Shown here one piece after another: positions 1 through 64,000 of a stretch of DNA of 64,000 bases. The position numbers and the translations under genes were made by a program. Origin of the DNA: Acidobacteriota bacterium (lineage in GTDB: Bacteria > Acidobacteriota > Vicinamibacteria > Marinacidobacterales > Marinacidobacteraceae); NCBI GenBank assembly GCA_022820545.1, contig JAJEFG010000046.1:56973-120972 (forward strand), in the 5' to 3' direction. The notes beneath the pieces were generated by a model. That model worked only from the letters and a program-made list of their open reading frames with translations, searched no databases and was not told the origin of the DNA. How positions within the stretch are numbered: position 1 is the stretch's first letter; each line of letters opens with the position of its first letter.

Positions 1-1
1 T

Positions 2-1813
2 CTCCCCGCCGTCGGTCGTGACGTGGACCTTGCCGTCCACGCTGCCGGCCCAGAGCTGGCCGGCCTCGAGCGGCGACTCGGCCAGCGCGAAGAGCACCGA
101 ACCGTCGAAGGTGTAGAGGTTGTCGATCGTGATGCCGCCGGAGTCCTGCTGCCGCGCCTTGTCGTTCGTGGTGAGGTCGGGGCTGATGGTCTCCCAGGAC
201 TGGCCCCGGTTCGCGCTCCGGTGGACGAACTGGCTTCCGACCCAGGTGGTCCCCGGTTCGTGGCGCGACAGGACCATCGGGAAGTTCCAGTGCCAGCGCA
301 CCTTCAGGTCGGCGGGCGCCCAGCCGTATCCCGCCTCCGGCCATACCCGGATGTCCCGGACGTGGCCGGTACGGTCGTCGTAGATCTCCAGCCCGCCGTC
401 GTAGCAACCGGACCAGACCATGTTGTCGTCGTGCGGTTCCGGGGTGGCCCAGCCGCTCTCGCAGCCCCCGACCCCGTGCCAGAGCCCGAGCGGAATCCCG
501 CCGCCGGGGGTGCGGCTGGGGCCCCGGTAGGAGTAGCCGTCCTGGCGGTTTCCGTAGACCCGGTAGGGGATCCGGTCGTCCACGGTGACGTGGTACATCT
601 GGGCCACCGGCGGCACCACCCGGCGCCAGCTCTCGCCGCGGTTCTCGGAGATGCTGCCGCCCCCGTCGTGTCCGACCAGGATGCGCTCCGGCATCCAGGG
701 GTCCACCCAGACGTCGTGGTTGTCGCCGCCGGCGCGGTAGGAGGTCTCGATCAGCGTGCGGCCGCCGTCCACGGTGGTGCTGAAGAGCACCGAGGCGAAA
801 TAGACGCGGTTGGCGTCCGCGGAATCCACGGCGATCCGGACGTAGTAGGGCGCCCGTTCGGCGAGATCGTGGTGGGTCATCATGAGCCGCCAGGAATCGC
901 CGCCGTCGTCGGAGCGATAGAAGCCGGGGCTCACGTCCTCGATCAGGGAGTACCAGCGATCGGGATCGCTGGGGGCGATGGCGACCGCCACCTTGCCGAT
1001 GGGATGCCCCTCCCCGCCGGGGAGCCCCCGGCCGCCGCCGTCGTCGGTTTTCTCACCCGAAATCCGTTCCCACGAGCCGCCCCCGTCACGCGAGCGGTAG
1101 AGCCCGCTGCCCGGCCCGCCGCTCCGCAGGCCGCCGGTATCGATCCGGAGCTGCCACATCCCGGCGAGGAGACGCTCGGGATGCCGGAGGTCCATGGCGA
1201 GATCGGAGCAGCCGGTGTTCTCGTCCACGTGGAGGACCAGCTCCCAGTTGGCGCCCCCGTCCCGGGTTCGATAGACGCCTCGCTCCGGCTGCGGCGCGTA
1301 GGAGTGGCCGAGCGCGCACGCGTACACCAGGTTCGGGTCCTCGGGATGGACCAGGATCCGCGCGATGCGCCCGGTGGCCTCGAGGCCCCGGTGGTGGAAC
1401 GACCGTCCGCCGTCGGTGGAGCGATAGATGCCGTTCCCCATCGCGAGCGCCGGCCGGATGATGAACGTCTCTCCGGTCCCGGCCCACACCTGCCCGGGAT
1501 GGGACGGTGAAACGGCGAGCGCGCTGATGGAAGCCGCCTCCTGGTCGTCGAAGACCGGCTCCCAGGTGACCCCGCGGTCGCTGGTCTTCCAGATCCCCCC
1601 GGATGCAGCCCCGAAATAGATGACGTCGGGGTTGCCCCACTCGCCGGCGGCGGCGCTCAGCCGGTTCCCGTCGGGCCCGATCGTGCGCCAACCGAGGCCG
1701 CCCAGTTGCGGAGGATCGATCGTGACGGGCTGCGCGGAGACCGCGTTCGGGAGGGGCTGCAGGAGGCACAGAGCCAACCAGAGAACGAGACGAACGGGGA
1801 GGCGATCCGGCAT
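2..1813 (-). CDS. BNR/sortilin-like beta-propeller exoprotein, partial at window edge
   Basis: This large minus-strand gene is absent from the ORF track because its stop lies beyond the window. It starts at an ATG at 1813 and stays open for 604 codons to the edge. The N-terminus is a signal peptide (LVLWLALCLLQ...VSAQP). The mature part has repeated BNR/Asp-box-like motifs such as IWKTSDRGVTW, IYRSTDGGRSF, VYRTRDGGANW and LYRSRDGGGSW. These mark the VPS10/sortilin-type or exo-sialidase-like beta-propellers that bacteria secrete in many paralogs. No substrate can be assigned; sialidase activity should not be assumed. The plus-strand 495-aa ORF over it is a shadow. Confidence 0.85.
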   Translation of the reverse strand, partial: MPDRLPVRLVLWLALCLLQPLPNAVSAQPVTIDPPQLGGLGWRTIGPDGNRLSAAAGEWGNPDVIYFGAASGGIWKTSDRGVTWEPVFDDQEAASISALAVSPSHPGQVWAGTGETFIIRPALAMGNGIYRSTDGGRSFHHRGLEATGRIARILVHPEDPNLVYACALGHSYAPQPERGVYRTRDGGANWELVLHVDENTGCSDLAMDLRHPERLLAGMWQLRIDTGGLRSGGPGSGLYRSRDGGGSWERISGEKTDDGGGRGLPGGEGHPIGKVAVAIAPSDPDRWYSLIEDVSPGFYRSDDGGDSWRLMMTHHDLAERAPYYVRIAVDSADANRVYFASVLFSTTVDGGRTLIETSYRAGGDNHDVWVDPWMPERILVGHDGGGSISENRGESWRRVVPPVAQMYHVTVDDRIPYRVYGNRQDGYSYRGPSRTPGGGIPLGLWHGVGGCESGWATPEPHDDNMVWSGCYDGGLEIYDDRTGHVRDIRVWPEAGYGWAPADLKVRWHWNFPMVLSRHEPGTTWVGSQFVHRSANRGQSWETISPDLTTNDKARQQDSGGITIDNLYTFDGSVLFALAESPLEAGQLWAGSVDGKVHVTTDGGE

Positions 1814-1961
1814 GTCCGGTGGACGGTAGCAGCCCGTGGCTCGAACCATCCCGCCGCCCTTTATCCTTCCCGACCGCACGGCCGTCGTCCGCAACAGCCG
1901 GATACGCCGCGCGGTAACCACCACGAGCATTCCCCCCTCCTCAGACTGAAAGAGAAGACCG

Positions 1962-3422
1962 ATGCGTAACGCGCCGGAAGGCCTCCGCAACACCCTGCTC
2001 ATCGCGCGACGGCAGTTGGGTGCGGTCCGCCAGGACGGCTACGTCCTGTTCCTGCTGGGGCTGGTCGTCGCCTTGGGGCTGGTCGCGGCGCTGGGCGCCC
2101 GGCATCACGTTGCGAGCGAGACCGAGCAGCGCGACCGCTATCAGGCAATGGTCGATCGGCAGTGGCTGGAACAGCCCGAACGCCATCCGCACCGGGTCAT
2201 CCACTATGGGTTCCTGGTCTTTCGCGAACAGGCGCCGCTCGAGTTCGTCGATCCGGGGGTGAGCGATTACGCGGGAACCTCGATCTACCTGGAAGGCCAT
2301 CGCCAGAACACGGCCAACTTCGGCGAGGCGCGTCATTCCACCGGGATGACGCGCTTCGGACGCCTCACCCCGGCGAGCGTGCTCGCGCTCCTGTTGCCGC
2401 TCCTGGTGGTTGTCGCCGGTTTCGCCGCGGTCAGCGCCGAGCGAGAGGGGGGAACGCTCGGCGTCCTCCTGACGCAGGGGGCGACGCCGGCGCAGATCCT
2501 CGCGGGCAAGGTTCTCGCCACGGGAGCGGTAGGGGCAGTGGCGACCGTTCCGGTCGCGCTGGCCGTCGGCGTCATGGCCGGGCCCGGACTGGACAGCCCC
2601 GCTTCCGTCGCGCGGCTGGGCTCCCTCGCCGCCATCTACGGCATCTATCTCGCGGGCTGGGTGCTCGTGACGGTGCTGGTCTCGGCCGCCCGGACCTCTT
2701 CGCGGAGCGCTCTGGCGCAACTGCTCGCGCTGTGGGTGGTGATCTGCGTCGCCACCCCCCGCGTGGCGGCCTCCGTCGCCGGGGCGCTTCACCCGCTCCC
2801 CTCGCGCGCCGAGCTCACCGCACAGGTCGAGGCGGCGCTGAATGAGGTCGGAGACAGCCACCGCCCCGACGACCCCTTCTTCCTCTCACTCCGGGAGGAG
2901 TACCTGGAGCGCTACCAGGTCGGCGCCGTCGAGGACCTTCCGGTGAACTGGAGGGGGGTGCTCAGCCGGGAATCGGAATCGCTCACCAGCCAGGTGTTCG
3001 AGGACCACCGGCAGGAGTTGGTCGAGGGCCACCTTCGCCAGAACGGGGTCATGGCATGGGCGGGATTCCTCTCCCCGTACCTGGCGGCCCGGGATCTGTC
3101 GATGGGCATCGCCGGTAGCGGCCCGGAGGCGATGGAAGCATTCCTCGCCCAGGCCGAGGCGCACCGTTACACGATCATTCAGCGTCTCAACGAACTCCAC
3201 ATCCGCGAGATCCGGAACGAGAACGACCGGGCGCAACGGCTGTCGCGCGAACACTGGGGGCAGTTCCCCGTCTTCGGGACCGAGCCGCCACCCCTCGGTG
3301 GAGCGCTGGCGGACCGTCCCGTCTCGCTGGCCGCGCTCGGGCTGTGGATCGGTCTGCCGCTGACCGGACTCGGGTTGGCGCGGAGACGGCTGGCGCTGGT
3401 CGGCACGGAGCGGTCGTCGTGA
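1962..3422 (+). CDS. ABC-2 type permease, DUF3526 family (first of pair)
   Basis: 486-aa integral membrane protein. A first membrane segment lies at about residues 27-45 and a cluster of hydrophobic segments at about 140-270. After the first segment comes a long non-cytoplasmic stretch, then the hallmark AVSAEREGGTLGVLLTQG loop of ABC-2/DUF3526 permeases. The C-terminal half (SVAGALHPLPSRAEL onward) is the DUF3526 region and ends with another membrane helix. It overlaps the next permease by 4 nt (GTGA), so the two are translationally coupled. Such permeases normally follow an ABC ATPase, but the upstream neighbour here is an unrelated minus-strand gene. The exported substrate is unknown. Confidence 0.85.
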   Translation: MRNAPEGLRNTLLIARRQLGAVRQDGYVLFLLGLVVALGLVAALGARHHVASETEQRDRYQAMVDRQWLEQPERHPHRVIHYGFLVFREQAPLEFVDPGVSDYAGTSIYLEGHRQNTANFGEARHSTGMTRFGRLTPASVLALLLPLLVVVAGFAAVSAEREGGTLGVLLTQGATPAQILAGKVLATGAVGAVATVPVALAVGVMAGPGLDSPASVARLGSLAAIYGIYLAGWVLVTVLVSAARTSSRSALAQLLALWVVICVATPRVAASVAGALHPLPSRAELTAQVEAALNEVGDSHRPDDPFFLSLREEYLERYQVGAVEDLPVNWRGVLSRESESLTSQVFEDHRQELVEGHLRQNGVMAWAGFLSPYLAARDLSMGIAGSGPEAMEAFLAQAEAHRYTIIQRLNELHIREIRNENDRAQRLSREHWGQFPVFGTEPPPLGGALADRPVSLAALGLWIGLPLTGLGLARRRLALVGTERSS

Positions 3423-4786
3423 GAGCGTGGGCGCGGCTGCTGGCGCTGGACCTGCGGCGACTGACCCGGTCGGCCGGGACCACGGCCGCGATCATCCTTC
3501 TGCTCGGCCTGGGAATCTACGGCGCGTGGCGCGCTGGGCGGAACGCGGAAGCCGCCCGGTCTTCGTTGGCGGCGGCCGAGACCGCCTACGACGACCAGTT
3601 GGACTTTCTGCTCTCGGTCTATCCACCGGCCACCGACGCGGGGGAGGTGCTCTACTACCTGGCCTTTCCCGCTCCGCAGCCCCCGCTCGCGGTTTCCTCG
3701 CTGGCTCGGGGCCGGGCCGCGGTGGAAACCGAGAGCCTCCGGGTCCGCCTCCTGGCGCTCGAAGGGCAACTCTACGAGCACGAGACCGTGAATCCGCGAC
3801 TTGCCGCAGCGGGTTATCTGGACCTTGCCTTCCTGCTCATCGCGCTCCTTCCGCTCTTCATCATCGCGGTCAGCTACGACCTGGTCTCCGGCGAACGGGA
3901 GGGCGGTACCTGGAATCTGGTCCGCCTGTTCGCACCGCCTCGGCGACTGCTGGTCGCGAAGCTTGCCTCGCGCGCGATTCTCGTCGGCGCGGTCGCCGCG
4001 GTGGTGATGGCCGCCGGCGCGCTGATGGCGGGCATCGACCTCGACGGCCGGGCCGGCTGGATGTTCGCGCTCGTCGCGCTGCACACGGTCTTCTGGTTCG
4101 CCCTCTGCCTCGGCGTCGCGATGGGAAACCGGTCATCGACCGCCAACGCCATGATCCTCGCGGGAATCTGGGTCGTCCTCACGATTCTGGCGCCGGCGGC
4201 CCTGAGTCTCGCCAACTCGGTTCTTCACCCCGTTCCGGAAGCGCTGGAACTGACGGTGCAGCAACGCCAGGGTTACCACGAGGCCTGGGACCTGCCGCCC
4301 AGCGCGACGATGGAGTCCTTCTACCGGGACTACCCGGAGTGGAGCGGCCAGGAGGTTCCCGAAGACGTGTTCACGTGGGGCTGGTACTACGCCATGAACC
4401 ACCGGGGCGACCAGGCCGCCCGCGATGCCTCGCGGGCCTACCGCGAGGTGCTGCGCCAGCGCGACGCGTGGGCTCGCCGGTGGTCCGTGTTCGCGCCACC
4501 CCTCGCAACCCAGCTCGCGCTCGACCGCCTCGCCCGGACCGACCTGATGGCCCAGCTCGATTACCAGGACGCCGTGCGCCGATTCCACGAACGCCTCAAG
4601 GACCACTTCTTCCCGCACTTCTTTGCCACCACGCCGATCGATGCGGTGGCCTGGGACGAGGTACCCGTCTTCGAGCCTGCGGCCCCCGCGGATGGCGCGG
4701 CCCGGGCCGGGTTCCCGGCCGCGATCGTCCTGATCCTGGGTTCCGGGCTGGCGTTGGGGCTGGGGGCGCGGCGAGCCGGCGCCTGA
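3419..4786 (+). CDS. ABC-2 type permease, DUF3526 family (second of pair)
   Basis: 455-aa partner of the preceding permease with the same plan: an N-terminal helix, a soluble loop, four to five helices around SGEREGGTWNLVRLFAPP, a second soluble domain with an FTWGWYYAMNHRGD motif, and a final helix. The ORF track starts at 3344, but the GTG at 3419 gives a GTGA overlap with the upstream stop and begins with the expected helix, so I chose it. The two probably form a heterodimeric membrane part of an exporter. The ATPase must be encoded elsewhere or has been lost. Function beyond ABC-2 transport is not visible. Confidence 0.85.
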   Translation: MRAWARLLALDLRRLTRSAGTTAAIILLLGLGIYGAWRAGRNAEAARSSLAAAETAYDDQLDFLLSVYPPATDAGEVLYYLAFPAPQPPLAVSSLARGRAAVETESLRVRLLALEGQLYEHETVNPRLAAAGYLDLAFLLIALLPLFIIAVSYDLVSGEREGGTWNLVRLFAPPRRLLVAKLASRAILVGAVAAVVMAAGALMAGIDLDGRAGWMFALVALHTVFWFALCLGVAMGNRSSTANAMILAGIWVVLTILAPAALSLANSVLHPVPEALELTVQQRQGYHEAWDLPPSATMESFYRDYPEWSGQEVPEDVFTWGWYYAMNHRGDQAARDASRAYREVLRQRDAWARRWSVFAPPLATQLALDRLARTDLMAQLDYQDAVRRFHERLKDHFFPHFFATTPIDAVAWDEVPVFEPAAPADGAARAGFPAAIVLILGSGLALGLGARRAGA

Positions 4787-4847
4787 CAGCCGGTGGCAAG
4801 ACCCCCGCGGCCCAGTTGCTGTGAGAACCCAGTCCCTCCGGTCCGCG

Positions 4848-4887
4848 TCGGAGCGCCAGCCTCCGGCTGGCATCGCGCGGGAGCGCG
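4848..4887 (-). repeat. Two-hairpin interspersed repeat, type 1, copy A
   Basis: Read on the minus strand, it has a left hairpin CGCGC-TCCC-GCGCG, then GAT, then core hairpin GCCAGCC-GGA-GGCTGGC and the tail GCTCCGA. The core arms carry a compensated change relative to the common GCCGGCC/GGCCGGC. It faces copy B across about 117 bp in the gap after the permease genes. Confidence 0.8.
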
Positions 4888-5004
4888 AAACCTGCGCTGG
4901 CGGCGCTTCTTCCCGTAACGGGGTCCCGTTCGGCTCTCTCTGGGCGGGGTTGCGCCGGTCCCGGTCCAGATCGAGCCACGTGGGTCGGTAGCGGCGTGCG
5001 TTTC

Positions 5005-5048
5005 GCTCCCCCGCGGGGAGCGATGCCGGCCGGAGGCCGGCGCTCCGA
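5005..5048 (+). repeat. Two-hairpin interspersed repeat, type 1, copy B
   Basis: Left hairpin GCTCCCC-CGC-GGGGAGC, then GAT, core hairpin GCCGGCC-GGA-GGCCGGC and tail GCTCCGA. It lies about 60 bp before the amidohydrolase start and is inverted relative to copy A. Apart from these two repeats I see nothing else in the 320-bp gap 4787-5106. Confidence 0.85.
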
Positions 5049-5106
5049 GCCCGAGCCGGCCCGGTCGTCCGGTACGATGGACGGTCCACGCTGGCGGAGG
5101 AAAGCC

Positions 5107-6822
5107 ATGAAGAGAGTCTCCCGAATTGCGCTCCTTGCGGCCGTGGCCGGCCTCGTTCCCGCGCTCGCGGCCCCGCAGCCAGCCTACGACCTGCTGCTCG
5201 TCGGCGGGATGGTGTTCGACGGGAGCGGCAACCCCGCCATCCGGGCGGACGTCGGCATTCGGGGCGACGAGGTCGTGGCGGTGGGACGCCTCGCCGGGAA
5301 GGAGGGACACGAGGCGGCCCGCACCATTGACGTGAGTGGACTCCATGTGTCCCCCGGCTGGGTGGACCTCCACTCCCACGCCGACCGGTCGCTCGTCGGC
5401 GACGACATGGAGGAGCGGAAGGCGGTCAACCTGGTCGCCCAGGGGATCACCACGGTGGTGATGGGCGCCGACGGCCGGAACCCGATCTGGCCGATCCGCG
5501 ACGAGATCGCCGCTTACGAGAGCCATGGAACGGGACTCAACGTGGTGCCCGTCGTTGGCCACTCGACCGTCCGTCTTCAGGTGATGGGCGACGACCACGA
5601 GCGGCCGGCGACCGACGAGGAAGTAGCCCGGATGGCCGAGCTGGTCCGGGAGGGAATGGAGGACGGCGCCTGGGGCCTCGGGGCGGGCCCGGAATACCGC
5701 CCGGCCCGCTTCTCGGAGACCGGGGAGATCATCGCGCTCGCCCACGTGGTCGCGGACTACGACGGCTTCTACTACTCGCACCAGCGCAGCCAGTCGCCGA
5801 TGCCCCGCTGGCAGGTGCCGAGCATCGTGGACGGGCCGACCCTGACCGGCACCGACGGCATGGCCGAGACCATCCGGATCGGCCGCGAGACCGGAATCCG
5901 GGTGGTCGGCACCCACATCAAGGCGAAGGGGCCGTCGAGCTGGGGCCACTCCGCGAAGGACGTGCAGGCGATCAACCTCGCGCGGGCGCAGGGGGTCCAG
6001 GTCTTCCTGGACCAGTACCCCTTCGAGACCTTCGGCGGCGGACCGGTGGGGGTGATCCCCGTGTGGGGATTCGCGCCGCCGGGGACCGACCGTTCCGGAG
6101 GACTCGACGACCCGAAGTGGCGGCGGACGCCGGGACTCCTGAGTCTCGAGAACCTGGAGGCCAATCTCGCCGACGAAACGATCCGCACCGAACTGATGAT
6201 GGATCTGGAGCAGCAGATCGACCTGTTCGGGGGCGCCGACCGGCTGATCATCGTCCTCTTCCCGGAGGATCCGTCCCTCGTGGGCCAGACCGTGGCCGCG
6301 GTCGCGGGCGACAGCGGCAAGTCGGTTGCCGAAACCCTGATCGATTTTGCCCGCACCGGCACCGAGGAACTTCTCCACGGGGTGCTGATCCGCCCGATCG
6401 CCGGCGACCGGTTCGACGTGGAGACCTACATGGTGCAGGACTACACCGCGACCTCGACGGACGCCGGCATCGCGCTGGAAGCGGCGCCGGGCCGGCATCC
6501 CCGCTTCTGGGGGAGCTACACCCGCAAGATCGCCCACTACACGCGGGACCGCGGGCTCATCACCCTGCCCTTCATGGTCCGCTCGTCCACCAGCCTGCCG
6601 GCCGCCATCGTGGGAATGACGGACCGCGGCTGCCTGAGGGTCGGCTGCAAGGCGGACATCGTCGCCTTCGACTACGACCGGGTGGAGGACAACGCGACCA
6701 TCATGGACCCCGACGGTCCGGTGGTCGGGATGCCCTGGGTGCTGGTCAACGGCCAGGTCGCGATCGAGGACGGCCGGGCGACCGGGGCGCTCGCCGGGGT
6801 GGTCATCAAGCGCGGCGAATAG
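5107..6822 (+). CDS. N-acyl-D-amino-acid deacylase-like amidohydrolase, exported
   Basis: 571 aa. The start at 5107 follows a good ribosome site (GGAGG) and opens a signal peptide (KRVSRIALLAAVAGLVPALA); the track start at 4996 runs back through a repeat and is rejected. The body has the amidohydrolase plan: N-terminal beta domain (LLVGGMVFDGSG), metal-binding HSHAD after PGWVDL, a conserved GTHIKAKG segment, an RSSTSLPA region and the C-terminal metal-independent strand region (GCKADIVAFDYDRV). This is the D-aminoacylase/dihydroorotase-like branch. It probably hydrolyses N-acyl-D-amino acids or related amides in the periplasm; exact specificity is not visible. Confidence 0.85.
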   Translation: MKRVSRIALLAAVAGLVPALAAPQPAYDLLLVGGMVFDGSGNPAIRADVGIRGDEVVAVGRLAGKEGHEAARTIDVSGLHVSPGWVDLHSHADRSLVGDDMEERKAVNLVAQGITTVVMGADGRNPIWPIRDEIAAYESHGTGLNVVPVVGHSTVRLQVMGDDHERPATDEEVARMAELVREGMEDGAWGLGAGPEYRPARFSETGEIIALAHVVADYDGFYYSHQRSQSPMPRWQVPSIVDGPTLTGTDGMAETIRIGRETGIRVVGTHIKAKGPSSWGHSAKDVQAINLARAQGVQVFLDQYPFETFGGGPVGVIPVWGFAPPGTDRSGGLDDPKWRRTPGLLSLENLEANLADETIRTELMMDLEQQIDLFGGADRLIIVLFPEDPSLVGQTVAAVAGDSGKSVAETLIDFARTGTEELLHGVLIRPIAGDRFDVETYMVQDYTATSTDAGIALEAAPGRHPRFWGSYTRKIAHYTRDRGLITLPFMVRSSTSLPAAIVGMTDRGCLRVGCKADIVAFDYDRVEDNATIMDPDGPVVGMPWVLVNGQVAIEDGRATGALAGVVIKRGE

Positions 6823-6882
6823 GCGCGACGGAGGACCGACGCCCTCCGGCTCGGCCGAGTGGAATGGGCCGCCCGGATTTCT

Positions 6883-6909
6883 CCTTACTCTGATAGACTA
6901 CTGGTAAGG
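6883..6909. promoter_or_regulatory. Inverted repeat upstream of AbrB/PIN module (possible operator)
   Basis: CCTTAC and GTAAGG arms are separated by 15 bp in an AT-richer patch 17 bp before the antitoxin start. Toxin-antitoxin operons are usually autoregulated through such sites. The arms are only 6 bp, so this is a weak call. Confidence 0.35.
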
Positions 6910-6926
6910 CAAACGGAAATGCGCAA

Positions 6927-7169
6927 ATGCTCGTGAAAGTCACATCGAAGCGTCAGGTGACCTTCCCGGCGCGCGTGCTCGACGCTTTGGGCGCGGGGCC
7001 GGGCGACCGGCTCCTGCTGGAGGAAACCCCGGACGGCTTCCTTCTCTGCCCGCGGCGCATTGACGCCGACCGCTTGGCGCCGCTTCGCAAGAAGCTCCGG
7101 CGCGGCCATGAGAGTTTCGACATCCACGCCTTCCGCGAACAAACCCATGACCCGTCGCTTCGGGATTGA
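6927..7169 (+). CDS. AbrB/MazE-type antitoxin
   Basis: 80-aa protein with an AbrB/SpoVT DNA-binding swapped-hairpin fold: VKVTSKRQVTFPARVLDALGAGPGDRLLLEE fits the family's first 45 residues. The C-terminal tail would wrap the partner toxin. It overlaps the downstream PIN gene by 23 nt, the usual layout of a type II toxin-antitoxin pair. Expected role: neutralises the PIN ribonuclease and represses the operon. The cognate operator may be the inverted repeat just upstream. Confidence 0.85.
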   Translation: MLVKVTSKRQVTFPARVLDALGAGPGDRLLLEETPDGFLLCPRRIDADRLAPLRKKLRRGHESFDIHAFREQTHDPSLRD

Positions 7170-7545
7170 CACATCCGTCCTCGTCAGGCTGCTGACCGGA
7201 GATCCGCCAGCGGATTTCGACCGCTGCGCGGACGCTCTCCGGCACCTGATCGAGGCCGAGGACGCGGTGATACTGGCATCGAATCAGGTCATCGGCGCGG
7301 CCTACATTGCGGTGCAGCACCACTACGGCGTATCGCGGGCCGAGGCTCGCTCGGGTCTGCTGGATGTGCTGCGGAGCGGTCTCGTCGGACCCCTGAACGG
7401 ACGTCCCGTGTTGACGGCAATTCAAGCGTCTGACTCGCCCGGTCTCATGGATCGCCTGATCACTGACGACTACGTGGCCAGCTCGCTCGAGGTGTTGACG
7501 CTGGATCGCCGGATGGCCTCCCTTCCGGGTGCGCGGTTGTTGTAG
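7147..7545 (+). CDS. PIN-domain ribonuclease toxin (VapC-like)
   Basis: 132 aa from the ATG at 7147, which directly precedes RRFGIDTSVLVRLLTG with the first PIN Asp; the track start at 7060 lies inside the antitoxin. The fold continues through an acidic middle to ITDDYVASSLEVLTLDRRMA, which holds the C-terminal acidic residues of the metal site. PIN toxins cleave RNA, often tRNA or 23S rRNA; the target is not predictable here. It is translationally coupled to the AbrB-type antitoxin. AbrB-type antitoxins paired with PIN toxins are a known VapBC subclass. Confidence 0.85.
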   Translation: MTRRFGIDTSVLVRLLTGDPPADFDRCADALRHLIEAEDAVILASNQVIGAAYIAVQHHYGVSRAEARSGLLDVLRSGLVGPLNGRPVLTAIQASDSPGLMDRLITDDYVASSLEVLTLDRRMASLPGARLL

Positions 7546-7688
7546 CGACGGGCGGTAGCCGGGACCTCGAGATCCGCGAAGATCGGCCGGAAGCGACCGA
7601 TGCTCTCCTGGCCCTAGAATCGTTCCCGGGACGGAGGAAGCGTGAGTGACGCCCTCCGAGGCCGTTTCCTTCTCTCGCGAGGGTCACC

Positions 7689-8129
7689 ATGAGCAGGTTG
7701 TTGCGTTTCGTTTGCGCGTTCGTCGTCTACACGGTCATCGACATGGCCTGGAGCCTGTCGCCCGTGGCGGCGGCGATGTACGCGCGTCTCCACGAGGCGA
7801 GCGGGAACGACTGGAGCTTCGGCAAGCCGATGGACGCCTGGGGCGCCATCGAGATCGCCGCCCTCCTGGTGTTCTTCGCGCTGATCGCGCTGGCGAACAG
7901 CCAGCTGGCGATCGCGCCGGCCCTCCGGGAGCGAAACCTCCAGCGGGCGATGAAGAACGCGTTCCTGCTGGGCTGCGCGGCTTACGCCACCTACAGCGTG
8001 CCCGTCTTCGCCGCCATCGCCAACTGGCCGGCGGCGCTCATTCCCATCGACATCCTGACCGGCGGCCTGTTGAGCCTCGCCACCTCGACGATCGTCACCT
8101 GGTGGGCGCTCCGCCGTCCGGCGGCCTGA
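7689..8129 (+). CDS. DUF2177 family membrane protein
   Basis: 146 aa with four predicted membrane helices: an N-terminal one (FVCAFVVYTVIDMAWSL), IEIAALLVFFALIALAN, an alanine/tyrosine-rich helix (FLLGCAAYATYSVPVF) and LLSLATSTIVTWWALR. The YTVIDMAW and GCAAYATYSV segments match DUF2177 proteins, an inner-membrane family of unknown function. GAGGG upstream of the ATG is the likely ribosome site. It stands alone, and repeats C and D follow its stop. Confidence 0.8.
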   Translation: MSRLLRFVCAFVVYTVIDMAWSLSPVAAAMYARLHEASGNDWSFGKPMDAWGAIEIAALLVFFALIALANSQLAIAPALRERNLQRAMKNAFLLGCAAYATYSVPVFAAIANWPAALIPIDILTGGLLSLATSTIVTWWALRRPAA

Positions 8130-8170
8130 CGACGGGGCGCGCGTCGGCGCGGATCAACCGTACGCGCTTT

Positions 8171-8211
8171 GCGGTCCTGCGGGCCGCGGGCCGGTTGAAG
8201 CCGGCGTTCCA
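8171..8211 (+). repeat. Two-hairpin interspersed repeat, type 2, copy C
   Basis: Left hairpin GCGGTCC-TGC-GGGCCGC (one wobble pair), core hairpin GCCGGTT-GA-AGCCGGC and tail GTTCCAAGC, which defines type 2. It is followed in the same direction by type 1 copy D after 40 bp. Confidence 0.75.
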
Positions 8212-8251
8212 AGCGGGGTGCGCTGCGGGGATGGTCGGCGTGGTGCGGTTT

Positions 8252-8297
8252 CGACCGCCTCTCGGCGGTCGATGCCGGCCGGAGGCCGGCGCTCCGA
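8252..8297 (+). repeat. Two-hairpin interspersed repeat, type 1, copy D
   Basis: Left hairpin CGACCGCC-TCTC-GGCGGTCG, then core GCCGGCC-GGA-GGCCGGC and tail GCTCCGA. It lies between the convergent ends of the DUF2177 gene and the TonB receptor gene. Confidence 0.85.
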
Positions 8298-8340
8298 CCG
8301 GGCGAGCGCGGAGCGCCCGCCCGGAAGGGAAGTTGCTTGG

Positions 8341-11268
8341 CTAGAAGGAGTAGCGGATCGCCAGCTCCATCTGGCGGGAGGGGGCGTTGATGTTCGACGC
8401 CAGCGAACCTTCGTTGTCGCCGAAACCGCTCGAGCGCAGGTTTCCGCTCGCGTTCCCGAAATTCGCCCGGTCGAAGGCGTTCAGCACCTGGAAGACCACT
8501 TCCAGACCGTGGGTTCCGCTCACGTAGAAGGTCTTCGAGGCGCGGAAGTCGAAGTTCAGGAAGTTCGAACAGGAGAAGTCGGCCACCGAAGCCCGGCCAA
8601 TCTCCTGCCGGTAGGCGTTCGCGAGACCCAGATCCAGGTTGCGGCAGGCAAAGGCGTTCGACGCGTTGAAGCCCGGCGGCAAGTCACCCGAGTAGAGGTC
8701 GCCGTTGAGGTTGGTTCCCGAATCCACGCGCACCGCGAGCGGCGAACGGTAGTCCATGATCGTCGAGAGCCGGATATCGAACGGCAGCACCACGATGGCG
8801 CTGCTCACCAGTCGATGGCGCCGGTCGGTGCCGCCGGGAGTCGTGACCTGTGTGTATCCGGGGAAGCGGCTGTCCCAAGCGGAAGGCTCGGTATTGCGCG
8901 TCCAGAACTCGGTCGTTTCCGTCTTGGCCAGGGTGTAGCTGACCAGGAACTGCCAGCCGTCGGCATAGCGCTTTTCGAACTTGGCGAAAAACGCCTGGTA
9001 GTCGTGGTCGAGCAGCGAGAAGGACGTGTTCACGCGGTTGAACTGGGGCCAGGGGCGCACGCCGTTCACCGGGTAGTTGATGTTCACGTTGCGCATCGCG
9101 TCGGCGCGGGTCGCCACCCGGGTCAGGTCGAGCGAGAGCGCCATGTCGTCCCGGAGCTGGTGCGCCATCCCCAGGTTGAAGTGGTGCGCGTAGGGCTGCT
9201 CGTAGTCGTTGTCCAGAAGGGTGATGTTCGGCGGCGCCGTGGACAGGAATTCCTCGCGCGTCTGACCCGGGTATGGATCCGGGTAGCCGGGGTCGATGAT
9301 GACGATCGACTGCGCCTGGTGCCACCAGCGCTCCCCGAAGTTGGTGAGCGTCCGGATGTTCTCGAAGAACTTGCCGTAGCCGCCCTTCACCGTGGTACGG
9401 CCGGTGCCGTCGCCCGAGAGGTCATAGACGAACCCGATCCGCGGTCCCCAGTTGTTGTTGTCGCCGCGGGCATCGGCGCCCTCGTGCCATGGGATCGGCA
9501 GCGGAAACTGGATGTCCCGGATGTCCTCGTTGAACGTGCCGACCTGGAGGTCGTAGCGGAGGCCAAGGTTGAGGGTGAGGCGGTCGCTGGTCCAGTCGTC
9601 CTGGGCGTACACCGAGAAGTGGTGCACCGGGACGTCGTCGAAACGCGGCTGCGACTGGGTGTAGGAGATCGGGTAGGTGTCCGGGTTGTCCGGATCGAAC
9701 GGGTCGTTGGTGTCGAAGGTAAACCTGCCGTTGAACCCCCCGGTGCTGTCGGCCTTGAACTCGATGTAGTTGTAGTCCACCCCGAACTTGACCTGGTTGT
9801 CGCCGCCGAGCCCCTGGGTGAACCAGGTGAAGTCGTCCTTGAACTGCCAACGGGTCTCGGGGCCCATCTGGTCGTTGCAGGATCCGGTGCGCAGGTCGGG
9901 GCGATAGATCTGTTGATCACAGAGAGCCAGCCGCTCCGGGCTGAAGTCGCCGGCGTCGAAGGACCCGTTGCTCCAGGCCGGGCTGACCTCATACTTCGAG
10001 AACGCCCGCTGGAAACGGAACTCGTTCAGCGAGTTGGCGCCGGTCACCGAAGTGACCCCGAACACCTCGGCATTCCGTGGCACCGCGAAGTCGAACCCCT
10101 CCGTGGTGATTCCCCGGGCATTCAGGTTGGGGCGGTACTCGTTCTCCCATGCCACCCGAAGCCAGACCTGGTGGTCGTCGCTCAGTTGGTGGTTCAGCCG
10201 GGCGAGCCACATGTAGCGCCACTCGTCCTTCGGGAAGGTGCCGTCGAACTCGGGGAAGACGCCGCGGGTGTCGATGTCGTAGAAGAGCTCCTCGTTCGTC
10301 CGCTCGTAGGCGAAGAAGAAGTGGGTGCGGTCCTCCACGATGGGGCCGCCGAAGGAGCCGCCGAATTGGTGCCGGCGGTACTCCGGCTTTTCGAAGCTCG
10401 GGTCGTTCGCCTGGAACTCCTTCTGCTGGTGGGTGAGTTCGGTGAGCGCCTTGTCACGGAAGAACCAGAAGGCGCTGCCCGCGAAGTTGTTCGTTCCCGT
10501 CTTCGTCGCCACCGTCATGAGGCCGCCGGTCGCGAGCCCGTACTCCGCCTTGAAGTTGCTCGTCGTGACCTGGAACTCGCCGATGGCGTCCATCGGGAAG
10601 TTCTGCCGCGCCTCGCCCATCTCGGCCCAGGTGTTGTTCACCCCGTCCACGATGAAGGCGTTCGCGTAGTAGCGGCCGCCGGCGCCCATGTTCACGTTGC
10701 CGCGGTAGTAGAAGCCGCGGATCGCGTCCTGGCTGGTGCCGGGGGTCAGCAGCGCAAGATCTACCCAGCGGCGCGACGCCACCGGCAGGTCCTGGATCTG
10801 GAGATCCGAGACCGAGGTGGAGATGTCGGAGCGCCGGGTGTCCAGCAGCGGCGCCGTTCCGGTGACCGTGACCGTTTCCTCGACCTGCGCGAGCGCCAGT
10901 TCCTGGTTCAGGATGATCGTCTGCTGGATGGTCAGCAGCACGCCCGTCGTCTCGACCGTCTGGAAACCGGAGAGCTCCGCCCGGATCGTGTAGGTCCCGG
11001 GCAGCAGCGCCGGTAGTCGGTAGTCGCCGCTCGCATCGGAGGTGGAACTCCGGGAGACCCCGGTGTCCTCGTTCACCGCCGTGACGGTGGCGCCCGGAAG
11101 GACGGCGCCGGTCGAGTCGATCACCTGGCCCTCGATCTGCCCGTACTGGGCGAGGGCCGGTGTCGCGAGGAGGAGGGCGGCGGCCAGGACGGCCGCCCCC
11201 GAACAGATACGGGTTCTCCGGCGCCTCCGATTGCGGGCTGGGTTCCTGTATCTCGTCGTGCTGGCCAT
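8341..11268 (-). CDS. TonB-dependent receptor, Oar-like with carboxypeptidase-regulatory domain
   Basis: 975 aa. I place the start at 11268, behind the strong site AGGAGG; the track's 1116-aa version adds shadow sequence. Order: twin-Arg-like basic N-terminus and signal peptide (AAVLAAALLLATPALAQ), a carboxypeptidase-regulatory-like Ig fold (GQVIDSTGAVLPGATVTAVNEDTG), a plug-like region (PVASRRWVDLALLTPG) and a long beta-barrel ending in the outer-membrane signature Phe (IRYSF). Oar-like receptors in Acidobacteriota-type genomes take up proteins, peptides or glycans; no ligand can be named. No SusD-like partner is present. The 932-aa plus-strand ORF over it is a shadow. Confidence 0.9.
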   Translation of the reverse strand: MASTTRYRNPARNRRRRRTRICSGAAVLAAALLLATPALAQYGQIEGQVIDSTGAVLPGATVTAVNEDTGVSRSSTSDASGDYRLPALLPGTYTIRAELSGFQTVETTGVLLTIQQTIILNQELALAQVEETVTVTGTAPLLDTRRSDISTSVSDLQIQDLPVASRRWVDLALLTPGTSQDAIRGFYYRGNVNMGAGGRYYANAFIVDGVNNTWAEMGEARQNFPMDAIGEFQVTTSNFKAEYGLATGGLMTVATKTGTNNFAGSAFWFFRDKALTELTHQQKEFQANDPSFEKPEYRRHQFGGSFGGPIVEDRTHFFFAYERTNEELFYDIDTRGVFPEFDGTFPKDEWRYMWLARLNHQLSDDHQVWLRVAWENEYRPNLNARGITTEGFDFAVPRNAEVFGVTSVTGANSLNEFRFQRAFSKYEVSPAWSNGSFDAGDFSPERLALCDQQIYRPDLRTGSCNDQMGPETRWQFKDDFTWFTQGLGGDNQVKFGVDYNYIEFKADSTGGFNGRFTFDTNDPFDPDNPDTYPISYTQSQPRFDDVPVHHFSVYAQDDWTSDRLTLNLGLRYDLQVGTFNEDIRDIQFPLPIPWHEGADARGDNNNWGPRIGFVYDLSGDGTGRTTVKGGYGKFFENIRTLTNFGERWWHQAQSIVIIDPGYPDPYPGQTREEFLSTAPPNITLLDNDYEQPYAHHFNLGMAHQLRDDMALSLDLTRVATRADAMRNVNINYPVNGVRPWPQFNRVNTSFSLLDHDYQAFFAKFEKRYADGWQFLVSYTLAKTETTEFWTRNTEPSAWDSRFPGYTQVTTPGGTDRRHRLVSSAIVVLPFDIRLSTIMDYRSPLAVRVDSGTNLNGDLYSGDLPPGFNASNAFACRNLDLGLANAYRQEIGRASVADFSCSNFLNFDFRASKTFYVSGTHGLEVVFQVLNAFDRANFGNASGNLRSSGFGDNEGSLASNINAPSRQMELAIRYSF

Positions 11269-11369
11269 GTTTGGCGCTCCTCCTAAGTGGAATGAAACGA
11301 CGTGGTGATGCCGGGCCAGATGACCGCGGCGGTTCGGAAAGTGTCGGATCCGGCGATCGTCCTCCGCTC

Positions 11370-11876
11370 CTATTCGGCCTTGAACATGGCCATCAGGACG
11401 GTCTCGCCCCACTCGAAGTGGAGCATGCCGTCGTTCCCCTGTCCGTGGAGAACGACCGTGAACTGTTCGCGCGCCTCGCCCGGGTGGACCATGAGCGAGA
11501 TCTCGGCGACATCCTTCGAGGCGTCGTGCTCGGTGCCCCACTGCCCGGTCTGCGAGTTCACCAGCAGCGTCCAGCCGTCGCCCATCTTCTTCGCGAAGAG
11601 GCTGTAGGAACCGGCCGCGATCTTCGTGCCGGCGAAGTCGAGGTCGCCGCTCGTGGTCAGGGTGGTGGAGGCGTCGGCGCCGAGCCGCCACACCATGCCG
11701 TCGGTGGCCTGGCCCAGCATGTCGCGGCCATTGAGGCTCGGGCGGCCGTACTCGATGGAAACCGCCGCACCACCCACGGTGGCCTCGGCGGTTCCCCGCG
11801 GGCTCTGGGCGAAGGCAGTCGGAACGGTGATGAGGATGGCGGCGGCAACGACGCCGCCGAGAACACGGGTCTTCAT
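11370..11876 (-). CDS. DUF2911 family secreted protein
   Basis: 168 aa from the ATG at 11876 behind AAGGAG. A signal peptide (LGGVVAAAILITVPTAFAQ) is followed by the DUF2911 region: VSIEYGRPSLNGRDMLGQATDGMVWRLGADASTTL, then LDFAGTKIAAGSYSLFAKKMGDGW and a C-terminal FEWGETVLMAMFKAE. DUF2911 proteins are small periplasmic beta-sandwich proteins of unknown role in Bacteroidota, Gemmatimonadota and Acidobacteriota. The length is normal. It has its own spacing from the receptor and the thioesterase, so it is probably a single-gene transcript. Confidence 0.85.
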   Translation of the reverse strand: MKTRVLGGVVAAAILITVPTAFAQSPRGTAEATVGGAAVSIEYGRPSLNGRDMLGQATDGMVWRLGADASTTLTTSGDLDFAGTKIAAGSYSLFAKKMGDGWTLLVNSQTGQWGTEHDASKDVAEISLMVHPGEAREQFTVVLHGQGNDGMLHFEWGETVLMAMFKAE

Positions 11877-11914
11877 GAGGGACTCCTTAGTTTCTGGTGG
11901 TTGAGTGGTTGATT

Positions 11915-12532
11915 TCAAACGCCTACCGGAATGCGGCGGGCAATGGATTTCGAGGGGGACCGGCGCCGGATGCCGATGACGCGGCCCTTCTCGGGGGGCT
12001 CCGGCAGGCCCTCCAGGCGCCGGGCGATCTCCTCGAGGAGTTCGTAGTACTCGGCCGGCATCGGCGCGGAGCGGCGGGTCCGCATGTCCACGTAGCAGCC
12101 GATGTGCTCGCAGGTCGCGGAAAGCACCGGCTCACCGGTCCCCGACTCCGGCTCACCGTAGAGCCGGAGAAACGCGTGGATCAGCTTCTCGCTGAAGTCG
12201 AGGAGCTGGTAGGTGACGAAGAACGAGCGCCCCGGATGCAGCTCGGCCTGGTAGGTGACGTGGTCTTCGAGCGCGAAGGTGGACCCGTGATCGTTGTCGT
12301 TGTCCCAGAGTCCGATGCGGGCCAGCATGTGTTGTGTCGCCTGGTCGAAGGCGCGCCGGTAATAGACGACGTTCATGTGGCCGTTCCGGTCGGTCCAGTC
12401 GGGCGCGACGACGCCCTCGTAGATGCGGAACCCGCGTTCGGGATCGAGGACCAGGTCGGGAGGCAGGCGGAAGGGCACGGCGACCCGGTAGATTACGTGA
12501 ACGGCGAGCCGGCGGCCTTGGTGGGGCCCCAT
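11915..12532 (-). CDS. Acyl-CoA thioesterase, hotdog (4HBT) fold
   Basis: 205 aa. The track ORF begins at 12979 inside the divergent peptidase gene; the ATG at 12532 is the first sensible start. The core YEGVVAPDWTDRNGHMNVVYYRRAFDQA contains the D-x-x-G-H-x-N thioesterase motif, followed by VTYQAELHPGRSFFVTYQLLDFSEKLIHAFLRLY. It probably hydrolyses an acyl-CoA thioester in the cytoplasm; chain type is unknown. It is divergent from the prolyl oligopeptidase with repeat E between the two starts. Confidence 0.8.
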   Translation of the reverse strand: MGPHQGRRLAVHVIYRVAVPFRLPPDLVLDPERGFRIYEGVVAPDWTDRNGHMNVVYYRRAFDQATQHMLARIGLWDNDNDHGSTFALEDHVTYQAELHPGRSFFVTYQLLDFSEKLIHAFLRLYGEPESGTGEPVLSATCEHIGCYVDMRTRRSAPMPAEYYELLEEIARRLEGLPEPPEKGRVIGIRRRSPSKSIARRIPVGV

Positions 12533-12557
12533 AATGAGACCTGAGGTTCCGCGTTTT

Positions 12558-12602
12558 CGCCCGCCGGGGGCGGGCGATGCCGGCCGGAGGCCGGCGCTCC
12601 GA
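12558..12602 (+). repeat. Two-hairpin interspersed repeat, type 1, copy E
   Basis: Left hairpin CGCCCGCC-GGG-GGCGGGCG, then core GCCGGCC-GGA-GGCCGGC and tail GCTCCGA. It fills more than half of the 82-bp gap between two divergent start codons, so it lies where the promoters or 5' leaders should be. Confidence 0.85.
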
Positions 12603-12614
12603 GGAGGGCTCGTC

Positions 12615-14768
12615 ATGCCGTTTGTCGCTCGCCGTTCCACCCGCGCGCTGTCGATCGCAGCACTGTTGGCCCCGGGATGCGCGCCCGACTGGCCGCCACC
12701 GCCGGAGACCCGCGTGGAGGTGGTCGTCGACACCATCCACGGGGTCGAGATCCCCGATCCGTACCGCTGGCTCGAGGACCAGGACAGCCCCGAGACCCGG
12801 GCCTGGATCGATGCCCAGAACGCGTACGCCGAGCAGATCGTTTCGGACGACGCGCTCGAAGCCCGTCTGGCGGCCCGTCTCACCGAGCTGATGGAAGTCG
12901 CGCAGGTGTCCGCGCCGCGCAGCGCCGGCGAGCACGAGCTGTTCACGCTGCGGCGCCCCGGCGAACTCCAGGCGCGCATCTACCGGCGCCCGAAGCCGGA
13001 GGGGGAACCCACTGGAGAACGGCCCGACCCGGGCGGGGAGTACGAACTCCTCCTCGACGCCCAGGCGCTGGGCTTCGACGACTGGGCGAGCATCGACATC
13101 GTGGACATCTCTCCCGACGGCAAGCTCCTCCTCTACCGGATCCGGGACGGCGGGCTCGACGAGATCATGGTGCGCCTCTTCGACCTCGACACGCTGGAAG
13201 ACCGGCCCGAGCGGCTGCCCGAAGCGCTCTACGGGACCATCGCCTTCGACGGCACGGGCGAGGGCTTCTACTACGTTCACCGGTCGCGGCATGACGGGCC
13301 GCGAGCCCGCTATCACCGGATCGGGACCGGGATGAGCGAGGACCGGGAGATCTTCGGCGAGGGCTACGGGCCGGAGACCTTCCTCCGGCTCGAGGAGATC
13401 GAGGACGGCCGGCTGCTGCTCCTCGGCGTCCAGCACGGCTGGATGCGGAACGACATCTTCGTGATGGACCGGCAGAGCGGCGAGGTCCACCCGATCATCG
13501 AGGGCGAACGCGCCCACGTCAATGCCCGCTACGAGGAGGGCCGGCTCCTCCTCACCACCGACCTCGACGCGTCCAACTACCGGGTGATCGCGATCCCCAC
13601 GGCGGGCGTCGACCCGTCCCGCTGGTCGGACCGCTCCCGGTGGACCGACTGGATCCCCGAGCAGGAGCACCTGCTCCGCGGCTACACCACGATCGGGGAC
13701 CGGACCTACGTGGAGCTGCTCGCGAACGTCGCCTCCCGCATCCTCGTCTTCGAGGCGGGGGACGGAGCGGCTCTCGAGCCGGTGGACGAGATCCCCCTGC
13801 CCGACTACCACACAGCCAGCCTCAGCAAGCTGGGCGAGGACGGGGCAATGCTCACCCTGTCTTCGTTCACCGTTCCCCAGACCCGCTACCGGCTCGATCT
13901 CGAAACCTGGGAGCGGGAACTCATCGAGCCGCCCCGCCCCGAGTACGACGGCAGCGACGTCCTGGTGGAGCAGGTCTGGTACACCTCGAAGGACGGGACC
14001 GAGGCGCCGATGTACATCATGCGGCCGCGCGGGGTGGAACCGGACGGCAACCTCCCCACCCTGCTCCACGGCTACGGCGGCTTCAACGTGAGCGTCACGC
14101 CGTCCTTCCGGGCGCAGGCGGCGGTCTGGGTGGAAGCCGGGGGCGTCTTCGCGGTGGCGACCCTGCGGGGCGGCAGCGAGTTCGGCGAGGACTGGCACCG
14201 GGACGGCATGCTGGAGAACAAGCAGAACGTCTTCGACGATTTCATCGCCTCGGCGGAGTGGCTCATCGGGAACGGCTACACGAACCCGGACCGGTTGGCC
14301 ATCATGGGGGGGAGCAACGGCGGCCTGCTGGTCGCCAGTTCCTTCACGCAGCGGCCCGAGCTCTACCGCGCGGTCTACTGCGGATTCCCCGACCTCGACA
14401 TGGTCCGGTTCTACACCTTCACGGAGACGAACAACATGCCGGCGCTCCTCGAGTACGGGAACGCCGGGATCCCCGAGCAGTTCGAGTTCCTCCGCCAGTA
14501 CTCGCCCTACCAGGCGGTCGAGGACGGGACCGACTACCCGGCGGTGATGTTTACCCAGGGCGACCTCGACACCCGGGTGCCGCCGCTGCAGGGCCGAAAG
14601 ATGGCGGCGCGGGTGCAGGCCGCCTCCACGTCAGGCCTGCCGGTGATCCTCCGCTACCGCCCGCGTGCGGGGCACGCCGGCGGCCGCAGCCGCGTCCCGG
14701 ACCGGGCCATGGACACCGCCTTCCTGATGATGCAGCTCGGCATGAGTTACGGGGAGGAGGCGCGCTGA
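12615..14768 (+). CDS. Prolyl oligopeptidase family S9A serine peptidase, exported
   Basis: 717 aa. The start at 12615 replaces the track start at 12534, which reads through repeat E. The N-terminal hydrophobic segment ends in ALLAPGCAP, so it may be a lipoprotein with an imperfect lipobox or simply exported. PYRWLEDQDSPETRAWIDAQN is the classic S9A N-terminal motif, followed by the beta-propeller. The C-terminal alpha/beta-hydrolase has the nucleophile in GGSNGG, the Asp in GDLDTRVPP and the His in RAGHAGG. It cleaves short peptides after proline. An inverted repeat that could act as terminator follows. Confidence 0.9.
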   Translation: MPFVARRSTRALSIAALLAPGCAPDWPPPPETRVEVVVDTIHGVEIPDPYRWLEDQDSPETRAWIDAQNAYAEQIVSDDALEARLAARLTELMEVAQVSAPRSAGEHELFTLRRPGELQARIYRRPKPEGEPTGERPDPGGEYELLLDAQALGFDDWASIDIVDISPDGKLLLYRIRDGGLDEIMVRLFDLDTLEDRPERLPEALYGTIAFDGTGEGFYYVHRSRHDGPRARYHRIGTGMSEDREIFGEGYGPETFLRLEEIEDGRLLLLGVQHGWMRNDIFVMDRQSGEVHPIIEGERAHVNARYEEGRLLLTTDLDASNYRVIAIPTAGVDPSRWSDRSRWTDWIPEQEHLLRGYTTIGDRTYVELLANVASRILVFEAGDGAALEPVDEIPLPDYHTASLSKLGEDGAMLTLSSFTVPQTRYRLDLETWERELIEPPRPEYDGSDVLVEQVWYTSKDGTEAPMYIMRPRGVEPDGNLPTLLHGYGGFNVSVTPSFRAQAAVWVEAGGVFAVATLRGGSEFGEDWHRDGMLENKQNVFDDFIASAEWLIGNGYTNPDRLAIMGGSNGGLLVASSFTQRPELYRAVYCGFPDLDMVRFYTFTETNNMPALLEYGNAGIPEQFEFLRQYSPYQAVEDGTDYPAVMFTQGDLDTRVPPLQGRKMAARVQAASTSGLPVILRYRPRAGHAGGRSRVPDRAMDTAFLMMQLGMSYGEEAR

Positions 14769-14788
14769 GCGGATGGTGCACGAGGACG

Positions 14789-14827
14789 GGTCTGCACAGA
14801 GGGCCGCGACAGCCTGGGGTGCAGACC
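14789..14827 (+). terminator. Stem-loop after the S9A peptidase gene (possible terminator)
   Basis: GGTCTGCAC and GTGCAGACC form a perfect 9-bp stem with a 21-nt GC-rich loop, 20 bp after the stop. There is no T-tract, so intrinsic termination is uncertain. Confidence 0.35.
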
Positions 14828-14880
14828 ATTCAGATGGTGAATGATTCTCATTCACATAGTGAATGGTCTTCGTTCAAGTG
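14827..14880. promoter_or_regulatory. 22-bp-period tandem palindromes (possible operator array)
   Basis: Two 17-bp palindromes of form CATTCAnATrGTGAATG begin at 14827 and 14849, exactly 22 bp apart, and a third half-site CGTTCA begins at 14871, again 22 bp on. A further perfect palindrome TGAATGA-TTC-TCATTCA bridges the first two. The patch is AT-rich in a very GC-rich region. It lies between convergent genes, so the regulated gene is not obvious. Confidence 0.5.
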
Positions 14881-14976
14881 GCGGAGGGCCCGGTAGCGCC
14901 AACGGCTTGGACCTAAAGCGGTGGTCGGCGTCGCTCACCCACTGGCGAGCGAAACCAACGCGATTCAGGTCGCGGG

Positions 14977-16602
14977 TCAGCCCAGCGTCGGCGCGAAGGT
15001 CGGGGCCCGCCGCTGCTGCGTCGCCTGCTCGTAGGCGTAGGCGATGCGGATGAGCACCGGCTCGCTCCACGCCCGCCCGAAGAAGGAGACGCCCGCCGGC
15101 AGTCCGGACACGAACCCCATGGGCACGCTGATGTCCGGGTACCCCGCGATGGCGGCGGGCCCGGCGCTGCTGCCGCCGTCCAGCCGGTCGCCCTTGATGT
15201 GGTCGGTGACCCAGGGCAGGTCGCGGGTGGGGGCGACGATGGCGTCGAGCTGGTGCTCGTCCATGAGGGCGTCGATGCCGTCCTCCCGGTTGGCGCGCTG
15301 GATCGTGCGCTTCGCGTTCAGGTAGGCCTCGTCGGTGAGCGGGCCGCGAGCCTCGGACGCGATCATGCGCTCCTGGCCGAAGTGGGGCATCTCGAGCTCG
15401 GCGTTTTGCTCGTTGAACTCGATGATGTCGGCGAGAGTCTTCACCCCGACGTCGGGACCCAGGGTCGCCAGGTAGGCGTTCAGGTCCGCCTTGAACTCGT
15501 ACTCGAGGAGCAGCAGGGGAAGTTCGTCGTTCCAGGCGGCCTCGGGCAGGTTCGCCGGGTCCACGATCACGGCGCCCGCGTCCGCCATCGCCTGGATCGC
15601 GTCGTCGAACAGCGCCGTGACCCGCGGATCGAAGCCGGTGAAGCTGCGCGCCACCCCGATGCGCGCGCCCTGGAGCCCGGCCGGATCGCAGAACTGCGCG
15701 TAGTCGGTGTGGAAGTTGCCCTCGCTCGAGGAGGTGGCCTCGTCGCGGGGGTCCACGCCCACGGCGCCGCCGAGCAGGATGGCCGCGTCGCGCACCGTCC
15801 GCGTCATGGGTCCGGCGGTGTCCTGGGAGTGGGAAATGGGGATGATCCCGGAGCGGCTCCAGAGGCCCACGGTGGGCTTGATGCCCACGATGCCGTTGCT
15901 GGATGAGGGGCACATGATGGAGCCTCCCGTCTCGGTGCCCACGGTCAGCGCGCACAGGTTCGCCGAGGCCGCCGTTCCCGAGCCGGAACTCGACCCGCAC
16001 GGGTTGCGGTCGAGGGCGTAGGGGTTCTTGCACTGGCCGCCCCGGGCGCTCCAGCCGCTGGTCGCCCGCTCGCCGCGGAAGTAGGCCCACTCGCTCATGT
16101 TGAGCTTGCCCAGGATGATCGCGCCGGCGGCGCGCAGGCGTTCGGCCACGAAGGAGTCCTGCGGCGGGATGGAGCCCTCAAGGGCGAGCGACCCCGCCGT
16201 GGTGGTCATGCGGTCGTGGGTGTCGAGGTTGTCCTTGAGCGCGACCGGGATCCCGTGGAGCGGTCCGCGCGGTCCATTCGCCTGACGCTCGGCATCGAGT
16301 TCGTCCGCGATCTCGAGCGCGTCCGGGTTGATCTCGATCATCGACCGCAATTCGGGGCCCTGCCGGTCCATGGCGTCGAGGCGCCCGAGGTAGGCCTCCG
16401 TGATGGAGCGGGCGGTGTGTTCGCCCGACTCCATCATGCGCTGGAGGTCGTCCGCGGTGATCTCGTCGAATTCGAACGGCGGGATCTCGCCCTGCGCGCC
16501 GGCGCCCGAAGGCGACTCGGAAGCGGGCGGGGCGCACGCGAGGTTCGCGGTCAGGCCGGCGCCGCCGGCTGCGGTGGTCTTCAGGAATGCTCTGCGGTCC
16601 AT
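14977..16602 (-). CDS. Amidase signature family hydrolase, Tat-exported
   Basis: 541 aa from the ATG at 16602. DRRAFLKTTAAGGAGLTANLA is a twin-arginine type signal, followed by a small-residue linker. The amidase signature is complete: catalytic Lys in VALKDNLDT, the Gly/Ser-rich segment PCGSSSGSGTAAS and GTETGGSIMCPSSSNGIVGIKP with the Ser-cis-Ser-Lys triad residues. It hydrolyses a carboxamide outside the cytoplasm, but the family is too broad for a substrate. GatA is unlikely because of the Tat signal and lack of GatB/C neighbours. The context is other exported hydrolases. Confidence 0.88.
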   Translation of the reverse strand: MDRRAFLKTTAAGGAGLTANLACAPPASESPSGAGAQGEIPPFEFDEITADDLQRMMESGEHTARSITEAYLGRLDAMDRQGPELRSMIEINPDALEIADELDAERQANGPRGPLHGIPVALKDNLDTHDRMTTTAGSLALEGSIPPQDSFVAERLRAAGAIILGKLNMSEWAYFRGERATSGWSARGGQCKNPYALDRNPCGSSSGSGTAASANLCALTVGTETGGSIMCPSSSNGIVGIKPTVGLWSRSGIIPISHSQDTAGPMTRTVRDAAILLGGAVGVDPRDEATSSSEGNFHTDYAQFCDPAGLQGARIGVARSFTGFDPRVTALFDDAIQAMADAGAVIVDPANLPEAAWNDELPLLLLEYEFKADLNAYLATLGPDVGVKTLADIIEFNEQNAELEMPHFGQERMIASEARGPLTDEAYLNAKRTIQRANREDGIDALMDEHQLDAIVAPTRDLPWVTDHIKGDRLDGGSSAGPAAIAGYPDISVPMGFVSGLPAGVSFFGRAWSEPVLIRIAYAYEQATQQRRAPTFAPTLG

Positions 16603-16714
16603 GGATGCTCCCCCGTTCGGCGCAGCATACCGATCACGCGATTCCCCAGGCGAGGGCGCAGCGGTCTCACCCACCCTGGCAGCCACCGGCCACCAAGCCG
16701 TGATCGCGCCGCCG

Positions 16715-16760
16715 GCTTGGAACGCCGGCTTCAGCCGGGCACAGCGGCCCGCAGGGCCGC
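16715..16760 (-). repeat. Two-hairpin interspersed repeat, type 2, copy F
   Basis: On the minus strand: left hairpin GCGGCCC-TGC-GGGCCGC, core hairpin CCGGCT-GA-AGCCGG and tail GTTCCAAGC. It lies in the 262-bp gap between the amidase start and the ARPP-1 stop, which otherwise shows nothing. Confidence 0.8.
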
Positions 16761-16864
16761 GGGCGGTTCGTCGCTACGCCGGGTGCATTGGCGCGCGCAG
16801 CCGAGCCATCCCGGCGAATGAGGTCCGTCTCGCCGCCCGCCCGCGGCGGGCTGTGCCTGGCTGA

Positions 16865-17797
16865 TCAGCCAGCGAAAAGGGCGCTCTGGTGGACAAGGCC
16901 GCCTTCTACGAGCAACGCCACTCCGGCCAGCACGTCGTCCACGGCCCGGACTTCGGTGCCGAGGCCGAGCCCGGGCGCGGACTTGAGTTCCATGCAGGTC
17001 AGGCGGCGCACGGCCCAGAGAGCGCGTTCGGCGGAGGGTCGGTCCCGGGTTGCGGCCGGGTCCGCGAGATGCGCCCGGACGAGGCCGCTCCAGTAGGCGC
17101 GGAGGAGGTTCGGCGCACCGAAGATCTCGACGGCCTGGACGCGGCGTCCGTGGGTGATGCAGACGCCGCTCTGCCGCGGAAGTGGACCGCACGCCTCGAG
17201 TTCCTCGGCGGCGCGGCGCCGCGGTCGGTGGCGCCGGAATGCGGCGTCCTCCGCCTCATGGGCGGCCTGGGTCGGGGAGTCCGCTCCCTGACGGTGGAGG
17301 GTCTCGGCGACGGCCCGCCAGGCGGCCCCCTGGTCCACGCGGTGGCCGGCTTCTTCCCGGTAGCTCTGGCTCACCGAGGCGCGGACGTTTCGCCGCACCT
17401 CCGGTGGCGCCATGCGATGGCTGCGCTCATGCCGGGAAGCGGTGGCGGTCCTCGACGCCCCCGGGCGGCCCTCCCCCCAGCGGCCGGCCTCGAGGCAGGT
17501 CACCGGGATTTCGACGGTCGTGTAGGGAGGGACGAGCACGGTCGCGTTGGCGGTGCGGTCCTGGAGGCCGCCGAAGAAGTGCTCACCCTCGATGACCAGG
17601 ATGGGCGCATCGGTGGGATTCTCGGCCTTGAGGTGGGGTACCGAAGGGTTTTCGAGTTCGCCCACGACAAGACCGGACTTCGGTCCGGCCGCGATACGCG
17701 GAATCCGGTTTGCCGGCAGGTACACCGGAAAGAAGGAAACGCCGAGCCGCGTGATGGGTTGGCCGACGGCGGCGGTGTCGAGAGCGGGAACCGTCAT
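16865..17797 (-). CDS. ARPP-1 domain protein (DUF6569-like)
   Basis: 310 aa behind GGAGG. The N-terminal half, with NPTDAPILVIEGEHFFGGLQDRTANATVLVPP and IPVTCLEAGRW, is characteristic of the ARPP-1 family (ADP-ribosylglycohydrolase and rhodanese-phosphatase associated protein). That family was named from genomic linkage to NAD and ADP-ribose enzymes; its biochemistry is unknown. The C-terminal part ends with a block after VCITHGRRVQAVEIFGAPNLLRAYW. No signal peptide. It is divergent from an NrtR-like Nudix regulator, and its predicted promoter overlaps palindromes, so it is probably under that regulator's control. Confidence 0.75.
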   Translation of the reverse strand: MTVPALDTAAVGQPITRLGVSFFPVYLPANRIPRIAAGPKSGLVVGELENPSVPHLKAENPTDAPILVIEGEHFFGGLQDRTANATVLVPPYTTVEIPVTCLEAGRWGEGRPGASRTATASRHERSHRMAPPEVRRNVRASVSQSYREEAGHRVDQGAAWRAVAETLHRQGADSPTQAAHEAEDAAFRRHRPRRRAAEELEACGPLPRQSGVCITHGRRVQAVEIFGAPNLLRAYWSGLVRAHLADPAATRDRPSAERALWAVRRLTCMELKSAPGLGLGTEVRAVDDVLAGVALLVEGGLVHQSALFAG

Positions 17798-17816
17798 GGA
17801 ATACCTCCGGGAAGTG

Positions 17817-17847
17817 GTTATGATCTATTACGATCATAACATGTTAT
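17817..17847. promoter_or_regulatory. Overlapping palindromes in divergent ARPP-1/Nudix promoter (likely operator)
   Basis: GTTATGATC and GATCATAAC form a perfect inverted repeat with a 6-bp spacer at 17817-17840. It overlaps a 12-bp perfect palindrome ATAACATGTTAT at 17836-17847. On the minus strand TTGTAA-17 bp-TATGAT gives a reasonable sigma-70 promoter for ARPP-1 whose -10 lies inside the inverted repeat. TACAAT at 17857-17862 could be the plus-strand -10 for the Nudix gene. Confidence 0.6.
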
Positions 17848-17898
17848 TGTCTTGATTACAATTTCTGTTCCGGACACGTTCTCCTCAGGAGCCACGCC

Positions 17899-18882
17899 AT
17901 GACCGCCACAAGCCTCCAGCCCGCCTACGACCCTCGCGCGTTCCCCCCCGTGGCCGTGACCGTGGACATCGTCGTGTTCACGATTCGCGACGACGAACTG
18001 CAGCTGTTGCTCGTGGAACGGGGTGAGGCGCCGTTCCGGGGAAGGTGGGCGCTCCCCGGCGGCTTCGTGCGCCCGGAGGAGAGCCTCGCCGACGCGGCGG
18101 AAAGGGAACTCGCCGAGGAGACCGGGATGTCACCGCCCCCATGGCTGGAGCAGATCGGGGCTTATGGTGATCCCGATCGGGACCCCAGGATGCGGGTGGT
18201 CACGGTGGCCTTCGGAGCGATCTGTGCCGATCTGCCGCCGCCTCGGGCAGGCGGCGACGCGGCGCGGGCCGGGCTGTTCACGGTGTCGGAGATCGAAGGC
18301 GGCAGCATTCCCCTCGCCTTCGACCACGAGACGATCGTGGAGGATGCCCTGAGGCGCCTCCGAGCCCAGATCAGGATCCCCAACGTGGCCGCCCGTTTCT
18401 GTCCCCCCGAGTTCACGATCGGCCAGCTCCGCCGCGTCCATGAGGCGGTCCGCGGAAAGAAGCTCAACCCCGGGAACTTCCTGCGCCAGGTCCGGCACAG
18501 CCCGTGGCTCGCGCGGACGGACCGCGCCTCGGTCTCGGGGGCCGCCGGAGGCCGGCCGGCGGCGGTTTGGACCCTGAGCGAGGGTCCCGCTCCAGGCGAG
18601 CTCTCCGAGGGTGCTCCCCGCCCACGCCCGTCTGGCCCGCGAGCAACACCACCGGCCGCGCGCCGGACCGAGAAATCCCCGACCTGCTTCGTCTATGAAG
18701 ACGATCCCACGAACCGGGCGCGCATCCACGCGGCGACCTGCCGGTATTACATGAACCGCAAACACGGTACGCGGCCGGACAACCGCTGGCACGGCCCCTT
18801 CGCTTCCCGCGAGGAGGCCCTGGTCAAGCTCCGGGAACTGAACAAGCGGGACGCGGGTACTTGTCAACACTGCCTCGACTGA
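17899..18882 (+). CDS. NrtR-like Nudix regulator with C-terminal zinc-binding-like extension
   Basis: 327 aa. Residues about 15-150 form a Nudix domain with an intact box (G55-x5-E61-x7-REL-x-EE-x-G-M), so hydrolysis of ADP-ribose is possible, not only sensing. Residues about 160-230 match the NrtR winged-helix domain (PPEFTIGQLRRVHEAVRG). A Pro-rich linker then leads to about 65 residues with RIHAATC, WHGPFASREEAL and CQHC. The H277/C281/C322/C325 pattern resembles an Ada-type zinc site. NrtR proteins repress NAD-metabolism genes and respond to ADP-ribose. The likely target here is the divergent ARPP-1 gene and itself. Confidence 0.82.
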   Translation: MTATSLQPAYDPRAFPPVAVTVDIVVFTIRDDELQLLLVERGEAPFRGRWALPGGFVRPEESLADAAERELAEETGMSPPPWLEQIGAYGDPDRDPRMRVVTVAFGAICADLPPPRAGGDAARAGLFTVSEIEGGSIPLAFDHETIVEDALRRLRAQIRIPNVAARFCPPEFTIGQLRRVHEAVRGKKLNPGNFLRQVRHSPWLARTDRASVSGAAGGRPAAVWTLSEGPAPGELSEGAPRPRPSGPRATPPAARRTEKSPTCFVYEDDPTNRARIHAATCRYYMNRKHGTRPDNRWHGPFASREEALVKLRELNKRDAGTCQHCLD

Positions 18883-18981
18883 GAGGCCGCCATCCCTACC
18901 GAGCGCGAGGTCCCCGCGCGCCTGCGGGCTGGTTCGCTCGCCGGAGTCCGTCAATGGCGAGGCGGCTTGACTGGAAGGCGC

Positions 18982-19011
18982 CTGACATCGCCGTGGCGGT
19001 GCGGCTATTAT
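18982..19011 (+). promoter_or_regulatory. Sigma-70 type promoter of DUF433 gene
   Basis: CTGACA (-35, 5/6) and TATTAT (-10, 5/6) are separated by 18 bp. Transcription would start near 19018, leaving a leader of about 20 nt. Confidence 0.5.
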
Positions 19012-19014
19012 TTC

Positions 19015-19030
19015 TTCCTCGACGGAGGAA
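19015..19030 (+). promoter_or_regulatory. Hairpin covering the ribosome site of the DUF433 gene
   Basis: TTCCTC-GACG-GAGGAA pairs the GGAGG Shine-Dalgarno sequence with a 6-bp stem, 8 nt before the ATG. It could damp translation of the antitoxin-like gene. Confidence 0.4.
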
Positions 19031-19037
19031 ACATTAA

Positions 19038-19670
19038 ATGGTCGTGGAAGGCGTACCTCGGACGCTATCGGCAAACGAAGCCGCGTGCGTGACCGGCGTG
19101 CCCCTCAGACAGGTCCATCGAGTCATTGATGCGGGCGTACTGGGAAGAGCCGCGGGACGCCGCGCGGGATCCCGCTCCGTCCACTGCGACGGCCTGGTGA
19201 GCCTGAGGCTGGTCCACGAAACGACGGCGATCTTCACACTCGACAGCCGCCGCCGGCTGGTTCGCTACCTCCTGGGGCATCCGGAGGCGGAAACGGCCCG
19301 CCTGCACGATGTGTCCGTGGACATCCGCGCGCTGAAAGACGACGTGCGGGCGGGACTCTCGCGTCTGGCGCGGGCTCGCGAGACGATCACGACCGACGAT
19401 GCGGTCCTCTCCGGCGTTCCCTGCGTCAGGGGAACCCGCATCCCGGCGCACGACATCGCCGAAATGCTCAGTAATGGCGATGACGTGGCCGCTATCCGCG
19501 ACGCCTGGCCGGCCCTCACCGAGGAGCAGATCGAGTCCGCGGCCCTCTACGCCCGGGCCTACCCCCGCCGGGGCCGTCCCCGCCACGCACCCTCTTGGCG
19601 CTCGGGCCGGCCAGTCGCTTCCGACGAGACAGCCTTCGCTGCGCTGCCGCGCGCGCGGTGCCGGTCCTGA
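19038..19670 (+). CDS. DUF433 domain antitoxin-like protein
   Basis: 210 aa. The N-terminus (SANEAACVTGVPLRQVHRVIDAGVLG) looks like a MerR/excisionase-type helix-turn-helix. The C-terminal part, DAVLSGVPCVRGTRIPAHDIAEML followed by PALTEEQIESAALYARAYPRRGRPR, is DUF433. Such two-part proteins are the antitoxin-like partners of PIN-like DUF5615 toxins, normally encoded just downstream. Here only a short remnant is seen at that place. The last 30 residues after RRGRPR are compositionally odd and may be read-through of an altered 3' end. Confidence 0.75.
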   Translation: MVVEGVPRTLSANEAACVTGVPLRQVHRVIDAGVLGRAAGRRAGSRSVHCDGLVSLRLVHETTAIFTLDSRRRLVRYLLGHPEAETARLHDVSVDIRALKDDVRAGLSRLARARETITTDDAVLSGVPCVRGTRIPAHDIAEMLSNGDDVAAIRDAWPALTEEQIESAALYARAYPRRGRPRHAPSWRSGRPVASDETAFAALPRARCRS

Positions 19671-19720
19671 TCGCCGAGTGTCTCAGCCTCAGACTCGAAC
19701 CCATCTCTGGACAACGGCTC
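19661..19720 (+). pseudogene. Possible remnant of DUF5615 PIN-like toxin
   Basis: From a GTG overlapping the DUF433 3' end, the frame reads PVLIAECLSLRLEP. This resembles the start of DUF5615 proteins (fLiDECLs-RL) with the first metal-binding Asp replaced by Ala. Resemblance stops after about 15 residues and the frame runs into the antisense of the next gene. Short match, so only tentative. Confidence 0.3.
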
Positions 19721-19745
19721 AAGCGTCCCCATGGGCTGAGCCAGT

Positions 19746-20093
19746 TCAGAAACCCTTCGCTTTCAGCATTCGACCAACTCGCCGGTTGCGCGCGTAGTAC
19801 TCCGCCTCCTTCCCCACCGGAACGAGCGGGTCCCACAACGCCTCAAGCCCGGTCACCTCACCGTTCTCATGTAACCGCAGGTGTCGGTCGTTCGTCATTC
19901 GATGCCTCGCGTAGAAGTCGAGGTACTCACCCTTGTCATCGGAACCGAGGAGCCAGCGAACCGACCATCCAGCCTGCAAGAGCTCGCCTCGCTTCCGTTC
20001 AGCAACGGCTCTCTCGGGTAGCTCGATGCCCCAGTGCGCGAAGTACCGCGCGAACCGCGACCTGATGATGCTCAGCTCGTCTGCGCTGTCCAC
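19746..20093 (-). CDS. Small conserved protein of unknown function, last gene of the ring-cleavage operon
   Basis: 115 aa. The track ORF starts at 20303 inside the LigB gene. I choose the GTG at 20093 because GGAGG stands 5 nt upstream; this overlaps the LigB gene by 22 nt. The sequence is charged and aromatic: FAHWGIELPERAVAERKRG, GWSVRWLLGSDDKGEYLDFYARHRMTNDRHLRLHENGE, then KEAEYYARNRR. There is no signal or membrane segment. GEYLDFYARHRMTNDRH looks like the conserved core of a small widespread family, but I do not know a function. Confidence 0.65.
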   Translation of the reverse strand: MDSADELSIIRSRFARYFAHWGIELPERAVAERKRGELLQAGWSVRWLLGSDDKGEYLDFYARHRMTNDRHLRLHENGEVTGLEALWDPLVPVGKEAEYYARNRRVGRMLKAKGF

Positions 20094-20953
20094 CCAGCCT
20101 CCGGATGGTCGAACCAGATGTGGACCTGGCCGGTGCCGACGGCGTTCTCGTACTCGGAATACAGCCGGCCCGGCGCGGTGCAGTCCGCGCCGCCGGCGGC
20201 GGCGACCGCCATCAGGTAGTGGCCGAAGCGGCCCTCGGGAGCGAAGCGGGCGTAGTCGTCCATGGTCTCGATGACGCGGCGGTGATCGCCCGCCTGCAGC
20301 CATGCCAGGCGCTCCTCGTCGGCGGCGCGGGCTTCGGGAGTGCGCACATGCACCGGATCGGACGCCTCGTGGAGCGGGAGTTCCGGCAGTGGCCAGAACC
20401 GGTGGCTCATCCCCCCGGAGGCGAGCAGAACCGTCCGCCGGCCGGTCTCTTCCACGGCCTCCCCGATCGCCCGGCCCATCGTCAGGAAGTCCGGCGTGGT
20501 CCCCGTCTGGCAGCAGCTCACCGAGACCACCCGTTCGCCGCGCCAGAGGTAGTGGAGCAGGTTGATCGTCGGGTAGTGGACCGGGAGGTAGGGGTCGTCC
20601 GAAGCGTGCGCGGGCTGTCCGAGCCGGTGCGCCGCGGCCTCGGCGGCGTGGGCGAGTTCGGGATCGCCGGGATAGTCGTAGGGAACGCCGTGCATCCCCC
20701 GCGGCAGCTCGTCCGAGGTGTAGCGTCCGGAGCGGCGCGCCTGCGCCGCCAGCAGGTGCTCCACCGTGCTCGCCCAGTGGGTGTCGAAGACCACGAAGGT
20801 CTCGGGCTCGAGTTCGTCGAATACCTCGTTCCGGAGCCGGCGGAGACCGGGAACCAGGCTGATCTCCTTGCCCTCGTTCAACTCCCGCCGGGTCTCCTCG
20901 GGCAGCATGATCGTCGGGACATGGGAAAGGAGGCCGAAGCCGACAACCGCCAT
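20072..20953 (-). CDS. Class III extradiol ring-cleavage dioxygenase, LigB/HpaD type
   Basis: 293 aa. LigB-superfamily features: early His in LLSHVPTIMLP, FDTHW, HYPTINLLHYLW and GGMSHRFWPLPE with the second catalytic His region, then SEYENAVGTGQVHIWFD at the end. These non-heme Fe(II) enzymes open catechols next to the diol, for example homoprotocatechuate in the HpaD group. The gene follows the acetoacetate-decarboxylase-like gene by 3 nt and overlaps the small unknown gene. The operon suggests cleavage of a hydroxylated aromatic made by the upstream P450; the exact substrate is inference. Confidence 0.82.
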   Translation of the reverse strand: MAVVGFGLLSHVPTIMLPEETRRELNEGKEISLVPGLRRLRNEVFDELEPETFVVFDTHWASTVEHLLAAQARRSGRYTSDELPRGMHGVPYDYPGDPELAHAAEAAAHRLGQPAHASDDPYLPVHYPTINLLHYLWRGERVVSVSCCQTGTTPDFLTMGRAIGEAVEETGRRTVLLASGGMSHRFWPLPELPLHEASDPVHVRTPEARAADEERLAWLQAGDHRRVIETMDDYARFAPEGRFGHYLMAVAAAGGADCTAPGRLYSEYENAVGTGQVHIWFDHPEAGWTAQTS

Positions 20954-20956
20954 GAG

Positions 20957-21757
20957 TCAGTCCTCACTTCGGGAGAGCGTTTCTCCCCCGCGGAAGGTAA
21001 GGCCGACCCGCCGCCAGCAGCCACCGAGCATCTCGCGGGGCGCGAGCGACAGGAGTTCCTCGGTGGGCGAAGGGAAGACGCGGAGCGAGGCGTCGCCGAC
21101 GTAGGCGGTCCCCAGTTCCACTTCCGAACTCACCTTGACGATCTCGTGGAGGGCGTCGCCCCCGTCCGCCTCCACGGCCGGCAGGAGCCGGTGGTGGAGC
21201 ATGGGATGGGCGTTCACGAAGCCCGCGCTCTCCGCTTCCCCGGTGATGGTGAACTCCGCCTCCATGAGCCGGCGGGAACCCGCCGCCACGGTCGCTCCGA
21301 AGCGGCCGCCGGGGGCCAGCCGCGGTCCCGCCTGCCCGATCAGAGCCGGCCGGGTCATCCAGATCTCGCCGAGCTTCTTGGGATAGCCCTGGATGTGGCC
21401 GCGCAGCAGCGAGGCGTCCTGGTCCACCCAGATGAAGACGCAGCGCGACCAGTCCCGGTCCCGGTAGCGGCAACGGACGACCAGCAGGCACTCCTTGTAC
21501 TGGGAGCGCACCGGGTCGAGCTCCTCGTTCCCTGATTCGCTCTTCCACTGCCACTCGGCCCAGACGGCGGCCACTGCGTCCGGGCGGTCGGCCACCGGCT
21601 CGAGCGGCGGCGGAAGCAGCGCCGCCACCGCGCCCGGCTCGGCGAGGTACTCGATGGTCAGCATCTCCCCCGAGTAGTGCCACGGCGGCGGCGGGAGCAG
21701 GGACGCCTGACCGGACGGGGTGCGGGGGAAGAGGAATCCGGCGGTCACGGCGCTCAA
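20957..21757 (-). CDS. Acetoacetate decarboxylase family enzyme
   Basis: 266 aa with the family's GYPKKLGEIWMTR motif; a Lys in this motif forms the Schiff base in acetoacetate decarboxylase. The EYLAEPGAVAALLPPPLEP start and the central VFIWVDQDASLLRGHIQ segment also fit. The start is uncertain: TTG at 21757 gives a TTGA overlap with the P450 stop, and GTG at 21748 is the alternative. Paralogs of this family act on beta-keto acids or catalyse aldol-type reactions in catabolic clusters. A role on the ring-opened product is plausible. Confidence 0.8.
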   Translation of the reverse strand: MSAVTAGFLFPRTPSGQASLLPPPPWHYSGEMLTIEYLAEPGAVAALLPPPLEPVADRPDAVAAVWAEWQWKSESGNEELDPVRSQYKECLLVVRCRYRDRDWSRCVFIWVDQDASLLRGHIQGYPKKLGEIWMTRPALIGQAGPRLAPGGRFGATVAAGSRRLMEAEFTITGEAESAGFVNAHPMLHHRLLPAVEADGGDALHEIVKVSSEVELGTAYVGDASLRVFPSPTEELLSLAPREMLGGCWRRVGLTFRGGETLSRSED

Positions 21758-22923
21758 GTGTCCCAGACCACCCTAACGCTCTTCGGACCCCGGAACTCGA
21801 AGCCGCGGAGCGTCACTTCCCCGTCCGGGTGCAGCCGCAGGCCCGGAAGATTCCGGAAGAGCCGTTCGGCGCTGATCCGGATCTCCTGCCGCCCGAGCCA
21901 CTCCCCGATACAGCGGTGGACCCCGAGCGCGAACGCGGCATTCCCGCCCTCGGTGCGGGTGGGGTCGAGGCGTTCCGGGTCGCGGAAGCGCGCCGGGTCG
22001 AGGTTCGCCGCCCGGAGGATGCCGGAGACAAGGACGCCCTCCGGGAGGCGCACCCCGGCGAGTTCCGTCTCCCGGGTGGTGGTGCGGGTGATGGTGCCGA
22101 CGGGCGTGTAGCGGCGGAGCACCTCGTCCACCAGCCGCCGCATCGCGGCGGGGCTGCCGAGCGCCTGTTCCCGGAGCCCCTCGTCGGAGAGCATCGTCCA
22201 GACCACCAGGCCGATGCCGTCGCGCGGCTCGTTGATGCCTCCGGAGATCATCAGCCGGACGTTGTTCACGATCTCCGCCGCGGTGAGGTCCTGCTCCGCC
22301 TGGAGGATGTGGAGAAGCCCGCACGCTTCGGGACGCTCCCGCAACTCGTCGAGCCGGGCCAGCACCGCCGCTTCGACGGCATCGGCAGCGCGCCGGCCGA
22401 CCGCAAACGCTTCCGGTTCCTGCTCGAAATTGGCGACCCCGATACAGAGCCCCTCGCACCAGTCCCAGACCTCGCGGAAGTCGTAGGCGTCGAGTCCGAG
22501 CACGGTGGCGAGCGAACCTGCGCTCACGAGCGCCGCGTAGCCGGCGATGATGTCCGCCTCCCCGTCGTCCCGCATGGACTCGATGAGGCAGTCGCACATC
22601 GCGGGGAGTTCCGTCTCCGCGAAGGAGCCGCTCCGGCCGGCCCGCAGGAAGGGCGGCTTGCAGGCCTTCTGGAGCCGCGTGCACGCGGGGGGATCCAGCG
22701 TCAGCATGTTCTCGCCGAGCGTCCGCGCCAGGAAACTGGGCTCGGTGCAAGCGCTGAAGATCTCGGGGTGGTCCTCCATGGTCTGGACGTCGTCCCAGCG
22801 GGTCACGAACCACATCTCGAGCGCCGGGATCCAGGCCACCGGTTCCTCCTCGCGCAGGCGGGCGAGGATGGGGTCCGGATCCCGGTCGAGATCCTCGGCG
22901 GTGACGGTGGCGGCGAAGCTCAC
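21754..22923 (-). CDS. Cytochrome P450 monooxygenase (bacterial class I type)
   Basis: 389 aa from GTG 22923, soluble. The heme-thiolate loop is FALGVHRCIGEWLGR (F-x2-G-x3-C-x-G). The I-helix region ISGGINEPRDGIGLVVWTML has the central acid, but the canonical AG-x-D/E-T is replaced by GGINEPRD, so the proton-relay Thr seems absent. The K-helix E-x2-R lies in EVLRRYTP. No ferredoxin or reductase lies beside it. It sits between the GS-like gene (25 bp) and the decarboxylase-like gene (overlap), so it is part of the same pathway, probably hydroxylating or O/N-dealkylating an aromatic. Confidence 0.88.
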   Translation of the reverse strand: MSFAATVTAEDLDRDPDPILARLREEEPVAWIPALEMWFVTRWDDVQTMEDHPEIFSACTEPSFLARTLGENMLTLDPPACTRLQKACKPPFLRAGRSGSFAETELPAMCDCLIESMRDDGEADIIAGYAALVSAGSLATVLGLDAYDFREVWDWCEGLCIGVANFEQEPEAFAVGRRAADAVEAAVLARLDELRERPEACGLLHILQAEQDLTAAEIVNNVRLMISGGINEPRDGIGLVVWTMLSDEGLREQALGSPAAMRRLVDEVLRRYTPVGTITRTTTRETELAGVRLPEGVLVSGILRAANLDPARFRDPERLDPTRTEGGNAAFALGVHRCIGEWLGRQEIRISAERLFRNLPGLRLHPDGEVTLRGFEFRGPKSVRVVWDT

Positions 22924-22948
22924 GGGCAGGCTGCCGTCCGGAAGCGAA

Positions 22949-24229
22949 TCAGAGATAGGGGAGGTATTCGCGCTTCTCCCAGTCGGTGGTGTGGGCGCGG
23001 AAACGCTCCCACTCCCGGCGCTTCACGGTGACGTGCATCCGGACGAACTCCTCCCCGAAGGCGTTCACGAGGTCCTGATCGGCCTCCAGATCGTCGAGAG
23101 CCCGCCCCAGGTCGTCGGCCACCGTGACCGGGCACTCCGACGCCTCCAGACAGTCGCCCTTCTCCTCGGGGGGCGGCGCCATCCCAGCCTGGATTCCGAG
23201 CCGGGCAGCGAGCAGCGTGGCCGCCACCCCGAGGTGCGGGCCGCAGGACCCGTCGGCGAGCCGATGCTCGATCCGCGACCCCGCCCCGCGTTCCAGCGGT
23301 ATGCGCACCGCGCAGCCGCGGTGGTCGTGGCCCCAGTTGGCCCAGTAGCCGCTCATCTGACCCGGCCGGAGCCGCCGGTACGCGTTCACCGTGGGCGCCA
23401 CGGCCCCGGCGAGTCCCCGGTGGTGGTGAAGCATCCCGGCCACCGCGGACCAGGCGAGGCGCGAGAGCCCGCCCTCGCCTTCGGGATCGCCGAAGACGTT
23501 CTTCCCGTCCTCTTCGAGGCTGAGGTTGACGTGCAGGCCGGAGCCGCCCCGGTCGCTGAAGGGCTTACCGATGAAGGTGAGGTGATAGCCGCGCTCGGCG
23601 GCCACCTCGCGGGCGAGGAGCTTGAACAGGAACGCCTCGTCGGCGGCGGCGAGGGCGTCGTTCTTCCCGAGGGTCAGCTCGAACTGCCCGTCGTCGTACT
23701 CGCTGTGGAACGACTCCAGAACGATGCCGCAGCGGTCGGCGGCATCGAGCACCGCCTCCATGACCCCGCCGGGGTCCATCAGCGGCCCGGAACCGTAGAC
23801 GTGCGAACCCGGGGTGTGGACCGGCCGGAAGCCGCCCTCGCCGTCCGGCTGCAGCAGGAACGCCTCCAGCTCGATGCCGACCACCGGACTCCGGCCGTCG
23901 GCCTCATGCTCCGCGATCGCGCGCTTCAGGATGCGGCGGGAGGAGCGTTCGAGCGGCTTGCCGTGCTGTTCCAGGTCGGCGACCACGACGCCGGTCCCAT
24001 CGCTCCAGCCCGGCCGGATCGCGGCCGGGTCGAAGACCGCGCGCATGTCGGGCAACCCGTCGAGGAGGCCCGAGTTGGGATAGGCGTCCATCTCCCGGTC
24101 GAAGCCGAGCGCGAAGGTGGCGAGGCAGTGCCCGGTTTCGGCGGCGCCCGGGAGAAGGAGCTTGCCGCGGGCGAGTCCGAGGTGGTCGGGCCAGAGCGCC
24201 CGGATGCGGCGGTAGGCGTGGTCGGTCAC
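22949..24229 (-). CDS. Glutamine-synthetase-like gamma-glutamyl ligase (PuuA type)
   Basis: 426 aa from GTG 24229, shorter than housekeeping GlnA and without its N-terminal pattern. GS catalytic-domain motifs are present: VGIELEAFLL, ESFHSEYDDGQFELTL, the FIGKPFSDRGGSGLHVNLSL loop with GSGLH and the RIEHRLADGSCGPHL metal/ATP segment. This group gamma-glutamylates amines such as putrescine (PuuA) or aromatic amines (the aniline pathway enzyme). Within this operon a role activating an amine substrate fits better than nitrogen assimilation. Confidence 0.82.
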   Translation of the reverse strand: MTDHAYRRIRALWPDHLGLARGKLLLPGAAETGHCLATFALGFDREMDAYPNSGLLDGLPDMRAVFDPAAIRPGWSDGTGVVVADLEQHGKPLERSSRRILKRAIAEHEADGRSPVVGIELEAFLLQPDGEGGFRPVHTPGSHVYGSGPLMDPGGVMEAVLDAADRCGIVLESFHSEYDDGQFELTLGKNDALAAADEAFLFKLLAREVAAERGYHLTFIGKPFSDRGGSGLHVNLSLEEDGKNVFGDPEGEGGLSRLAWSAVAGMLHHHRGLAGAVAPTVNAYRRLRPGQMSGYWANWGHDHRGCAVRIPLERGAGSRIEHRLADGSCGPHLGVAATLLAARLGIQAGMAPPPEEKGDCLEASECPVTVADDLGRALDDLEADQDLVNAFGEEFVRMHVTVKRREWERFRAHTTDWEKREYLPYL

Positions 24230-24245
24230 GGCGCGGGGGGTTGTA

Positions 24246-24818
24246 TCACTTGCCGCGCGGACGCAGCACGAGCGCCGCGATCGTTCCGCTCGCCAGGAAG
24301 AAGTAGATGGGATAGATCGCGATGGCGAACTCCCAGCGGTCCACCGCCACCAGATTGAAGGTGTTCCCGGCGATGAAGAGCGCCCAGGCGAGGCGGTCCT
24401 CGGTGTGCGGCGCGATCCAGGCCTTCCTGATGGTCGGGACCGCGCCCGCGAAGTCGACGCCGAGCGTCGTCACCAGCGCCACCACCGGATTGTCGAACAG
24501 CCACCAGAGCAGGAGGCCGGCGCCGGCGCCCATGAGGCAGGCCCGGTCGAGGGGAGTCGAGCCGCCCTCGCCGTAGCGGATGCTCAGCAGCGCCGTCACC
24601 AGCGAGGCGACGAAGTAGCTCACCGCGACCCAGATGGTGGTCTCGGCGCCGGAGAAGTGGTAGCTGGCCAGGAGGACCCCGCCGGTCGTGGTCCAGATCC
24701 ACCAGGTGGCCCGGTTCGGGCGGGTCTCGCCGCGCAGGATCGCCACGATGTAGGGGACGAACGCCACCAGCGACAGCACGCCGGCGACCCACCCGGCGAC
24801 AACGGTGAACGGCGGCAT
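24246..24818 (-). CDS. PQ-loop/SWEET-like small membrane protein
   Basis: 190 aa from ATG 24818; the track adds 43 residues of upstream sequence. About six to seven short helices are visible, for example VAGWVAGVLSLVAFVPYIVAIL, TTIWVAVSYFVASLVTALLSI and LMGAGAGLLLWWLFDNPVVALV. FVPYIVAILRGETRPNRATWWIWT, repeated in weaker form as VDFAGAVPTIRKAW, resembles PQ-loop transporters. It is first in the six-gene operon, 16 bp before the GS-like gene, so it may carry the pathway's substrate. No specificity can be read. Confidence 0.6.
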   Translation of the reverse strand: MPPFTVVAGWVAGVLSLVAFVPYIVAILRGETRPNRATWWIWTTTGGVLLASYHFSGAETTIWVAVSYFVASLVTALLSIRYGEGGSTPLDRACLMGAGAGLLLWWLFDNPVVALVTTLGVDFAGAVPTIRKAWIAPHTEDRLAWALFIAGNTFNLVAVDRWEFAIAIYPIYFFLASGTIAALVLRPRGK

Positions 24819-24865
24819 CAGGGGTCCAAGACTATGCGGCCCAAGGTCCTTTAGGCTAGGAGCCT

Positions 24866-26422
24866 GTGGGAACGCGTTTCGCCGTCGCGACGCTGTGTCT
24901 GGCGGCCATTGGCGCAGCCGCGGGTTGCGGAGCGCCCGAGGAGCCACCCGGCACGCCGCTCGCGGTTTCGGTGGAGCAGCTCGAGACCCTCTTCGACGAG
25001 ATCGTCGAGAAGACCGAGCGGCGCGAGGCGTTCTCCGAAGTCAAGGAGGAGGCCGGTTCGTTTTCCCCGCTCGACGAGATGCGGGCGCTCCGTTCTGAAT
25101 TTGCGGCCGCGGAGACCGAGGAAGACCTCTTCTACGCGCTGGTGAAGCTCTCGAACGCGCGCCGGGACCGCCACCTGAGCGTAAACCCCGTCGAGGGCGG
25201 CCTGACCGTGCCCGAGACCCCCGACCTCGCGGCGCCGGTCCTCGTCCTTCCCGACTTCTCGGACCTCGACAACCCGCAGTTCTTCGTCGCCCGGGTCGGG
25301 ATGGACCTGCCTTCGCCGGAGCCCGGGGACCTCATCGTGGCCGTGAACGGCCGGCCTGTCGCTGACTACGTCGCCGAGTTCACCCGGTGGATCCGGCACT
25401 CGACGCGCTACGGCCTCTATTGGCACATGGCGCGCGAACTGCCCCTGATGGTCCGGAACGTTCCGCCGCAGCTCTACGCCGAGACCCTGAACCTGACGCT
25501 GGAGAACGCCGCCGGCGACCGCTACGCCGTGTCCCTGCCCTACGGGGACCGCGGCACCCACGCCGTCGCGCTGGAGCCGGAGTACGAGGGATTCGAACGG
25601 GTGATGGAACGCGAGAACTTCCACGTCCACGTGAACGCGGGGGAGCGGATCGTCCTGCTCCAGTGGCTGGACTTCGAGCGCTCGCTGATCCAGGACGTCA
25701 TGGACCTCATGGAACTCGCGGAGCGCGACGAGCTGCTCGACCACGACCTGATCATCGACGTCCGGGGAAGCAGCGGCGGCTCCTTCGGCGCCTACGCGAT
25801 CCAGCGGCTCGTGAGCCGGCCCTTCCGGACCACGTTCGGCAACGTCCGCATCAGCGACGCCGGCGAGGCGCTGATCGAACGCTTCCAGAACCTCGAAGTC
25901 GATGAGGAGGCGCCCGACATCTTCGGGCTCAACCTCAGCCGGAGCTGGCTCATCGACTGGGCGCGAACCGACGCCGCGGAAGCGATCCGCCGCGGCGACG
26001 AGTACACACCGCCCACCCCGTTCAAACTGGCCCACCTGCCCCGCGACGCCGGCGGCACCCTGGAGCCGGCGCCGGTCCATTTCCGGGGCCGCACCGCGAT
26101 CATCGGCGGGCCGCACGGAGGCTCGCACCTGGACCAGTTCCTCTCGATGTTCGCCGACAACGGGCTGGCGGTGGTCATCGGGATGCCGACCGGCGGCTAC
26201 AGCAACACCTGGGAGCACGAGGAGGTGCTCACCTTCCCCGGCACGGACCGGCCGGTGGCGGAGTTCATGTGGAACATCGGGCACACCCTGCGTCCCAACA
26301 CCGAGATCCTCGAAGGCAACCCGGTCGTGCCGGACATCCACGTGCCGCTGACCCGGGAGAACTTCCGCACCTACGACCGGGAACTCCTGCAACTGGCGAC
26401 GGACGCCCTCCGGAACCCATGA
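24866..26422 (+). CDS. S41-like peptidase, lipoprotein
   Basis: 518 aa from GTG 24866 behind AGGAG. Lipoprotein signal TLCLAAIGAAAGC with lipobox AAGC. A helical N-terminal region is followed by a weak PDZ-like stretch (FFVARVGMDLPSPEPGDLIVAVNGRPV). The C-terminal S41 (tail-specific protease/TSPc) fold has LLDHDLIIDVRGSSGGSFG. The position of the S41 nucleophile appears to be the Ser in GGPHGGSHLDQFLSMF, but the usual S-x-x-E spacing is replaced by S-x-x-D. It may be an active variant or a degenerate member. It is translationally coupled to the acyltransferase gene by ATGA. Confidence 0.75.
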   Translation: MGTRFAVATLCLAAIGAAAGCGAPEEPPGTPLAVSVEQLETLFDEIVEKTERREAFSEVKEEAGSFSPLDEMRALRSEFAAAETEEDLFYALVKLSNARRDRHLSVNPVEGGLTVPETPDLAAPVLVLPDFSDLDNPQFFVARVGMDLPSPEPGDLIVAVNGRPVADYVAEFTRWIRHSTRYGLYWHMARELPLMVRNVPPQLYAETLNLTLENAAGDRYAVSLPYGDRGTHAVALEPEYEGFERVMERENFHVHVNAGERIVLLQWLDFERSLIQDVMDLMELAERDELLDHDLIIDVRGSSGGSFGAYAIQRLVSRPFRTTFGNVRISDAGEALIERFQNLEVDEEAPDIFGLNLSRSWLIDWARTDAAEAIRRGDEYTPPTPFKLAHLPRDAGGTLEPAPVHFRGRTAIIGGPHGGSHLDQFLSMFADNGLAVVIGMPTGGYSNTWEHEEVLTFPGTDRPVAEFMWNIGHTLRPNTEILEGNPVVPDIHVPLTRENFRTYDRELLQLATDALRNP

Positions 26423-27519
26423 CCGGCTTGCCGAACCGGCTCCGCTCCCTCGACGCCTTCCGCGGGGCGACCATCGCCGCGATGATCCTGGTGAACAACC
26501 CGGGAAGCTGGGCCCACGTCTATCCGCCGCTCCTCCATGCGCCCTGGCACGGCTGGACGCCGACGGACCTCATCTTCCCGTTCTTCCTGTTCATCGTCGG
26601 GGTGGCCATCCCGTTCTCCCTGGGCCGGCGAGTGGAAAAGGGCGCCGAACGCGGCAGGCTGTTCCTCCGGGTGCTGCGCCGGAGCGCCATCCTGATCGGG
26701 CTCGGGCTCTTCCTGGCGGCGTGGCCGTTCCTGGAACTGGATTCACTCCGGTTGCCGGGCGTGCTGCAGCGGATCGGGGTCGTCTACCTGGCGGCCGGCG
26801 CGGCGTTCCTGTGGATGGGCCGGCGGGGGCTCGCCGCCCTGACGGCGGTCTGCCTCGTCGGCTTCGCCGCCGTGATGCGTTTCGTGCCGGCGCCGGGCGG
26901 AGCGGCCGGCGACCTGGAACCCGGGACGAACATCGCGGCTTTCCTGGACCGCGTCCTGCTGCCCGGAACGCTCTACCAGGGCACCTGGGATCCCGAGGGG
27001 GTGCTCTCGACGGTCCCGGCGATCGCGACCGCCCTCCTCGGGATCTTCTGCGGGCAGTGGCTGCGGTCGGCGAACCACCCGTCGGAGAAGACGACCGGCC
27101 TGCTCACCGCGGGATTCGCGCTCCTGACCCTGGGCTGGATGTGGAGTTTCTGGCTGCCCATCAACAAGAACCTCTGGACCAGTTCCTACGTGCTCTTCAC
27201 CGCGGGCATCGCCCTCTCGATGCTGGCGTGCTGCGTCCTGATCATGGACCTGCGGGCGCCGCCGCGCTGGACCGCACCGCTGGAATCGCTCGGGAAGAAC
27301 GCCATCCTCGTGTTCGTCGGGTCCGGGCTGGTCATCAAGACCATGCTCCTCTTCCCCGAGCGGGGCGACGGCTCGGCCTACACCCGGACCTACGAGGTCT
27401 TCTTCGCCTCGTGGCTCGGCCCGCTCAACGGATCGCTCGGTTTCGCGCTCGCGAACGTGGCCGTCTGGACGGCGATCGCGGTGTTCCTCGACCGCAAGCG
27501 GATCTACCTGAAGGTCTGA
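26419..27519 (+). CDS. HGSNAT/NagX-like membrane acyltransferase (DUF5009-type)
   Basis: 366 aa from the ATG at 26419, which overlaps the previous stop; the track start at 26269 is inside that gene. It has about ten membrane helices. The N-terminus RLRSLDAFRGATIAAMILVNNPGSWAHVYPPLLHAPWHGWTPTDLIFPFFLFIVG is the hallmark of bacterial relatives of heparan-alpha-glucosaminide N-acetyltransferase, with the conserved His in HAPWHG. These proteins are thought to move acetyl groups across the membrane to amino sugars. Coupling with an exported peptidase-like protein suggests envelope or exported-substrate work. Confidence 0.82.
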   Translation: MTGLPNRLRSLDAFRGATIAAMILVNNPGSWAHVYPPLLHAPWHGWTPTDLIFPFFLFIVGVAIPFSLGRRVEKGAERGRLFLRVLRRSAILIGLGLFLAAWPFLELDSLRLPGVLQRIGVVYLAAGAAFLWMGRRGLAALTAVCLVGFAAVMRFVPAPGGAAGDLEPGTNIAAFLDRVLLPGTLYQGTWDPEGVLSTVPAIATALLGIFCGQWLRSANHPSEKTTGLLTAGFALLTLGWMWSFWLPINKNLWTSSYVLFTAGIALSMLACCVLIMDLRAPPRWTAPLESLGKNAILVFVGSGLVIKTMLLFPERGDGSAYTRTYEVFFASWLGPLNGSLGFALANVAVWTAIAVFLDRKRIYLKV

Positions 27520-27591
27520 TCGAAACCACGCCGGCTGCGTTTGCGGCAGTAGCCGGGGAGCGGGTACGTTCCGAAACGGGCATTTGCGGTC

Positions 27592-29574
27592 GTGGTACTC
27601 CTCGTGGCGCTTGGGATTGCCGCACTCGCGCCCGTAACGCAGGAACCCCCGACGTTCACCCGCGACGTCGCTTCGATCCTCTTCGAGCACTGCGTCTCCT
27701 GTCACCGGGAGGGAGGCATCGGTCCCTTCAGCCTGGAGACCTACGCCGGAGCGCGGGAGCGTGCCGGGTTGATGGCGGCGAAAACCCGGGCGCGGACCAT
27801 GCCGCCCTGGCTGCCGGATCCGGGGACCGAGCCTTTCGTCGGGGAACGACGGCTCCCGGACGAGGCGATCGAGACGCTTCGGTGGTGGGCCGACGGCGGG
27901 GCGCCCGAAGGCGATCCGGTGGCGTTGCCGGCGGTCCCGCGGTTCTTGTCCGGCTGGCAATTGGGCGAACCCGACCTGGTGGTGACCATGTCCGAGCCCT
28001 ATGTGGTCCCGGAATCCGGCCGGGACGTCTTCCGGAGCTTCGTGGTCCCGGTCCCGACCGAGCATGACCGGTTCGTGGAGGCGATGGAGTTCCGGCCCGG
28101 AAACCACGAGGTCGTCCACCACGCGGTGGTGCTGGTGGACGCGGTGCGTTCCGCCCGCCATCTCGACGCCCTCGACCCCGGACCCGGCTGGGCCGGCATG
28201 CAGGCCGGCCTCGCCGAGAGCCCGGACGGACACTTCCTCGGCTGGACCCCCGGCAAGACCTCCCTCGAGGTTCCCGAGGGCATGACGTGGCGGCTACCCC
28301 GCGGAAGTGACCTGGTGCTGCAACTGCACCTGCTGCCGCGTCCCGATGCCGCGCCCGTGCAGGTCCAGGTGGGCTTCCACTTTGGCGAAGCGCCCACCCG
28401 CACCTCCACCCGGCTGCGGCTCGGCGCGAAGGCGATGGACATTCGCGCCGGCGAGGCGCGCTACCGGATCCGGGACGCCTACCGGCTGCCCGTGGACGTG
28501 GAACTGGTGGGCCTCTATCCGCACGCCCACTACCTCGGCAAGGAGATGCGGGCCTGGGCCGAGTTCGAGGATGGACGCCGCCATCCGCTCCTCCACATCC
28601 CCGACTGGGACTTCAACTGGCAGGCCGAGTACCGCTTCGCCCGGCCGGTGTCCCTGCCGGCGGGCGCCGCCCTCGCCATGGAGTTCAGCTACGACAACTC
28701 GGCGGCAAACCCCCGGAACCCGCACGATCCGCCCCGCCGGGTGCTCTACGGTCCGGAATCCTCCGACGAGATGGGAGATCTCTGGGTCCAGCTCGTTCCC
28801 AAGCGGGAGGCGGACCTCGCGGCGCTGAAGCTGGACTTCGCGCGGAAAGAGACGGCGGCGCGGCTCACCGGCTACCGGTTCAAGCTGGACCGGAACCCGG
28901 AGGACGAGAAGGCCCTCTTCAGCCTGGCGGGGATGCTCGCCGCGCTCGGCGAGCGGGAGGTGGCGATCCGCCACCTGGAAGAAGCGGTGCGAGTCCGGCC
29001 GGATTTCGCCCTGGCGCTCAGCGATCTCGGTCGTCTCCACTTCCTGAACGGCGACGTCGAGCGGGCGGTGGGATTCTTCGACCGGGCGATCGCGGCGAGC
29101 CCGGCACCCCCGCAGGCGCATCACAACCTCGGGACCGTCCGCCTCGCGCAAAGGAACCCGGAGGACGCGGAGGCGCATTTCCGCCGGGCGCTGGCGGAAT
29201 GGCCGGAGTTTGCCGAAGCTCACTACGGACTCGGCGAGGCACTGGAGGCCCGCGGGGAGTCCAACGACGCCCTCCGGCACTACCGGCGGGCCGCCTCCGT
29301 GAAACCCGACTTCGCCCTCGCCCACTTCCGGCTCGGCAACCTGCTGGCGAAAGAGGGCGGCGAGGAGGCTTCGATCAGCCACTACGAAGCGGCCATCGCG
29401 GCCGCGCCGGGTTTCGTGCCGGCCCGCTTCAACCGGGCGGCGGTGCTGGCCCGCCAGGGGAAGACCGACGAGGCAGCGCTGGCGCTCGAACAACTACTGG
29501 AACTCGAACCCGATCATCGGGAGGCGCGGGAACTGCTCTCCCAGATCGACCTGCGAACACCACGACGGAGGTGA
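27592..29574 (+). CDS. Cytochrome c / copper type II monooxygenase / TPR fusion protein
   Basis: 660 aa from GTG 27592, with a short signal-like N-terminus. Residues 22-130: cytochrome c-like domain with C34-V-S-C37-H and a MPPWLPD motif. Residues about 130-430: copper type II ascorbate-dependent monooxygenase-like (PHM/DBH) region with EVVHHAVVLV, LQLHLLPRP and YPHAHYLGKEM as His copper ligands. Residues about 440-655: five to six TPR repeats. This combination is found in Planctomycetota and Acidobacteriota-like genomes; the reaction is unknown. It lies 4 nt before the M24 peptidase gene. Confidence 0.82.
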   Translation: MVLLVALGIAALAPVTQEPPTFTRDVASILFEHCVSCHREGGIGPFSLETYAGARERAGLMAAKTRARTMPPWLPDPGTEPFVGERRLPDEAIETLRWWADGGAPEGDPVALPAVPRFLSGWQLGEPDLVVTMSEPYVVPESGRDVFRSFVVPVPTEHDRFVEAMEFRPGNHEVVHHAVVLVDAVRSARHLDALDPGPGWAGMQAGLAESPDGHFLGWTPGKTSLEVPEGMTWRLPRGSDLVLQLHLLPRPDAAPVQVQVGFHFGEAPTRTSTRLRLGAKAMDIRAGEARYRIRDAYRLPVDVELVGLYPHAHYLGKEMRAWAEFEDGRRHPLLHIPDWDFNWQAEYRFARPVSLPAGAALAMEFSYDNSAANPRNPHDPPRRVLYGPESSDEMGDLWVQLVPKREADLAALKLDFARKETAARLTGYRFKLDRNPEDEKALFSLAGMLAALGEREVAIRHLEEAVRVRPDFALALSDLGRLHFLNGDVERAVGFFDRAIAASPAPPQAHHNLGTVRLAQRNPEDAEAHFRRALAEWPEFAEAHYGLGEALEARGESNDALRHYRRAASVKPDFALAHFRLGNLLAKEGGEEASISHYEAAIAAAPGFVPARFNRAAVLARQGKTDEAALALEQLLELEPDHREARELLSQIDLRTPRRR

Positions 29575-29578
29575 CGCC

Positions 29579-31000
29579 ATGATTCGAACTAGCCTGCTAC
29601 TGACCATGGCGGCGGCGCTGGCCGCCGGTTGCGGCCCGATGGGCGCCGACACGTCCGGCAACGACGACGCCCGCCCCACCGAGGTGCTCGACATCCCGGA
29701 CGCCCGGGAACGCGCCCAGATCCGGAAGGACCTCATCACGAAGCGCCTGGACGCGGTCGTGCTCCCGGCGATGCGGGCGCACGACATCGACATGTGGCTG
29801 ACCTTCAGCCGCGAGCACCACGTGGACCCGATCCTCTCGGAGATCGGCGGCGGCTGGGGAGGGGTTCGGAACGCCTACATCTTCTTCGACCGCGGCGAGG
29901 ACACACCGGAGAAGATCTTCATCGGGTCCCACTCGCTCCGCGACCCGGCGATCAGCGACGCCTACGACGTTCACATCTTCTACGGCTACACCGAGGAGGG
30001 CGTCCGCCCGCACCTCCGGCAGGTGATCGAGGAACGCGACCCGCAGCGGATCGGCATCAACGTCTCCCCCACCCTGCCGATGGCGGACGGCCTCACCTGG
30101 ACGCTCCGGAACTTCCTCGAGGAGACGCTCGGCGAGCCCTACGCCTCGCGCATGGTCTCCGCGGAGCTGGTGATCCGCGACTTCCGGGAGATGCACATCC
30201 CGGAGGAGCTTCCGGTGTTCGCCGATCTCTGCGCCTGGACGGTCGCCTGGGAGGAGGAGGCCTTTTCCGACGCGGTGATCACGGTGGGGGAGACCACCAT
30301 CGCCGACATCCACTGGTGGATGCGGCAACGGACCATGGAACTCGGGCTCATCAACGAGTTCCTGCCCGGAGTGCGCATCACCCGCGACGGCGAGAACCTC
30401 CCGATCAACAGCGCGGACCACGTCGTGATGCCCGGGGACATCCTGTCGGTGGACGCCGGGGTCGGCTACCTCGACTACCGGACCGACATCAAGCGGACCG
30501 CCTACGTGCTGCGGCCCGGCGAAACCGAGGCCCCGGAGAGCATCCGGAACGCCTGGCAAAAGGCGCTCGAAGTCACCGACATCCTGACCAGCCACTGGAA
30601 GCCGGGAGCGATCGCCCACGAGGTGTGGGAGGCGACGATGGAGGACGTCGGGGAGTTGGGATACCAGTCCGGCCAGCCGAAGACGGGAGGCAACGAGGAG
30701 GTGGACCCCAGACAGCCCGAGGTGGGCGTCTATTCGCACTCGGTCGGAAACTCCACCCACGACATCGGGGCGCGCGTCGCGGTGGACTGGCCCTTCGCCT
30801 ACGGGGACCGGGTGCGGTATCCCCTGCGGGCCGACGCGTGGTACTCGGTCGAGCTGCACGTGAGCACCCCGATCCCGGAGTGGGACGGCGTGGTGCTCCC
30901 GATCCGCATCGAGGAGAACGCCCGCGTGCTCCCCGAGGGGGACGTGGAGTACTTCGCGCCCAAGCAGACGGAGCTGCTGCTGATCGGGGGCGCGCAGTAG
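29579..31000 (+). CDS. M24 family metallopeptidase (Xaa-Pro aminopeptidase-like), lipoprotein
   Basis: 473 aa behind GGAGG. Lipobox LAAGC after a short hydrophobic segment. The N-terminal creatinase-like domain (RAHDIDMWLTFSREHHVDP) precedes a pita-bread catalytic domain: SVDAGVGYLDYRTDIKRTAYV gives the metal Asp pair, VYSHSVGNSTHDIGARV the metal His region, and VELHVSTPI and RIEENARVL the Glu ligands. It probably trims peptides with N-terminal X-Pro outside the cytoplasm. It shares a transcript with the monooxygenase fusion gene. Confidence 0.82.
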   Translation: MIRTSLLLTMAAALAAGCGPMGADTSGNDDARPTEVLDIPDARERAQIRKDLITKRLDAVVLPAMRAHDIDMWLTFSREHHVDPILSEIGGGWGGVRNAYIFFDRGEDTPEKIFIGSHSLRDPAISDAYDVHIFYGYTEEGVRPHLRQVIEERDPQRIGINVSPTLPMADGLTWTLRNFLEETLGEPYASRMVSAELVIRDFREMHIPEELPVFADLCAWTVAWEEEAFSDAVITVGETTIADIHWWMRQRTMELGLINEFLPGVRITRDGENLPINSADHVVMPGDILSVDAGVGYLDYRTDIKRTAYVLRPGETEAPESIRNAWQKALEVTDILTSHWKPGAIAHEVWEATMEDVGELGYQSGQPKTGGNEEVDPRQPEVGVYSHSVGNSTHDIGARVAVDWPFAYGDRVRYPLRADAWYSVELHVSTPIPEWDGVVLPIRIEENARVLPEGDVEYFAPKQTELLLIGGAQ

Positions 31001-31045
31001 GGAGGCATCTCGGACGCGGATCAGCTTCCCGGAGAGAATCAGCGG

Positions 31046-31336
31046 GTGACATTGATGGAGAGCCCCTCACACCCGGGCGAAGTGCTTGCGGAGCTGTATC
31101 TGGACCCGCTCGGCATGAGCGTGATCACGCTCGCCAGGCGCCTGAACGTGCCCCGGACACGAATCGAGCGGCTGGTCAGGGGAGAGACCGCATTGACGAT
31201 CGATACCGCGATGAGGCTCTCGAAGTTCTTCGGCAACACTGCGGAGTTCTGGGTGAACCTGCAGCGGGCGTATGACCTCGCCCACGCCCGGAGGACAGCC
31301 GACCTGTCGGACATCACCCCGCTGGACGCGGCGTAA
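31046..31336 (+). CDS. HigA-type antitoxin, apparently without its toxin
   Basis: 96 aa (or 93 from the ATG at 31055). HPGEVLAELYLDPLGMSVITLARRLNVPRTRIERLVRGETALTIDTAMRLSKFFGNTAEFWVNLQRAYDL is a typical HigA/VapA XRE helix-turn-helix. HigB-type RelE toxin genes usually lie just upstream, but the upstream gene is a peptidase with only 45 bp between, so this antitoxin is solitary. It may act as a plain repressor or as protection against a toxin elsewhere. Confidence 0.85.
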   Translation: MTLMESPSHPGEVLAELYLDPLGMSVITLARRLNVPRTRIERLVRGETALTIDTAMRLSKFFGNTAEFWVNLQRAYDLAHARRTADLSDITPLDAA

Positions 31337-31350
31337 CGCCGCCAGCGACG

Positions 31351-32253
31351 ATGGAACTCCCCGACCCGCGAAACGCCGGCATCCTGGTCTCGATCAACGG
31401 CGAGCTGAAACCCCGCTCGGAAGCGAAGGTCTCGGTTTTCGACAGTTCGGTGCAGGGTGGCGACGCGGTCTGGGAGGGTCTCCGCGTCTATCGGGGGCGG
31501 GTCGCCGACCTCGACCGGCACCTGGACCGGCTGTTCGGGTCGGCGCACGCGATGGCCTTTCGGGAGGTGCCGGCGCGGGAAACGGTGCGGGCGGCTCTCT
31601 TCGAGACCCTGCGCGCCAACGGCATGACGGACGGCGTCCACGTCCGCCTGACGCTCTCGCGCGGGGAGAAGGTGACCTCGGGGATGAGCCCCGAGTGGAA
31701 CCAATCCGGCTGCACGCTCATCGTGCTGCCCGAGTGGAAGCCGCTCGCGTACGACCCCGAGGGCATCCGCCTGATCACGTCGTCGATCCGCCGGAACAGC
31801 CCGCAGTGCGTCGACTCGAAGATCCACCACGCGAACCTGATCAACAACATCCTGGCCAAGATCGAGGCCAATCACGCCGGCGTGGACGACGCCCTCATGC
31901 TGGACCTGAACGGCTTCGTCTCCGAGACGAACGCCACGAACGTCTTCTTTGTCCGGAACGGCGCGCTCCAGACGCCGCACGCCGATAGCTGCCTGCCCGG
32001 AGTCACCCGGGCCACCGTGATCGAGGCGGCCGGAGACGACGGTCTTGAGGTGGTGGAGAAGAACCTCTCGCTGACGGACGTCTATACCGCCGGCGAGATG
32101 TTCACGACCGGCACCGCCGGCGCGCTGACGCCGGTCCTCGAGGTGGACGGACGGCGGATCGGCACTGGATCACGCGGCCCGCTGACCGAGCGGCTACAGC
32201 GACTGCACCGGGAGCGCGCCTACGCTGACGGCGCGCCGATCGGGCAGGAGTAG
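31351..32253 (+). CDS. Class IV PLP aminotransferase (branched-chain aminotransferase-like)
   Basis: 300 aa. Fold-type IV features: VSVFDSSVQGGDAVWEGLRVYRG at the start, the PLP Lys in VDSKIHHANLINNILAK, the ETNATNVFFV segment and TGTAGALTPV near the end. It moves an amino group between an L-amino acid such as Leu/Ile/Val (or D-amino acid) and a 2-oxo acid. The 14-bp gap to the HigA gene and downstream CoA enzymes suggest amino-acid catabolism rather than synthesis, but this is inference. Confidence 0.82.
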   Translation: MELPDPRNAGILVSINGELKPRSEAKVSVFDSSVQGGDAVWEGLRVYRGRVADLDRHLDRLFGSAHAMAFREVPARETVRAALFETLRANGMTDGVHVRLTLSRGEKVTSGMSPEWNQSGCTLIVLPEWKPLAYDPEGIRLITSSIRRNSPQCVDSKIHHANLINNILAKIEANHAGVDDALMLDLNGFVSETNATNVFFVRNGALQTPHADSCLPGVTRATVIEAAGDDGLEVVEKNLSLTDVYTAGEMFTTGTAGALTPVLEVDGRRIGTGSRGPLTERLQRLHRERAYADGAPIGQE

Positions 32254-32368
32254 GGGCTGGACGGCAACAGCGCCGGGCGCTTCGCGCCACGACCGGCCAG
32301 CCCGGTTCGCGCTCCCCGAACTCCGGTCCGCACAACCCTCGAACGCGGCTAAACTCCGCCGCCCTCCC

Positions 32369-33163
32369 ATGCGGAATCCCGCAGGCAGCGAAGTCCTCGC
32401 GTCGCGCGACGGCCCGCTGTTCCTTCTCACGCTGAACCGTCCCGATCGGCTGAACGCGGTGAGCCTCAGGCTGTACGAGCGCCTGGCCGCCGAACTCGAG
32501 GAGGCGAACCGGGATCCGGAGATCCGCGCGGCGGTCCTGACCGGGCGGGGACGCGCCTTTTGCGCCGGGGCGGACCTCAAGGCGCACCGCGACGCTCCGC
32601 CGGACCCCGAGGCGCGGCGCCGGTACACGGCCGCCGGCCAGCGCGCCAACCGCCTGCTGCAGACCATCGGCGTCCCGGTGGTCGCCGCGGTGAACGGGCC
32701 CGCCGTCGGGGCCGGACTCGAACTCGCGCTATCCGCCGATTTCGCGGTGGCGGCCGAGGATGCGCGTCTGCGTCTTCCCGAAATAGCGCTCGGCACCTTC
32801 GTGGGTGGAGGCGCGATCTACACGGTCGTCGAACGGGTGGGTGCGCTCCGGGCGCGGGAGATCATCCTTCTCGGCGACTTCTTCACCGGCAGCGAGGCGG
32901 CGGCGATGGGTCTGGTGAACCGGGCGGTTCCAACCGCCGAGGTCCTTCCCGAGGCGCGAAAGCTCGCCGCACGGCTGGCCCGGCGGGCGCCGATTCCCGT
33001 GGCGGCCGCGAAACGACTCTTGCGCGAGGCTTCCTCGCTGTCGCGCGAGGAGGCGATGGAGCGCGAGCGGGCCGCCCTCGAGGAGATCTTCGGGACCGCG
33101 GACTGGCGGGAGGGTCTCGCCGCCTTTCACGAAGGCCGGGTGGCCCGTTTCCGGGGGGCGTGA
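32369..33163 (+). CDS. Enoyl-CoA hydratase/isomerase family protein
   Basis: 264 aa. Crotonase fold: LTLNRPDRLNAVSLRLYERL, the oxyanion-hole segment RGRAFCAGADLK, VVAAVNGPAVGAGLELALSADFAVAAEDARLRLPEIALGTFVGGGA and a helical C-terminus with AKRLLREASSLS. A Glu sits in RLPEIALG, in the usual place of a catalytic or substrate-binding acid. It probably hydrates an unsaturated acyl-CoA. The stop overlaps the start of the ADP-forming acyl-CoA synthetase gene (TGATG), so the two act together. Confidence 0.85.
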   Translation: MRNPAGSEVLASRDGPLFLLTLNRPDRLNAVSLRLYERLAAELEEANRDPEIRAAVLTGRGRAFCAGADLKAHRDAPPDPEARRRYTAAGQRANRLLQTIGVPVVAAVNGPAVGAGLELALSADFAVAAEDARLRLPEIALGTFVGGGAIYTVVERVGALRAREIILLGDFFTGSEAAAMGLVNRAVPTAEVLPEARKLAARLARRAPIPVAAAKRLLREASSLSREEAMERERAALEEIFGTADWREGLAAFHEGRVARFRGA

Positions 33164-35451
33164 TGCTTCCGGTCCCCGCGCCGGGGCCAGCGACACCCAC
33201 TCCCGTCGGCGCCCCGCCCTGGCTGCCCTCGGGGAGGGCAACCGGACGCGGCCTCGGCGCGATCTTCGAGCCGCGCTCCATCGCGATCGTGGGCGCGAGC
33301 GCGAATCCCGAGAAACGAGGACACCACATCCTCCGCTCGCTCGGGGAGTCCGGTTACGCGGGCCGGGTCTACGCGGTGAACCGAACCGGGGGCCCGATCC
33401 TCGGTCACGAAGCGTTCGGCTCGGTCAGCGAACTTCCCGAAGCGGTGGACCTCGCGGTGCTTTCCCTGCCGGCGGCGGCCACCCCCGAGGTGATCCGGGA
33501 GTGCGGCCAGCGCGGGATCGCGGGCGCCGTCGTGCTGGCGGTGGGATTCGGGGAGGCCGGTCCCGAAGGCGCGCGGCTGGAAGCCGAACTCCGCCGAGCC
33601 GCCGTCGAAGCGGAGATCCGCGTGGTGGGGCCCAACACCTCGGGTCTGCTCAACCTTGCCCACGGAATCAACCTGATCGGGGCTCGCGGAATCCGTCCGG
33701 GAAGGATCGCGCTCCTGTCCCAGTCCGGAAACATCGTCCTGGGACTCATGAACGGGTTGAGCGCCGCGTCCCGACTCGGGGTCTCGGTGTGCTGCGGGCT
33801 CGGGAACGAGGTGGACGTGGGGTTCGGAGAGGTCCTCGAGTTCCTCGGTAGCGACCCGGAAACCCGTGCGGTGGTCGTTCACCTGGAGGGGACCAAGGAC
33901 GCGCGCCGGTTCCTCTCGGCGGCGGCCGCGATCACTCCGCACAAACCGGTGATCGTTCTGAAGACCGGCCGGACCGCCCCCGGAGCGCGCTCCGCGTTGT
34001 CCCACACCGGAGCGATCGCCGGGCCGTACGAGCGGCTGCGCGCGGGGTTCCGGCAGGCGGGAGTGGTGGAGGTGACGCGGTCGGACGAGTTGCTGCCGGT
34101 GGCCGAGGCCCTCGCGGCGCAGCCCGCCGCACCACCCGGATCCGGAATCGGAATCCTGTCGGACGGTGGGGGGCAGAGTACCCTGGCGGTGGACGCTCTG
34201 TCGGAACTCGGGGCGCCACTCGCGGAACTCGCACCCGGAACTTCGGCGGCGCTGCGTTCGCTCCTGGGGCCGGCCGCAGCGGTCCGGACCCCGGTCGACG
34301 TCGCGGGAGCCGGAGACACCAACCCCGGGGTCTTCCCACGGGCCCTCGAAGTGCTCGCGGCCGACCCGGCGGTGGGCGCCGTGCTGGTGGTCGGGATCTT
34401 CGGCGGCTATGCCCTGCGGTTTTCGGACACCCTCGCACCCGCCGAGGCCGCGGCCGCACGAGCGATCTCGGAGACCATGAGGAGGCTCGGAAAGGGATTG
34501 GTGCTCCATTCCCAGTACGCGTGTCACCCGAGCGAACCGCTCGATCTCCTCCGCGACGCGCATGTCCCGGTGATCGAGTCCCTTGACGCCGCCTGCCGGG
34601 CCACCGCGGAACTCCACCGGCGGGGAGCCCCCGGAGCGCGGCGCGGCTTTGGAAAATCCGGCTTCGGGGACCCCCGTGAGGGCGCGGCTTCGCATCCGGT
34701 GATCGCCGCCGCGCGAGCCGAAGGCCGGGTCGCGCTGACCGAAACCGAATCGCGGGCCCTGCTCGAGGACGCGGATCTCGGCTTCGGGCCCATGGAAGTG
34801 GCGCGGAGCCCGGCCGAGGCCGCTTCGGCCGCGGTTCGGGCCGGACGCCCGGTAGCACTCAAACTCCTCTCGCGTTACGTCGTACACAAATCGGATGCCG
34901 GCGGAGTGGCTCTGGAAATCGCGGCGAGCGACGGCGGCCGGGCCGCCGCGGCCGCCTTCGAGCGCATAGCGGAGAGCGCCCGAGGCTACGCATTGGCTCA
35001 CGCCTTCCCGGAGGAGGCGATTGCCGTCACGGTTTCACCGATGCTCCCGGTCCCGGTCCTTGAACTACTGGTGGGAGCGGTCCGCGATCCGGAGCTCGGC
35101 CCGGCGCTGACGCTTGCCGCCGGCGGCGTCTTCGCCGAACTGCTCGCCGACGCCACCCACCGCGTCCTGCCGACCTCCGCCTCCGAGATCGACGCGGCCC
35201 TCAGGGAACTGACGGCTTCGCCCCTGCTCGACGGGGCGCGGGGCCGCCCCGCCGTCTCGCGGACCCGCATCGTGAAGGCCGCCGCGGCCGTGGGCGACTG
35301 CTTGCTCCGCTACCCGGAGGTCGCGGAGGTCGAGGTAAACCCGCTGTTCGTCTATCCGGACCGGGTCGCCGCAGTTGACGCTCGGGTGGTGCTGCGCCCC
35401 GCGTCCGCGGAAGGGTTTCGAGGCGCCGGCGTCCGGAATCCCTCGCGGTAG
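33163..35451 (+). CDS. ADP-forming acyl-CoA synthetase (ACD superfamily), fused alpha/beta
   Basis: 762 aa from the ATG at 33163; the track's 963-aa ORF adds a shadow of the hydratase gene. Order: CoA-binding Rossmann domain (FEPRSIAIVGASANPEKRGHHILRSL), succinyl-CoA ligase-like domain, phospho-His motif ALSHTGAIAG, then an ATP-grasp domain (VALKLLSRYVVHKSDAGGVAL, VEVNPLFVYP). This is the single-chain NDP-forming acetyl/acyl-CoA ligase arrangement, which makes acyl-CoA from acid plus ATP or the reverse. Coupled translation with the enoyl-CoA hydratase suggests activation of an unsaturated or aromatic acid. Confidence 0.85.
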   Translation: MLPVPAPGPATPTPVGAPPWLPSGRATGRGLGAIFEPRSIAIVGASANPEKRGHHILRSLGESGYAGRVYAVNRTGGPILGHEAFGSVSELPEAVDLAVLSLPAAATPEVIRECGQRGIAGAVVLAVGFGEAGPEGARLEAELRRAAVEAEIRVVGPNTSGLLNLAHGINLIGARGIRPGRIALLSQSGNIVLGLMNGLSAASRLGVSVCCGLGNEVDVGFGEVLEFLGSDPETRAVVVHLEGTKDARRFLSAAAAITPHKPVIVLKTGRTAPGARSALSHTGAIAGPYERLRAGFRQAGVVEVTRSDELLPVAEALAAQPAAPPGSGIGILSDGGGQSTLAVDALSELGAPLAELAPGTSAALRSLLGPAAAVRTPVDVAGAGDTNPGVFPRALEVLAADPAVGAVLVVGIFGGYALRFSDTLAPAEAAAARAISETMRRLGKGLVLHSQYACHPSEPLDLLRDAHVPVIESLDAACRATAELHRRGAPGARRGFGKSGFGDPREGAASHPVIAAARAEGRVALTETESRALLEDADLGFGPMEVARSPAEAASAAVRAGRPVALKLLSRYVVHKSDAGGVALEIAASDGGRAAAAAFERIAESARGYALAHAFPEEAIAVTVSPMLPVPVLELLVGAVRDPELGPALTLAAGGVFAELLADATHRVLPTSASEIDAALRELTASPLLDGARGRPAVSRTRIVKAAAAVGDCLLRYPEVAEVEVNPLFVYPDRVAAVDARVVLRPASAEGFRGAGVRNPSR

Positions 35452-35507
35452 GCCACACGCGGTCCTGCAGCGGTCTGGCGCCCTGGACGCCGGCGCCCGC
35501 AGCCTCC

Positions 35508-37202
35508 TCAGAAGCCCTTGGCGAGGCCGAGGCGGCGGGGGTCGGTGACCCCGTGGAGCTTGCCGGTGTCCGGGTCGCGCCAGACGATCTGCATCGAGCC
35601 GGTGTGCCAGTTGTAGGGCCCGAGGTCCTGGATCCGGATGCCGCGGGCCTTGAGGCCCTTCCGAACCTCGTCCGTAATCCGGGACTCGATCGCGAGCACC
35701 TGCTCGCCGCCGCGGAAGGCGAAGAAGCGCGGCGCGTCGGCGGCGTCGCCGGGCGTCATCCCGAAGTCGATGATGTTCACCAGCACCTGGGTGACGGGCT
35801 GGGGCGGCACCCCCGGCGAGCCGAGCGAGAGCCAGGGCACGCCGTCCTTCGCGACGATGGTCCCGGTGCTGTTCGGGCTGACGCGCCGGCCGGGTCCAAC
35901 CGTCCGGCCGGGGAAGCCGCTGCCGGTCGCCCGCACCCCGTCGAGGAAGACTCCCGGCGCGCCGCCGTGGCCGGTGTGGAGCGAGGTGATCCAGTTGCCC
36001 TCGGCGTCCACGATGACGTTGTGGTTGCTCTCGTCCACCATCGGCGGCGCGTCCGCCGAGCGCGCGATCCGCACCGGTTCCGGACGGCGGAGCGCCGCGG
36101 TGGCGGCGGGCGGCGTCAGGTCCACTCCCGGCACGACCATCGTGGTCCGCACGAAGTCCGCTCCGAACTTCGCGTAGTCCTTCGACAGCCACACTTCGAT
36201 CGGGATCTGGAACGCCAGCGGGTCGGTGACCCCGTAGCGCATGTCGGTCTCCACCCGGCCGAGCGTGCGGGTGAGGATCTCGAGGGTGTCCACCGACTCG
36301 GCGTAGTGGCCCATGCCCGCGAGGTCGAAGTTCTCGAGGATGTTCAGGTTGTAGCCGATCTGGATGCCGCCCTTCTTCGGCGGAGACTCGCTGAGGACCT
36401 CGTAGCCGCGGTAGGTGGAACGGACGGGGTCCGACCACCGCACCTCGAACGCCCCCATGTCCTCGAGGCTCACGCAATAGCCCTTCGCGCGGGACTTCTC
36501 GACGAACTTCCGGCCCCAGGCGCCGGTGTAGAGGTAGTCCGCTCCTTCGGAAGCGATCCCTCGTAGCGTCTTCGCCATCGCCGGCATCTTCCAGAGGTGC
36601 CCCACGGGGACGAGATGGCCGTCCGGCATGTAGTGCGCCCGCGCCTCGTCGTTCTGCTGGATGAGGTCGCCGGTCTCCCAACTGTTGTAGTTGTTCGCGT
36701 ACATGAAGGAGGTAACCAGCACCCCTTCGTCCGCCGCCTTGATGGCCGGTTCGAGGTACTCGGCCCACGCCTTCGTCCCGAAGCGGTCGGCCAGCGCGCC
36801 GAGGCCCGCGACCTTGCCCCCGATGGCGACCTGGGAGGGATCGCCCTCGCCGCAGCGGCCGGCGAGCGGCCGCTCCGAGTAGGACTCGAAGACGGTGTAG
36901 TCACCGGTTGACGCGTCGTAGTAAAGGCCGCCCATGGCGCCGAAGAGGCTCACCTGGTGGTAGTCCACAACGTTTTGGAGGAAGACCGCGGTGACGAAAG
37001 CGTCGATGGCGTTCCCGCCGTTCCGGAGCACTTCGAGCGCGGTCTCGGTGACGATGGGGAGCTGGGTGCTCACCATCACCGAGTCGCCGACCGACTCCGC
37101 CTTCGGCCCCTGGTTGTAGAGGGCGTCGCGCGCGTCGGGCGGGTTCTGGCCGGACGCCAGGGCGGCGGCCAGCAGGCACGTCGTTAATGTGAGAAATCGC
37201 AT
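35508..37202 (-). CDS. Gamma-glutamyltransferase family protein, paralog 1
   Basis: 564 aa. The track counts from a TTG at 37208; the ATG at 37202 behind AGAGG is better. A signal peptide (MRFLTLTTCLLAAALASGQ) precedes a GGT Ntn-hydrolase body with NGGNAIDAFVTAVFLQNVVDYH and EVLSESPPKKGGIQIGYNLNILENFDL. The autoprocessing site, normally TTH-S-VVD, reads SNHNVIVD, with Ser where the Thr nucleophile should be. The later PGG glycine pair is PGVPPQ. It probably acts on gamma-glutamyl or other peptides in the periplasm. It is the most downstream of three tandem paralogs, 110 bp after paralog 2 with repeat G between. Confidence 0.85.
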   Translation of the reverse strand: MRFLTLTTCLLAAALASGQNPPDARDALYNQGPKAESVGDSVMVSTQLPIVTETALEVLRNGGNAIDAFVTAVFLQNVVDYHQVSLFGAMGGLYYDASTGDYTVFESYSERPLAGRCGEGDPSQVAIGGKVAGLGALADRFGTKAWAEYLEPAIKAADEGVLVTSFMYANNYNSWETGDLIQQNDEARAHYMPDGHLVPVGHLWKMPAMAKTLRGIASEGADYLYTGAWGRKFVEKSRAKGYCVSLEDMGAFEVRWSDPVRSTYRGYEVLSESPPKKGGIQIGYNLNILENFDLAGMGHYAESVDTLEILTRTLGRVETDMRYGVTDPLAFQIPIEVWLSKDYAKFGADFVRTTMVVPGVDLTPPAATAALRRPEPVRIARSADAPPMVDESNHNVIVDAEGNWITSLHTGHGGAPGVFLDGVRATGSGFPGRTVGPGRRVSPNSTGTIVAKDGVPWLSLGSPGVPPQPVTQVLVNIIDFGMTPGDAADAPRFFAFRGGEQVLAIESRITDEVRKGLKARGIRIQDLGPYNWHTGSMQIVWRDPDTGKLHGVTDPRRLGLAKGF

Positions 37203-37248
37203 GGTCAAACCTCTGCGCCATCGCCGCTGATCGGCGGCGCGCGGGTTT

Positions 37249-37294
37249 CGCGGCCCTGGCGGGCCGCGATGCCGGCCGGAGGCCGGCGCTCCGA
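37249..37294 (+). repeat. Two-hairpin interspersed repeat, type 1, copy G
   Basis: Left hairpin CGCGGCCC-TGGC-GGGCCGCG, core GCCGGCC-GGA-GGCCGGC, tail GCTCCGA. It lies between GGT paralogs 1 and 2. Confidence 0.85.
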
Positions 37295-37318
37295 AGCGGC
37301 GTACTTGTGCACGGGCGG

Positions 37319-39019
37319 TCAGTAGCCGACGACGACGCCGAGACGCCGTGGGTCCGTGGCCCCGTGGAGCTTGCCGTCGTCACCGCGCCAGATGATCTGC
37401 ATCGAGCCGGTGTGCCAGTTGTAGGCGCCGAGGTCGGTGATCCCGATCCCGCTCTTCTTCAGGCCCGCGCGGACCGCGTCGGAGATGCGGGACTCGATCT
37501 GAACGCCGCGTTCGCCCCCCCGGAAGGCCCAGAAGCGCGGCGCGTCGGCCGCGTCCTTCGGGTGCATGCCGTAGTCGATGATGTTCACGAGCACCTCGGT
37601 GACCGGCTGCGGCGGCGAACCCGGGGTCCCCATGGCGAGCCAGGGCTTGCCGTCCTTCGCCACGATGATCCCGGTGATCGGCAGCACCAGGCGGCGGCCG
37701 GGACCCGCGGTGGCGGCGCGCGCGGTGCTCCCCGTCGCCCGCACCCCGTCGATGAAGATGCCCGGCGCCCCGCCGTGCCCCGTGTGGAGCATGGACACCC
37801 AGTTGCCGTGCGAGTCCACGATGACGTTGTGGTTGCTCCCGAGATCCGCGGTGTCCGCCCCGCCGGCGCCCGGCGGGAAGAGCGAGGCCGTCATGTCGGG
37901 GGTCTCGCTGTTCGAGAGGTCCACGCCGTCGAGCAGCATCGTGTTCTCGACGAAGGTGGCCCCCAGTTTTCCGTACTCGTCGGAGAGCCAGAGATCCGTG
38001 GGCATCTTGAAGTTGAGCGGGTCCTTGATGACCCAGCGCGTCTCGTCGGAGACCCGGCCGAAGGCCCGGATCATGATCTCGAGCGCCTCGGGGGACTCGC
38101 TGTAGTGCCCCATGCCCTTCAGGTCGAAGTTCTCGAGGATCTTGAGGTTGCTCCCCACGATGACCCCACCCGTGTCGGGCGGCGGCGAACCGTAGAAATC
38201 AAGCCCGCGGTACGTGAACTTCGTCGGGTCGTCCCAGTGCGGCTTGTACTCCGCCATGTCCTGCATGCTGACCGCGAAGCCCTTCGCGTTCGCGGCCTTC
38301 ACGAACTTCTCGGCCCAGGCCCCGGTGTACATGTAGTCGGCGCCCTCGGAAGCGACCATCTTGAGGTGCTCGGCGAGCGCCGGCCGCTTCCAGCGCTCGC
38401 CCACCGGCACCAGGTGGCCGTTCGCCATGTAGGCCTCGCGCGCCTCGGGGTTCTTGACGAGGTCCCCCTGCTCCATCAGGTTGTAGTTGATGCCGTACAT
38501 GAACGAGGTGACGATGGCGCCTTCCGTGGCCGAGGCGATGGCCGGCTGCAGGTACTGCGACCACTCCATCGTCCCGCTGCCGTAGCGCTCCGCGATCGCT
38601 TCGAGGCCGCGCACCACGCCGCCGATGGCGACCTTGGAGACGTCGCCGTGGTCGTGGCGGTCGGCGCGCGGGCGCTCCGAGACCGCGTTCAGCGACCAGT
38701 AGGTGTCTGTGGCCGCGTCGTAGCCGATGACGGACATCGAGCCGAAGTGCGAGACCTGGTGGAAGTCCTGGACGTGCTGGACGAAGACGGCGGTCACCAT
38801 GGCGTCCACCGCGTTGCCGCCGTCCCTCAAGACCTCGAGCGCCGCGTTGCTGACCACCGGAAGCTGGGTGGCCACCATGACCGAGTCGCCGGTGACGGTC
38901 GGCTTCGGTCCCTGGTTCAGTTGCGGATCGGGTCCGTTCTGCGCCATCCCGGTGGTTGCGAGAGCCAGCGCCCCCGCGACGACCAGGAATCGAATGAATG
39001 TAGAGCTTGTTCTCATCAT
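37319..39019 (-). CDS. Gamma-glutamyltransferase family protein, paralog 2
   Basis: 566 aa from the ATG at 39019 behind GGGGAGGAG. Signal peptide FLVVAGALALATTGMAQ. Same plan as paralog 1: NGGNAVDAMVTAVFVQHVQDFH, PPPDTGGVIVGSNLKILENFDL, nucleophile region GSNHNVIVDSHGNW with Ser in place of Thr, and GTPGSPPQPVTEVL. The gap to paralog 3 is 18 bp. The three copies are diverged but colinear over their whole length, so they come from tandem duplication and are all under selection. Confidence 0.85.
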   Translation of the reverse strand: MMRTSSTFIRFLVVAGALALATTGMAQNGPDPQLNQGPKPTVTGDSVMVATQLPVVSNAALEVLRDGGNAVDAMVTAVFVQHVQDFHQVSHFGSMSVIGYDAATDTYWSLNAVSERPRADRHDHGDVSKVAIGGVVRGLEAIAERYGSGTMEWSQYLQPAIASATEGAIVTSFMYGINYNLMEQGDLVKNPEAREAYMANGHLVPVGERWKRPALAEHLKMVASEGADYMYTGAWAEKFVKAANAKGFAVSMQDMAEYKPHWDDPTKFTYRGLDFYGSPPPDTGGVIVGSNLKILENFDLKGMGHYSESPEALEIMIRAFGRVSDETRWVIKDPLNFKMPTDLWLSDEYGKLGATFVENTMLLDGVDLSNSETPDMTASLFPPGAGGADTADLGSNHNVIVDSHGNWVSMLHTGHGGAPGIFIDGVRATGSTARAATAGPGRRLVLPITGIIVAKDGKPWLAMGTPGSPPQPVTEVLVNIIDYGMHPKDAADAPRFWAFRGGERGVQIESRISDAVRAGLKKSGIGITDLGAYNWHTGSMQIIWRGDDGKLHGATDPRRLGVVVGY

Positions 39020-39037
39020 GCTCCTCCCCTGTTGTGT

Positions 39038-40726
39038 TCAGTGTCCAGCGGCATGTCCGAGCCGTCTCGGGTCGCTGACCCCGTAAAGCTTTCCGTCGTC
39101 ACCGCGCCAGATGATCTGTATCGAGCCGGTGTGCCAGTTGTAGTCGCCGAGTTCCTCCATCGCGATGCCGCTTCGCGCCATCCCCCGCCGGACCTCGTCG
39201 GAGATCCGCGATTCGATGCGGAGCACCCGCCGCTCGGTCTGTCCGTAGAGGAACGCCCAGAAGCGCGGCGCGTCGGCCGCGTCCTTCGGATGCATGCCGA
39301 AGTCGAGGATGTTCACGAGCACCTCGGTCACCGGCTGTGGCGGGAACCCCGGCGTTCCGAGCGAGAGCCAGGGCTTGCCGTCCTTCATCACGAAGACCCC
39401 GGTGACCTCGGCGAGGATGCGGCGACCCGGACCCATCGTCTCGGCCTTCACCCCGCTGCCGGTGGCCCGGACCCCATCGATGAAGATCCCCGGGGCGCCG
39501 CCGTGTCCGGTGTGTAGCGAACTGATCCAGTTCCCCTCGGCGTCAACGATCACGTTGTGGTTGCTGCCGAGGGTCATCGCGGCGGCGACGTTCGTTCCGC
39601 CCGCCTCCCTCTCCATCATGGCCGTCAGGTCCACCCCCGGCTGCGGCATCGTCTGCCGGACGAATTCGGCGCTCAGCCGCGCGTACTCCTTCGAGTTCCA
39701 GAGCTCGTAGGGGTTCCGGTAGGCGGCCGGGTCCTGGATGGACCACTTCATGTCGGACTCGACCTTGCCGAAGCTCCGGACCATGATCTCGAGGGTCTCC
39801 GGGGACTCGGCGAAGTGCCCGGTCTCCGTGAGATCGAACTGCTCCAGCACGTTCAGGTTCTGCCCGACCAGGAGCCCGCCCTTGTTGGGAGGCGGCTCGA
39901 CCAGGATCTCGTGGCCCCGGTAGGTGAAGCGGGCCGGCTCGAACCAGCGCGTCTCGTACTCGGCGAGGTCCTCGAGCGTGACGCAGAAACCGCGCCGCGT
40001 CGCCTGTTCCACGAACTTCGTCGCCCACTCGCCCTGGTAGAGATGATCGGCGCCGTGCTCGGCGACCGCCCGGAGAGTCGCGGCGAGGGCCGGCATCTTC
40101 CAGGTCCCGCCGACCGGGACCAGGTGGCCGTCGGGCAGGTAGAACGCGCGCGCTTCCTCGTTCCGCTGGATCAGGTCCCCGTTCTCCCAGAGGCTGTAGT
40201 TGTTCGCGTACTGGAAGTTCGTGACCAGGACGCCGTCTTCCGCGGCAGCGATCGCAGGTTCCAGGTAGCCCGCCCAGGGTTTCGTCCCGAAGCGGTCGGC
40301 GAGCGACTCGAGCCCGCGCACCGTGCCGCCGATGGCCAGCCGGCCCACCCGCTTGCCGTCCCCGCAGCGGTCGGCCCGCGGCCGTGCCGAGAAGGCATTG
40401 AACGCGTAGGTCGTCCCGGTGGCCGCCTCGTAGTAGAGGCCGGACATCGCCCCGAAGTGCGAGACCTGGTGGTAGTCCTCGACGTGCTGGAGGAAGACGG
40501 CGGTGACGAACGCGTCCACCGCGTTCCCGCCGTCCTCCAGCACCCGGACCGCCGCCCGGGTCACGTTCGGGAGCTGGGTCGCGACCATCCCGCCGTCGGA
40601 GGTAGCCACGGCTTTCGGCCCCTGGTTCAGCAGCGGATCGCGGGAACCGCCCGTCTGGGCGAGCGCCGGCGCCGATGCGGCCAGCAACACGGCGAGCGCC
40701 AGGCCGCCGGGAAGCGCGTCTTTCAT
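39038..40726 (-). CDS. Gamma-glutamyltransferase family protein, paralog 3
   Basis: 562 aa from the ATG at 40726 behind AGGAG; the track's 1155-aa ORF is a fusion with a shadow of the DUF885 gene. Signal peptide GGLALAVLLAASAPALAQ. Key segments: DGGNAVDAFVTAVFLQHVEDYH, VEPPPNKGGLLVGQNLNVLEQFDL, GSNHNVIVDAEGNW with Ser at the nucleophile place, and GTPGFPPQPVTEVL. It is the first of the three copies after the DUF885 gene (14 bp). Together they would degrade gamma-glutamyl or related peptides in the periplasm. Confidence 0.85.
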   Translation of the reverse strand: MKDALPGGLALAVLLAASAPALAQTGGSRDPLLNQGPKAVATSDGGMVATQLPNVTRAAVRVLEDGGNAVDAFVTAVFLQHVEDYHQVSHFGAMSGLYYEAATGTTYAFNAFSARPRADRCGDGKRVGRLAIGGTVRGLESLADRFGTKPWAGYLEPAIAAAEDGVLVTNFQYANNYSLWENGDLIQRNEEARAFYLPDGHLVPVGGTWKMPALAATLRAVAEHGADHLYQGEWATKFVEQATRRGFCVTLEDLAEYETRWFEPARFTYRGHEILVEPPPNKGGLLVGQNLNVLEQFDLTETGHFAESPETLEIMVRSFGKVESDMKWSIQDPAAYRNPYELWNSKEYARLSAEFVRQTMPQPGVDLTAMMEREAGGTNVAAAMTLGSNHNVIVDAEGNWISSLHTGHGGAPGIFIDGVRATGSGVKAETMGPGRRILAEVTGVFVMKDGKPWLSLGTPGFPPQPVTEVLVNILDFGMHPKDAADAPRFWAFLYGQTERRVLRIESRISDEVRRGMARSGIAMEELGDYNWHTGSIQIIWRGDDGKLYGVSDPRRLGHAAGH

Positions 40727-40740
40727 TCGGCTCTCCTGTC

Positions 40741-42366
40741 TCAGTTCGTCGGTCTCGCGAACAGGTCCCGGACCTCGTCGTCGTGGCCGGTCATCTCCCA
40801 GCGGATGAGCGAGATCGGGATCCAACCGGAAGCGAGGAACTCGTCGTGGAACTCCTTCAGGTCGAACTCGTCGCCGAGCTGCAGTGCCCTGTCCATGAGG
40901 AGTTCCTCGATCTGGAGCTTCCCCATCTGGTAGGCGATCCCCGAACCCGGGGTCTTCAGATAGATCTCGGCGTCCACCCGGGCCACGTCCTGGTCCATGA
41001 AGGGCGTGTTGTCCGCCATGAAATCCACCGCCTGCTGGACGGTGAATTCGTTCGTGTGCATCAGGGCTTCGGCCCCGTTCCGCACCGCCCGGGCGATCTG
41101 GAAGATGTAGTAGAGCTCGCGGGTGCGCGGCAGCTCGTCGAGGAACCCGGCCTGGAGCATCATCTCCTCGAGATAGAAGGCCCACCCCTCGATGCGGCCG
41201 CGGTCGCGGTAGGCGCCGCGGATCGAGGAGCGGTTCGGCCCCGGTTCCCGGCTCCGGAGCAGGCCGTCGAAGCGGTGGCCCGGGATCACCGCGTGCACAT
41301 GGTCGGGCCGCGGGTCGCGGTACTGGACCTCCTCCCAGAAGTTCCGCCGGCCGCCCTCGCGGACGATCCAGGGCACGTTCGTGCCGAACTCCCCGACGTA
41401 GTCCGGGATGGTGAGGATGTCCTGGTCCACCAGGAACTTCCGGACGTGCTCGTCGGCCTCCTCGATCCGCCGGGCGTAGTCCTCGGCGCTCGGCGCGGGG
41501 TCCACCGTCGGGAGACCCCGGTTCCTGTTGCGCTCGAGTTCGAGGAAGGCCCAGGACCGGTGGAGTTCGCGGTCGCCGATCCGGTTCACGTCGTCCCAGT
41601 CGAAGGGCATCATGGCGACGTGCTTCAGGTACCAGTCGTAGTGCCCGCGTCCGAGCCCGGAGGGCGCGTCCATCCGCTCCCGGTTCCCGGTGAGCCAGGC
41701 GTGGAACTCTCCGACCGCCGCCTGCGCCTCCCGCGCCGGGGGCAGGAGTTCGGGGTGGTGCGTTTCGAGCTGCGCGACCAGGTCTTCGTACCAGGCGATG
41801 GTCCCGGCGGGGGGGACCTCCCGGTAGGGATGGCCGTGGCCGACGCCGTCGGCGGTCACCAGGTTCCTCAGCGCCAGCATCGTCAACTCGCCGCCGGCAT
41901 CCGTGAGGTTCTCGCGGGCGAGGGACAGGAACGCGGGCACCCCGCCCAGTTGCATCTCGAGCCGGGCGATTTCCTCCCCGGCGAGCGGGAAGTCGTGGAA
42001 GGCGAGCCGCTGCACGGTGTCCACGTAGGTCCCGGGATCGCGCGCCCAGGGACGGCGCACCCGCAGGTCGTAATCGAGACGGTTCAGCCGCGCCCGCACC
42101 AGGAGGTAGTCCACCTGCCGCGGGACCGGCCAGCCGGCCGGATCGATGGCGCCGAGGCGGTCCGCGAAGCCGTCGAGCCCGGCCCGCTGCCGCTCGATGG
42201 TCTCCGGGCGGTAGTCCGGAAGGCCGTCCTCCATGGCCGGACGATCGAACTCGAGGAACTCGTCGTGGAGGGCCACCAGCGTCCCGTAGTGCCCGGCGCC
42301 GCCGGCCACGCCGCACGCGGTGGCTGCGACGGCGAGCGGAAGGGCGAGAACGGATCGACGCTTCAT
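40741..42366 (-). CDS. DUF885 family protein (peptidase-like)
   Basis: 541 aa behind GGAGG. The N-terminus (LALPLAVAATACGVAGG) is a lipoprotein-like signal with Cys after ATA. The body is mostly helical and carries the DUF885 signature: HAVIPGHRFDGLL, then RGRIEGWAFYLEEMMLQAGF, and further on YQMGKLQIEELL. DUF885 proteins resemble zinc carboxypeptidase-like helical metallopeptidases. The usual HE-x2-PGH is HAVIPGH here, so one metal ligand may differ. Overlap with the TPR gene by 4 nt and the GGT genes downstream point to peptide breakdown. Confidence 0.8.
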   Translation of the reverse strand: MKRRSVLALPLAVAATACGVAGGAGHYGTLVALHDEFLEFDRPAMEDGLPDYRPETIERQRAGLDGFADRLGAIDPAGWPVPRQVDYLLVRARLNRLDYDLRVRRPWARDPGTYVDTVQRLAFHDFPLAGEEIARLEMQLGGVPAFLSLARENLTDAGGELTMLALRNLVTADGVGHGHPYREVPPAGTIAWYEDLVAQLETHHPELLPPAREAQAAVGEFHAWLTGNRERMDAPSGLGRGHYDWYLKHVAMMPFDWDDVNRIGDRELHRSWAFLELERNRNRGLPTVDPAPSAEDYARRIEEADEHVRKFLVDQDILTIPDYVGEFGTNVPWIVREGGRRNFWEEVQYRDPRPDHVHAVIPGHRFDGLLRSREPGPNRSSIRGAYRDRGRIEGWAFYLEEMMLQAGFLDELPRTRELYYIFQIARAVRNGAEALMHTNEFTVQQAVDFMADNTPFMDQDVARVDAEIYLKTPGSGIAYQMGKLQIEELLMDRALQLGDEFDLKEFHDEFLASGWIPISLIRWEMTGHDDEVRDLFARPTN

Positions 42367-43880
42367 CGGAAGCCCTCCGTGGTGGGGGCGGCCGACGGCA
42401 TATGGGTCCGCAGGAACTCCATGAAGTCGGCGGGAGGTTGCGTACCCAGCTCGCGGGCGGCCACGACGTGCTGCCAGGCCGCCTCGTAGTCGTTCGCTCC
42501 GGCAAGAGCCATCGCCAGGTCCAGCTGGACCGGGCCGGATTCCGGCCGGACCGCCAGGGACGCCCGGTAGTGCCCGATGGCGTCCGCGGCGCTCCCCTGC
42601 CGCGCCAGGATCTGGCCGAGCTGATGGTGGGCGATCGGGTTTTCCGGATCGGCCTCGACGGCGCGCCGGTAGAGCGGTACCGCTTCTGCGATCCGGTCCT
42701 GGCGCGCCAGCACGTTCGCCAGGTTGGTCAAAGTGCCGCTGTGGTCCGGCCAGGTTTCGAGGGCGGTGCGGTACTCCGCCTCGGCCTCGTCCAGCCGGCC
42801 CTGGTTCAGGAACATGTTGCCCAGGTTGAAGCGGGCCTCGGCCTTTTCCGGCGCGATCTCGAGCGTCCGCCGGTAGCGCCGGATCGCCTCGTCGGTTCGT
42901 CCCAGCCGGGCGAGCAGGTTCCCCAGGTTGAAGTGGCCGTTCGCGTCCTCGGGGTGCGCCTCCAGCAGCGTGCGATAGAGCGACTCGGCCTTCGTCTGGT
43001 TGCCCAGCGAGTCGGCGACCGACGCCCGGCGGTGGTAGCCGATGACCGAAACGCCCTCCTCCACGACCTCGTTCATGAAGGGGTCGTGGTGGAGCAGCTC
43101 ACCGTCGAGTCGCCCCACCCGCTGGGCCGCGCTCCCGGCCGCGTCCATGTCGCCCAGACCCCGGTACGCCTGCACCAGCAGGACGTGGGGGGCACGCGCC
43201 CGCGGTTGCAGCGCCGCGACGCGTTCGAGGTGGCGGCGACTCGCCTCCAGGTCTCCGGCGGCCAGCGCGAGGCGGCCCAGCCCGAGCTCGCAGGGGGCGC
43301 AGCGCGGATCCAGCCTGACGGCCTTCCGGTAGTGCTCCCGCGCCGTTACGGCCTCGCCGGCCTGTTCCAGCAGCTCCGCCCGCAGCAGTTGGCCGGGCGC
43401 GTACCCCGGCAAGAGCGCGACGGCCCGCTCCGAAGCATCGAGCGCGGTCGCCGGGTCGGGAGTCTTCGCGGCGCGCGCCAGCAGGTAGGGCCAGCGCGGC
43501 TCGCCGGGGTCCAGCTCGACGGCGCGCTGGTAGGCCGCCGCCGCGGCCGCCTCGCGCTCGTGCGCGAGCAGGACGGACCCGAGCCGGCCCCACGCGGCCC
43601 CCGAGCGCGGGTCCGCGGCAACCGCCTGCCGCGCCTCCTCGACCTTCGCGCGCACCCGCTCGTCCCGCTCGGAGGCGGAGGACCCGGGGACCTCCGCCAG
43701 ATCGAGAGAGGGAGGAAACGCCAGCCGGGCCAGGAGGAGACCTCCGAGCAGGGCCGCGGCGGCCGCGGCCCATGGGCGCAGGCGCAGCGGCCGGCGGGTC
43801 TTTTCTCCCTGCCCAGCGGGCAGCGGTGCCGGTCCGGAGGCCGGCGCTCCCGGTCGGCGGCGTTTCCTGGTCTTGCTCAC
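42363..43880 (-). CDS. Membrane-anchored TPR repeat protein
   Basis: 505 aa from GTG 43880. A basic, Pro-rich cytoplasmic N-terminus (residues 1-34) is followed by one helix (WAAAAAALLGGLLLARLAF), then about ten TPR units from residue 75 to 490, for example HFNLGNLLARLGRTDEAIRRYRRTLEIAP. Residues about 10-24 (RPGAPASGPAPLPAG) are encoded by a copy of the two-hairpin repeat, in phase. It probably serves as an envelope scaffold for the receptor and peptidase products encoded next to it. It lies 76 bp after the TonB receptor gene. Confidence 0.85.
   Translation of the reverse strand: MSKTRKRRRPGAPASGPAPLPAGQGEKTRRPLRLRPWAAAAAALLGGLLLARLAFPPSLDLAEVPGSSASERDERVRAKVEEARQAVAADPRSGAAWGRLGSVLLAHEREAAAAAAYQRAVELDPGEPRWPYLLARAAKTPDPATALDASERAVALLPGYAPGQLLRAELLEQAGEAVTAREHYRKAVRLDPRCAPCELGLGRLALAAGDLEASRRHLERVAALQPRARAPHVLLVQAYRGLGDMDAAGSAAQRVGRLDGELLHHDPFMNEVVEEGVSVIGYHRRASVADSLGNQTKAESLYRTLLEAHPEDANGHFNLGNLLARLGRTDEAIRRYRRTLEIAPEKAEARFNLGNMFLNQGRLDEAEAEYRTALETWPDHSGTLTNLANVLARQDRIAEAVPLYRRAVEADPENPIAHHQLGQILARQGSAADAIGHYRASLAVRPESGPVQLDLAMALAGANDYEAAWQHVVAARELGTQPPADFMEFLRTHMPSAAPTTEGFR
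43809..43850 (+). repeat. Two-hairpin interspersed repeat, copy H, inside the TPR coding region
   Basis: Left hairpin CTGCCC-AGC-GGGCAG, core GCCGGTC-CGGA-GGCCGGC (one wobble), tail GCTCC. It lies in the 5' coding part of the TPR gene, antisense to it, without breaking the frame. Confidence 0.75.
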
Positions 43881-43956
43881 AGGGACTGCGACGCCAGTGT
43901 ATGGACTGGCGCCGGCGGTGGAGGACGGCGCCGAAGCGCCGCCCTCGCGCCCGTTC

Positions 43957-46842
43957 CTAGAACTGGAACCGGACCCCGATCCGCAGGATGCGGGGCGGCT
44001 CGATTCTGGCCGGCACCAGGAAGCGGTTCGCCAGGCCGTAACGGAGCGACTGCACGGCCGTGGTCCGGTTGATGTTCGTCAGGTTGAAGACGTCGGCGAT
44101 GACCCCGATGCGCATGTTGTCCCGGAACGGGAACTGCTTCTCGATCCGGAGGTCCACCTTGTTCCGGAAGTCGTGGCGGTAGGTGCCCCGCTGCACGCCG
44201 GCAACGTCCACGAAGCTCTCCACCACCATTCCCGGCACGTCGTCCCGGAAGAAGCGCACCGTATAGGCGCCGAGCGCCGGATCCGGAGCGAAGTTCTCGG
44301 GCGGCTTCAGCGGGAAGCCCGTTACCCCCTGGTAGTAGGCGCTCGCCACGATGTCGAACGGCAGCGTGTAGGTGGCCTGGAGCTTGAACTGGTAGGTCGC
44401 ATCCAGGTCCAGCTTCCCCTCGGCGTTGATGAGCGTGTTGGGGTTGTCGTAGATGGCGTGGCCGCCCCAGGTGGAGCCGTAGCTGTTGCCGATGTTCCCC
44501 ACGGCTTCGGAGACGTTGAGGGCGGCCATCAACTGCCAGCCGTCCTGCCAGCGGCGGCGCACCACGAACTCGACGCCGTTGTAGTCGCGGAAGAGCGGTC
44601 CGTCCTGCCCCGGGTTTGTCAGGAAGCGCACCCGGCCGGAACCCTGGAACTCAGGCTTGAGCGCGTAGATCGTCATCGGCGAGTTGTCGATGGGGTTCGT
44701 GACCGAGAGCGCGTTGTAGGCCCCGAAGGGGGTCCCGTCCGCCCCGAGCCGGCCCACGTCCACCGTCTCCATGATGTCCTTCTCGCGCTTGAAGATCCCA
44801 GACACCGAGACGACCAGGTTGTTCTCGAGCTGGTGCTCGACGCCGACGTGGAACGAGTCCACGTACGCGTTCTTCAGGTTCGGATCGGCGCTGCTGGTGT
44901 TCGGCTGGATGGCGTTGGAAATCAGCTCGCCCTGTTCCCCGTCCTGGAACACGAGGTCGCCGTTCAGGTCGAACCACTCGTACTCGTGGTGTCCACCGGA
45001 CCGCGGCAGGATGATCAGGGTGTCCTGGTTCAGGAGCGGCTTGTAGTACTTCCCGTAACTGGCCTTGACCGAGGTTCGGCCCTCGTCGCCCAGCGCCCAC
45101 ACGATGCCGGCGCGGGGCGAGAGGGAGTTGAACCCGATGAGGTCGCGGGTCTCGTCGAGAAAGACCTCGGGGAACCAGCGGCCGCCACCCGAACTCTGCC
45201 GCGGGTACCAGCCCTCGGTGGTCTCCCAGCGCAGACCCAGGTTCACGGTGAGCGCCTCGCCAATCGTCCACTGGTCCTGTGCGAAGAGAGCTACGCGGCC
45301 GATATTGGTCTGCTGCAGGTTGATCGGGTAGTTCATGAGGCGGACGCGGTAGGCCTCGCCGTTCAGCAGCCGCTGCTGCACGTCTTCCCCGTTCGGATAG
45401 AAGAACTCCCGCTTGAAGGGGGAGTGCTCCCAATAGACCCCGGTCTTGAACTCGTGGGAGCCGCCGAGGCCCGTCCGGAAGTGGGAGAGGGTCAGGTGGG
45501 CCTGACGGATATCCCGCGCCAGCGTGTTGCCGACGCCGCCGGTGAGGCCGCCGAAGGACTCCCCGGTGCCGATGTCCGTGTAGCCGACCGTGAAGTTCTC
45601 ATTGTTCGGGTATTCCTGGTTGAACGACTTCCACACCCCGTTGTACCGGGCCTCGATGATCGTGTCCTGGCCGATGAGCTGGGTCGCCTGCAGGTTCACG
45701 ATCCGCTGGTTCCGGAAGAAGATGTTCCAGGTCTCGGGGTGGTCGGCGTTCGAGAAACTGGTGACGTTGCCCGGCCACTTGTCCTGGTCACGGGTCGTGA
45801 AGGAGCCGCTGAACCGGGTGTTCGGGCCCATCTGGGTGGTCAGCTTGAAGAAGGAGTGGGTCTGGTTCGTCTCGAAGGGCTGGGTGGGCAGGAAGGGCTC
45901 CTGCTGCTCCACTTCGACGCGCCGGAGATTGCCGAAGAACCAGGCGCGGTCGCGCACGATGGGCCCGCCAAGGGTGCCGCCGTACTCCTGGTTCTTGATG
46001 TTGCTGGTCGCCGCCGGAAGGTCTTCCTCGAGCTCGGGGGTCAGGTTGTTCCATTCCGTCTGCTCGCCCTGGTAGTAGCCGTTGAGCGTTCCGGAGAACT
46101 CGTTGCCGCCGGACTTGGTGACGAAGTTGAACACCCCGCCCATGGAGAGTCCGAACTCCGCCGAGATGCCGCCGGTGGTGACCTGGACTTCCTCGATCAT
46201 GTCGATCGGGATCTCGGTGGAGATGTAGCCGACCGTGGTGTCGTTCATCCCCGCCCCGTCGATGTTGAACAGGTTGTCACGGGGCGAACTCCCGTGGACC
46301 GTCTGCGCCGGGGTGAAGGAGTACTCGCTGTCGAGGACGCCCGGCATCGACACCAGGAGGTCCGAATAGGTGCGCCCGAGCGGGATGTTCTCGATGAGGT
46401 CCACGTCCATGGTGCGCATCGCCTGGTTGCTTCGCACATCCACCAGCGGCGCTTCGCCGATGACGGTCACCATTTCCTCGACCCCGGAGGGGGAGAGGGT
46501 GGCGTCGAGCCCGATGTCGGTTCCGGCGTTCACCACCACGCCTTCGAAGGTCACGGTCTGGAACCCCGCGAGCTCGACGGTCACCGTGTAGGTGCCGGGC
46601 GAGAGCAGCGGGACGCGGTAGTCGCCCCGGGCCCCGGTGACCCGGGTCTCGGTCTGGATGTGCGACGGGCTCGAGAGGGTCACCGTGGCGCCCGGGATCG
46701 CGAGCCCCTGGTCGTCGGTGACCTCGCCGTAGATCGTTCCGGTCAACTCCTGCGTGAAAGCGGTTCCCGCCCCCAGCAGGAGCGCGACGCCCAGAACCAG
46801 CGCCGGACACGGCCTACTGGCCGTAAATCGTTGCAGCGTCAT
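43957..46842 (-). CDS. TonB-dependent receptor, Oar-like with carboxypeptidase-regulatory domain
   Basis: 961 aa behind GGAGGG. Signal peptide ALVLGVALLLGAGTAFTQ, then an Ig-like regulatory domain (GEVTDDQGLAIPGATVTLSSPS), a plug (GRTYSDLLVSMPGV, FNIDGAGMNDTTVGYISTEIP) and a barrel ending in Phe (RIGVRFQF). It is first of a minus-strand group with TPR, DUF885 and three GGT-like genes, so its ligand may be a peptide. A sigma-70-like promoter is visible about 300 bp upstream. The 1082-aa plus-strand ORF across it is a shadow. Confidence 0.9.
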   Translation of the reverse strand: MTLQRFTASRPCPALVLGVALLLGAGTAFTQELTGTIYGEVTDDQGLAIPGATVTLSSPSHIQTETRVTGARGDYRVPLLSPGTYTVTVELAGFQTVTFEGVVVNAGTDIGLDATLSPSGVEEMVTVIGEAPLVDVRSNQAMRTMDVDLIENIPLGRTYSDLLVSMPGVLDSEYSFTPAQTVHGSSPRDNLFNIDGAGMNDTTVGYISTEIPIDMIEEVQVTTGGISAEFGLSMGGVFNFVTKSGGNEFSGTLNGYYQGEQTEWNNLTPELEEDLPAATSNIKNQEYGGTLGGPIVRDRAWFFGNLRRVEVEQQEPFLPTQPFETNQTHSFFKLTTQMGPNTRFSGSFTTRDQDKWPGNVTSFSNADHPETWNIFFRNQRIVNLQATQLIGQDTIIEARYNGVWKSFNQEYPNNENFTVGYTDIGTGESFGGLTGGVGNTLARDIRQAHLTLSHFRTGLGGSHEFKTGVYWEHSPFKREFFYPNGEDVQQRLLNGEAYRVRLMNYPINLQQTNIGRVALFAQDQWTIGEALTVNLGLRWETTEGWYPRQSSGGGRWFPEVFLDETRDLIGFNSLSPRAGIVWALGDEGRTSVKASYGKYYKPLLNQDTLIILPRSGGHHEYEWFDLNGDLVFQDGEQGELISNAIQPNTSSADPNLKNAYVDSFHVGVEHQLENNLVVSVSGIFKREKDIMETVDVGRLGADGTPFGAYNALSVTNPIDNSPMTIYALKPEFQGSGRVRFLTNPGQDGPLFRDYNGVEFVVRRRWQDGWQLMAALNVSEAVGNIGNSYGSTWGGHAIYDNPNTLINAEGKLDLDATYQFKLQATYTLPFDIVASAYYQGVTGFPLKPPENFAPDPALGAYTVRFFRDDVPGMVVESFVDVAGVQRGTYRHDFRNKVDLRIEKQFPFRDNMRIGVIADVFNLTNINRTTAVQSLRYGLANRFLVPARIEPPRILRIGVRFQF

Positions 46843-46900
46843 GTTGTTTTGCCCTCCTGTGGGGATGTGGGGGAACGGACGACTACCGGCGCGGCGGGGC

Positions 46901-46914
46901 GGTGCGTACGCACC
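46901..46914. other. 14-bp perfect palindrome in the TonB receptor leader
   Basis: GGTGCGTACGCACC lies about 60 bp before the receptor start in its presumed leader. It could be a hairpin or operator. Nothing else is recognised in 46843-47130. Confidence 0.4.
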
Positions 46915-47141
46915 TCCGCCCCACGCTACGCCGGGGAAAGCTGCGGGAAGCAGCTGAGTGGGGGTTTACCGCGCGCAGGGAGAATCCGGCATCGGTACAC
47001 ACGGATCGGATCGTCCGCATCGGCATGCCGTCTCCCTTGCCAGAGGCATCTGCCAGCGAAACCCATCAGACCGCCCGCCCGCATCCGCCGTCAAACGCGA
47101 CGCCGGAATCCAAGTCATTGAAAAACCTGGTTTTAATGGTG

Positions 47142-47171
47142 ATTGTAACGCAAGTGCAATGGTTTCGTCAC
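47142..47171 (-). promoter_or_regulatory. Sigma-70 type promoter, probably of the TonB receptor group
   Basis: On the minus strand GTGACG (-35, 4/6) and TACAAT (-10, 5/6) are separated by 18 bp in the only AT-rich stretch of the 385-bp gap 46843-47227. The leader would be about 290 nt. Confidence 0.4.
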
Positions 47172-47227
47172 AAACTTGTAATCAAAAGACGCCCGGTCTT
47201 CGTATAGAGGGCCGGGTGGCAGGTCGC

Positions 47228-49309
47228 TCAGGGGTCCGTGGCCACGGGTTCCCTCCCGAGGTGGCGCTCGAAGAAGTCGGCGCTCCGGCGGAAGACCTCC
47301 AGCCAGTTCTCGTGGCGGAGGAAGCCGTGGACCTCGTCGGGGAAGATCAGGAGTTCGTGCTCGACGCCGAGTTCCCGCAGCTTCTCCACCAGCTCGACGG
47401 TCTCGTTGAAGGGCACGTTCCGGTCGTCGTCCCCGTGGACGAGCAGCACCGGGGACCGCCAGCCGTCCACGGTGGCGAGCGGTGAGGACTCGAACGCCAG
47501 CCGCGCCGCCTCCGGGTGGTGGTCCGGTTCGTAGCTCGGATTGAAACCCTGGATGGTGCGGTTCCAGTCGTGGACGCCGTGGATGTCCACCCCGGCGGCG
47601 AAGAGATCCGACGCCCGGGAGAGTCCCATGGCGGTCAGGTAGCCGCCGTAGGAACCGCCCCAGAGCCCGATCCGGTCTCCGTCCACCGCGGGCATGTCGG
47701 CGAGGGTTCGCCCCGCCCCGAGCACGTCCTGGTGCTCGGCGCCGCCGCTCGCGCCGTAGCCCGTCGCCTCGCGGAACTCCATGCCGTAACCCGTGCCGCT
47801 CCGGAAGTTCACCGAGATCACCGTGAACCCGCGGCTCGCCAGGTACTGGTGGAAGGCGTAGCAGTTCGAGTAGTACCCCATGTAGTGCCAGCCGAGCAGC
47901 ATCTGCCGGCGCGAGCCGCCGTGCAGGAAGAGGACGCCGGGGCCGGGGGTTTCCGACCCGGCCGCGGGCCGGAAGAGCTGGCCGTGGATCTTCATGCCGT
48001 CGGCGGAGGCGAAGACCACCGGTTCCGGATCCACCATGTGCTCGAGCGGGAAATCGGCCGGGAAGGCGTCCGGCGCGAGGGCGCGCGCCTCACCGGCGGC
48101 CTGGACCATCGGCTGGAGCGGGCGGCGCCCGTCGCCCCCGAGGAAAGCGACCCCTCCCTGGACGGCGACCGGCAGCGTTTCGACGCCGGTCCCCGAGGTC
48201 AGGGCCTCGGCGGCCGATCCCGCGGTGAGGCGCCAGAGGTGGCGGCGGTCGATGTCTCCCTGGTTGGTGGCGGCGATCAGGCCCCCCTGCCCGTCCCTGA
48301 CCGCGTACTCGGTCTCGAAGGTCCCGGAGGTCAGCGCCTCCGGCTCCCCGCCCATGGCCGACACGGCGTAGAAGTGACGGTAGCCGGTGCGCTCCCAGGG
48401 AAAGAGGATGCGGCCGTCATCCGTCCAGTGGAGCTGGTCGGCGGAGGCGGTGCCGGAGAAGACGCTTCCCCTCCCGGGCTCCGCGCGGAAGACCTCCCGG
48501 CTGGTACCGGGGTTGTCGAGGGAAGCCACCCGGATGCTCCAGGGAGGGCCCTCCCGGTTCGGAACGAACATGAACCGCTCGAGCACCGGCGGCGTGCGCA
48601 GGAACGCCACTTCGCTCCCGTCGGGTGAGAAGGCCGGCGAGCCGTCGCGGTCCACCGCCGGGTCGAGGTAGTGGACCGTCTTCGCGCCGAAGTCGTAGAC
48701 GCCGACGAAGGAATGCGCCCCCCGCGAGGAGACGAACGCCAGCCGGTCGCCGCCCGGGGAGAGGCGCAGGTTGCCGAAGGAGCCCCGGCCGTGGATGAGC
48801 TGCTCGGGTTCGGCATCCGGGTCGAGGCTCACCTGCCAGACCCGGCCCCGGCGCACGAAGAGCAGCGCATCGCCGTCCGCAGTGAAGAGGGGAGAGGCGG
48901 CCGGCTCGGTGATGCGGCGGGGCGCCCCGCCCCGATCGATGACCCAGAGCGCCTGCTCCACTCCCGCCGGATCGCTCGTCGGGTTCGGCAGCTCGCCGGC
49001 CCGGTTGGGGCCGTCGCCGCGGATGAAGGCGATGCGGTCTCCGTCGCGGCTGAACGCCAGGCTGTGGATGGTCGTCCCGTCGTCGCCCTCGAAGGAGGTC
49101 AGGCGGCGTCCCGCGAAGCCGGGGGCGTCGGCCGCCCAGACGTTCCGCGCGCCCCGCTCGTCGAACACCCAGGCGACCCGGGAACCGTCGGAGGAGGCGG
49201 TCAGGCTCGTCGGAAACGGGGCCGAGAAGACCTGCTCGAGGGTGAACTGGGCCTCGGCGCCGGACGCGCCGAGGACCGTGATCCAGAGGAGGATGGCGAT
49301 CTGTCGCAT
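47228..49309 (-). CDS. S9 family serine peptidase (DPP IV/acylaminoacyl-like), exported
   Basis: 693 aa behind AGGAG, signal peptide AILLWITVLGASGAEAQ. The N-terminal half is a WD-like beta-propeller with TolB-type repeats (SPAFSPDGSEVAFLR, LRLSPGGDRLAFVSS). The C-terminal hydrolase has GGSYGG (Ser), LVHGDDDRNVPF (Asp) and PDEVHGF (His). It removes dipeptides or acyl-amino acids from peptides outside the cytoplasm. It lies 21 bp after the second P450 gene, so they may share a transcript, although their roles look unrelated. Confidence 0.9.
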   Translation of the reverse strand: MRQIAILLWITVLGASGAEAQFTLEQVFSAPFPTSLTASSDGSRVAWVFDERGARNVWAADAPGFAGRRLTSFEGDDGTTIHSLAFSRDGDRIAFIRGDGPNRAGELPNPTSDPAGVEQALWVIDRGGAPRRITEPAASPLFTADGDALLFVRRGRVWQVSLDPDAEPEQLIHGRGSFGNLRLSPGGDRLAFVSSRGAHSFVGVYDFGAKTVHYLDPAVDRDGSPAFSPDGSEVAFLRTPPVLERFMFVPNREGPPWSIRVASLDNPGTSREVFRAEPGRGSVFSGTASADQLHWTDDGRILFPWERTGYRHFYAVSAMGGEPEALTSGTFETEYAVRDGQGGLIAATNQGDIDRRHLWRLTAGSAAEALTSGTGVETLPVAVQGGVAFLGGDGRRPLQPMVQAAGEARALAPDAFPADFPLEHMVDPEPVVFASADGMKIHGQLFRPAAGSETPGPGVLFLHGGSRRQMLLGWHYMGYYSNCYAFHQYLASRGFTVISVNFRSGTGYGMEFREATGYGASGGAEHQDVLGAGRTLADMPAVDGDRIGLWGGSYGGYLTAMGLSRASDLFAAGVDIHGVHDWNRTIQGFNPSYEPDHHPEAARLAFESSPLATVDGWRSPVLLVHGDDDRNVPFNETVELVEKLRELGVEHELLIFPDEVHGFLRHENWLEVFRRSADFFERHLGREPVATDP

Positions 49310-49330
49310 GGGAACGCTCCTGACGAGGAC

Positions 49331-50599
49331 TTACCGGGGGACGAGCCGCACCGGCAGGTGCTTGACCCCATGGATGAAGTTGGAACGGAGACGGTCGGGC
49401 GGGCCGGTGAGTTCGACGGCGCGCACCCGGCGGAAGAGTTCCTCGAAGGTGACCCGGACCTCGAGGCGGGCCAGCCAGGCCCCGAGGCAGACGTGCCGGC
49501 CGGCGCCGAAGGCCAGGTGCGGGTTGGGGCTCCGGCGAATCTCGAACCGCTCGGGCTCCGGGAAGGCCTCCGGATCGCGGTTCGCGGCGATGTACCAGAG
49601 GACCGCCTTGTCGCCCCGGCGCAGCGGGGCGCCGTCGAGGTCGAGGTCCCGCGTGAGGGTGCGCCGGAAGTGCATGGTCACCGAGGTCCAGCGGAGGATC
49701 TCCTCGGTGGCCGACTCGAAGAGGCCGCGCTCGCCGGGAGCGGCGTCGAGGGCTTCCCAGGCGTCGGGGTGATCGAGCAGCCCGAGCAGGCCGAGCGAGA
49801 TCGTGTGCCGGGTGGTCTCGTTGCCGGCGACGATGAGGAGCAGGAAGAAGTTCTGGAACTCCAGCTCGGTGAGCGGACGGCCGCCGGCGTCCTCGGCCAG
49901 CATCCCGGAGATGATGTCGTCGGTGGGCCGCCGGAGACGCTCCTTCCGGATGCGGCTCGCGTAGTCGAAGACGGCGCGCGCCGCCGGGCTCCGGAAGGGC
50001 AGCAGGCGGAACTCTTCGGTGTCCACCTGGTCGATGACCGCCATCGAGAACTCGGGGTCCGCGTTCGAGATCAGCGCGTCGCCCCATTCGACCAGTTCGC
50101 CGGCATCCTCCTCCGGCACGCCCAGGATGCGGCAGAGCATCCGGATGGGGAGTTCCCGGGAGACTTCCTCCACGAAGTCCAGCTCGCCGCGTTCGAGGGC
50201 GCGGTCGAGCACCTGGGCGGCCAGCCCCCGCACCGAGGCCTCGTAAGTGGCGATGGATTTCCGGGAGAAGCCCGCTCCGACCAGCCGGCGTAGCCGGGCG
50301 TGCTCGGCGCCGTCGTACTCCATCATCGTCCGCCGGGCCTCGAGTTCGTCTTCATCGAGTTCTTCGAGGCGGATGCCGCGGGCGCAGGAGAAATCCCTCG
50401 GGGTGGAACTCGCGTGGAAGACGTGGGAGTGACGGGTGAGCGCCCAGAACCCGGCGCCGTCGGTCTCGTTCACCCAGCAGGGGGATTCCTGCTCGCGCAT
50501 CCGGGCGAAGAGGTCCCACGGCACCCCCTTCGTGTAGGTGTCGTGCGAAACGATCGCCTCGAAACCGCCTGGGGACCCGTTTCGGCCGTTCCTCGTCAC
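49331..50599 (-). CDS. Cytochrome P450 monooxygenase
   Basis: 422 aa from the GTG at 50599. The track start at 50659 uses sequence from repeat I and is rejected; a GTG start is assumed without a strong ribosome site. Heme loop HLAFGAGRHVCLGAWLAR (F-G-x3-H-x-C-x-G). The I-helix FFLLLIVAGNETTRHTISLG has the full A-G-x-E-T motif, and the K-helix E-x2-R is in EEILRWTSVT. This is a classical soluble bacterial P450, unlike the first one, whose I-helix is altered. It needs a ferredoxin and reductase from elsewhere. Substrate unknown. Confidence 0.85.
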   Translation of the reverse strand: MTRNGRNGSPGGFEAIVSHDTYTKGVPWDLFARMREQESPCWVNETDGAGFWALTRHSHVFHASSTPRDFSCARGIRLEELDEDELEARRTMMEYDGAEHARLRRLVGAGFSRKSIATYEASVRGLAAQVLDRALERGELDFVEEVSRELPIRMLCRILGVPEEDAGELVEWGDALISNADPEFSMAVIDQVDTEEFRLLPFRSPAARAVFDYASRIRKERLRRPTDDIISGMLAEDAGGRPLTELEFQNFFLLLIVAGNETTRHTISLGLLGLLDHPDAWEALDAAPGERGLFESATEEILRWTSVTMHFRRTLTRDLDLDGAPLRRGDKAVLWYIAANRDPEAFPEPERFEIRRSPNPHLAFGAGRHVCLGAWLARLEVRVTFEELFRRVRAVELTGPPDRLRSNFIHGVKHLPVRLVPR

Positions 50600-50630
50600 C
50601 GCCCGGATGGTACGTCGAGGTGGCGCGACG

Positions 50631-50679
50631 GCTTGGAACGCCGCTCTCCAGACCGGCACGCGCGGCGCTCCGCGCCGCG
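50631..50679 (-). repeat. Two-hairpin interspersed repeat, type 2, copy I
   Basis: On the minus strand: left hairpin GCGGCGC-GGA-GCGCCGC, core GCCGGTC-TGGA-GAGCGGC (one mismatch) and tail GTTCCAAGC. It lies between the divergent P450 and FAH-family starts. Confidence 0.8.
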
Positions 50680-50769
50680 CACCGCGCGACCCCGCCCCGT
50701 CGGGCGGCGCCGGACCGCAAAAGACGTCGCCTGCCCCCTCCCCGACCTAATGTAGTCTCCCCGGTTCCG

Positions 50770-51501
50770 ATGAACCCGAGCAAGATCGTTTGTGTTCATC
50801 TCAACTATCGCAGCCGGGTCGAGGAGTTCGGAGCACGGCTTCCGAAGGCGCCCACTTACTTCCTGAAGCCGCCCTCCGCCCTGATCCGGAGCGGTGAGCC
50901 GGTGGTCCGCCCGCGGGGCTGCCGCTACCTGAACTTCGAGGGGGAAATCGTTGCGGTGATCGGATCGCGCTGCCGGGGAATCGAGCCGGAAGACGCCGGG
51001 CGCTTCGTTGCCGGCTACACGGTCGGCAACGACTTCGGGCTGCACGATTTCCGGGACACCGACGCCGGCTCGATGCTCCGCGTGAAGGGCGCCGACACGC
51101 TCTGCCCGGTGCTGGAACCGGTGGTTCCCGGGTGGGATTTCCACGGGCGCGGGATCCGCACGCTGGTCAACGGCGAGGTGCGCCAGTCGGGCAACACCGC
51201 CGAGATGGCGTGGGACCCGCACTACCTGATCGCCGACATCGCGCGGACCCACACGCTGCTGCCGGGCGACCTGGTCTTCACCGGCACCCCGGCCGGCTCG
51301 CGGCCGGTGGAGCCGGGGGACGAGGTCGCGGTCGAAGTGGACGGTTTGGGGCGCCTCGAAAACCCGATCGTGGCCGCGGAGTGGGGGATTCCCGAGGGCT
51401 ACGGGGCGCAGCCGACCGAGTCCGAGGAAGTGCGGTCCACGGCGCTCGGCGGCGACTGGGAGTTCCGGGGGATTCGTCCGCCGCGGGCGACGGCGCGATG
51501 A
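50770..51501 (+). CDS. Fumarylacetoacetate hydrolase family protein
   Basis: 243 aa from the ATG at 50770 (track start lies in repeat I). FAH fold: LNYRSRVEEFG, KPPSALIRSGEPVVRP, the metal-site segments YLNFEGEIVAVIG and YTVGNDFGLHDF, KGADTLCPVLEPVV, and LLPGDLVFTGTPAGSRPVEPGDEV. Members hydrolyse or decarboxylate beta-diketo acids, including late steps of homoprotocatechuate and other meta-cleavage pathways. It is coupled by ATGA to a PuuD-like gene. It could handle products of the LigB-type dioxygenase encoded 30 kb away, but that is inference. Confidence 0.82.
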   Translation: MNPSKIVCVHLNYRSRVEEFGARLPKAPTYFLKPPSALIRSGEPVVRPRGCRYLNFEGEIVAVIGSRCRGIEPEDAGRFVAGYTVGNDFGLHDFRDTDAGSMLRVKGADTLCPVLEPVVPGWDFHGRGIRTLVNGEVRQSGNTAEMAWDPHYLIADIARTHTLLPGDLVFTGTPAGSRPVEPGDEVAVEVDGLGRLENPIVAAEWGIPEGYGAQPTESEEVRSTALGGDWEFRGIRPPRATAR

Positions 51502-52268
51502 GCGGGAACAGACGCCGCAGCCGGCCCCGGATCGGGCTCACCCCCTGGAAGCGCCCGGTCCACACGATCGTGGGAGATCCGGAACAGCTCTTCACGCTCG
51601 CCGAGGAGTACGTGGAGAGCGTGCGCATCGCCGGGGGCATCCCGATCATCCTTCCGCCGGCGCCGCTGAGCGCGGCCCCGGAGGCGGTGGCGGCGATCGA
51701 CGCCCTGGTCCTGACCGGCGGAGGCGACTTCTCGCCCTCCTCCTACACGAGGACCGACGAGGGGCTGAGCGCGGACATCGATCCCCAGGAGGACGCCTGG
51801 GACGTCGCGCTGACGCTGGCGGCCCGCGACGCGAACCTTCCTTTCTTCGGCATCTGCCGGGGCATGCAGGCGCTCAACATCGCACTCGGGGGCACGTTGC
51901 ACCAGGACATCAGCGACCGCGCGAACCACCCGCCCATCCCCGGCGTGCCGGCGGACGCGGTGGCGTTCCGGCACCCGGTGACGATCCAGCCGGAGAGCCG
52001 CCTCGGCCAGATCCTCGGGGTCACCGAGCGAAGCGTGAACAGCATCCACCACCAGGCGGTGGACCGGCTGGGCGAAGGACTGGCGGCGGTGGCGCACGCG
52101 CCGGACGGCACGATCGAAGGCATCGAATACAACGGGTCCTCGCCCCGGGGCCGCTGGGGAGCGCTCGCCGTGCAGTGGCACCCCGAGCGCATGGGGCACG
52201 ACCTGGACCAGCGCATCTTCGACGCCCTGGTCCGGGCGGCGGCCCGGCGAAGCCTGGACGGAGACTGA
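51498..52268 (+). CDS. Gamma-glutamyl-amide hydrolase, PuuD-like class I amidotransferase (C26)
   Basis: 256 aa from the ATG at 51498 (ATGA overlap). Class I glutamine amidotransferase triad: Cys in FFGICRGMQALN, His and Glu in VQWHPER. RIGLTPWKR at the start and LVLTGGGDFSPSSY are typical for PuuD and gamma-glutamyl-GABA hydrolases. It removes the glutamyl group from gamma-glutamylated amines or acids. It complements the PuuA-like ligase at 22949-24229, although the two are in different operons. Confidence 0.82.
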   Translation: MSGNRRRSRPRIGLTPWKRPVHTIVGDPEQLFTLAEEYVESVRIAGGIPIILPPAPLSAAPEAVAAIDALVLTGGGDFSPSSYTRTDEGLSADIDPQEDAWDVALTLAARDANLPFFGICRGMQALNIALGGTLHQDISDRANHPPIPGVPADAVAFRHPVTIQPESRLGQILGVTERSVNSIHHQAVDRLGEGLAAVAHAPDGTIEGIEYNGSSPRGRWGALAVQWHPERMGHDLDQRIFDALVRAAARRSLDGD

Positions 52269-52296
52269 AGCGAAGGCTTGTGAGGAGGCGTCAGTT

Positions 52297-52653
52297 ATGG
52301 GACCCGGACAAGAGAACGGAACACGCCGCTGGCTGCAGAAGGTGAAATCCATCGCGCGCAGGCAGCCAAACAAGCCGGCCCGACCCCAACCCAGTAAGGC
52401 GAGTCCGGAAGCCGCAACCGAGACACAGGAGTTCGCATCGAGTCCGCTTCCGTCCCCAGAAACACTGCGGGCCTATGACGAAGTGGTGTCCGGGACGGCG
52501 CGAAGGATCGTTGACCAAGTCGAATCCGACCACGAGGCGAAGAACAAGAGTCGAGTGATGCGGTCGGCCGCGAAGCTGTTGGCCGCAGGCGCTTCGGCGG
52601 TCGCGGCCCTTGCCAGCTTGGCGGCGGTGATGGCCTCACGCGGCCGGAGGTGA
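52297..52653 (+). CDS. DUF2335 family small membrane protein
   Basis: 118 aa behind GAGGAGG. A basic, Pro-rich first 50 residues are followed by the DUF2335 core LPSPETLRAYDEVVSGTARRIVDQVESDHEAK and one hydrophobic stretch (LLAAGASAVAALASLAAVMA). Other DUF2335 proteins have a longer membrane part with two helices, so this copy may be shortened. Function unknown. Codon use is less GC-biased than neighbours, and the gene stands next to a toxin-antitoxin module, as in a small accessory patch. Confidence 0.65.
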   Translation: MGPGQENGTRRWLQKVKSIARRQPNKPARPQPSKASPEAATETQEFASSPLPSPETLRAYDEVVSGTARRIVDQVESDHEAKNKSRVMRSAAKLLAAGASAVAALASLAAVMASRGRR

Positions 52654-52703
52654 TCTGGGGACGCCTCGGCACACTTCAGATCACGCCGGGGCCACGGTGA
52701 CAA

Positions 52704-52740
52704 TTGACATCACTGCGGCTTAGTCATACCCTTGACTAAG
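52704..52740 (+). promoter_or_regulatory. Promoter with overlapping operator of the Phd/PIN module
   Basis: A perfect -35 TTGACA (52704-52709) is followed after 17 bp by a weak -10 TACCCT (52727-52732). The inverted repeat CTTAGTCA-6 bp-TGACTAAG (52719-52740) covers the -10, as expected for autorepression by a Phd antitoxin. Confidence 0.65.
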
Positions 52741-52762
52741 TCTTATGGACGGAGATTCCTTA

Positions 52763-52993
52763 GTGAGTACGGTGAATGTGCACGAGGCCAAGACCCATCT
52801 CTCACGCCTCCTGGCTCAGGTCGAAGCGGGAGAGGAAGTTGTGATCGCCCGCAACGGCGCGCCAGTGGCCCGTCTGGTTCCCTGTGAGAAGAGAGGGAAG
52901 CGGGAGTTCGGAGCCTTGAAGGGACGCATGGTGGTACCGGACAGCTTCTTCGAGCCCCTCCCGGAATCCGAACTCGAAGCCTGGGAGAGGTAG
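52763..52993 (+). CDS. Phd/YefM-type antitoxin
   Basis: 76 aa from GTG 52763, chosen because GGAG precedes it and Phd proteins begin STVNVHEAKTHLSRLL; the track ATG at 52745 adds six residues. VHEAKTHLSRLLAQVEAGEEVVIARNGAPVARLVP is the DNA-binding Phd domain. The C-terminal FGALKGRMVVPDSFFEPLPESELEAWE is the usual toxin-binding tail. It should repress its own promoter through the inverted repeat at 52719-52740 and neutralise the PIN toxin that starts 3 bp downstream. Confidence 0.88.
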   Translation: MSTVNVHEAKTHLSRLLAQVEAGEEVVIARNGAPVARLVPCEKRGKREFGALKGRMVVPDSFFEPLPESELEAWER

Positions 52994-52996
52994 CCG

Positions 52997-53383
52997 GTGC
53001 GGCTGCTTCTCGATACCCACACGTTCCTGTGGTGGTTGAGCGGCAGCGAACGATTGTCCGTGCGAGCCCGCGACGCGATTGGCGATGACGTGAATGAGGT
53101 CCTGGTCAGCGCCGCGTCAGCATGGGAGATCACGACGAAGCACCGGCTCGGCAAACTCGTGGGGGGCGAACTGATCGCACAAGACGTTTCGTCCGGGATT
53201 GGGGGACAGGGTTTCACGGAACTGGGGATCACCGTCCACGACGCGAGTCGGGCGGGTGCTCTATCGGGGCCCCTTCGTGATCCGTTCGACCGGATGCTGA
53301 TCGCCCAGGCCCTCATCCACGATCTTGTTCTCGTTTCGAACGAGAGAGTGTTCGACCGGTACGGCGCGCGCCGGCTCTGGTGA
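52997..53383 (+). CDS. PIN-domain ribonuclease toxin (VapC family)
   Basis: 128 aa from GTG 52997. PIN acidic residues: Asp in LLLDTHTFLWW, Glu in SAASAWEITTKHRLGKL, Asp in LRDPFDRMLIAQAL and VSNERVFDRYG. This is the common VapC subfamily paired with Phd antitoxins. It is expected to cleave RNA when the antitoxin is lost. Predicted to be active since all acidic positions are present. A strong hairpin lies shortly after the stop. Confidence 0.9.
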   Translation: MRLLLDTHTFLWWLSGSERLSVRARDAIGDDVNEVLVSAASAWEITTKHRLGKLVGGELIAQDVSSGIGGQGFTELGITVHDASRAGALSGPLRDPFDRMLIAQALIHDLVLVSNERVFDRYGARRLW

Positions 53384-53417
53384 CGGTTGCTATGGCGCAT
53401 AGCGTTGCCTGATAACG

Positions 53418-53463
53418 GAAACCGCCACTTTCGCTCATCATGATGATGTAAAGCGGCGGTTTC
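53418..53463 (+). terminator. Long stem-loop after the Phd/PIN module
   Basis: GAAACCGCC and GGCGGTTTC form a 9-bp perfect stem that extends by CTTT/AAAG after one mismatch. The loop contains the perfect palindrome TCATCATGATGA. It may terminate the toxin operon; the absence of a clear T-tract leaves room for another role such as a mobile-element end. Confidence 0.45.
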
Positions 53464-53535
53464 GACTGTCAGAGCCGACTCGTTGCGAACGGCTTGCCGG
53501 CCGCAGGGCCGCAGGCTAACCTGCCGGGCAGCATC

Positions 53536-53680
53536 CAGAGGGGGCAACGCACTCGCGTACCCCCGCCAACCTGCCCGGTCCGGGCAAGGTGGCGCCCGAT
53601 CACGGGGATGTGGCCGCCAGGCAACCAAGCGGACCCACGGGGCTTCGGCCCTCCTCGGATGTGATCCGAGGAGAGACGCC
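53536..53680 (+). ncRNA. Highly structured 5' leader of the 109-aa gene (candidate cis-regulatory RNA)
   Basis: Five hairpins follow each other: 53540-53564 (GGGGG/CCCCC outside ACGC/GCGT), 53564-53594 (TGCCCGG-T-CCGGGCA inside CGCCA/TGGCG), 53610-53638 (GTGGCCGC with GCGG and CCAC), 53640-53651 (GGGC-TTCG-GCCC, a stable tetraloop) and 53653-53671 (CCTCGGAT-GTG-ATCCGAGG). The 3' arm of the last contains the gene's Shine-Dalgarno GAGGAG. No known riboswitch was recognised by eye. Confidence 0.45.
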
Positions 53681-54010
53681 ATGCCCCATCAACAAGCACT
53701 TGTCACCGCGGCCCGGAGCGGCCCGAGTCGGCTCGAAGACAGTCGGCCGCGCGAGTTGGCGGACGCCGTTTCCGCCGCGTCGCTGAGCTTCGTCGCCTGC
53801 GGCGCCGCGGTCGCGGACCTTGGAGAACTGCTCCGGGAGTTGCGCCTGGCCCTGCAGGTTTCCGCGCCGCGGGACCCAAATCCGGAGGCGGACCGGGCGG
53901 CAGCCCTGCTCGCGTTCCGTCTGCAGGCGGTCCGTGGCGTGCTCGACGAGGGCGCCGCCGCCATCAACTCCCTCCTCGAAGATTGCGGGACGGGGGACGA
54001 GCGGGAATGA
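53681..54010 (+). CDS. Hypothetical helical protein (109 aa) behind structured leader
   Basis: Starts at the ATG at 53681 behind GAGGAGAG; the track start at 53483 would run through the leader hairpins. The protein is Ala/Leu/Glu-rich and probably all-helical (ELADAVSAASLSFVACGAAVADLGELLRELRLAL, then LLAFRLQAVRGVLDEGAAAINSLLED). There is no signal peptide or membrane helix of normal length. I do not recognise a family. It might be a small regulatory or four-helix protein. Coding is supported by the ribosome site and the leader, not by homology. Confidence 0.5.
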   Translation: MPHQQALVTAARSGPSRLEDSRPRELADAVSAASLSFVACGAAVADLGELLRELRLALQVSAPRDPNPEADRAAALLAFRLQAVRGVLDEGAAAINSLLEDCGTGDERE

Positions 54011-54068
54011 ATGGGGTCCGTGCGATCCGGATGAACGAGGTCGCGGGGATCGCGGAGTCGCGACCCGC

Positions 54069-54115
54069 GCGGCGCGGAGCGCCGCGGTGCCGGTCTGGAG
54101 ACCGGCGTTCCAAGC
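54069..54115 (+). repeat. Two-hairpin interspersed repeat, type 2, copy J
   Basis: Left hairpin GCGGCGC-GGA-GCGCCGC, core GCCGGTC-TGGA-GACCGGC, tail GTTCCAAGC. It is followed in the same direction by type 1 copy K after 37 bp. Confidence 0.85.
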
Positions 54116-54152
54116 CGCGGGCGCCATGTGAGCGATCGGCTCTACGTGCTCT

Positions 54153-54195
54153 GCGGCCCTGGCGGGCCGCGATGCCGGCCCGAGGCCGGCGCTCC
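54153..54195 (+). repeat. Two-hairpin interspersed repeat, type 1, copy K
   Basis: Left hairpin GCGGCCC-TGGC-GGGCCGC, core GCCGGCC-CGA-GGCCGGC, tail GCTCC. It ends a few bases before the stop codon of sufT, at the 3' end of the suf operon. Confidence 0.85.
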
Positions 54196-54200
54196 CTCCC

Positions 54201-54539
54201 CTAGAGGAAGCCCAGTTTGAGCTTGGCGGCTTCGGACATGCGGTCCGGGTTCCAGGGCGGATCCCAGACGAGGTCCACGCGCACGTTCGAGACGCCGTCG
54301 AGGCGGCTGATCTTCGCCTCCACCTCGGGAGGCAGGGTGCCCGCGACCGGACAGGCCGGCGAGGTGAGGGTCATGTCCACCGCCACCTTGCCCCCGTCCT
54401 CGACGTCGATCTTGTAGATGAGGCCGAGTTCGTAGATGTCCACCGGGATCTCGGGGTCGTAGCAGGTCTTCAGGACGTCCACGACCCCCTCCCGGAGTTT
54501 GTCGCGGAGCTCGTTCCCGTTTGCGGCTTCTTCGGTCAT
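54201..54539 (-). CDS. sufT: SufT/MIP18-family (DUF59) Fe-S maturation protein
   Basis: 112 aa. DUF59 core: LKTCYDPEIPVDIYELGLIYKIDVEDGGKVAVDMTLTSPACPVAGTLPPEVEAKI, with the conserved DPEIPV and the Cys in SPACP. It helps in maturation of Fe-S proteins, working after the Suf scaffold. It is the last gene of the suf operon, 4 bp after sufU. The length matches the single-domain family; no ATPase domain is attached, so it is not ApbC/Mrp. Confidence 0.88.
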   Translation of the reverse strand: MTEEAANGNELRDKLREGVVDVLKTCYDPEIPVDIYELGLIYKIDVEDGGKVAVDMTLTSPACPVAGTLPPEVEAKISRLDGVSNVRVDLVWDPPWNPDRMSEAAKLKLGFL

Positions 54540-54543
54540 GTCT

Positions 54544-54993
54544 TTACTCCGTCTTGACGGTCTCGCCGGTCTGCTCGATGGCCGCCCGCAGCGTGTGCCA
54601 GGCGAGCGTCGCGCACTTCACGCGCGTCGGGTAGTCGCGCACTCCGGCAAACACGGTCAGCTTGCCGAGGGACTCCCCGTCGGGCTCGCTCTCCCCGGCG
54701 ACCATGCCCCGGAAGTTCTCGACGAGCTCGAGCGCCTCCTCCTCGGGGAGTCCGCGCGCGGCCTCGGTCAGCAGCGACGCCGACGCCGTGGAGATCGCGC
54801 AGCCGTCGCCAACGAAGGACGCCTGCCGGACGGCCCCGTCCTCCACCAGCAGGAACAGCCGCAGCCGGTCGCCGCAGAGCGGGTTGAAGCCGTCGGACTG
54901 CCGGTTCGCGGCATCCATGGCGCCGTAGTTCCGGGGCCGGCGGCTGTGATCGAGGATCACCTCCCGGTAGAGATCGCGGAGCGCGTCGTTCAC
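54544..54993 (-). CDS. sufU: SufU-type Fe-S scaffold / sulfur-transfer protein
   Basis: 149 aa from GTG 54993, overlapping the sufS stop by 4 nt. It has the SufU zinc/sulfur-accepting Cys residues: NPLCGDRL, GDGCAISTASASLLTEAA and RVKCATLAWHTL. The insert typical of SufU relative to IscU is visible between the second and third Cys. In Suf systems SufU takes persulfide sulfur from SufS and passes it to SufB. Its position between sufS and sufT supports the call. Confidence 0.9.
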   Translation of the reverse strand: MNDALRDLYREVILDHSRRPRNYGAMDAANRQSDGFNPLCGDRLRLFLLVEDGAVRQASFVGDGCAISTASASLLTEAARGLPEEEALELVENFRGMVAGESEPDGESLGKLTVFAGVRDYPTRVKCATLAWHTLRAAIEQTGETVKTE

Positions 54994-56225
54994 GGGCGGA
55001 AGACCTCGAGCGCGGTGCGGAGTCCGGCGGCCAGCCGGTCCACCTCGGCCTCGGTGTTGTAGAGGCCGAAGGAAGCGCGCGCCGTCGCCGGCACCCCGAA
55101 GCGCTCCATGAGCGGCTGGGTGCAGTGGTGGCCGGTGCGCACCGCGACGCCCTCCTGGTCGAGCACGGTGCCGAGGTCGTGCGGGTGGACACCGTCCACC
55201 ACGAAGGAGACCACCGCGGCCTTGTCCCGCGCCGTTCCCACCACCCGCAGGCCCGGGATCTCGGAGAGGCGCGACTCCGCGTACTCCCGGACCCGCGCCT
55301 CGTGCTCCGCCACCTCGGGGATCCCGAGGCCGTCGAGGTAGTCGGCGGCCGCCGCGAGCCCCGCCGGACCGGCGATGTTGGGCGTGCCCGCCTCGAACTT
55401 CGCGGGTGGCTCGGCGTAGGTGGTGCGCTCGAAGCTGACCGTCCGGATCATCTCGCCGCCGCCCTGGTAGGGAGGGATGGCTTCAAGCAGCCGCTTTTTC
55501 CCCCACAGCACCCCGATGCCCGAGGGGCCGTACATCTTGTGGCCGGAGAGGCAGTAGAAGTCGCACCCGAGCGCCTGCACGTCGAGCTTGAGATGGGGAG
55601 CGGCCTGGGCGCCGTCGAGCACCAGGTACGCCCCGCGTTCCTTCGCCAGCCGGGCGATCTCGTCCACCGGATTCACGGTGCCGAGGGCGTTCGAGACGTG
55701 GACCACCGAGACGATGCGGGTCCGGTCGCTCAGCAGCGCTCGGAAACCGTCCATGTCGAGCTCGCCCCGGTCGGTGACCGGCGCCGCCAGCACCTTCGCG
55801 CCGGTCAGCTCGGCGACCATCTGCCAGGGCACGATGTTCGAGTGGTGCTCCATTCCGGTGAGGAGCACCTCGTCCCCCTCGCGGAGGGCGTAGCGGCCGA
55901 GGGAGGAGGCCACCAGGTTCAGGCCCTCGGTGGTGCCCCGGACGAAGATCACCTCGTCGGCGGACTGCGCCCCGATGAACTTCGCCATCCGCCGCCGCGA
56001 GCGCTCGTAGTGCTCGGTCGCCCGTTCCGAGAGGACGTGGACGCCGCGGTGGATGTTGGCGTAGCCGGTCTCGTAAACGTGGTCCACGGCATCGAGGACC
56101 GCGCGCGGCTTCTGGGAGCTCGCGGCGTTGTCGAGGTAGGCGATCCGCTGGCCGCGGACCTCCTCGGACAGGATGGGGAAGTCGGCGCGGACCTTCTCGA
56201 GGTCGTAGGCGGGCGCGGCGATCAT
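54990..56225 (-). CDS. sufS: Cysteine desulfurase SufS
   Basis: 411 aa. Fold-type I PLP enzyme of group II: YLDNAASSQKPRAVLDAVDHVYE at the start, PLP Lys in LSGHKMYGPSGIGVLWGK, and the persulfide-forming Cys in RTGHHCTQPLMERFG. It removes sulfur from L-cysteine for cluster assembly and hands it to SufU. It overlaps sufD by 4 nt (ATGA) and sufU by 4 nt, so the operon is tightly coupled. Confidence 0.93.
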   Translation of the reverse strand: MIAAPAYDLEKVRADFPILSEEVRGQRIAYLDNAASSQKPRAVLDAVDHVYETGYANIHRGVHVLSERATEHYERSRRRMAKFIGAQSADEVIFVRGTTEGLNLVASSLGRYALREGDEVLLTGMEHHSNIVPWQMVAELTGAKVLAAPVTDRGELDMDGFRALLSDRTRIVSVVHVSNALGTVNPVDEIARLAKERGAYLVLDGAQAAPHLKLDVQALGCDFYCLSGHKMYGPSGIGVLWGKKRLLEAIPPYQGGGEMIRTVSFERTTYAEPPAKFEAGTPNIAGPAGLAAAADYLDGLGIPEVAEHEARVREYAESRLSEIPGLRVVGTARDKAAVVSFVVDGVHPHDLGTVLDQEGVAVRTGHHCTQPLMERFGVPATARASFGLYNTEAEVDRLAAGLRTALEVFRP

Positions 56226-57499
56226 GCGGCGAAACTCTCGCTCTCGCGGACGCGCTGCAGGCCGGCAGCGGCCAGGGCGCGCACCGCCTCGACCGGGATC
56301 TTCTCGACCACCTCGCCGGCGAACCCGCGAACCAGGATCTCGTGGGAGTCCATGCGGCCGAGTCCGCGCGAGCGCAGGTAGAAGAGGGCGTCCTCATCCA
56401 GCTTTCCGATCGCCGCGCCGTGCGCGCACTTCACGTCGTCGGCGTTGATCTCGAGGCGGGGCCGGGTGTGGACCTGCGCCTTCCGCGAAAGCAGCAGGTT
56501 GCGGTTCGCCTGGCTCGCGTCGGTGCCGATCGCCCCGGGCGCCACCACCACCTTGCCGTCGAAAACGGCGCTCGCTTCGTCGGACAGCACGTTCTTGAAG
56601 AGCTGGCGGCTGGTGGTGTGCCGGGCGGCGTGGATGGCGAGGGTGTGCTGGTCGGCCTTGGCCTGTTCGACACCCAGGAAGAGGCCGTCGAGTTCGACCT
56701 CCGCGCCTTCGGCGTTCAGGATCGCGGCGGTGTCGGTGCGCGATTTCCCGCCGGTGAGCGAGAGCACGGTCGAATGGACCCGGGCGTTCCGCTCCAGCCG
56801 GAAGGTGACCCGGCCGGTGTGGGCGACGTTCCCGGTTTCGAGTTCGACCCGGATGTAGCGCAGTTCGGCGTGCTCGCCGACGCGGCAGAGGGTGCTCGGG
56901 TTCGTCCAGCCGGGAGTCGCGGAATCCCCGTCGTGGACCTCGATCACGGTGAGGCGAGAGTGCGCCGCCAGTTCGATCAGCGACCGCGGGTGACGCATCG
57001 CGGGTTCGCCGGCGTCGCCCCGGAGCGAATAGAGCAGCACCGGTCCGGCTTCCACGCCGCCTTCGAGCCGGACCCGGAAACCCCCGTCGAAGAAACCGGC
57101 GTTCAGCGTTTCGAGGGGATGGCGAACAGACGCAGTCATGCCCACTCCCAGTTCGTCCAGGGCGGCGAGGCGATGCGCGTCCCCGAGTTGCGCGGCGCCG
57201 ATGGCGAGTCCGCCTTCCCAGGTATCGGCCGTCAGGGGAACGCCGCCCGAGAGCAGGACCCGGCGCTCGAAGTCCCCGGTCCACCCGGGGGGCTGGCCGG
57301 CGTGCTCCGGATCGAGGCGGCGCCAGGCGGTCCGCTTCAGTCCGTCGAGATCCGAGTGGCGCCAGTCCTCGAGCGCGGCGGTGGGGAACCCGCCGGCGGC
57401 GAAGAACTGACGGACCGCGGCGTTCCGGCGATCGGTGTCCTCCGGCGGAACCTGATCGAGGTAGTGCGCCTCGACGGTGGCCGTGGCCGCTCCGACCAT
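56222..57499 (-). CDS. sufD: Fe-S assembly protein SufD
   Basis: 425 aa from the ATG at 57499, 4 bp after sufC; the track start at 57565 lies in sufC. A diverged N-terminal part precedes a right-handed beta-helix with SufD landmarks: FKNVLSDEASAVFDGKVVVAPGAIGTDASQANRNLLLSRKAQVHTRPRLEINADDVKCAHGAAIGKLDEDALFYLRSRG. It forms the SufBC2D scaffold complex with SufB and SufC. The KCAHGA segment holds the conserved Cys-x-His. Confidence 0.92.
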   Translation of the reverse strand: MVGAATATVEAHYLDQVPPEDTDRRNAAVRQFFAAGGFPTAALEDWRHSDLDGLKRTAWRRLDPEHAGQPPGWTGDFERRVLLSGGVPLTADTWEGGLAIGAAQLGDAHRLAALDELGVGMTASVRHPLETLNAGFFDGGFRVRLEGGVEAGPVLLYSLRGDAGEPAMRHPRSLIELAAHSRLTVIEVHDGDSATPGWTNPSTLCRVGEHAELRYIRVELETGNVAHTGRVTFRLERNARVHSTVLSLTGGKSRTDTAAILNAEGAEVELDGLFLGVEQAKADQHTLAIHAARHTTSRQLFKNVLSDEASAVFDGKVVVAPGAIGTDASQANRNLLLSRKAQVHTRPRLEINADDVKCAHGAAIGKLDEDALFYLRSRGLGRMDSHEILVRGFAGEVVEKIPVEAVRALAAAGLQRVRESESFAA

Positions 57500-57503
57500 G
57501 TCC

Positions 57504-58258
57504 TCAGGCCGGAGTGGCCGCCGCCTTCCCGTAGCCCTCGGCTTCGAGACGGAGGGCGAGGCCACTGCCGCCCGACTCCACGATCCGGCCCTCCTGGAGG
57601 ACGTGCACCCGGTCGGGGACGATGTGGTTCAGGAGGCGCTGGTAGTGGGTGATCACCAGGAAGGACCGCTCGGGCGAGCGCATCCGGTTCACGCCCTCGG
57701 CGACGATCCGGAGGGCGTCGATGTCGAGCCCGGAGTCGGTCTCGTCGAGGACCGCGAGGGTGGGCTCGAGGACCGTCATCTGGAGGATCTCGTTGCGCTT
57801 CTTCTCCCCGCCCGAGAAGCCTTCGTTCACCGGCCGCTTGATGAGGTCCTCGTCGAAGTCGAGCAGTTTCACCCGGTCGCGCATCAGGCTCAGGAAGTCC
57901 ACGGCGTCGAGTTCGGGCTGGCCGCGGTGCTTTCGGATCTCGTTCACCGCCGCCTTCAGGAAGTAGGTGTTGTTCACCCCGGGGATCTCGACCGGGTACT
58001 GGAAGGCGAGGAAGACGCCCTTGCGGGCCCGCTCCTCGGGCTCGAGTTCCGACACGTCCTCGCCCGCGTAACGGATGATCCCCTTGGTGATCTCGTAGCC
58101 CTCGCGGCCCGCGATCACGTGCGCCAGGGTGCTCTTCCCCGAGCCGTTCGGCCCCATCACCGCGTGGGTTTCGCCCAGCGGGACCTCGAGGTCGAGGCCG
58201 CGCAGGATCTCGCGGCCCTCGACCTCGACGTGCAGGCCGCAGATTTCGAGGAGGGGCG

Positions 58259-58262
<4 letters not shown>
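57504..58262 (-). CDS. sufC: Fe-S assembly ATPase SufC
   Basis: 252 aa from the ATG at 58262, overlapping sufB by 4 nt; the track's longer ORF is a shadow of sufB. ABC ATPase motifs: Walker [11 protein letters not shown]-loop [10 protein letters not shown], signature [14 protein letters not shown] and Walker [14 protein letters not shown]-loop THYQRLL. It is a soluble ABC protein that drives the conformational change of the SufBCD scaffold, not transport. Confidence 0.94.
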
Positions 58263-59725
<1,463 letters not shown>

Positions 59726-59727
59726 GG

Positions 59728-60183
59728 CTACTGGAGGACCGGCAGTTCGGGGCCGCTGGCGCGCGGCCCGGGAAAATCGGCGTCGGCGATGATCTGCGCC
59801 AGGGTCAGATCGGCAAGGGTGGCGAGGACCCGTTCGTGGACGCGGGTGAGCGGCGTGCGCACCGAGCAGGTCGAGGTGAGGTTGCAGTTGCCGTCCTCGA
59901 GCATGCACTCGACGAGGGCGAGCGGCCCCTCCACCGACTCGATCACGTCGGTGATCGGGATCTCCTCGGGCGGGCGGGCGAGGCGGTAGCCGCCGCGGAT
60001 GCCCTGCCGGGTCTCCACGATCCCGCTCTTCTTGAGCCCCTGGAGCACCTTGGCGGCGAGCTCGGGAGGCAGTTTGTGGCTTTCAGCGACCCGCCGGGCG
60101 CTCACGGTCCGGCCTTCGGGCAGGAGGGCGAGATCGGCCAGCGCCATGAGGGCGTAGTCGGTGCTCTTGGAGAGTCGGATCAT
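59728..60183 (-). CDS. Rrf2/IscR-family regulator of the suf operon
   Basis: 151 aa. The winged helix ([55 protein letters not shown]) is followed by a three-Cys cluster motif C-x6-C-x5-C in [18 protein letters not shown], close to the IscR [2Fe-2S] ligand pattern. It is first in the operon and probably senses Fe-S status. It likely binds the IscR-type-1-like box about 90 bp upstream. A SufR assignment is less likely because SufR has a different Cys pattern and length. Confidence 0.88.
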
Positions 60184-60271
60184 GGTGAGGGTTCGTCGGA
60201 CAGGCTCCGGGGAGTTCGCTCCGCTCGGCGCGCAGCGATGAACGGGACCGTGCGGTCCGTCAGGGCAACCT

Positions 60272-60296
60272 AAATCCGACTAATTCGGTCGCATAT
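60272..60296. promoter_or_regulatory. IscR type-1-like box upstream of the suf operon
   Basis: A 25-bp partial palindrome centred on GACTAATTCGGTC matches, from memory, about 20 of 25 positions of the E. coli IscR type 1 consensus (ATA-SYY-GACT-R-WWW-Y-AGTC...). It sits in the only AT-rich patch between the Rrf2 gene and repeat L. A clear -10/-35 pair could not be placed with confidence. Confidence 0.6.
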
Positions 60297-60392
60297 TTTA
60301 GCACGGCGCCGCCGATCCGAGAAGGGGTGAAATGCGGGGGGTGCGACGTTGGTCAGGGACCGCCGGCCTCGGGCTGCCGTGCTGGCACGCCG

Positions 60393-60440
60393 GCTTGGAA
60401 CGCCGGTCTCAAGACCGGCACCGCGGCCCTCCGGGCCGCG
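60393..60440 (-). repeat. Two-hairpin interspersed repeat, type 2, copy L
   Basis: On the minus strand: left hairpin GCGGCCC-GGA-GGGCCGC, core GCCGGTC-TTGA-GACCGGC, tail GTTCCAAGC. It lies between the suf operon and the lipoprotein gene. Confidence 0.85.
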
Positions 60441-60456
60441 TCGGAGCTCTCCGCCC

Positions 60457-61359
60457 CTACCGCGTTCGGCAGCGGCCGCGGTCGTCGCAGCGCAGCGTGA
60501 CCGGGGTGCAGCCGGGGACGGTGGCGCGGAGCGTCAGTTCGTCGAACCAGGCTAGCGAGAGGGTCTGCTCGAGTCCCCCGTCCGTCTCCTCGAACTCGAG
60601 ACCGTGGGCGAACATCACCGGGACCAGGTTGTAGGCCTCGCCGATCCTCCCATGGGGCAGTTGCTGGTACGCGTCCACCAGGCGGAGTTCCGCATCGGTT
60701 CCCGGAGACCGCAGCACGAGGTCCGCCGACCGGAAGTCGCTGCCGAGGTCGCCGAACCAGTTGTCCCCCAGCGCGCCACCGTCGCCGCGGCGGGCCCCCG
60801 CCCGCAGCCGTAGGGAGAGGCCGCCGCAGTCCGCCGGTTCCGCCGGGCGGGGATCCGCCAGCCGGAGGCGGACGGGCTCCGACTCCAGCCGGAACGACAG
60901 CCCGAGGAGCTCCGGCAGGCCCTCCGCGGGCGCTTCGAGGTGGACCGTGTAGACCGCCGGTTCCGCCTCCGCCGATTCGAGCGCCCGGAGTCTGAGCAGG
61001 TCGGGTTCCTGCCGGGCTTCCACCGTCAACTCGGCCGGGACCGACAGGACCGTGGCCGGGGCGTCGGTCACGACCCGGACCGGGATTCCGGTCCAGGCGG
61101 GGTTGTCGACCGCCTCGCCGAGGTCTCCGTCCGCCATCACGGGAATCGCGAACTCCGTTCCCGGGTGGAGGGTCAGGGCGCTCCCCGGAGCGGGCAGGAC
61201 ACCTCCGAAACCCACCGGAATTGCGTCCGGGTCCGGCACCGGCGCCGGCGGGGGTGGTTCGGGCGGCGGCGGGGGTGGAGTCGGCGTGATCGGGGAATCG
61301 TCCCCACACCCGGCAAGGCCCAGCAGGACGAGCAGCGACCCTGCCCGGAGCCGCCTCAC
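60457..61359 (-). CDS. Lipoprotein of unknown function with Pro-rich linker
   Basis: 300 aa from GTG 61359, overlapping the protease stop by 4 nt (GTGA); the track start at 61584 lies in the protease gene. Signal GSLLVLLGLAGC with a clear lipobox, then the linker PTPPPPPPEPPPPAPVPDP. Two beta-rich segments follow (about residues 45-140 and 150-300), the second holding GALGDNWFGDLGSDFRSADLVLRSPGT and a disulfide-likely GCTPVTLRCDDRGRC. Coupling with a matrixin-like protease suggests a surface partner. No family was recognised. Confidence 0.7.
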   Translation of the reverse strand: MRRLRAGSLLVLLGLAGCGDDSPITPTPPPPPPEPPPPAPVPDPDAIPVGFGGVLPAPGSALTLHPGTEFAIPVMADGDLGEAVDNPAWTGIPVRVVTDAPATVLSVPAELTVEARQEPDLLRLRALESAEAEPAVYTVHLEAPAEGLPELLGLSFRLESEPVRLRLADPRPAEPADCGGLSLRLRAGARRGDGGALGDNWFGDLGSDFRSADLVLRSPGTDAELRLVDAYQQLPHGRIGEAYNLVPVMFAHGLEFEETDGGLEQTLSLAWFDELTLRATVPGCTPVTLRCDDRGRCRTR

Positions 61360-62459
61360 GGGCCCGCCTCCCGGCGCCGGTCGCGGGCGGGATGGACCGT
61401 GATGTCCGGGGCCCGGGTGATCTCGCCGCGCCGGATCTCGAACCAGCGCTGCTCGTGCTGGAGTTCGAGCGAGCCGGCGGCCGCCGCGTCGGCGATGAAC
61501 GAGTGGGCGAGGATCTGGTGCAGCGGGCGGATCCAGAAGTGGCGGAACCCGGGCTCGAGGCCCTCCAGGAGGAACTGGCCCCACGAGTCGGTGAACGCCC
61601 CCGCTCCGAAGACCGCCCCGTCCGCCGCGTAGGTGACGCTCTGGACGTAGACGAAGGGCGCCGGCTCACCGTCCGCGAGCAGCACCCGGCCGGTGAGCGC
61701 GCCGCGGGACTCGACGAACCCCCGCGCGGGATAGAGAAGCGACGCCCCCACCGCGTCGTCCGGCTCCAGGACGACGGTACGGATGGTGCCGTAGGACATC
61801 CGGGGGTGGGGCTGGAGGCGGGTGACGCCGTCCGGGAAGTGCCCCGGCGGCCGCTCCACCGCGCCGGGCCGGGCGAGCCACGTCGGATTCATGGCGCTGT
61901 GGGCGAGACCGAGGCAGTGCCCGATCTCGTGCATCACCGTCCGCGCGAGATAGTCCAGGAGTTCCTCGAACGCGGTCGGTCCGTCGAGGGACCGGCCCTC
62001 GAGGTAGTCCGGGCTGAAGTGGATGTCGCAGCCGGTCACCCGGCCGCGGGTGTACTGCACGTCCGCCGTGGCGAACGGCCCGCCGGCGACGATGTCGAGC
62101 GAGGAGAAACCGATGGTGTTGATCCCGTCGCCCATCCGGCCCTGCTCGGCCGCAACCGTCTCCTCCTCCAGCACGATCTCGAGATCGGCCGTCTCGATCT
62201 CGGTCCAGGCGCGGATTCCGCGCTCCGCGCTCTCACGCCAGAGCGCGGCGTCGAATCCCGGGATGTCGGGCAGGTTCCCGTTCTCGAGGAGCCGGAAGCG
62301 CAGCGGAAACGCCGAGGCGTCCCAGCGGATCGCCCCCGCCACGGAAGCGATCCGGTGCAGCCCCCCGTGGCGTGCGAAGAACCGGTAGCCGTTCGCCGGG
62401 GTGGCCGCCCAGGAGGCCGCGAGGAGCGTGAGGAGGATTCCCGTCCAGCCGCGGCGCAT
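61356..62459 (-). CDS. Matrixin-like zinc metalloprotease (M10-type), exported
   Basis: 367 aa from the ATG at 62459; the track's ATG at 62477 adds six residues. Signal peptide GILLTLLAASWAATPANG. The zinc site is HEIGHCLGLAHS (HE-x2-H-x2-G-x2-H) with a Met-turn in HPRMSYGTI. SAMNPTW also fits. A C-terminal carboxypeptidase-regulatory-like beta domain (GRVLLADGEPAPFVYVQSV to FLLEGLEPG) follows. No prodomain Cys switch is visible. It probably works outside the cytoplasm together with the coupled lipoprotein. Confidence 0.88.
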   Translation of the reverse strand: MRRGWTGILLTLLAASWAATPANGYRFFARHGGLHRIASVAGAIRWDASAFPLRFRLLENGNLPDIPGFDAALWRESAERGIRAWTEIETADLEIVLEEETVAAEQGRMGDGINTIGFSSLDIVAGGPFATADVQYTRGRVTGCDIHFSPDYLEGRSLDGPTAFEELLDYLARTVMHEIGHCLGLAHSAMNPTWLARPGAVERPPGHFPDGVTRLQPHPRMSYGTIRTVVLEPDDAVGASLLYPARGFVESRGALTGRVLLADGEPAPFVYVQSVTYAADGAVFGAGAFTDSWGQFLLEGLEPGFRHFWIRPLHQILAHSFIADAAAAGSLELQHEQRWFEIRRGEITRAPDITVHPARDRRREAGP

Positions 62460-62505
62460 GGTCCCGCAGTATCGCATCGCCCGCCGCCACTAGACTCCGC
62501 CGCCG

Positions 62506-63174
62506 ATGACGACCGAGGAGGGACCGTGGGCTGCCGGTCCGGAGGGGCAGCCCGACTGGTCCGCGGCGACCCGCCACCTGTCCGATCGTGACCCGGTTCT
62601 CGGCGCCCTGATCCAGCGGATCGGCCCCTGCACCCTCGCCCCCCGTCCCAACGTGTTCGGGACGCTCGTGGGCGCCATCGTGGCCCAGCAGATCTCGGCG
62701 GCGGCGGCCCGCTCGATCCACAAGCGTCTCTGGGCGTTGACCCGGGGACAACCCCCGGGGCCGCGGGACATCCTGAAGCGGCGGGAGGCGACCCTCCGGC
62801 GGGTCGGGCTTTCGCGGCAGAAGATCGCCTACCTGCGCGACCTCGCCGCGCGCGTCGACAGCGGGGAGCTGGATCTCCGCGCGCTCGAAGCCATGGAGGA
62901 CGATGCGGTGCGCGCCGCGCTGACGGCGGTCAAGGGGATCGGCGACTGGACCGCCGACATGCACCTCATCTTCACGCAGAACCGGCCGGACGTCTTCGCG
63001 CCGGGGGATGCCGCGGTGCTGTTCGCGATGCGGGATCTCTACGGGCTGCCGGAGGATGCGCCGCCCGCGGAATACGCGCGGATCAGCGACCGCTGGCGGC
63101 CGTTCCGGAGCATCGGCGTCTGGTACATGTACGAGCACATCCACGCGCTGCGGGAGGCGCGGCGGGCGGACTAG
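62506..63174 (+). CDS. DNA-3-methyladenine glycosylase, AlkA/HhH-GPD type
   Basis: 222 aa. HhH-GPD features: FGTLVGAIVAQQISAAAARSIHKRL, the helix-hairpin-helix ALTAVKGIGDWTADMHLIF and the catalytic Asp region RPDVFAPGDAAVLFAM. It excises alkylated bases from DNA. The short size without an N-terminal AlkA domain matches the Mag1/AlkA-short group. It has no obvious link to the neighbouring CDGSH gene, which starts 10 bp after its stop. Confidence 0.88.
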   Translation: MTTEEGPWAAGPEGQPDWSAATRHLSDRDPVLGALIQRIGPCTLAPRPNVFGTLVGAIVAQQISAAAARSIHKRLWALTRGQPPGPRDILKRREATLRRVGLSRQKIAYLRDLAARVDSGELDLRALEAMEDDAVRAALTAVKGIGDWTADMHLIFTQNRPDVFAPGDAAVLFAMRDLYGLPEDAPPAEYARISDRWRPFRSIGVWYMYEHIHALREARRAD

Positions 63175-63184
63175 AGTTCGGCAA

Positions 63185-63877
63185 ATGAACAGTCAGGTGC
63201 GCCACTACCGAGGCAATCGGGCTTCGGTGACATTCGATACCCACCGCTGCATCCATTCCGAGGTCTGTGTGCGCGGGTTGCCGCAGGTATTCGACGTCTC
63301 GCGCCGTCCCTGGATCCTTCCCGACGAGGCCGATCCGAAGCGCCTCGAGCGGGTCGTGCTGGGCTGTCCCACCGGGGCGCTCCGCATGGCGCCCCCCACC
63401 GACCGGAAGGTGGAGAAGGGCGCCGCCGCGGCCGCGACCGTCCTGCCCGAGGAACCGCGAAAGAAGAACTCCGCCTCCATCACTCCGGATGGGCCGTACT
63501 ACGTCCGCGGCGACCTCGAGGTCGAGGAGACGCCGGGGGCGGAGGTCGTGAAGGACACGCGGGTCGCGTTCTGCCGGTGCGGGCATTCGGAGAACAAGCC
63601 TCTCTGCGACGAGTCGCACGCGCGCGTGGGATTCCGCTGCGAAGCGGCGGTCACCCCGGGCTCCGAACCGGCGCCGCCGGTCGCCGACGAGGCGGCCCCG
63701 GTGCGTTTCACGCCCTTCCCGAACGGCCCGCTGGCCTTCCGCGGCCCCCTCACCATCTCGGGCCGCGGGGGCGCGCGGGTCACCCTCGACCAGGGGAAGC
63801 TCTGCCGGTGCGGGCATTCGAAGAACCGGCCGTTTTGTGACGGGTCGCACCGGGAGGCGGGGTTCAGGGCGCCGTAG
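63185..63877 (+). CDS. Fe-S protein with divergent ferredoxin-like and two CDGSH domains
   Basis: 230 aa from the ATG at 63185 (track start is in the glycosylase gene). Residues about 1-70: single-cluster ferredoxin-like domain (Fer4_19 type) with RCIHSEVCVRGLPQVF and LGCPTGAL. Residues about 120-150: CDGSH-type motif CRCGHSENKPLCDESH, with Glu in place of Gly. Residues 200-228: canonical CRCGHSKNRPFCDGSH. CDGSH clusters are [2Fe-2S] with one His ligand. A redox or cluster-transfer role is likely, although partners are unknown. Confidence 0.88.
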   Translation: MNSQVRHYRGNRASVTFDTHRCIHSEVCVRGLPQVFDVSRRPWILPDEADPKRLERVVLGCPTGALRMAPPTDRKVEKGAAAAATVLPEEPRKKNSASITPDGPYYVRGDLEVEETPGAEVVKDTRVAFCRCGHSENKPLCDESHARVGFRCEAAVTPGSEPAPPVADEAAPVRFTPFPNGPLAFRGPLTISGRGGARVTLDQGKLCRCGHSKNRPFCDGSHREAGFRAP

Positions 63878-63912
63878 GACGCGCCGAGGGGGTGGGCGGG
63901 CTTTACGACGTG

Positions 63913-63960
63913 CGCGGTGCGGGGCACCGCGGTGCCCGGGTGGAGACCCGCGGTCCAATC
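63913..63960 (+). repeat. Two-hairpin interspersed repeat, diverged type 2, copy M
   Basis: Left hairpin CGCGGTGC-GGG-GCACCGCG. The core is diverged (CCGGGT-GGAG-ACCC) and the tail is GGTCCAATC instead of GTTCCAAGC. It lies after the CDGSH gene; nothing else was recognised to the window end. Confidence 0.6.
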
Positions 63961-64000
63961 CGGTGTGTGGCGTCCCCGGGTGGGGGGCGTGGCGACCTGG

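Follow-up and report, generated by a model that had tools for sequence, protein, structure and literature searches.

A dispersed gene set from an Acidobacteriota genome, proposed to degrade arylethylamines as gamma-glutamyl conjugates

The genes described here resemble parts of three known catabolic systems. They lie in a 64,000-nucleotide stretch of DNA from an Acidobacteriota bacterium (the window), and we compared them with the neighbourhoods of 81 related LigB genes from Acidobacteriota, Actinomycetota and Pseudomonadota. The window shares a LigB-type 2,3-dioxygenase and an HpaG-like FAH protein with the homoprotocatechuate pathway (HpaRGEDFHI), and its relatives also share an HpaE-like ALDH and an HpaR-like MarR regulator. 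However, none of the 81 LigB loci carries HpaF, HpaH, HpaI or HpaB (or a TynA-type amine oxidase), and ADC-family, GS-like, P450 and glutamyl hydrolase genes are found instead. The pathways for aniline (AtdA1-A5) and 1-naphthylamine (NpaA1-A5) are similar in that a GS-like enzyme activates the amine, with a glutamine-amidotransferase-type partner, before oxidation and ring cleavage. They differ in using Rieske dioxygenases rather than P450s and a GS from a distinct clade, whereas LigB, FAH and ADC enzymes are present here. The Puu pathway (PuuABCDE) has the same gamma-glutamyl amide logic and a PuuD-like hydrolase, and relatives of the window have a PuuC-like dehydrogenase and a PuuE-like GABA transaminase (GABA-T). 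In contrast to that pathway, the GS here falls under the PuuA cut-off, a PuuB-like oxidase is essentially absent (1 of 81 loci), and the substrate would be aromatic.

We give roughly even odds that this system represents, in Acidobacteriota, a dispersed pathway for the breakdown of arylethylamines (tyramine, dopamine, 3-methoxytyramine or similar). The pathway looks widespread in bacteria and undescribed; our literature search on tyramine/dopamine, gamma-glutamyl, extradiol and CYP1232A24 found no description of it, which does not prove that none exists.

Gene content and conservation

Table 1. Features of the window discussed in the text
Feature	Coordinates	Strand	Remarks
Membrane protein	24246..24818	-	operon gene 1, 190 aa, multi-spanning, possible transporter
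GS-like gamma-glutamyl amide ligase, predicted GoaS-type	22949..24229	-	PF00120 (Gln-synt_C) 6e-83
P450-A	21754..22923	-	PF00067 (p450) 8e-14
ADC-superfamily MppR-like enzyme	20957..21757	-	ADC Pfam 4e-55
LigB-type extradiol ring-cleavage dioxygenase, HpaD-like	20072..20953	-	PF02900 (LigB) 4e-23
Small ORF	19746..20093	-	115 aa, over LigB end; judged outside system
P450-B	49331..50659 (exact start uncertain)	-	60% identity to P450 beside G013 GS operon
FAH-family HpaG-like isomerase/decarboxylase	50770..51501	+	HpaG C-terminal domain model 2e-46
Peptidase_C26 / PuuD-like gamma-glutamyl hydrolase	51498..52268	+	gamma-glutamyl-GABA hydrolase model 3e-24

The minus-strand operon contains five conserved genes. 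An earlier note on this DNA had described a six-gene operon, and all six open reading frames are present as it claimed, with gaps of 16 (membrane protein to GS), 25 (GS to P450-A) and 3 nt (ADC to LigB) and overlaps of 4 nt (P450-A and ADC) and 22 nt (LigB and the small ORF). The first five genes keep their order in each of six same-genus genomes (every one whose locus we read) and in the family's two other genera, there with insertions, which is far beyond chance. Based on this conservation and the spacing, we infer that the five form a single transcript. We rejected the small ORF as a sixth member because it is known from this genome only (0 of 9 other family genomes searched); it has no Pfam match. 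The membrane protein has no Pfam or NCBIfam match and a poor AlphaFold2 model (pLDDT 43), and is 84-99% identical across the genus and family. A terminator scan found nothing, and a single weak promoter-like match sits inside the overlap of LigB and the small ORF.

Three further pathway genes, missed by the earlier note, lie about 30 kb from the operon. P450-B belongs to a clade of 48 cluster P450s, the type present in most related clusters, and it resembles the lipid/steroid enzymes CYP125/124. The FAH protein is 66% identical to the one beside the G013 operon; its HpaG-like score is below the curated cut-off and its metal-site residues (E57, E59, D88) are conserved. The C26 hydrolase matches the PuuD structure 6vtv (1e-22) and keeps the catalytic Cys120, His228 and Glu230, with a score below the PuuD equivalog threshold (86 of 266 bits). 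Its start overlaps the FAH end by ATGA, and this gene pair is retained in the genus and family. The two halves come together elsewhere: most of the pathway genes are in one array in a sister family, and in G013 the array reads FAH / P450-B-ALDH1-GS-P450A-ADC-LigB.

The neighbourhood recurs across phyla as well as in the genus and family, so it is not peculiar to this strain. A collection of 84,980 species contained 303 confirmed LigB relatives. Around the 81 surveyed genes we found GS-like (54), P450-B (54), FAH (56) and ADC (52) genes, HpaE matches (63), C26 (22) and PuuE-type transaminases (13, up to 54% identical to E. coli PuuE); PuuC-type and GABA-T-type genes also recur. Four canonical hpa loci had the reverse pattern, without GS, ADC, P450 or C26. 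In G000, G003, G007 and G009, matches to HpaH and HpaI were at noise level only, in line with the proposed pathway. The HpaE-like ALDHs of the relatives form one clade. In S. canus, a second ALDH has PuuC as its best match and overlaps the C26 gene, and its clade-mate in S. lunaelactis, in a cluster that contains a tyrosine-decarboxylase-like gene, likewise overlaps C26. Sphaerimonospora has an aminobutyraldehyde dehydrogenase above cut-off, and Novosphingobium has an SSADH above cut-off adjoining a transaminase whose Croceibacterium counterpart is above the GABA-T cut-off; most recurrences of GABA-T and SSADH are in sphingomonads.

Predicted functions of the operon enzymes

The GS-like protein is not an ordinary GlnA. 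It scores far under the GlnA, PuuA and type III cut-offs (227 of 650 bits for the PuuA equivalog), and the cluster GS proteins group together with a support of 0.97, separately from GlnA, PuuA, GlnT and an aniline-type GS. Residues for metal, ATP and glutamate (E129, E131, E212, E220, H269, R321, R339, R344, E357, R359) are present in 43 of 43 cluster GS proteins. Both hallmarks of the ammonium site are lost: position 50 (Asp50) is gapped in all 43, and the flap Glu327 is replaced by L, M or I in 42 of them (Met in the window). The GlnA of the same genome keeps both. Such loss has been described for organic-amine ligases, with another residue number for the flap glutamate (PMC11335346). We predict that the protein is a GoaS-type organic-amine gamma-glutamyl ligase that would catalyse the first step. 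The separation from GlnA and the neighbourhood across phyla support the earlier suggestion of an oxidative aromatic-amine route begun by a GS-like gamma-glutamyl ligase.

The ADC-family enzyme is unlikely to be the decarboxylase that the earlier note envisaged. It scored 214 bits with the MppR model versus 26 bits with acetoacetate decarboxylase, and it groups with MppR/Sbi00515 and not with the true acetoacetate decarboxylases. Its closest solved relatives are in this branch (MppR, 1e-55), followed by 4zbo/6eej (about 5e-47), and the PKK motif with the Schiff-base lysine (K127/K128) is conserved in >97% of 43 homologues. Given this likeness to MppR, hydratase/retro-aldolase activity is more probable than decarboxylation, and we propose that the enzyme takes the place of HpaH and HpaI. 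In contrast to MppR and Sbi00515, it is proposed to be catabolic and to catalyse cleavage; a comparable catabolic role has been suggested for archaeal phenol degradation (PMC7820114).

The window LigB is HpaD-like but distant from true HpaD (about 30% identity), scoring 132 bits with HpaD_Fe against an equivalog cut-off of 316. Its nearest solved structure is 8iq8, a DHPA 2,3-dioxygenase, and H11, H59, E240 and H184 are conserved among 77 homologues. P450-A carries the heme-Cys motif and, among solved structures, is nearest to 6g71 (5e-57), followed by the O-demethylase GcoA (about 1e-32). We take 6g71 to be CYP1232A24, linked to papaverine O-demethylation, and propose ring oxidation or O-demethylation as the role of P450-A.

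Proposed route and competing readings

In the proposed pathway, the GS-like enzyme would attach glutamate to an arylethylamine, and P450-B and P450-A would convert the ring to a catechol by hydroxylation or O-demethylation. LigB would then open the ring by HpaD-like 2,3 cleavage with the amine still glutamylated, the glutamyl cap blocking cyclisation of the open-chain aldehyde onto the free amine. An aldehyde dehydrogenase would oxidise the semialdehyde, and the FAH protein would isomerise and decarboxylate the product. Hydration and retro-aldol cleavage of 7-(gamma-glutamylamino)-2-oxohept-3-enoate by the MppR-like enzyme would give pyruvate and gamma-glutamyl-4-aminobutanal, an intermediate of the Puu putrescine pathway. 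A PuuC-type dehydrogenase would oxidise the latter to gamma-glutamyl-GABA, which the C26 hydrolase would split into glutamate and GABA, and GABA would be consumed via a transaminase and SSADH. For the general catecholamine-type route, with glutamate kept through extradiol cleavage and one ADC-fold enzyme replacing hydratase and aldolase on the way to GABA, we put the chance a little short of even. The earlier note had allowed for an aromatic amine or an amino-aromatic acid; the homoprotocatechuate and Puu links point to an arylethylamine, favouring the amine and not the acid.

If correct, this reading would give a defined and testable function to genes in freshwater actinobacteria, sphingomonads and Acidobacteriota whose present annotation is acetoacetate decarboxylase, glutamine synthetase, catechol 1,2-dioxygenase or unknown. 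It would also mean that tyramine/dopamine-type amines can be degraded with no amine oxidase involved, that a glutamyl cap shields the amine while the ring opens, and that the MppR-like branch of the ADC fold can act in catabolism.

Several observations count against the proposed pathway. The window's genus and family lack an HpaE-like ALDH of the type that forms the cluster clade (best match in the window's own genome 34-36% identity), no ferredoxin system was found in the window, and no GABA-T in the family scores above cut-off; the downstream steps there would therefore rest on generic enzymes. The sphingomonad GABA-T and SSADH could serve other GABA, and the likeness of P450-B to CYP125/124 does not suggest ring hydroxylation. 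A C26 or other GATase-type gene is near just 23 of 42 well-flanked clusters, and in the aniline system a GATase-type protein removes excess conjugate instead (PMC11335346).

Glutamate might be lost before ring cleavage, a reading that we consider unlikely. A P450 would oxidise the amide N-CH2 to give glutamine and an arylacetaldehyde, and then free 3,4-dihydroxyphenylacetate would enter a homoprotocatechuate-type route with the ADC enzyme in place of HpaH/HpaI, yielding pyruvate and succinate semialdehyde. This fits the affinities of LigB, ALDH1, FAH and MarR (nearest to HpaD, HpaE, HpaG and HpaR), the DHPA dioxygenase as closest solved relative of LigB, and the SSADH in a cluster. However, it leaves unexplained the C26/PuuD-like hydrolase, the PuuC-like and aminobutyraldehyde dehydrogenases and GABA-T, and the low identity of LigB to true HpaD also argues against it. 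In two Actinomycetota genomes with the cluster, HpaH/HpaI genes stand beside ALDH and FAH genes at a second locus, again contrary to early loss.

A pathway of the same type might act on another class of substrate, namely aromatic amines or alkaloids bearing methoxy or N-methyl groups, or aniline-like amines; P450-A would then be an O-demethylase. The nearest solved relatives of P450-A (6g71 and GcoA), PurU in five actinobacterial clusters, the FolD-PurU-aminomethyltransferase genes flanking the S. canus cluster, and sulfatase and transport genes that vary from cluster to cluster are consistent with this. We nevertheless give it a low probability: P450-A, a clade of 10, is found in only about 10 clusters, the GABA-type lower genes indicate an ethylamine side chain, and the Rieske oxygenases of aniline routes are not among the recurring neighbours of related LigB genes. 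It is far less probable still that the genes are biosynthetic, even though LigB and MppR relatives are known in natural-product clusters and MppR makes enduracididine. In S. lunaelactis, the copy falls within the region annotated as the edge of a peptide BGC (PMC9866976), but NRPS/PKS genes are not a recurring neighbour family, and what recurs in three phyla are HpaE/HpaG-like enzymes, permeases, MarR regulators and genes of GABA catabolism.

Gene order and distribution of the cluster

The earlier note had proposed a six-gene operon at 19746-24818, and all six open reading frames were found there, on the minus strand, with the proposed spacing (16 bp, 25 bp, a 4-nt overlap, 3 bp and a 22-nt overlap). 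As a unit it held for five genes: the membrane protein to LigB are collinear in other genomes, among them each of the six from the same genus in which this region was read. The small ORF was sought in nine other family genomes and not found; within the family it is unique to this genome, a MAG. Those relatives of the host that carry a name belong to Acidobacteriota, and one bears the label Vicinamibacteraceae. The suggested check of neighbourhood conservation showed the gene order kept in the genus and family, and members of the neighbourhood recurring around LigB genes among 81 loci. Two other genera of the family (G008 and G009) retain the order, with members separated by extra genes including an AAA ATPase. 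An AAA_21 ATPase lies within the GS-P450-ADC-LigB array at L025:5355-6668 (G009) and L026:2766-3932 (G008); the latter partially matches the defence family MAD3.

Features of the two halves of the locus
Feature	Position	Strand	Match
Membrane protein	first half	minus	no family match
GS-like	first half	minus	PF00120, 6e-83
P450-A	first half	minus	P450 family
ADC-family	first half	minus	PF06314, 4e-55
LigB	first half	minus	PF02900, 4e-23
Small ORF, 115 aa	19746-20093	minus	no family match; overlaps LigB end
P450-B	49331-50659		60% to G013 counterpart
FAH	50770-51501		66% to G013 counterpart
C26 hydrolase	51498-52268		four-base overlap with FAH stop

The second half was located in the window by searching back from genes of G013, a sister-family genome of the same order in which one contig carries FAH divergent to the array P450-B-ALDH1-GS-P450A-ADC-LigB (ALDH1 is an HpaE-like aldehyde dehydrogenase). 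In four members of the genus a distance of 28-44 kb separates LigB from FAH, and the trio P450-B/FAH-C26 is retained across genus and family. Cluster-type ALDH1 was sought in the genus and family and not found (best matches in the window's own genome, 34-36%); no GABA transaminase exceeded its cut-off in the genus, and no ferredoxin system was seen within the window. A gamma-glutamyltranspeptidase (37319-39019) lies between the halves, amid peptidase genes M24, S9, S41 and DUF885.

A single scan with a LigB alignment gave 303 confirmed relatives, 80 of which were kept; annotating their neighbourhoods and four plasmid loci gave the 81 loci. Hits were to GS (54), P450-B (54), FAH (56), ADC (52), HpaE (63), C26 (22), PuuD (18) and PuuE (13, up to 54%), with paralogues included in the P450 and ALDH counts. 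HpaF, HpaH, HpaI, HpaB and TynA were found at none of the 81. Clade-based counts at the 42 loci with enough flank, conservative because ORF calls overlapped at times, were GS 29, P450-B 31, ADC 27, ALDH1 35, FAH 27, GATase/C26-type 23, MarR 23 and ferredoxin reductase 20. Two contigs titled as Bifidobacterium breve MAGs (L083, L098) bear the freshwater-actinobacterial version and look mislabelled. At three gammaproteobacterial loci (L051, L056, L061) a sulfatase and a TctABC transporter adjoin the cluster, hinting at sulfated substrates.

The GS-like protein and the ADC-family protein

The phylogeny called for by the earlier note set the GS-like protein apart: cluster GS form their own clade (support 0.97), separate from E. 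coli GlnA, PuuA, GlnT, an aniline-type GS and the GlnA of the same genome, which shares 47% identity with the E. coli protein. All 43 cluster GS keep the metal, ATP and glutamate residues unchanged; they lack Asp50, and in 42 of them Leu, Met or Ile takes the place of the flap Glu327. Loss of Asp50' and of a Glu-flap residue is reported for organic-amine ligases in a study of a 1-naphthylamine ligase, which also describes a GAT-like protein that hydrolyses surplus conjugate in the aniline system (PMC11335346).

The ADC protein scored 214 bits to MppR versus 26 bits to acetoacetate decarboxylase (NCBIfam). Its nearest structures are MppR (1e-55) and 4zbo/6eej; 4zbo is that of Sbi00515, which acts as a pyruvate aldolase-dehydratase. 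Since the window's relatives have no other HpaH or HpaI candidate, we infer that the ADC protein is the one most likely to carry out the two reactions. For phenol degradation in Saccharolobus, MppR-like proteins have been proposed to play a comparable part in catabolism (PMC7820114).

A proposed route through gamma-glutamyl conjugates

Searches of open-access literature turned up no account in which these genes together form a pathway. In the route that we propose, gamma-glutamyl-dopamine would be opened by homoprotocatechuate-type cleavage, oxidised and decarboxylated; by chemistry worked out here, hydration and retro-aldol cleavage would then yield pyruvate and gamma-glutamyl-4-aminobutanal. 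When free DOPA undergoes extradiol cleavage, the aldehyde formed closes a ring with the amine of the same molecule (betalamic acid chemistry), which a glutamyl cap would block. P450-B resembles the lipid hydroxylases CYP125/124; P450-A resembles aromatic O-demethylases, so a methoxylated amine is a possible substrate.

The predicted aldehyde leads one to expect genes for the next steps, and such genes adjoin the cluster in relatives. The second ALDH of Streptomyces canus scores best to PuuC, though at 568 bits against a curated cut-off of 850 it is not an equivalog. It overlaps a C26 gene, and its S. lunaelactis clade-mate likewise overlaps one. Sphaerimonospora has an aminobutyraldehyde dehydrogenase over cut-off, and Novosphingobium an SSADH over cut-off adjoining a transaminase, whose Croceibacterium counterpart exceeds the GABA-T cut-off. 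The S. lunaelactis cluster also contains a tyrosine-decarboxylase-like enzyme.

These GABA-type genes would be left unexplained by the strongest alternative, in which free 3,4-dihydroxyphenylacetate, not a glutamyl conjugate, is the pathway compound; it accounts for the Hpa-like enzymes, and we consider it unlikely. Four canonical hpaD loci had the reverse of the pattern at the 81 loci, with HpaF in three, HpaH in three, HpaI in two, and GS, ADC, P450 or C26 in none. Two Actinomycetota genomes carry the present cluster and a separate HpaH/HpaI locus.

In S. lunaelactis plasmid pSLUN1 (L152) the cluster copy falls within the border annotated for the lunaemycin BGC and probably plays no part in making lunaemycin; the lunaemycin paper gives its permease, GS and ADC genes, at the BGC edge, as being of unknown role (PMC9866976). 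Close to a canonical hpa locus of Sphingobium TomTYG72 (L174) lie genes for a PuuB-like oxidase (36%), for an aminotransferase and for SSADH; this may be an amine route that begins with the oxidase, of use for comparison.

Follow-up and report, generated by a model that had tools for sequence, protein, structure and literature searches.

Is the N-terminal Thr, which is conserved in all known gamma-glutamyltransferases (GGTs) according to a 2015 family analysis (PMC4568574), replaced by Ser in natural, working members of the family, and, if so, what would such proteins act upon? The question is raised by a locus in a 64,000-nucleotide stretch of contig JAJEFG010000046.1 from an Acidobacteriota bacterium (the entire analysed stretch is hereafter called the window), where three tandem PF01019 (GGT) genes with intact ORFs, encoding proteins of 562-566 amino acids (aa), occupy positions 35508-40726 of the minus strand. 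All three encode the peptide SNHNVIVD at the site where the nucleophile is expected:

35508..37208, minus strand: GGT-like copy A (PF01019, 5.7e-67)
36006..36029, minus strand: SNHNVIVD of copy A (Ser codon AGC, 36027-36029)
37319..39019, minus strand: GGT-like copy B, 566 aa (PF01019, 8e-69)
37814..37837, minus strand: SNHNVIVD of copy B (Ser codon AGC, 37835-37837)
39038..40726, minus strand: GGT-like copy C, 562 aa (PF01019, 2.2e-72)
39542..39565, minus strand: SNHNVIVD of copy C (Ser codon AGC, 39563-39565)

The three proteins match the Pfam G_glu_transpept profile over nearly its whole length, with 227-245 bits against a cut-off of 27, and are about 60% identical to one another (copies B and C are, respectively, 59% and 62% identical to copy A). 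The ORF of copy A opens with TTG and contains an ATG six bases further in, at 37202; its product is 566 aa long and consists of an N-terminal hydrophobic, signal-like segment, a large subunit and a small subunit of 173 aa, with the putative cleavage site located before S394, the residue that aligns with Thr391 of Escherichia coli GGT. The putative nucleophiles of copies B and C are S395 and S388, and the corresponding small subunits consist of 172 and 175 aa, so that all three fall inside the published GGT range of 170-195 aa (PMC8062742). A promoter and terminator scan yielded no match.

The assignment of Ser to the catalytic position depends on the alignment, for which we used MAFFT (121 rows) and the E. 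coli GGT precursor 2e0w as the reference. Because the latter carries the T391A mutation ('QATHYS'), its segment QATHYSVVD marks the nucleophile column, which in canonical rows holds the first T of TTH, TSH or TGH. The Ser of SNHNVIVD in all three copies sits on E. coli residue 391, in agreement with the nucleophile role that the preliminary description of the locus had proposed for it. The sequence identity to GGTs of known structure, about 26%, is low enough to leave room for a misalignment that would hide another Thr as the actual nucleophile. However, TTHYSVVDKDGN and SNHNVIVDAEGN align without gaps across the nucleophile stretch, and no conserved Thr is present just upstream of the Ser in the clade to which the copies belong. 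The AlphaFold2 model of copy C (37 sequences; mean pLDDT 87.2, pTM 0.89) likewise disagrees with such a shift: it adopts the GGT precursor fold of the Ntn type, and the strand that opens the small subunit (residues 388-394) begins precisely at the Ser, as expected of a small-subunit N-terminus. Residues 376-385, immediately ahead of the Ser, have pLDDT below 50, and this low-confidence linker, together with the strand that starts at the Ser, fits a flexible processing linker followed by an N-terminal strand. Compared with the PDB, the model gave its best matches with the uncleaved GGT precursors 2e0w and 4y23 (TM-scores 0.74-0.86), followed by 2nlz, 2i3o and LmbA. We consider the probability of a misalignment to be negligible.

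The Ser is not confined to the three copies in the window but characterises a larger clade as well as one or more additional lineages. All 41 distinct members of the clade that includes the window copies (hereafter, the window clade) carry Ser in the nucleophile column, compared with Thr in 88 of the 89 natural rows outside the Ser branches, the remaining row having Ala; the compared rows are homologues returned by searches rather than a random sample of the family. With this distribution, Ser in the nucleophile column is not a chance occurrence. The tandem triplet is present in 10 of the 10 genomes of the taxonomic family to which the window belongs (the source genome and nine relatives). In one genome of this family, the coding sequence of the third tandem copy is distributed over two frames (L021 8567-10345, G001:C111:1305-2998), which reflects either loss or an assembly error.

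The window clade spans Acidobacteria, Aminicenantes and Gammaproteobacteria. Among 396 sampled Acidobacteriota genomes, matches above 780 bits were detected only in the source genome (G000), G020, G021 and G142, and the next match dropped to 337 bits. The spread outside Acidobacteriota rests on plasmid records and one contig scan limited by the peptide patterns used, which added a sequence from Aminicenantes (L022) and several from Gammaproteobacteria, including Wenzhouxiangella (L023-L027); copy B groups with the Aminicenantes sequence (support 95/95). Copies from Lichenicola (Alphaproteobacteria) and from a Pseudonocardia plasmid read GSCELSIVD and GSCELSVVD, respectively. The latter (L142 5779-7650) lies in two overlapping frames, of which only the C-terminal piece is annotated. 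A second Ser family, with the motif SNHVTVVD or SCHVTAVD and Ser in 18 of 18 members (L009, L116-L118, L123, L126-L134, L136-L138 and L141), is represented in many Acidobacteriota, including the source genome (L009, contig C30). In this family, the first oxyanion Gly (G483) is also replaced, by Ser (GSPSxS). L009 itself has a Tat-like signal and adjoins an amidohydrolase gene.

To trace the history of the Ser, we built a tree without the nucleophile columns, from which two long-branch Ser rows (L032 and the second ORF of L117) were excluded because they join each other. In this tree, the window clade and the Lichenicola and Pseudonocardia sequences form one Ser group (95/88) that is sister (99/98) to a clade from Woeseiaceae and Gemmatimonadetes (L029-L031) with the motif TNHLV[IVL]VD, in which Thr is kept, and the second Ser family is placed elsewhere. 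A single clade of all Ser sequences is disfavoured by the AU test (p-AU 0.0196), with the qualification that the tested grouping was chosen after the tree had been seen and that some branches are long. Given this result and the minimum of two Thr/Ser changes on the tree, Ser appears either to have been gained twice or to have been gained once and then reverted.

Apart from the nucleophile, much of the catalytic core is in place. The equivalents of Thr409, His393, Asp398 and Gly483 (E. coli numbering throughout) are retained in copies A-C; across the window clade, no member deviates from H393, D398, G483 or R459, and the only exception at T409 is the divergent L115, which has Ser. Asn411 is replaced by His in all three copies. 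The oxyanion loops read as follows:

35790..35819, minus strand: SPGVPPQPVT of copy A (first Gly retained, second Gly replaced by Val)
37598..37627, minus strand: TPGSPPQPVT of copy B (second Gly replaced by Ser)
39326..39355, minus strand: TPGFPPQPVT of copy C (second Gly replaced by Phe)

Thus, the earlier claim that the Gly-Gly pair is altered (PGxPPQ) applies to position 484 only, whereas Gly483 is still present. The loss of G484 is less severe than it may seem because Ser or Ala also occupies this position in otherwise canonical Thr rows, including those of the Vibrio type, and the Bacillus licheniformis GGT in which the second Gly is changed to Ala retains 70% activity (PMC8062742).

The substrate pocket is changed to a greater extent than the preliminary description noted. 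Four columns that bind the alpha-carboxyl and alpha-amino groups of the gamma-glutamyl donor are changed or gapped in copies A-C: Asp433 falls within a deletion, and Arg114, Ser462 and Ser463 are replaced. The three copies score only 202-213 bits with the NCBIfam equivalog model TIGR00066, well short of its cut-off of 357.85 bits. Taken with the Ser in place of the N-terminal Thr and the incomplete oxyanion pair, these features set copies A-C, although members of the GGT superfamily, apart from GGTs in the strict sense and strengthen the earlier suggestion that their substrates may differ from glutathione. The same pocket residues are missing already in the Thr-bearing sister clade, so that the loss of the pocket is not tied to the Ser.

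These proteins might nevertheless be ordinary gamma-glutamyl hydrolases, in which Ser serves as an equivalent nucleophile and the glutamate is held by other residues. The overall homology to GGT is compatible with this possibility, neither R114 nor the Ser pair is found in certain GGTs from extremophiles (PMC8062742), and nearly all members of the window clade have an Arg (within xRP) a few residues past the R114 column. The xRP Arg could be a shifted carboxylate ligand; the R114 column lies in a loosely aligned loop. Against this stand the deletion of D433 together with the loss of both pocket Ser residues, the scores below the TIGR00066 cut-off, the loss of the same residues in the Thr-bearing sister clade and the presence of canonical GGTs, L001 (TTHFSVVD) and L002, elsewhere in the genome. 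On balance, continued gamma-glutamyl hydrolysis seems distinctly improbable.

The genes next to the triplet offer additional, if indirect, hints on function. On the same strand, along with a gene for a TPR protein, we identified:

40741..42366, minus strand: DUF885 protein (PF05960, 1e-43), upstream of copy C, with 14 bp between its end and the start of copy C
43957..46842, minus strand: TonB-dependent receptor with a carboxypeptidase-regulatory-like domain (PF13620, PF00593, PF07715), upstream
47228..49309, minus strand: S9 prolyl-oligopeptidase-family protein (PF00326, 7.2e-45), upstream

The DUF885 gene is probably an operon partner of the GGT-like copies. Its HExxPGH-type motif reads HAVIPGH, with the Glu lost, and this form is conserved in L015-L018, L020, L021 and L028; two other DUF885 paralogs in the source genome (L145 and L150) read HEAVPGH and HEGVPGH. 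Ser and sister homologues at other loci often have amidohydrolases (L009, L029, L030, L031, L142), M24 or M19 peptidases (L029, L030), an amidase (L023), an S9 peptidase (L142) or a DUF885 protein with a peptide ABC transporter (L143) nearby, and the neighbours of L022, L024, L103, L104 and L115 are unrelated to this set. The context suggests peptide or amide breakdown, although such neighbours may be common in these genomes; because the background frequency of amidohydrolases and peptidases may be high, it is weak evidence on the substrate.

Do these proteins work at all? The NG86 dN/dS values for ortholog pairs, 0.07-0.16, are what would be expected of working proteins under purifying selection. 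Among copies A-C, the values are higher (0.44-0.52), but we set these aside because dS between old paralogs in DNA with 70% GC is unreliable. We reject pseudogenization on the ortholog dN/dS together with the intact frames and the conserved synteny, and the view that the copies represent a functional variant class rather than decaying genes, already put forward from the window alone, is well supported, also by the presence of the triplet throughout the family and by the uniform conservation of the Ser.

In characterised GGTs, the Thr-to-Ser substitution strongly impairs processing and activity, with about 90% of the activity lost (Helicobacter pylori T380S, -92%; B. licheniformis T399S, -89%; PMC8062742), and the T421S mutant of the GGT homologue LmbA is dead (PMC5519988). 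The T430S mutant of Ant6, in turn, is still partly self-cleaving (PMC5519988) and, therefore, Ser can work in the GGT fold. In the open-licence PMC papers searched, we found no description of a natural GGT with a Ser nucleophile. The copies could be unprocessed pseudoenzymes whose retained GGT fold serves to capture a peptide or amide on the cell surface, with the Ser inherited without catalysis. The poor processing of the mutants and the missing second oxyanion Gly are in line with such a role, as is the DUF885 neighbour, whose lost motif Glu implies that the cassette could hold pseudoenzymes. A pure scaffold, however, should drift to Ala or Gly, and the window clade has kept the nucleophile hydroxyl along with H393, D398 and G483 without exception; the second lineage has also kept its Ser. 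We regard the pseudoenzyme scenario as unlikely, if less easily dismissed than a gamma-glutamyl activity.

Copies A-C resemble E. coli GGT (MEROPS T03/PF01019; 2e0w, 2dbx) in whole-length homology, precursor fold, T409, H393, D398, the first oxyanion Gly and small-subunit size, and differ from it at Thr391, in the pocket, in the second oxyanion Gly and in the TIGR00066 score. The Bacillus halodurans class IV cephalosporin acylase-type protein (2nlz) is similar in fold (TM 0.78/0.81) and along the whole sequence length, but is only 24% identical to the copies. LmbA and Ant6 (6j3a, 6j3i), actinobacterial enzymes that cleave C-C bonds, share the fold (TM about 0.78) and are precedents for GGT homologues with a reaction other than gamma-glutamyl transfer; they are processed ahead of the N-terminal nucleophile (PMC5519988), as copies A-C presumably are, but have a Thr nucleophile of their own (TCHLDVVD), a biosynthetic setting and only about 22% identity to the copies.

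Ser is the N-terminal nucleophile of penicillin G acylase and AHL acylase, which belong to family S45. PF01019 is the sole Pfam match of copies A-C, with no match to the S45 penicillin amidase family, and since S45 is a separate family, the Ser common to the two groups is convergent.

We consider it probable that copies A-C are Ser-type Ntn amidohydrolases that undergo export and self-processing and act on substrates other than gamma-glutamyl compounds, even with the impaired laboratory mutants, the dead LmbA variant and the missing second Gly counting against this reading. Judging by their hydrophobic N-termini, the precursors would be exported. Each would cut itself directly before the Ser, that is, after Glu in copy A and after Gly in copies B and C, and thereby free a roughly 19-kDa small subunit with an N-terminal Ser. 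This Ser would attack an amide carbonyl with the help of the Thr409 equivalent, His393 and the first oxyanion Gly, presumably via a Ser acyl-enzyme. In the absence of the residues that bind the gamma-glutamyl donor by its alpha-amino and alpha-carboxyl groups, the substrate hydrolysed outside the cytoplasm would be a different peptide or amide, and the DUF885 protein, the TonB-dependent receptor and the S9 peptidase perhaps act together with the GGT-like proteins. A wider generalization, namely, a broad and so far unrecognised set of GGT-fold Ser-Ntn hydrolases that arose through two separate Thr-to-Ser changes (or through one gain followed by one reversion) in pocket-less lineages and carries out amide chemistry undescribed for the family, appears to us to be evenly poised.

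Natural lineages in which the Ser has long been kept reveal the further changes needed for Ser to work, and the matched Thr and Ser sister clades provide a test set for these requirements. Copies A-C fall short of the equivalog cut-off, yet homologues of this kind, such as the Lichenicola Ser protein, are labelled gamma-glutamyltransferase in public records; bacteria with such genes may therefore be credited with more glutathione metabolism than they have.

Two further observations concern the family at large. Within its roughly 3.5 Mb, the source genome has 12 genes of the GGT family, canonical ones included. In G023, the ORF at 1501-3387 on the minus strand (L111), which accounts for the single Ala among the compared natural rows, reads ATSFSVVD, next to a close relative (L005) that reads TTSFSVVD.
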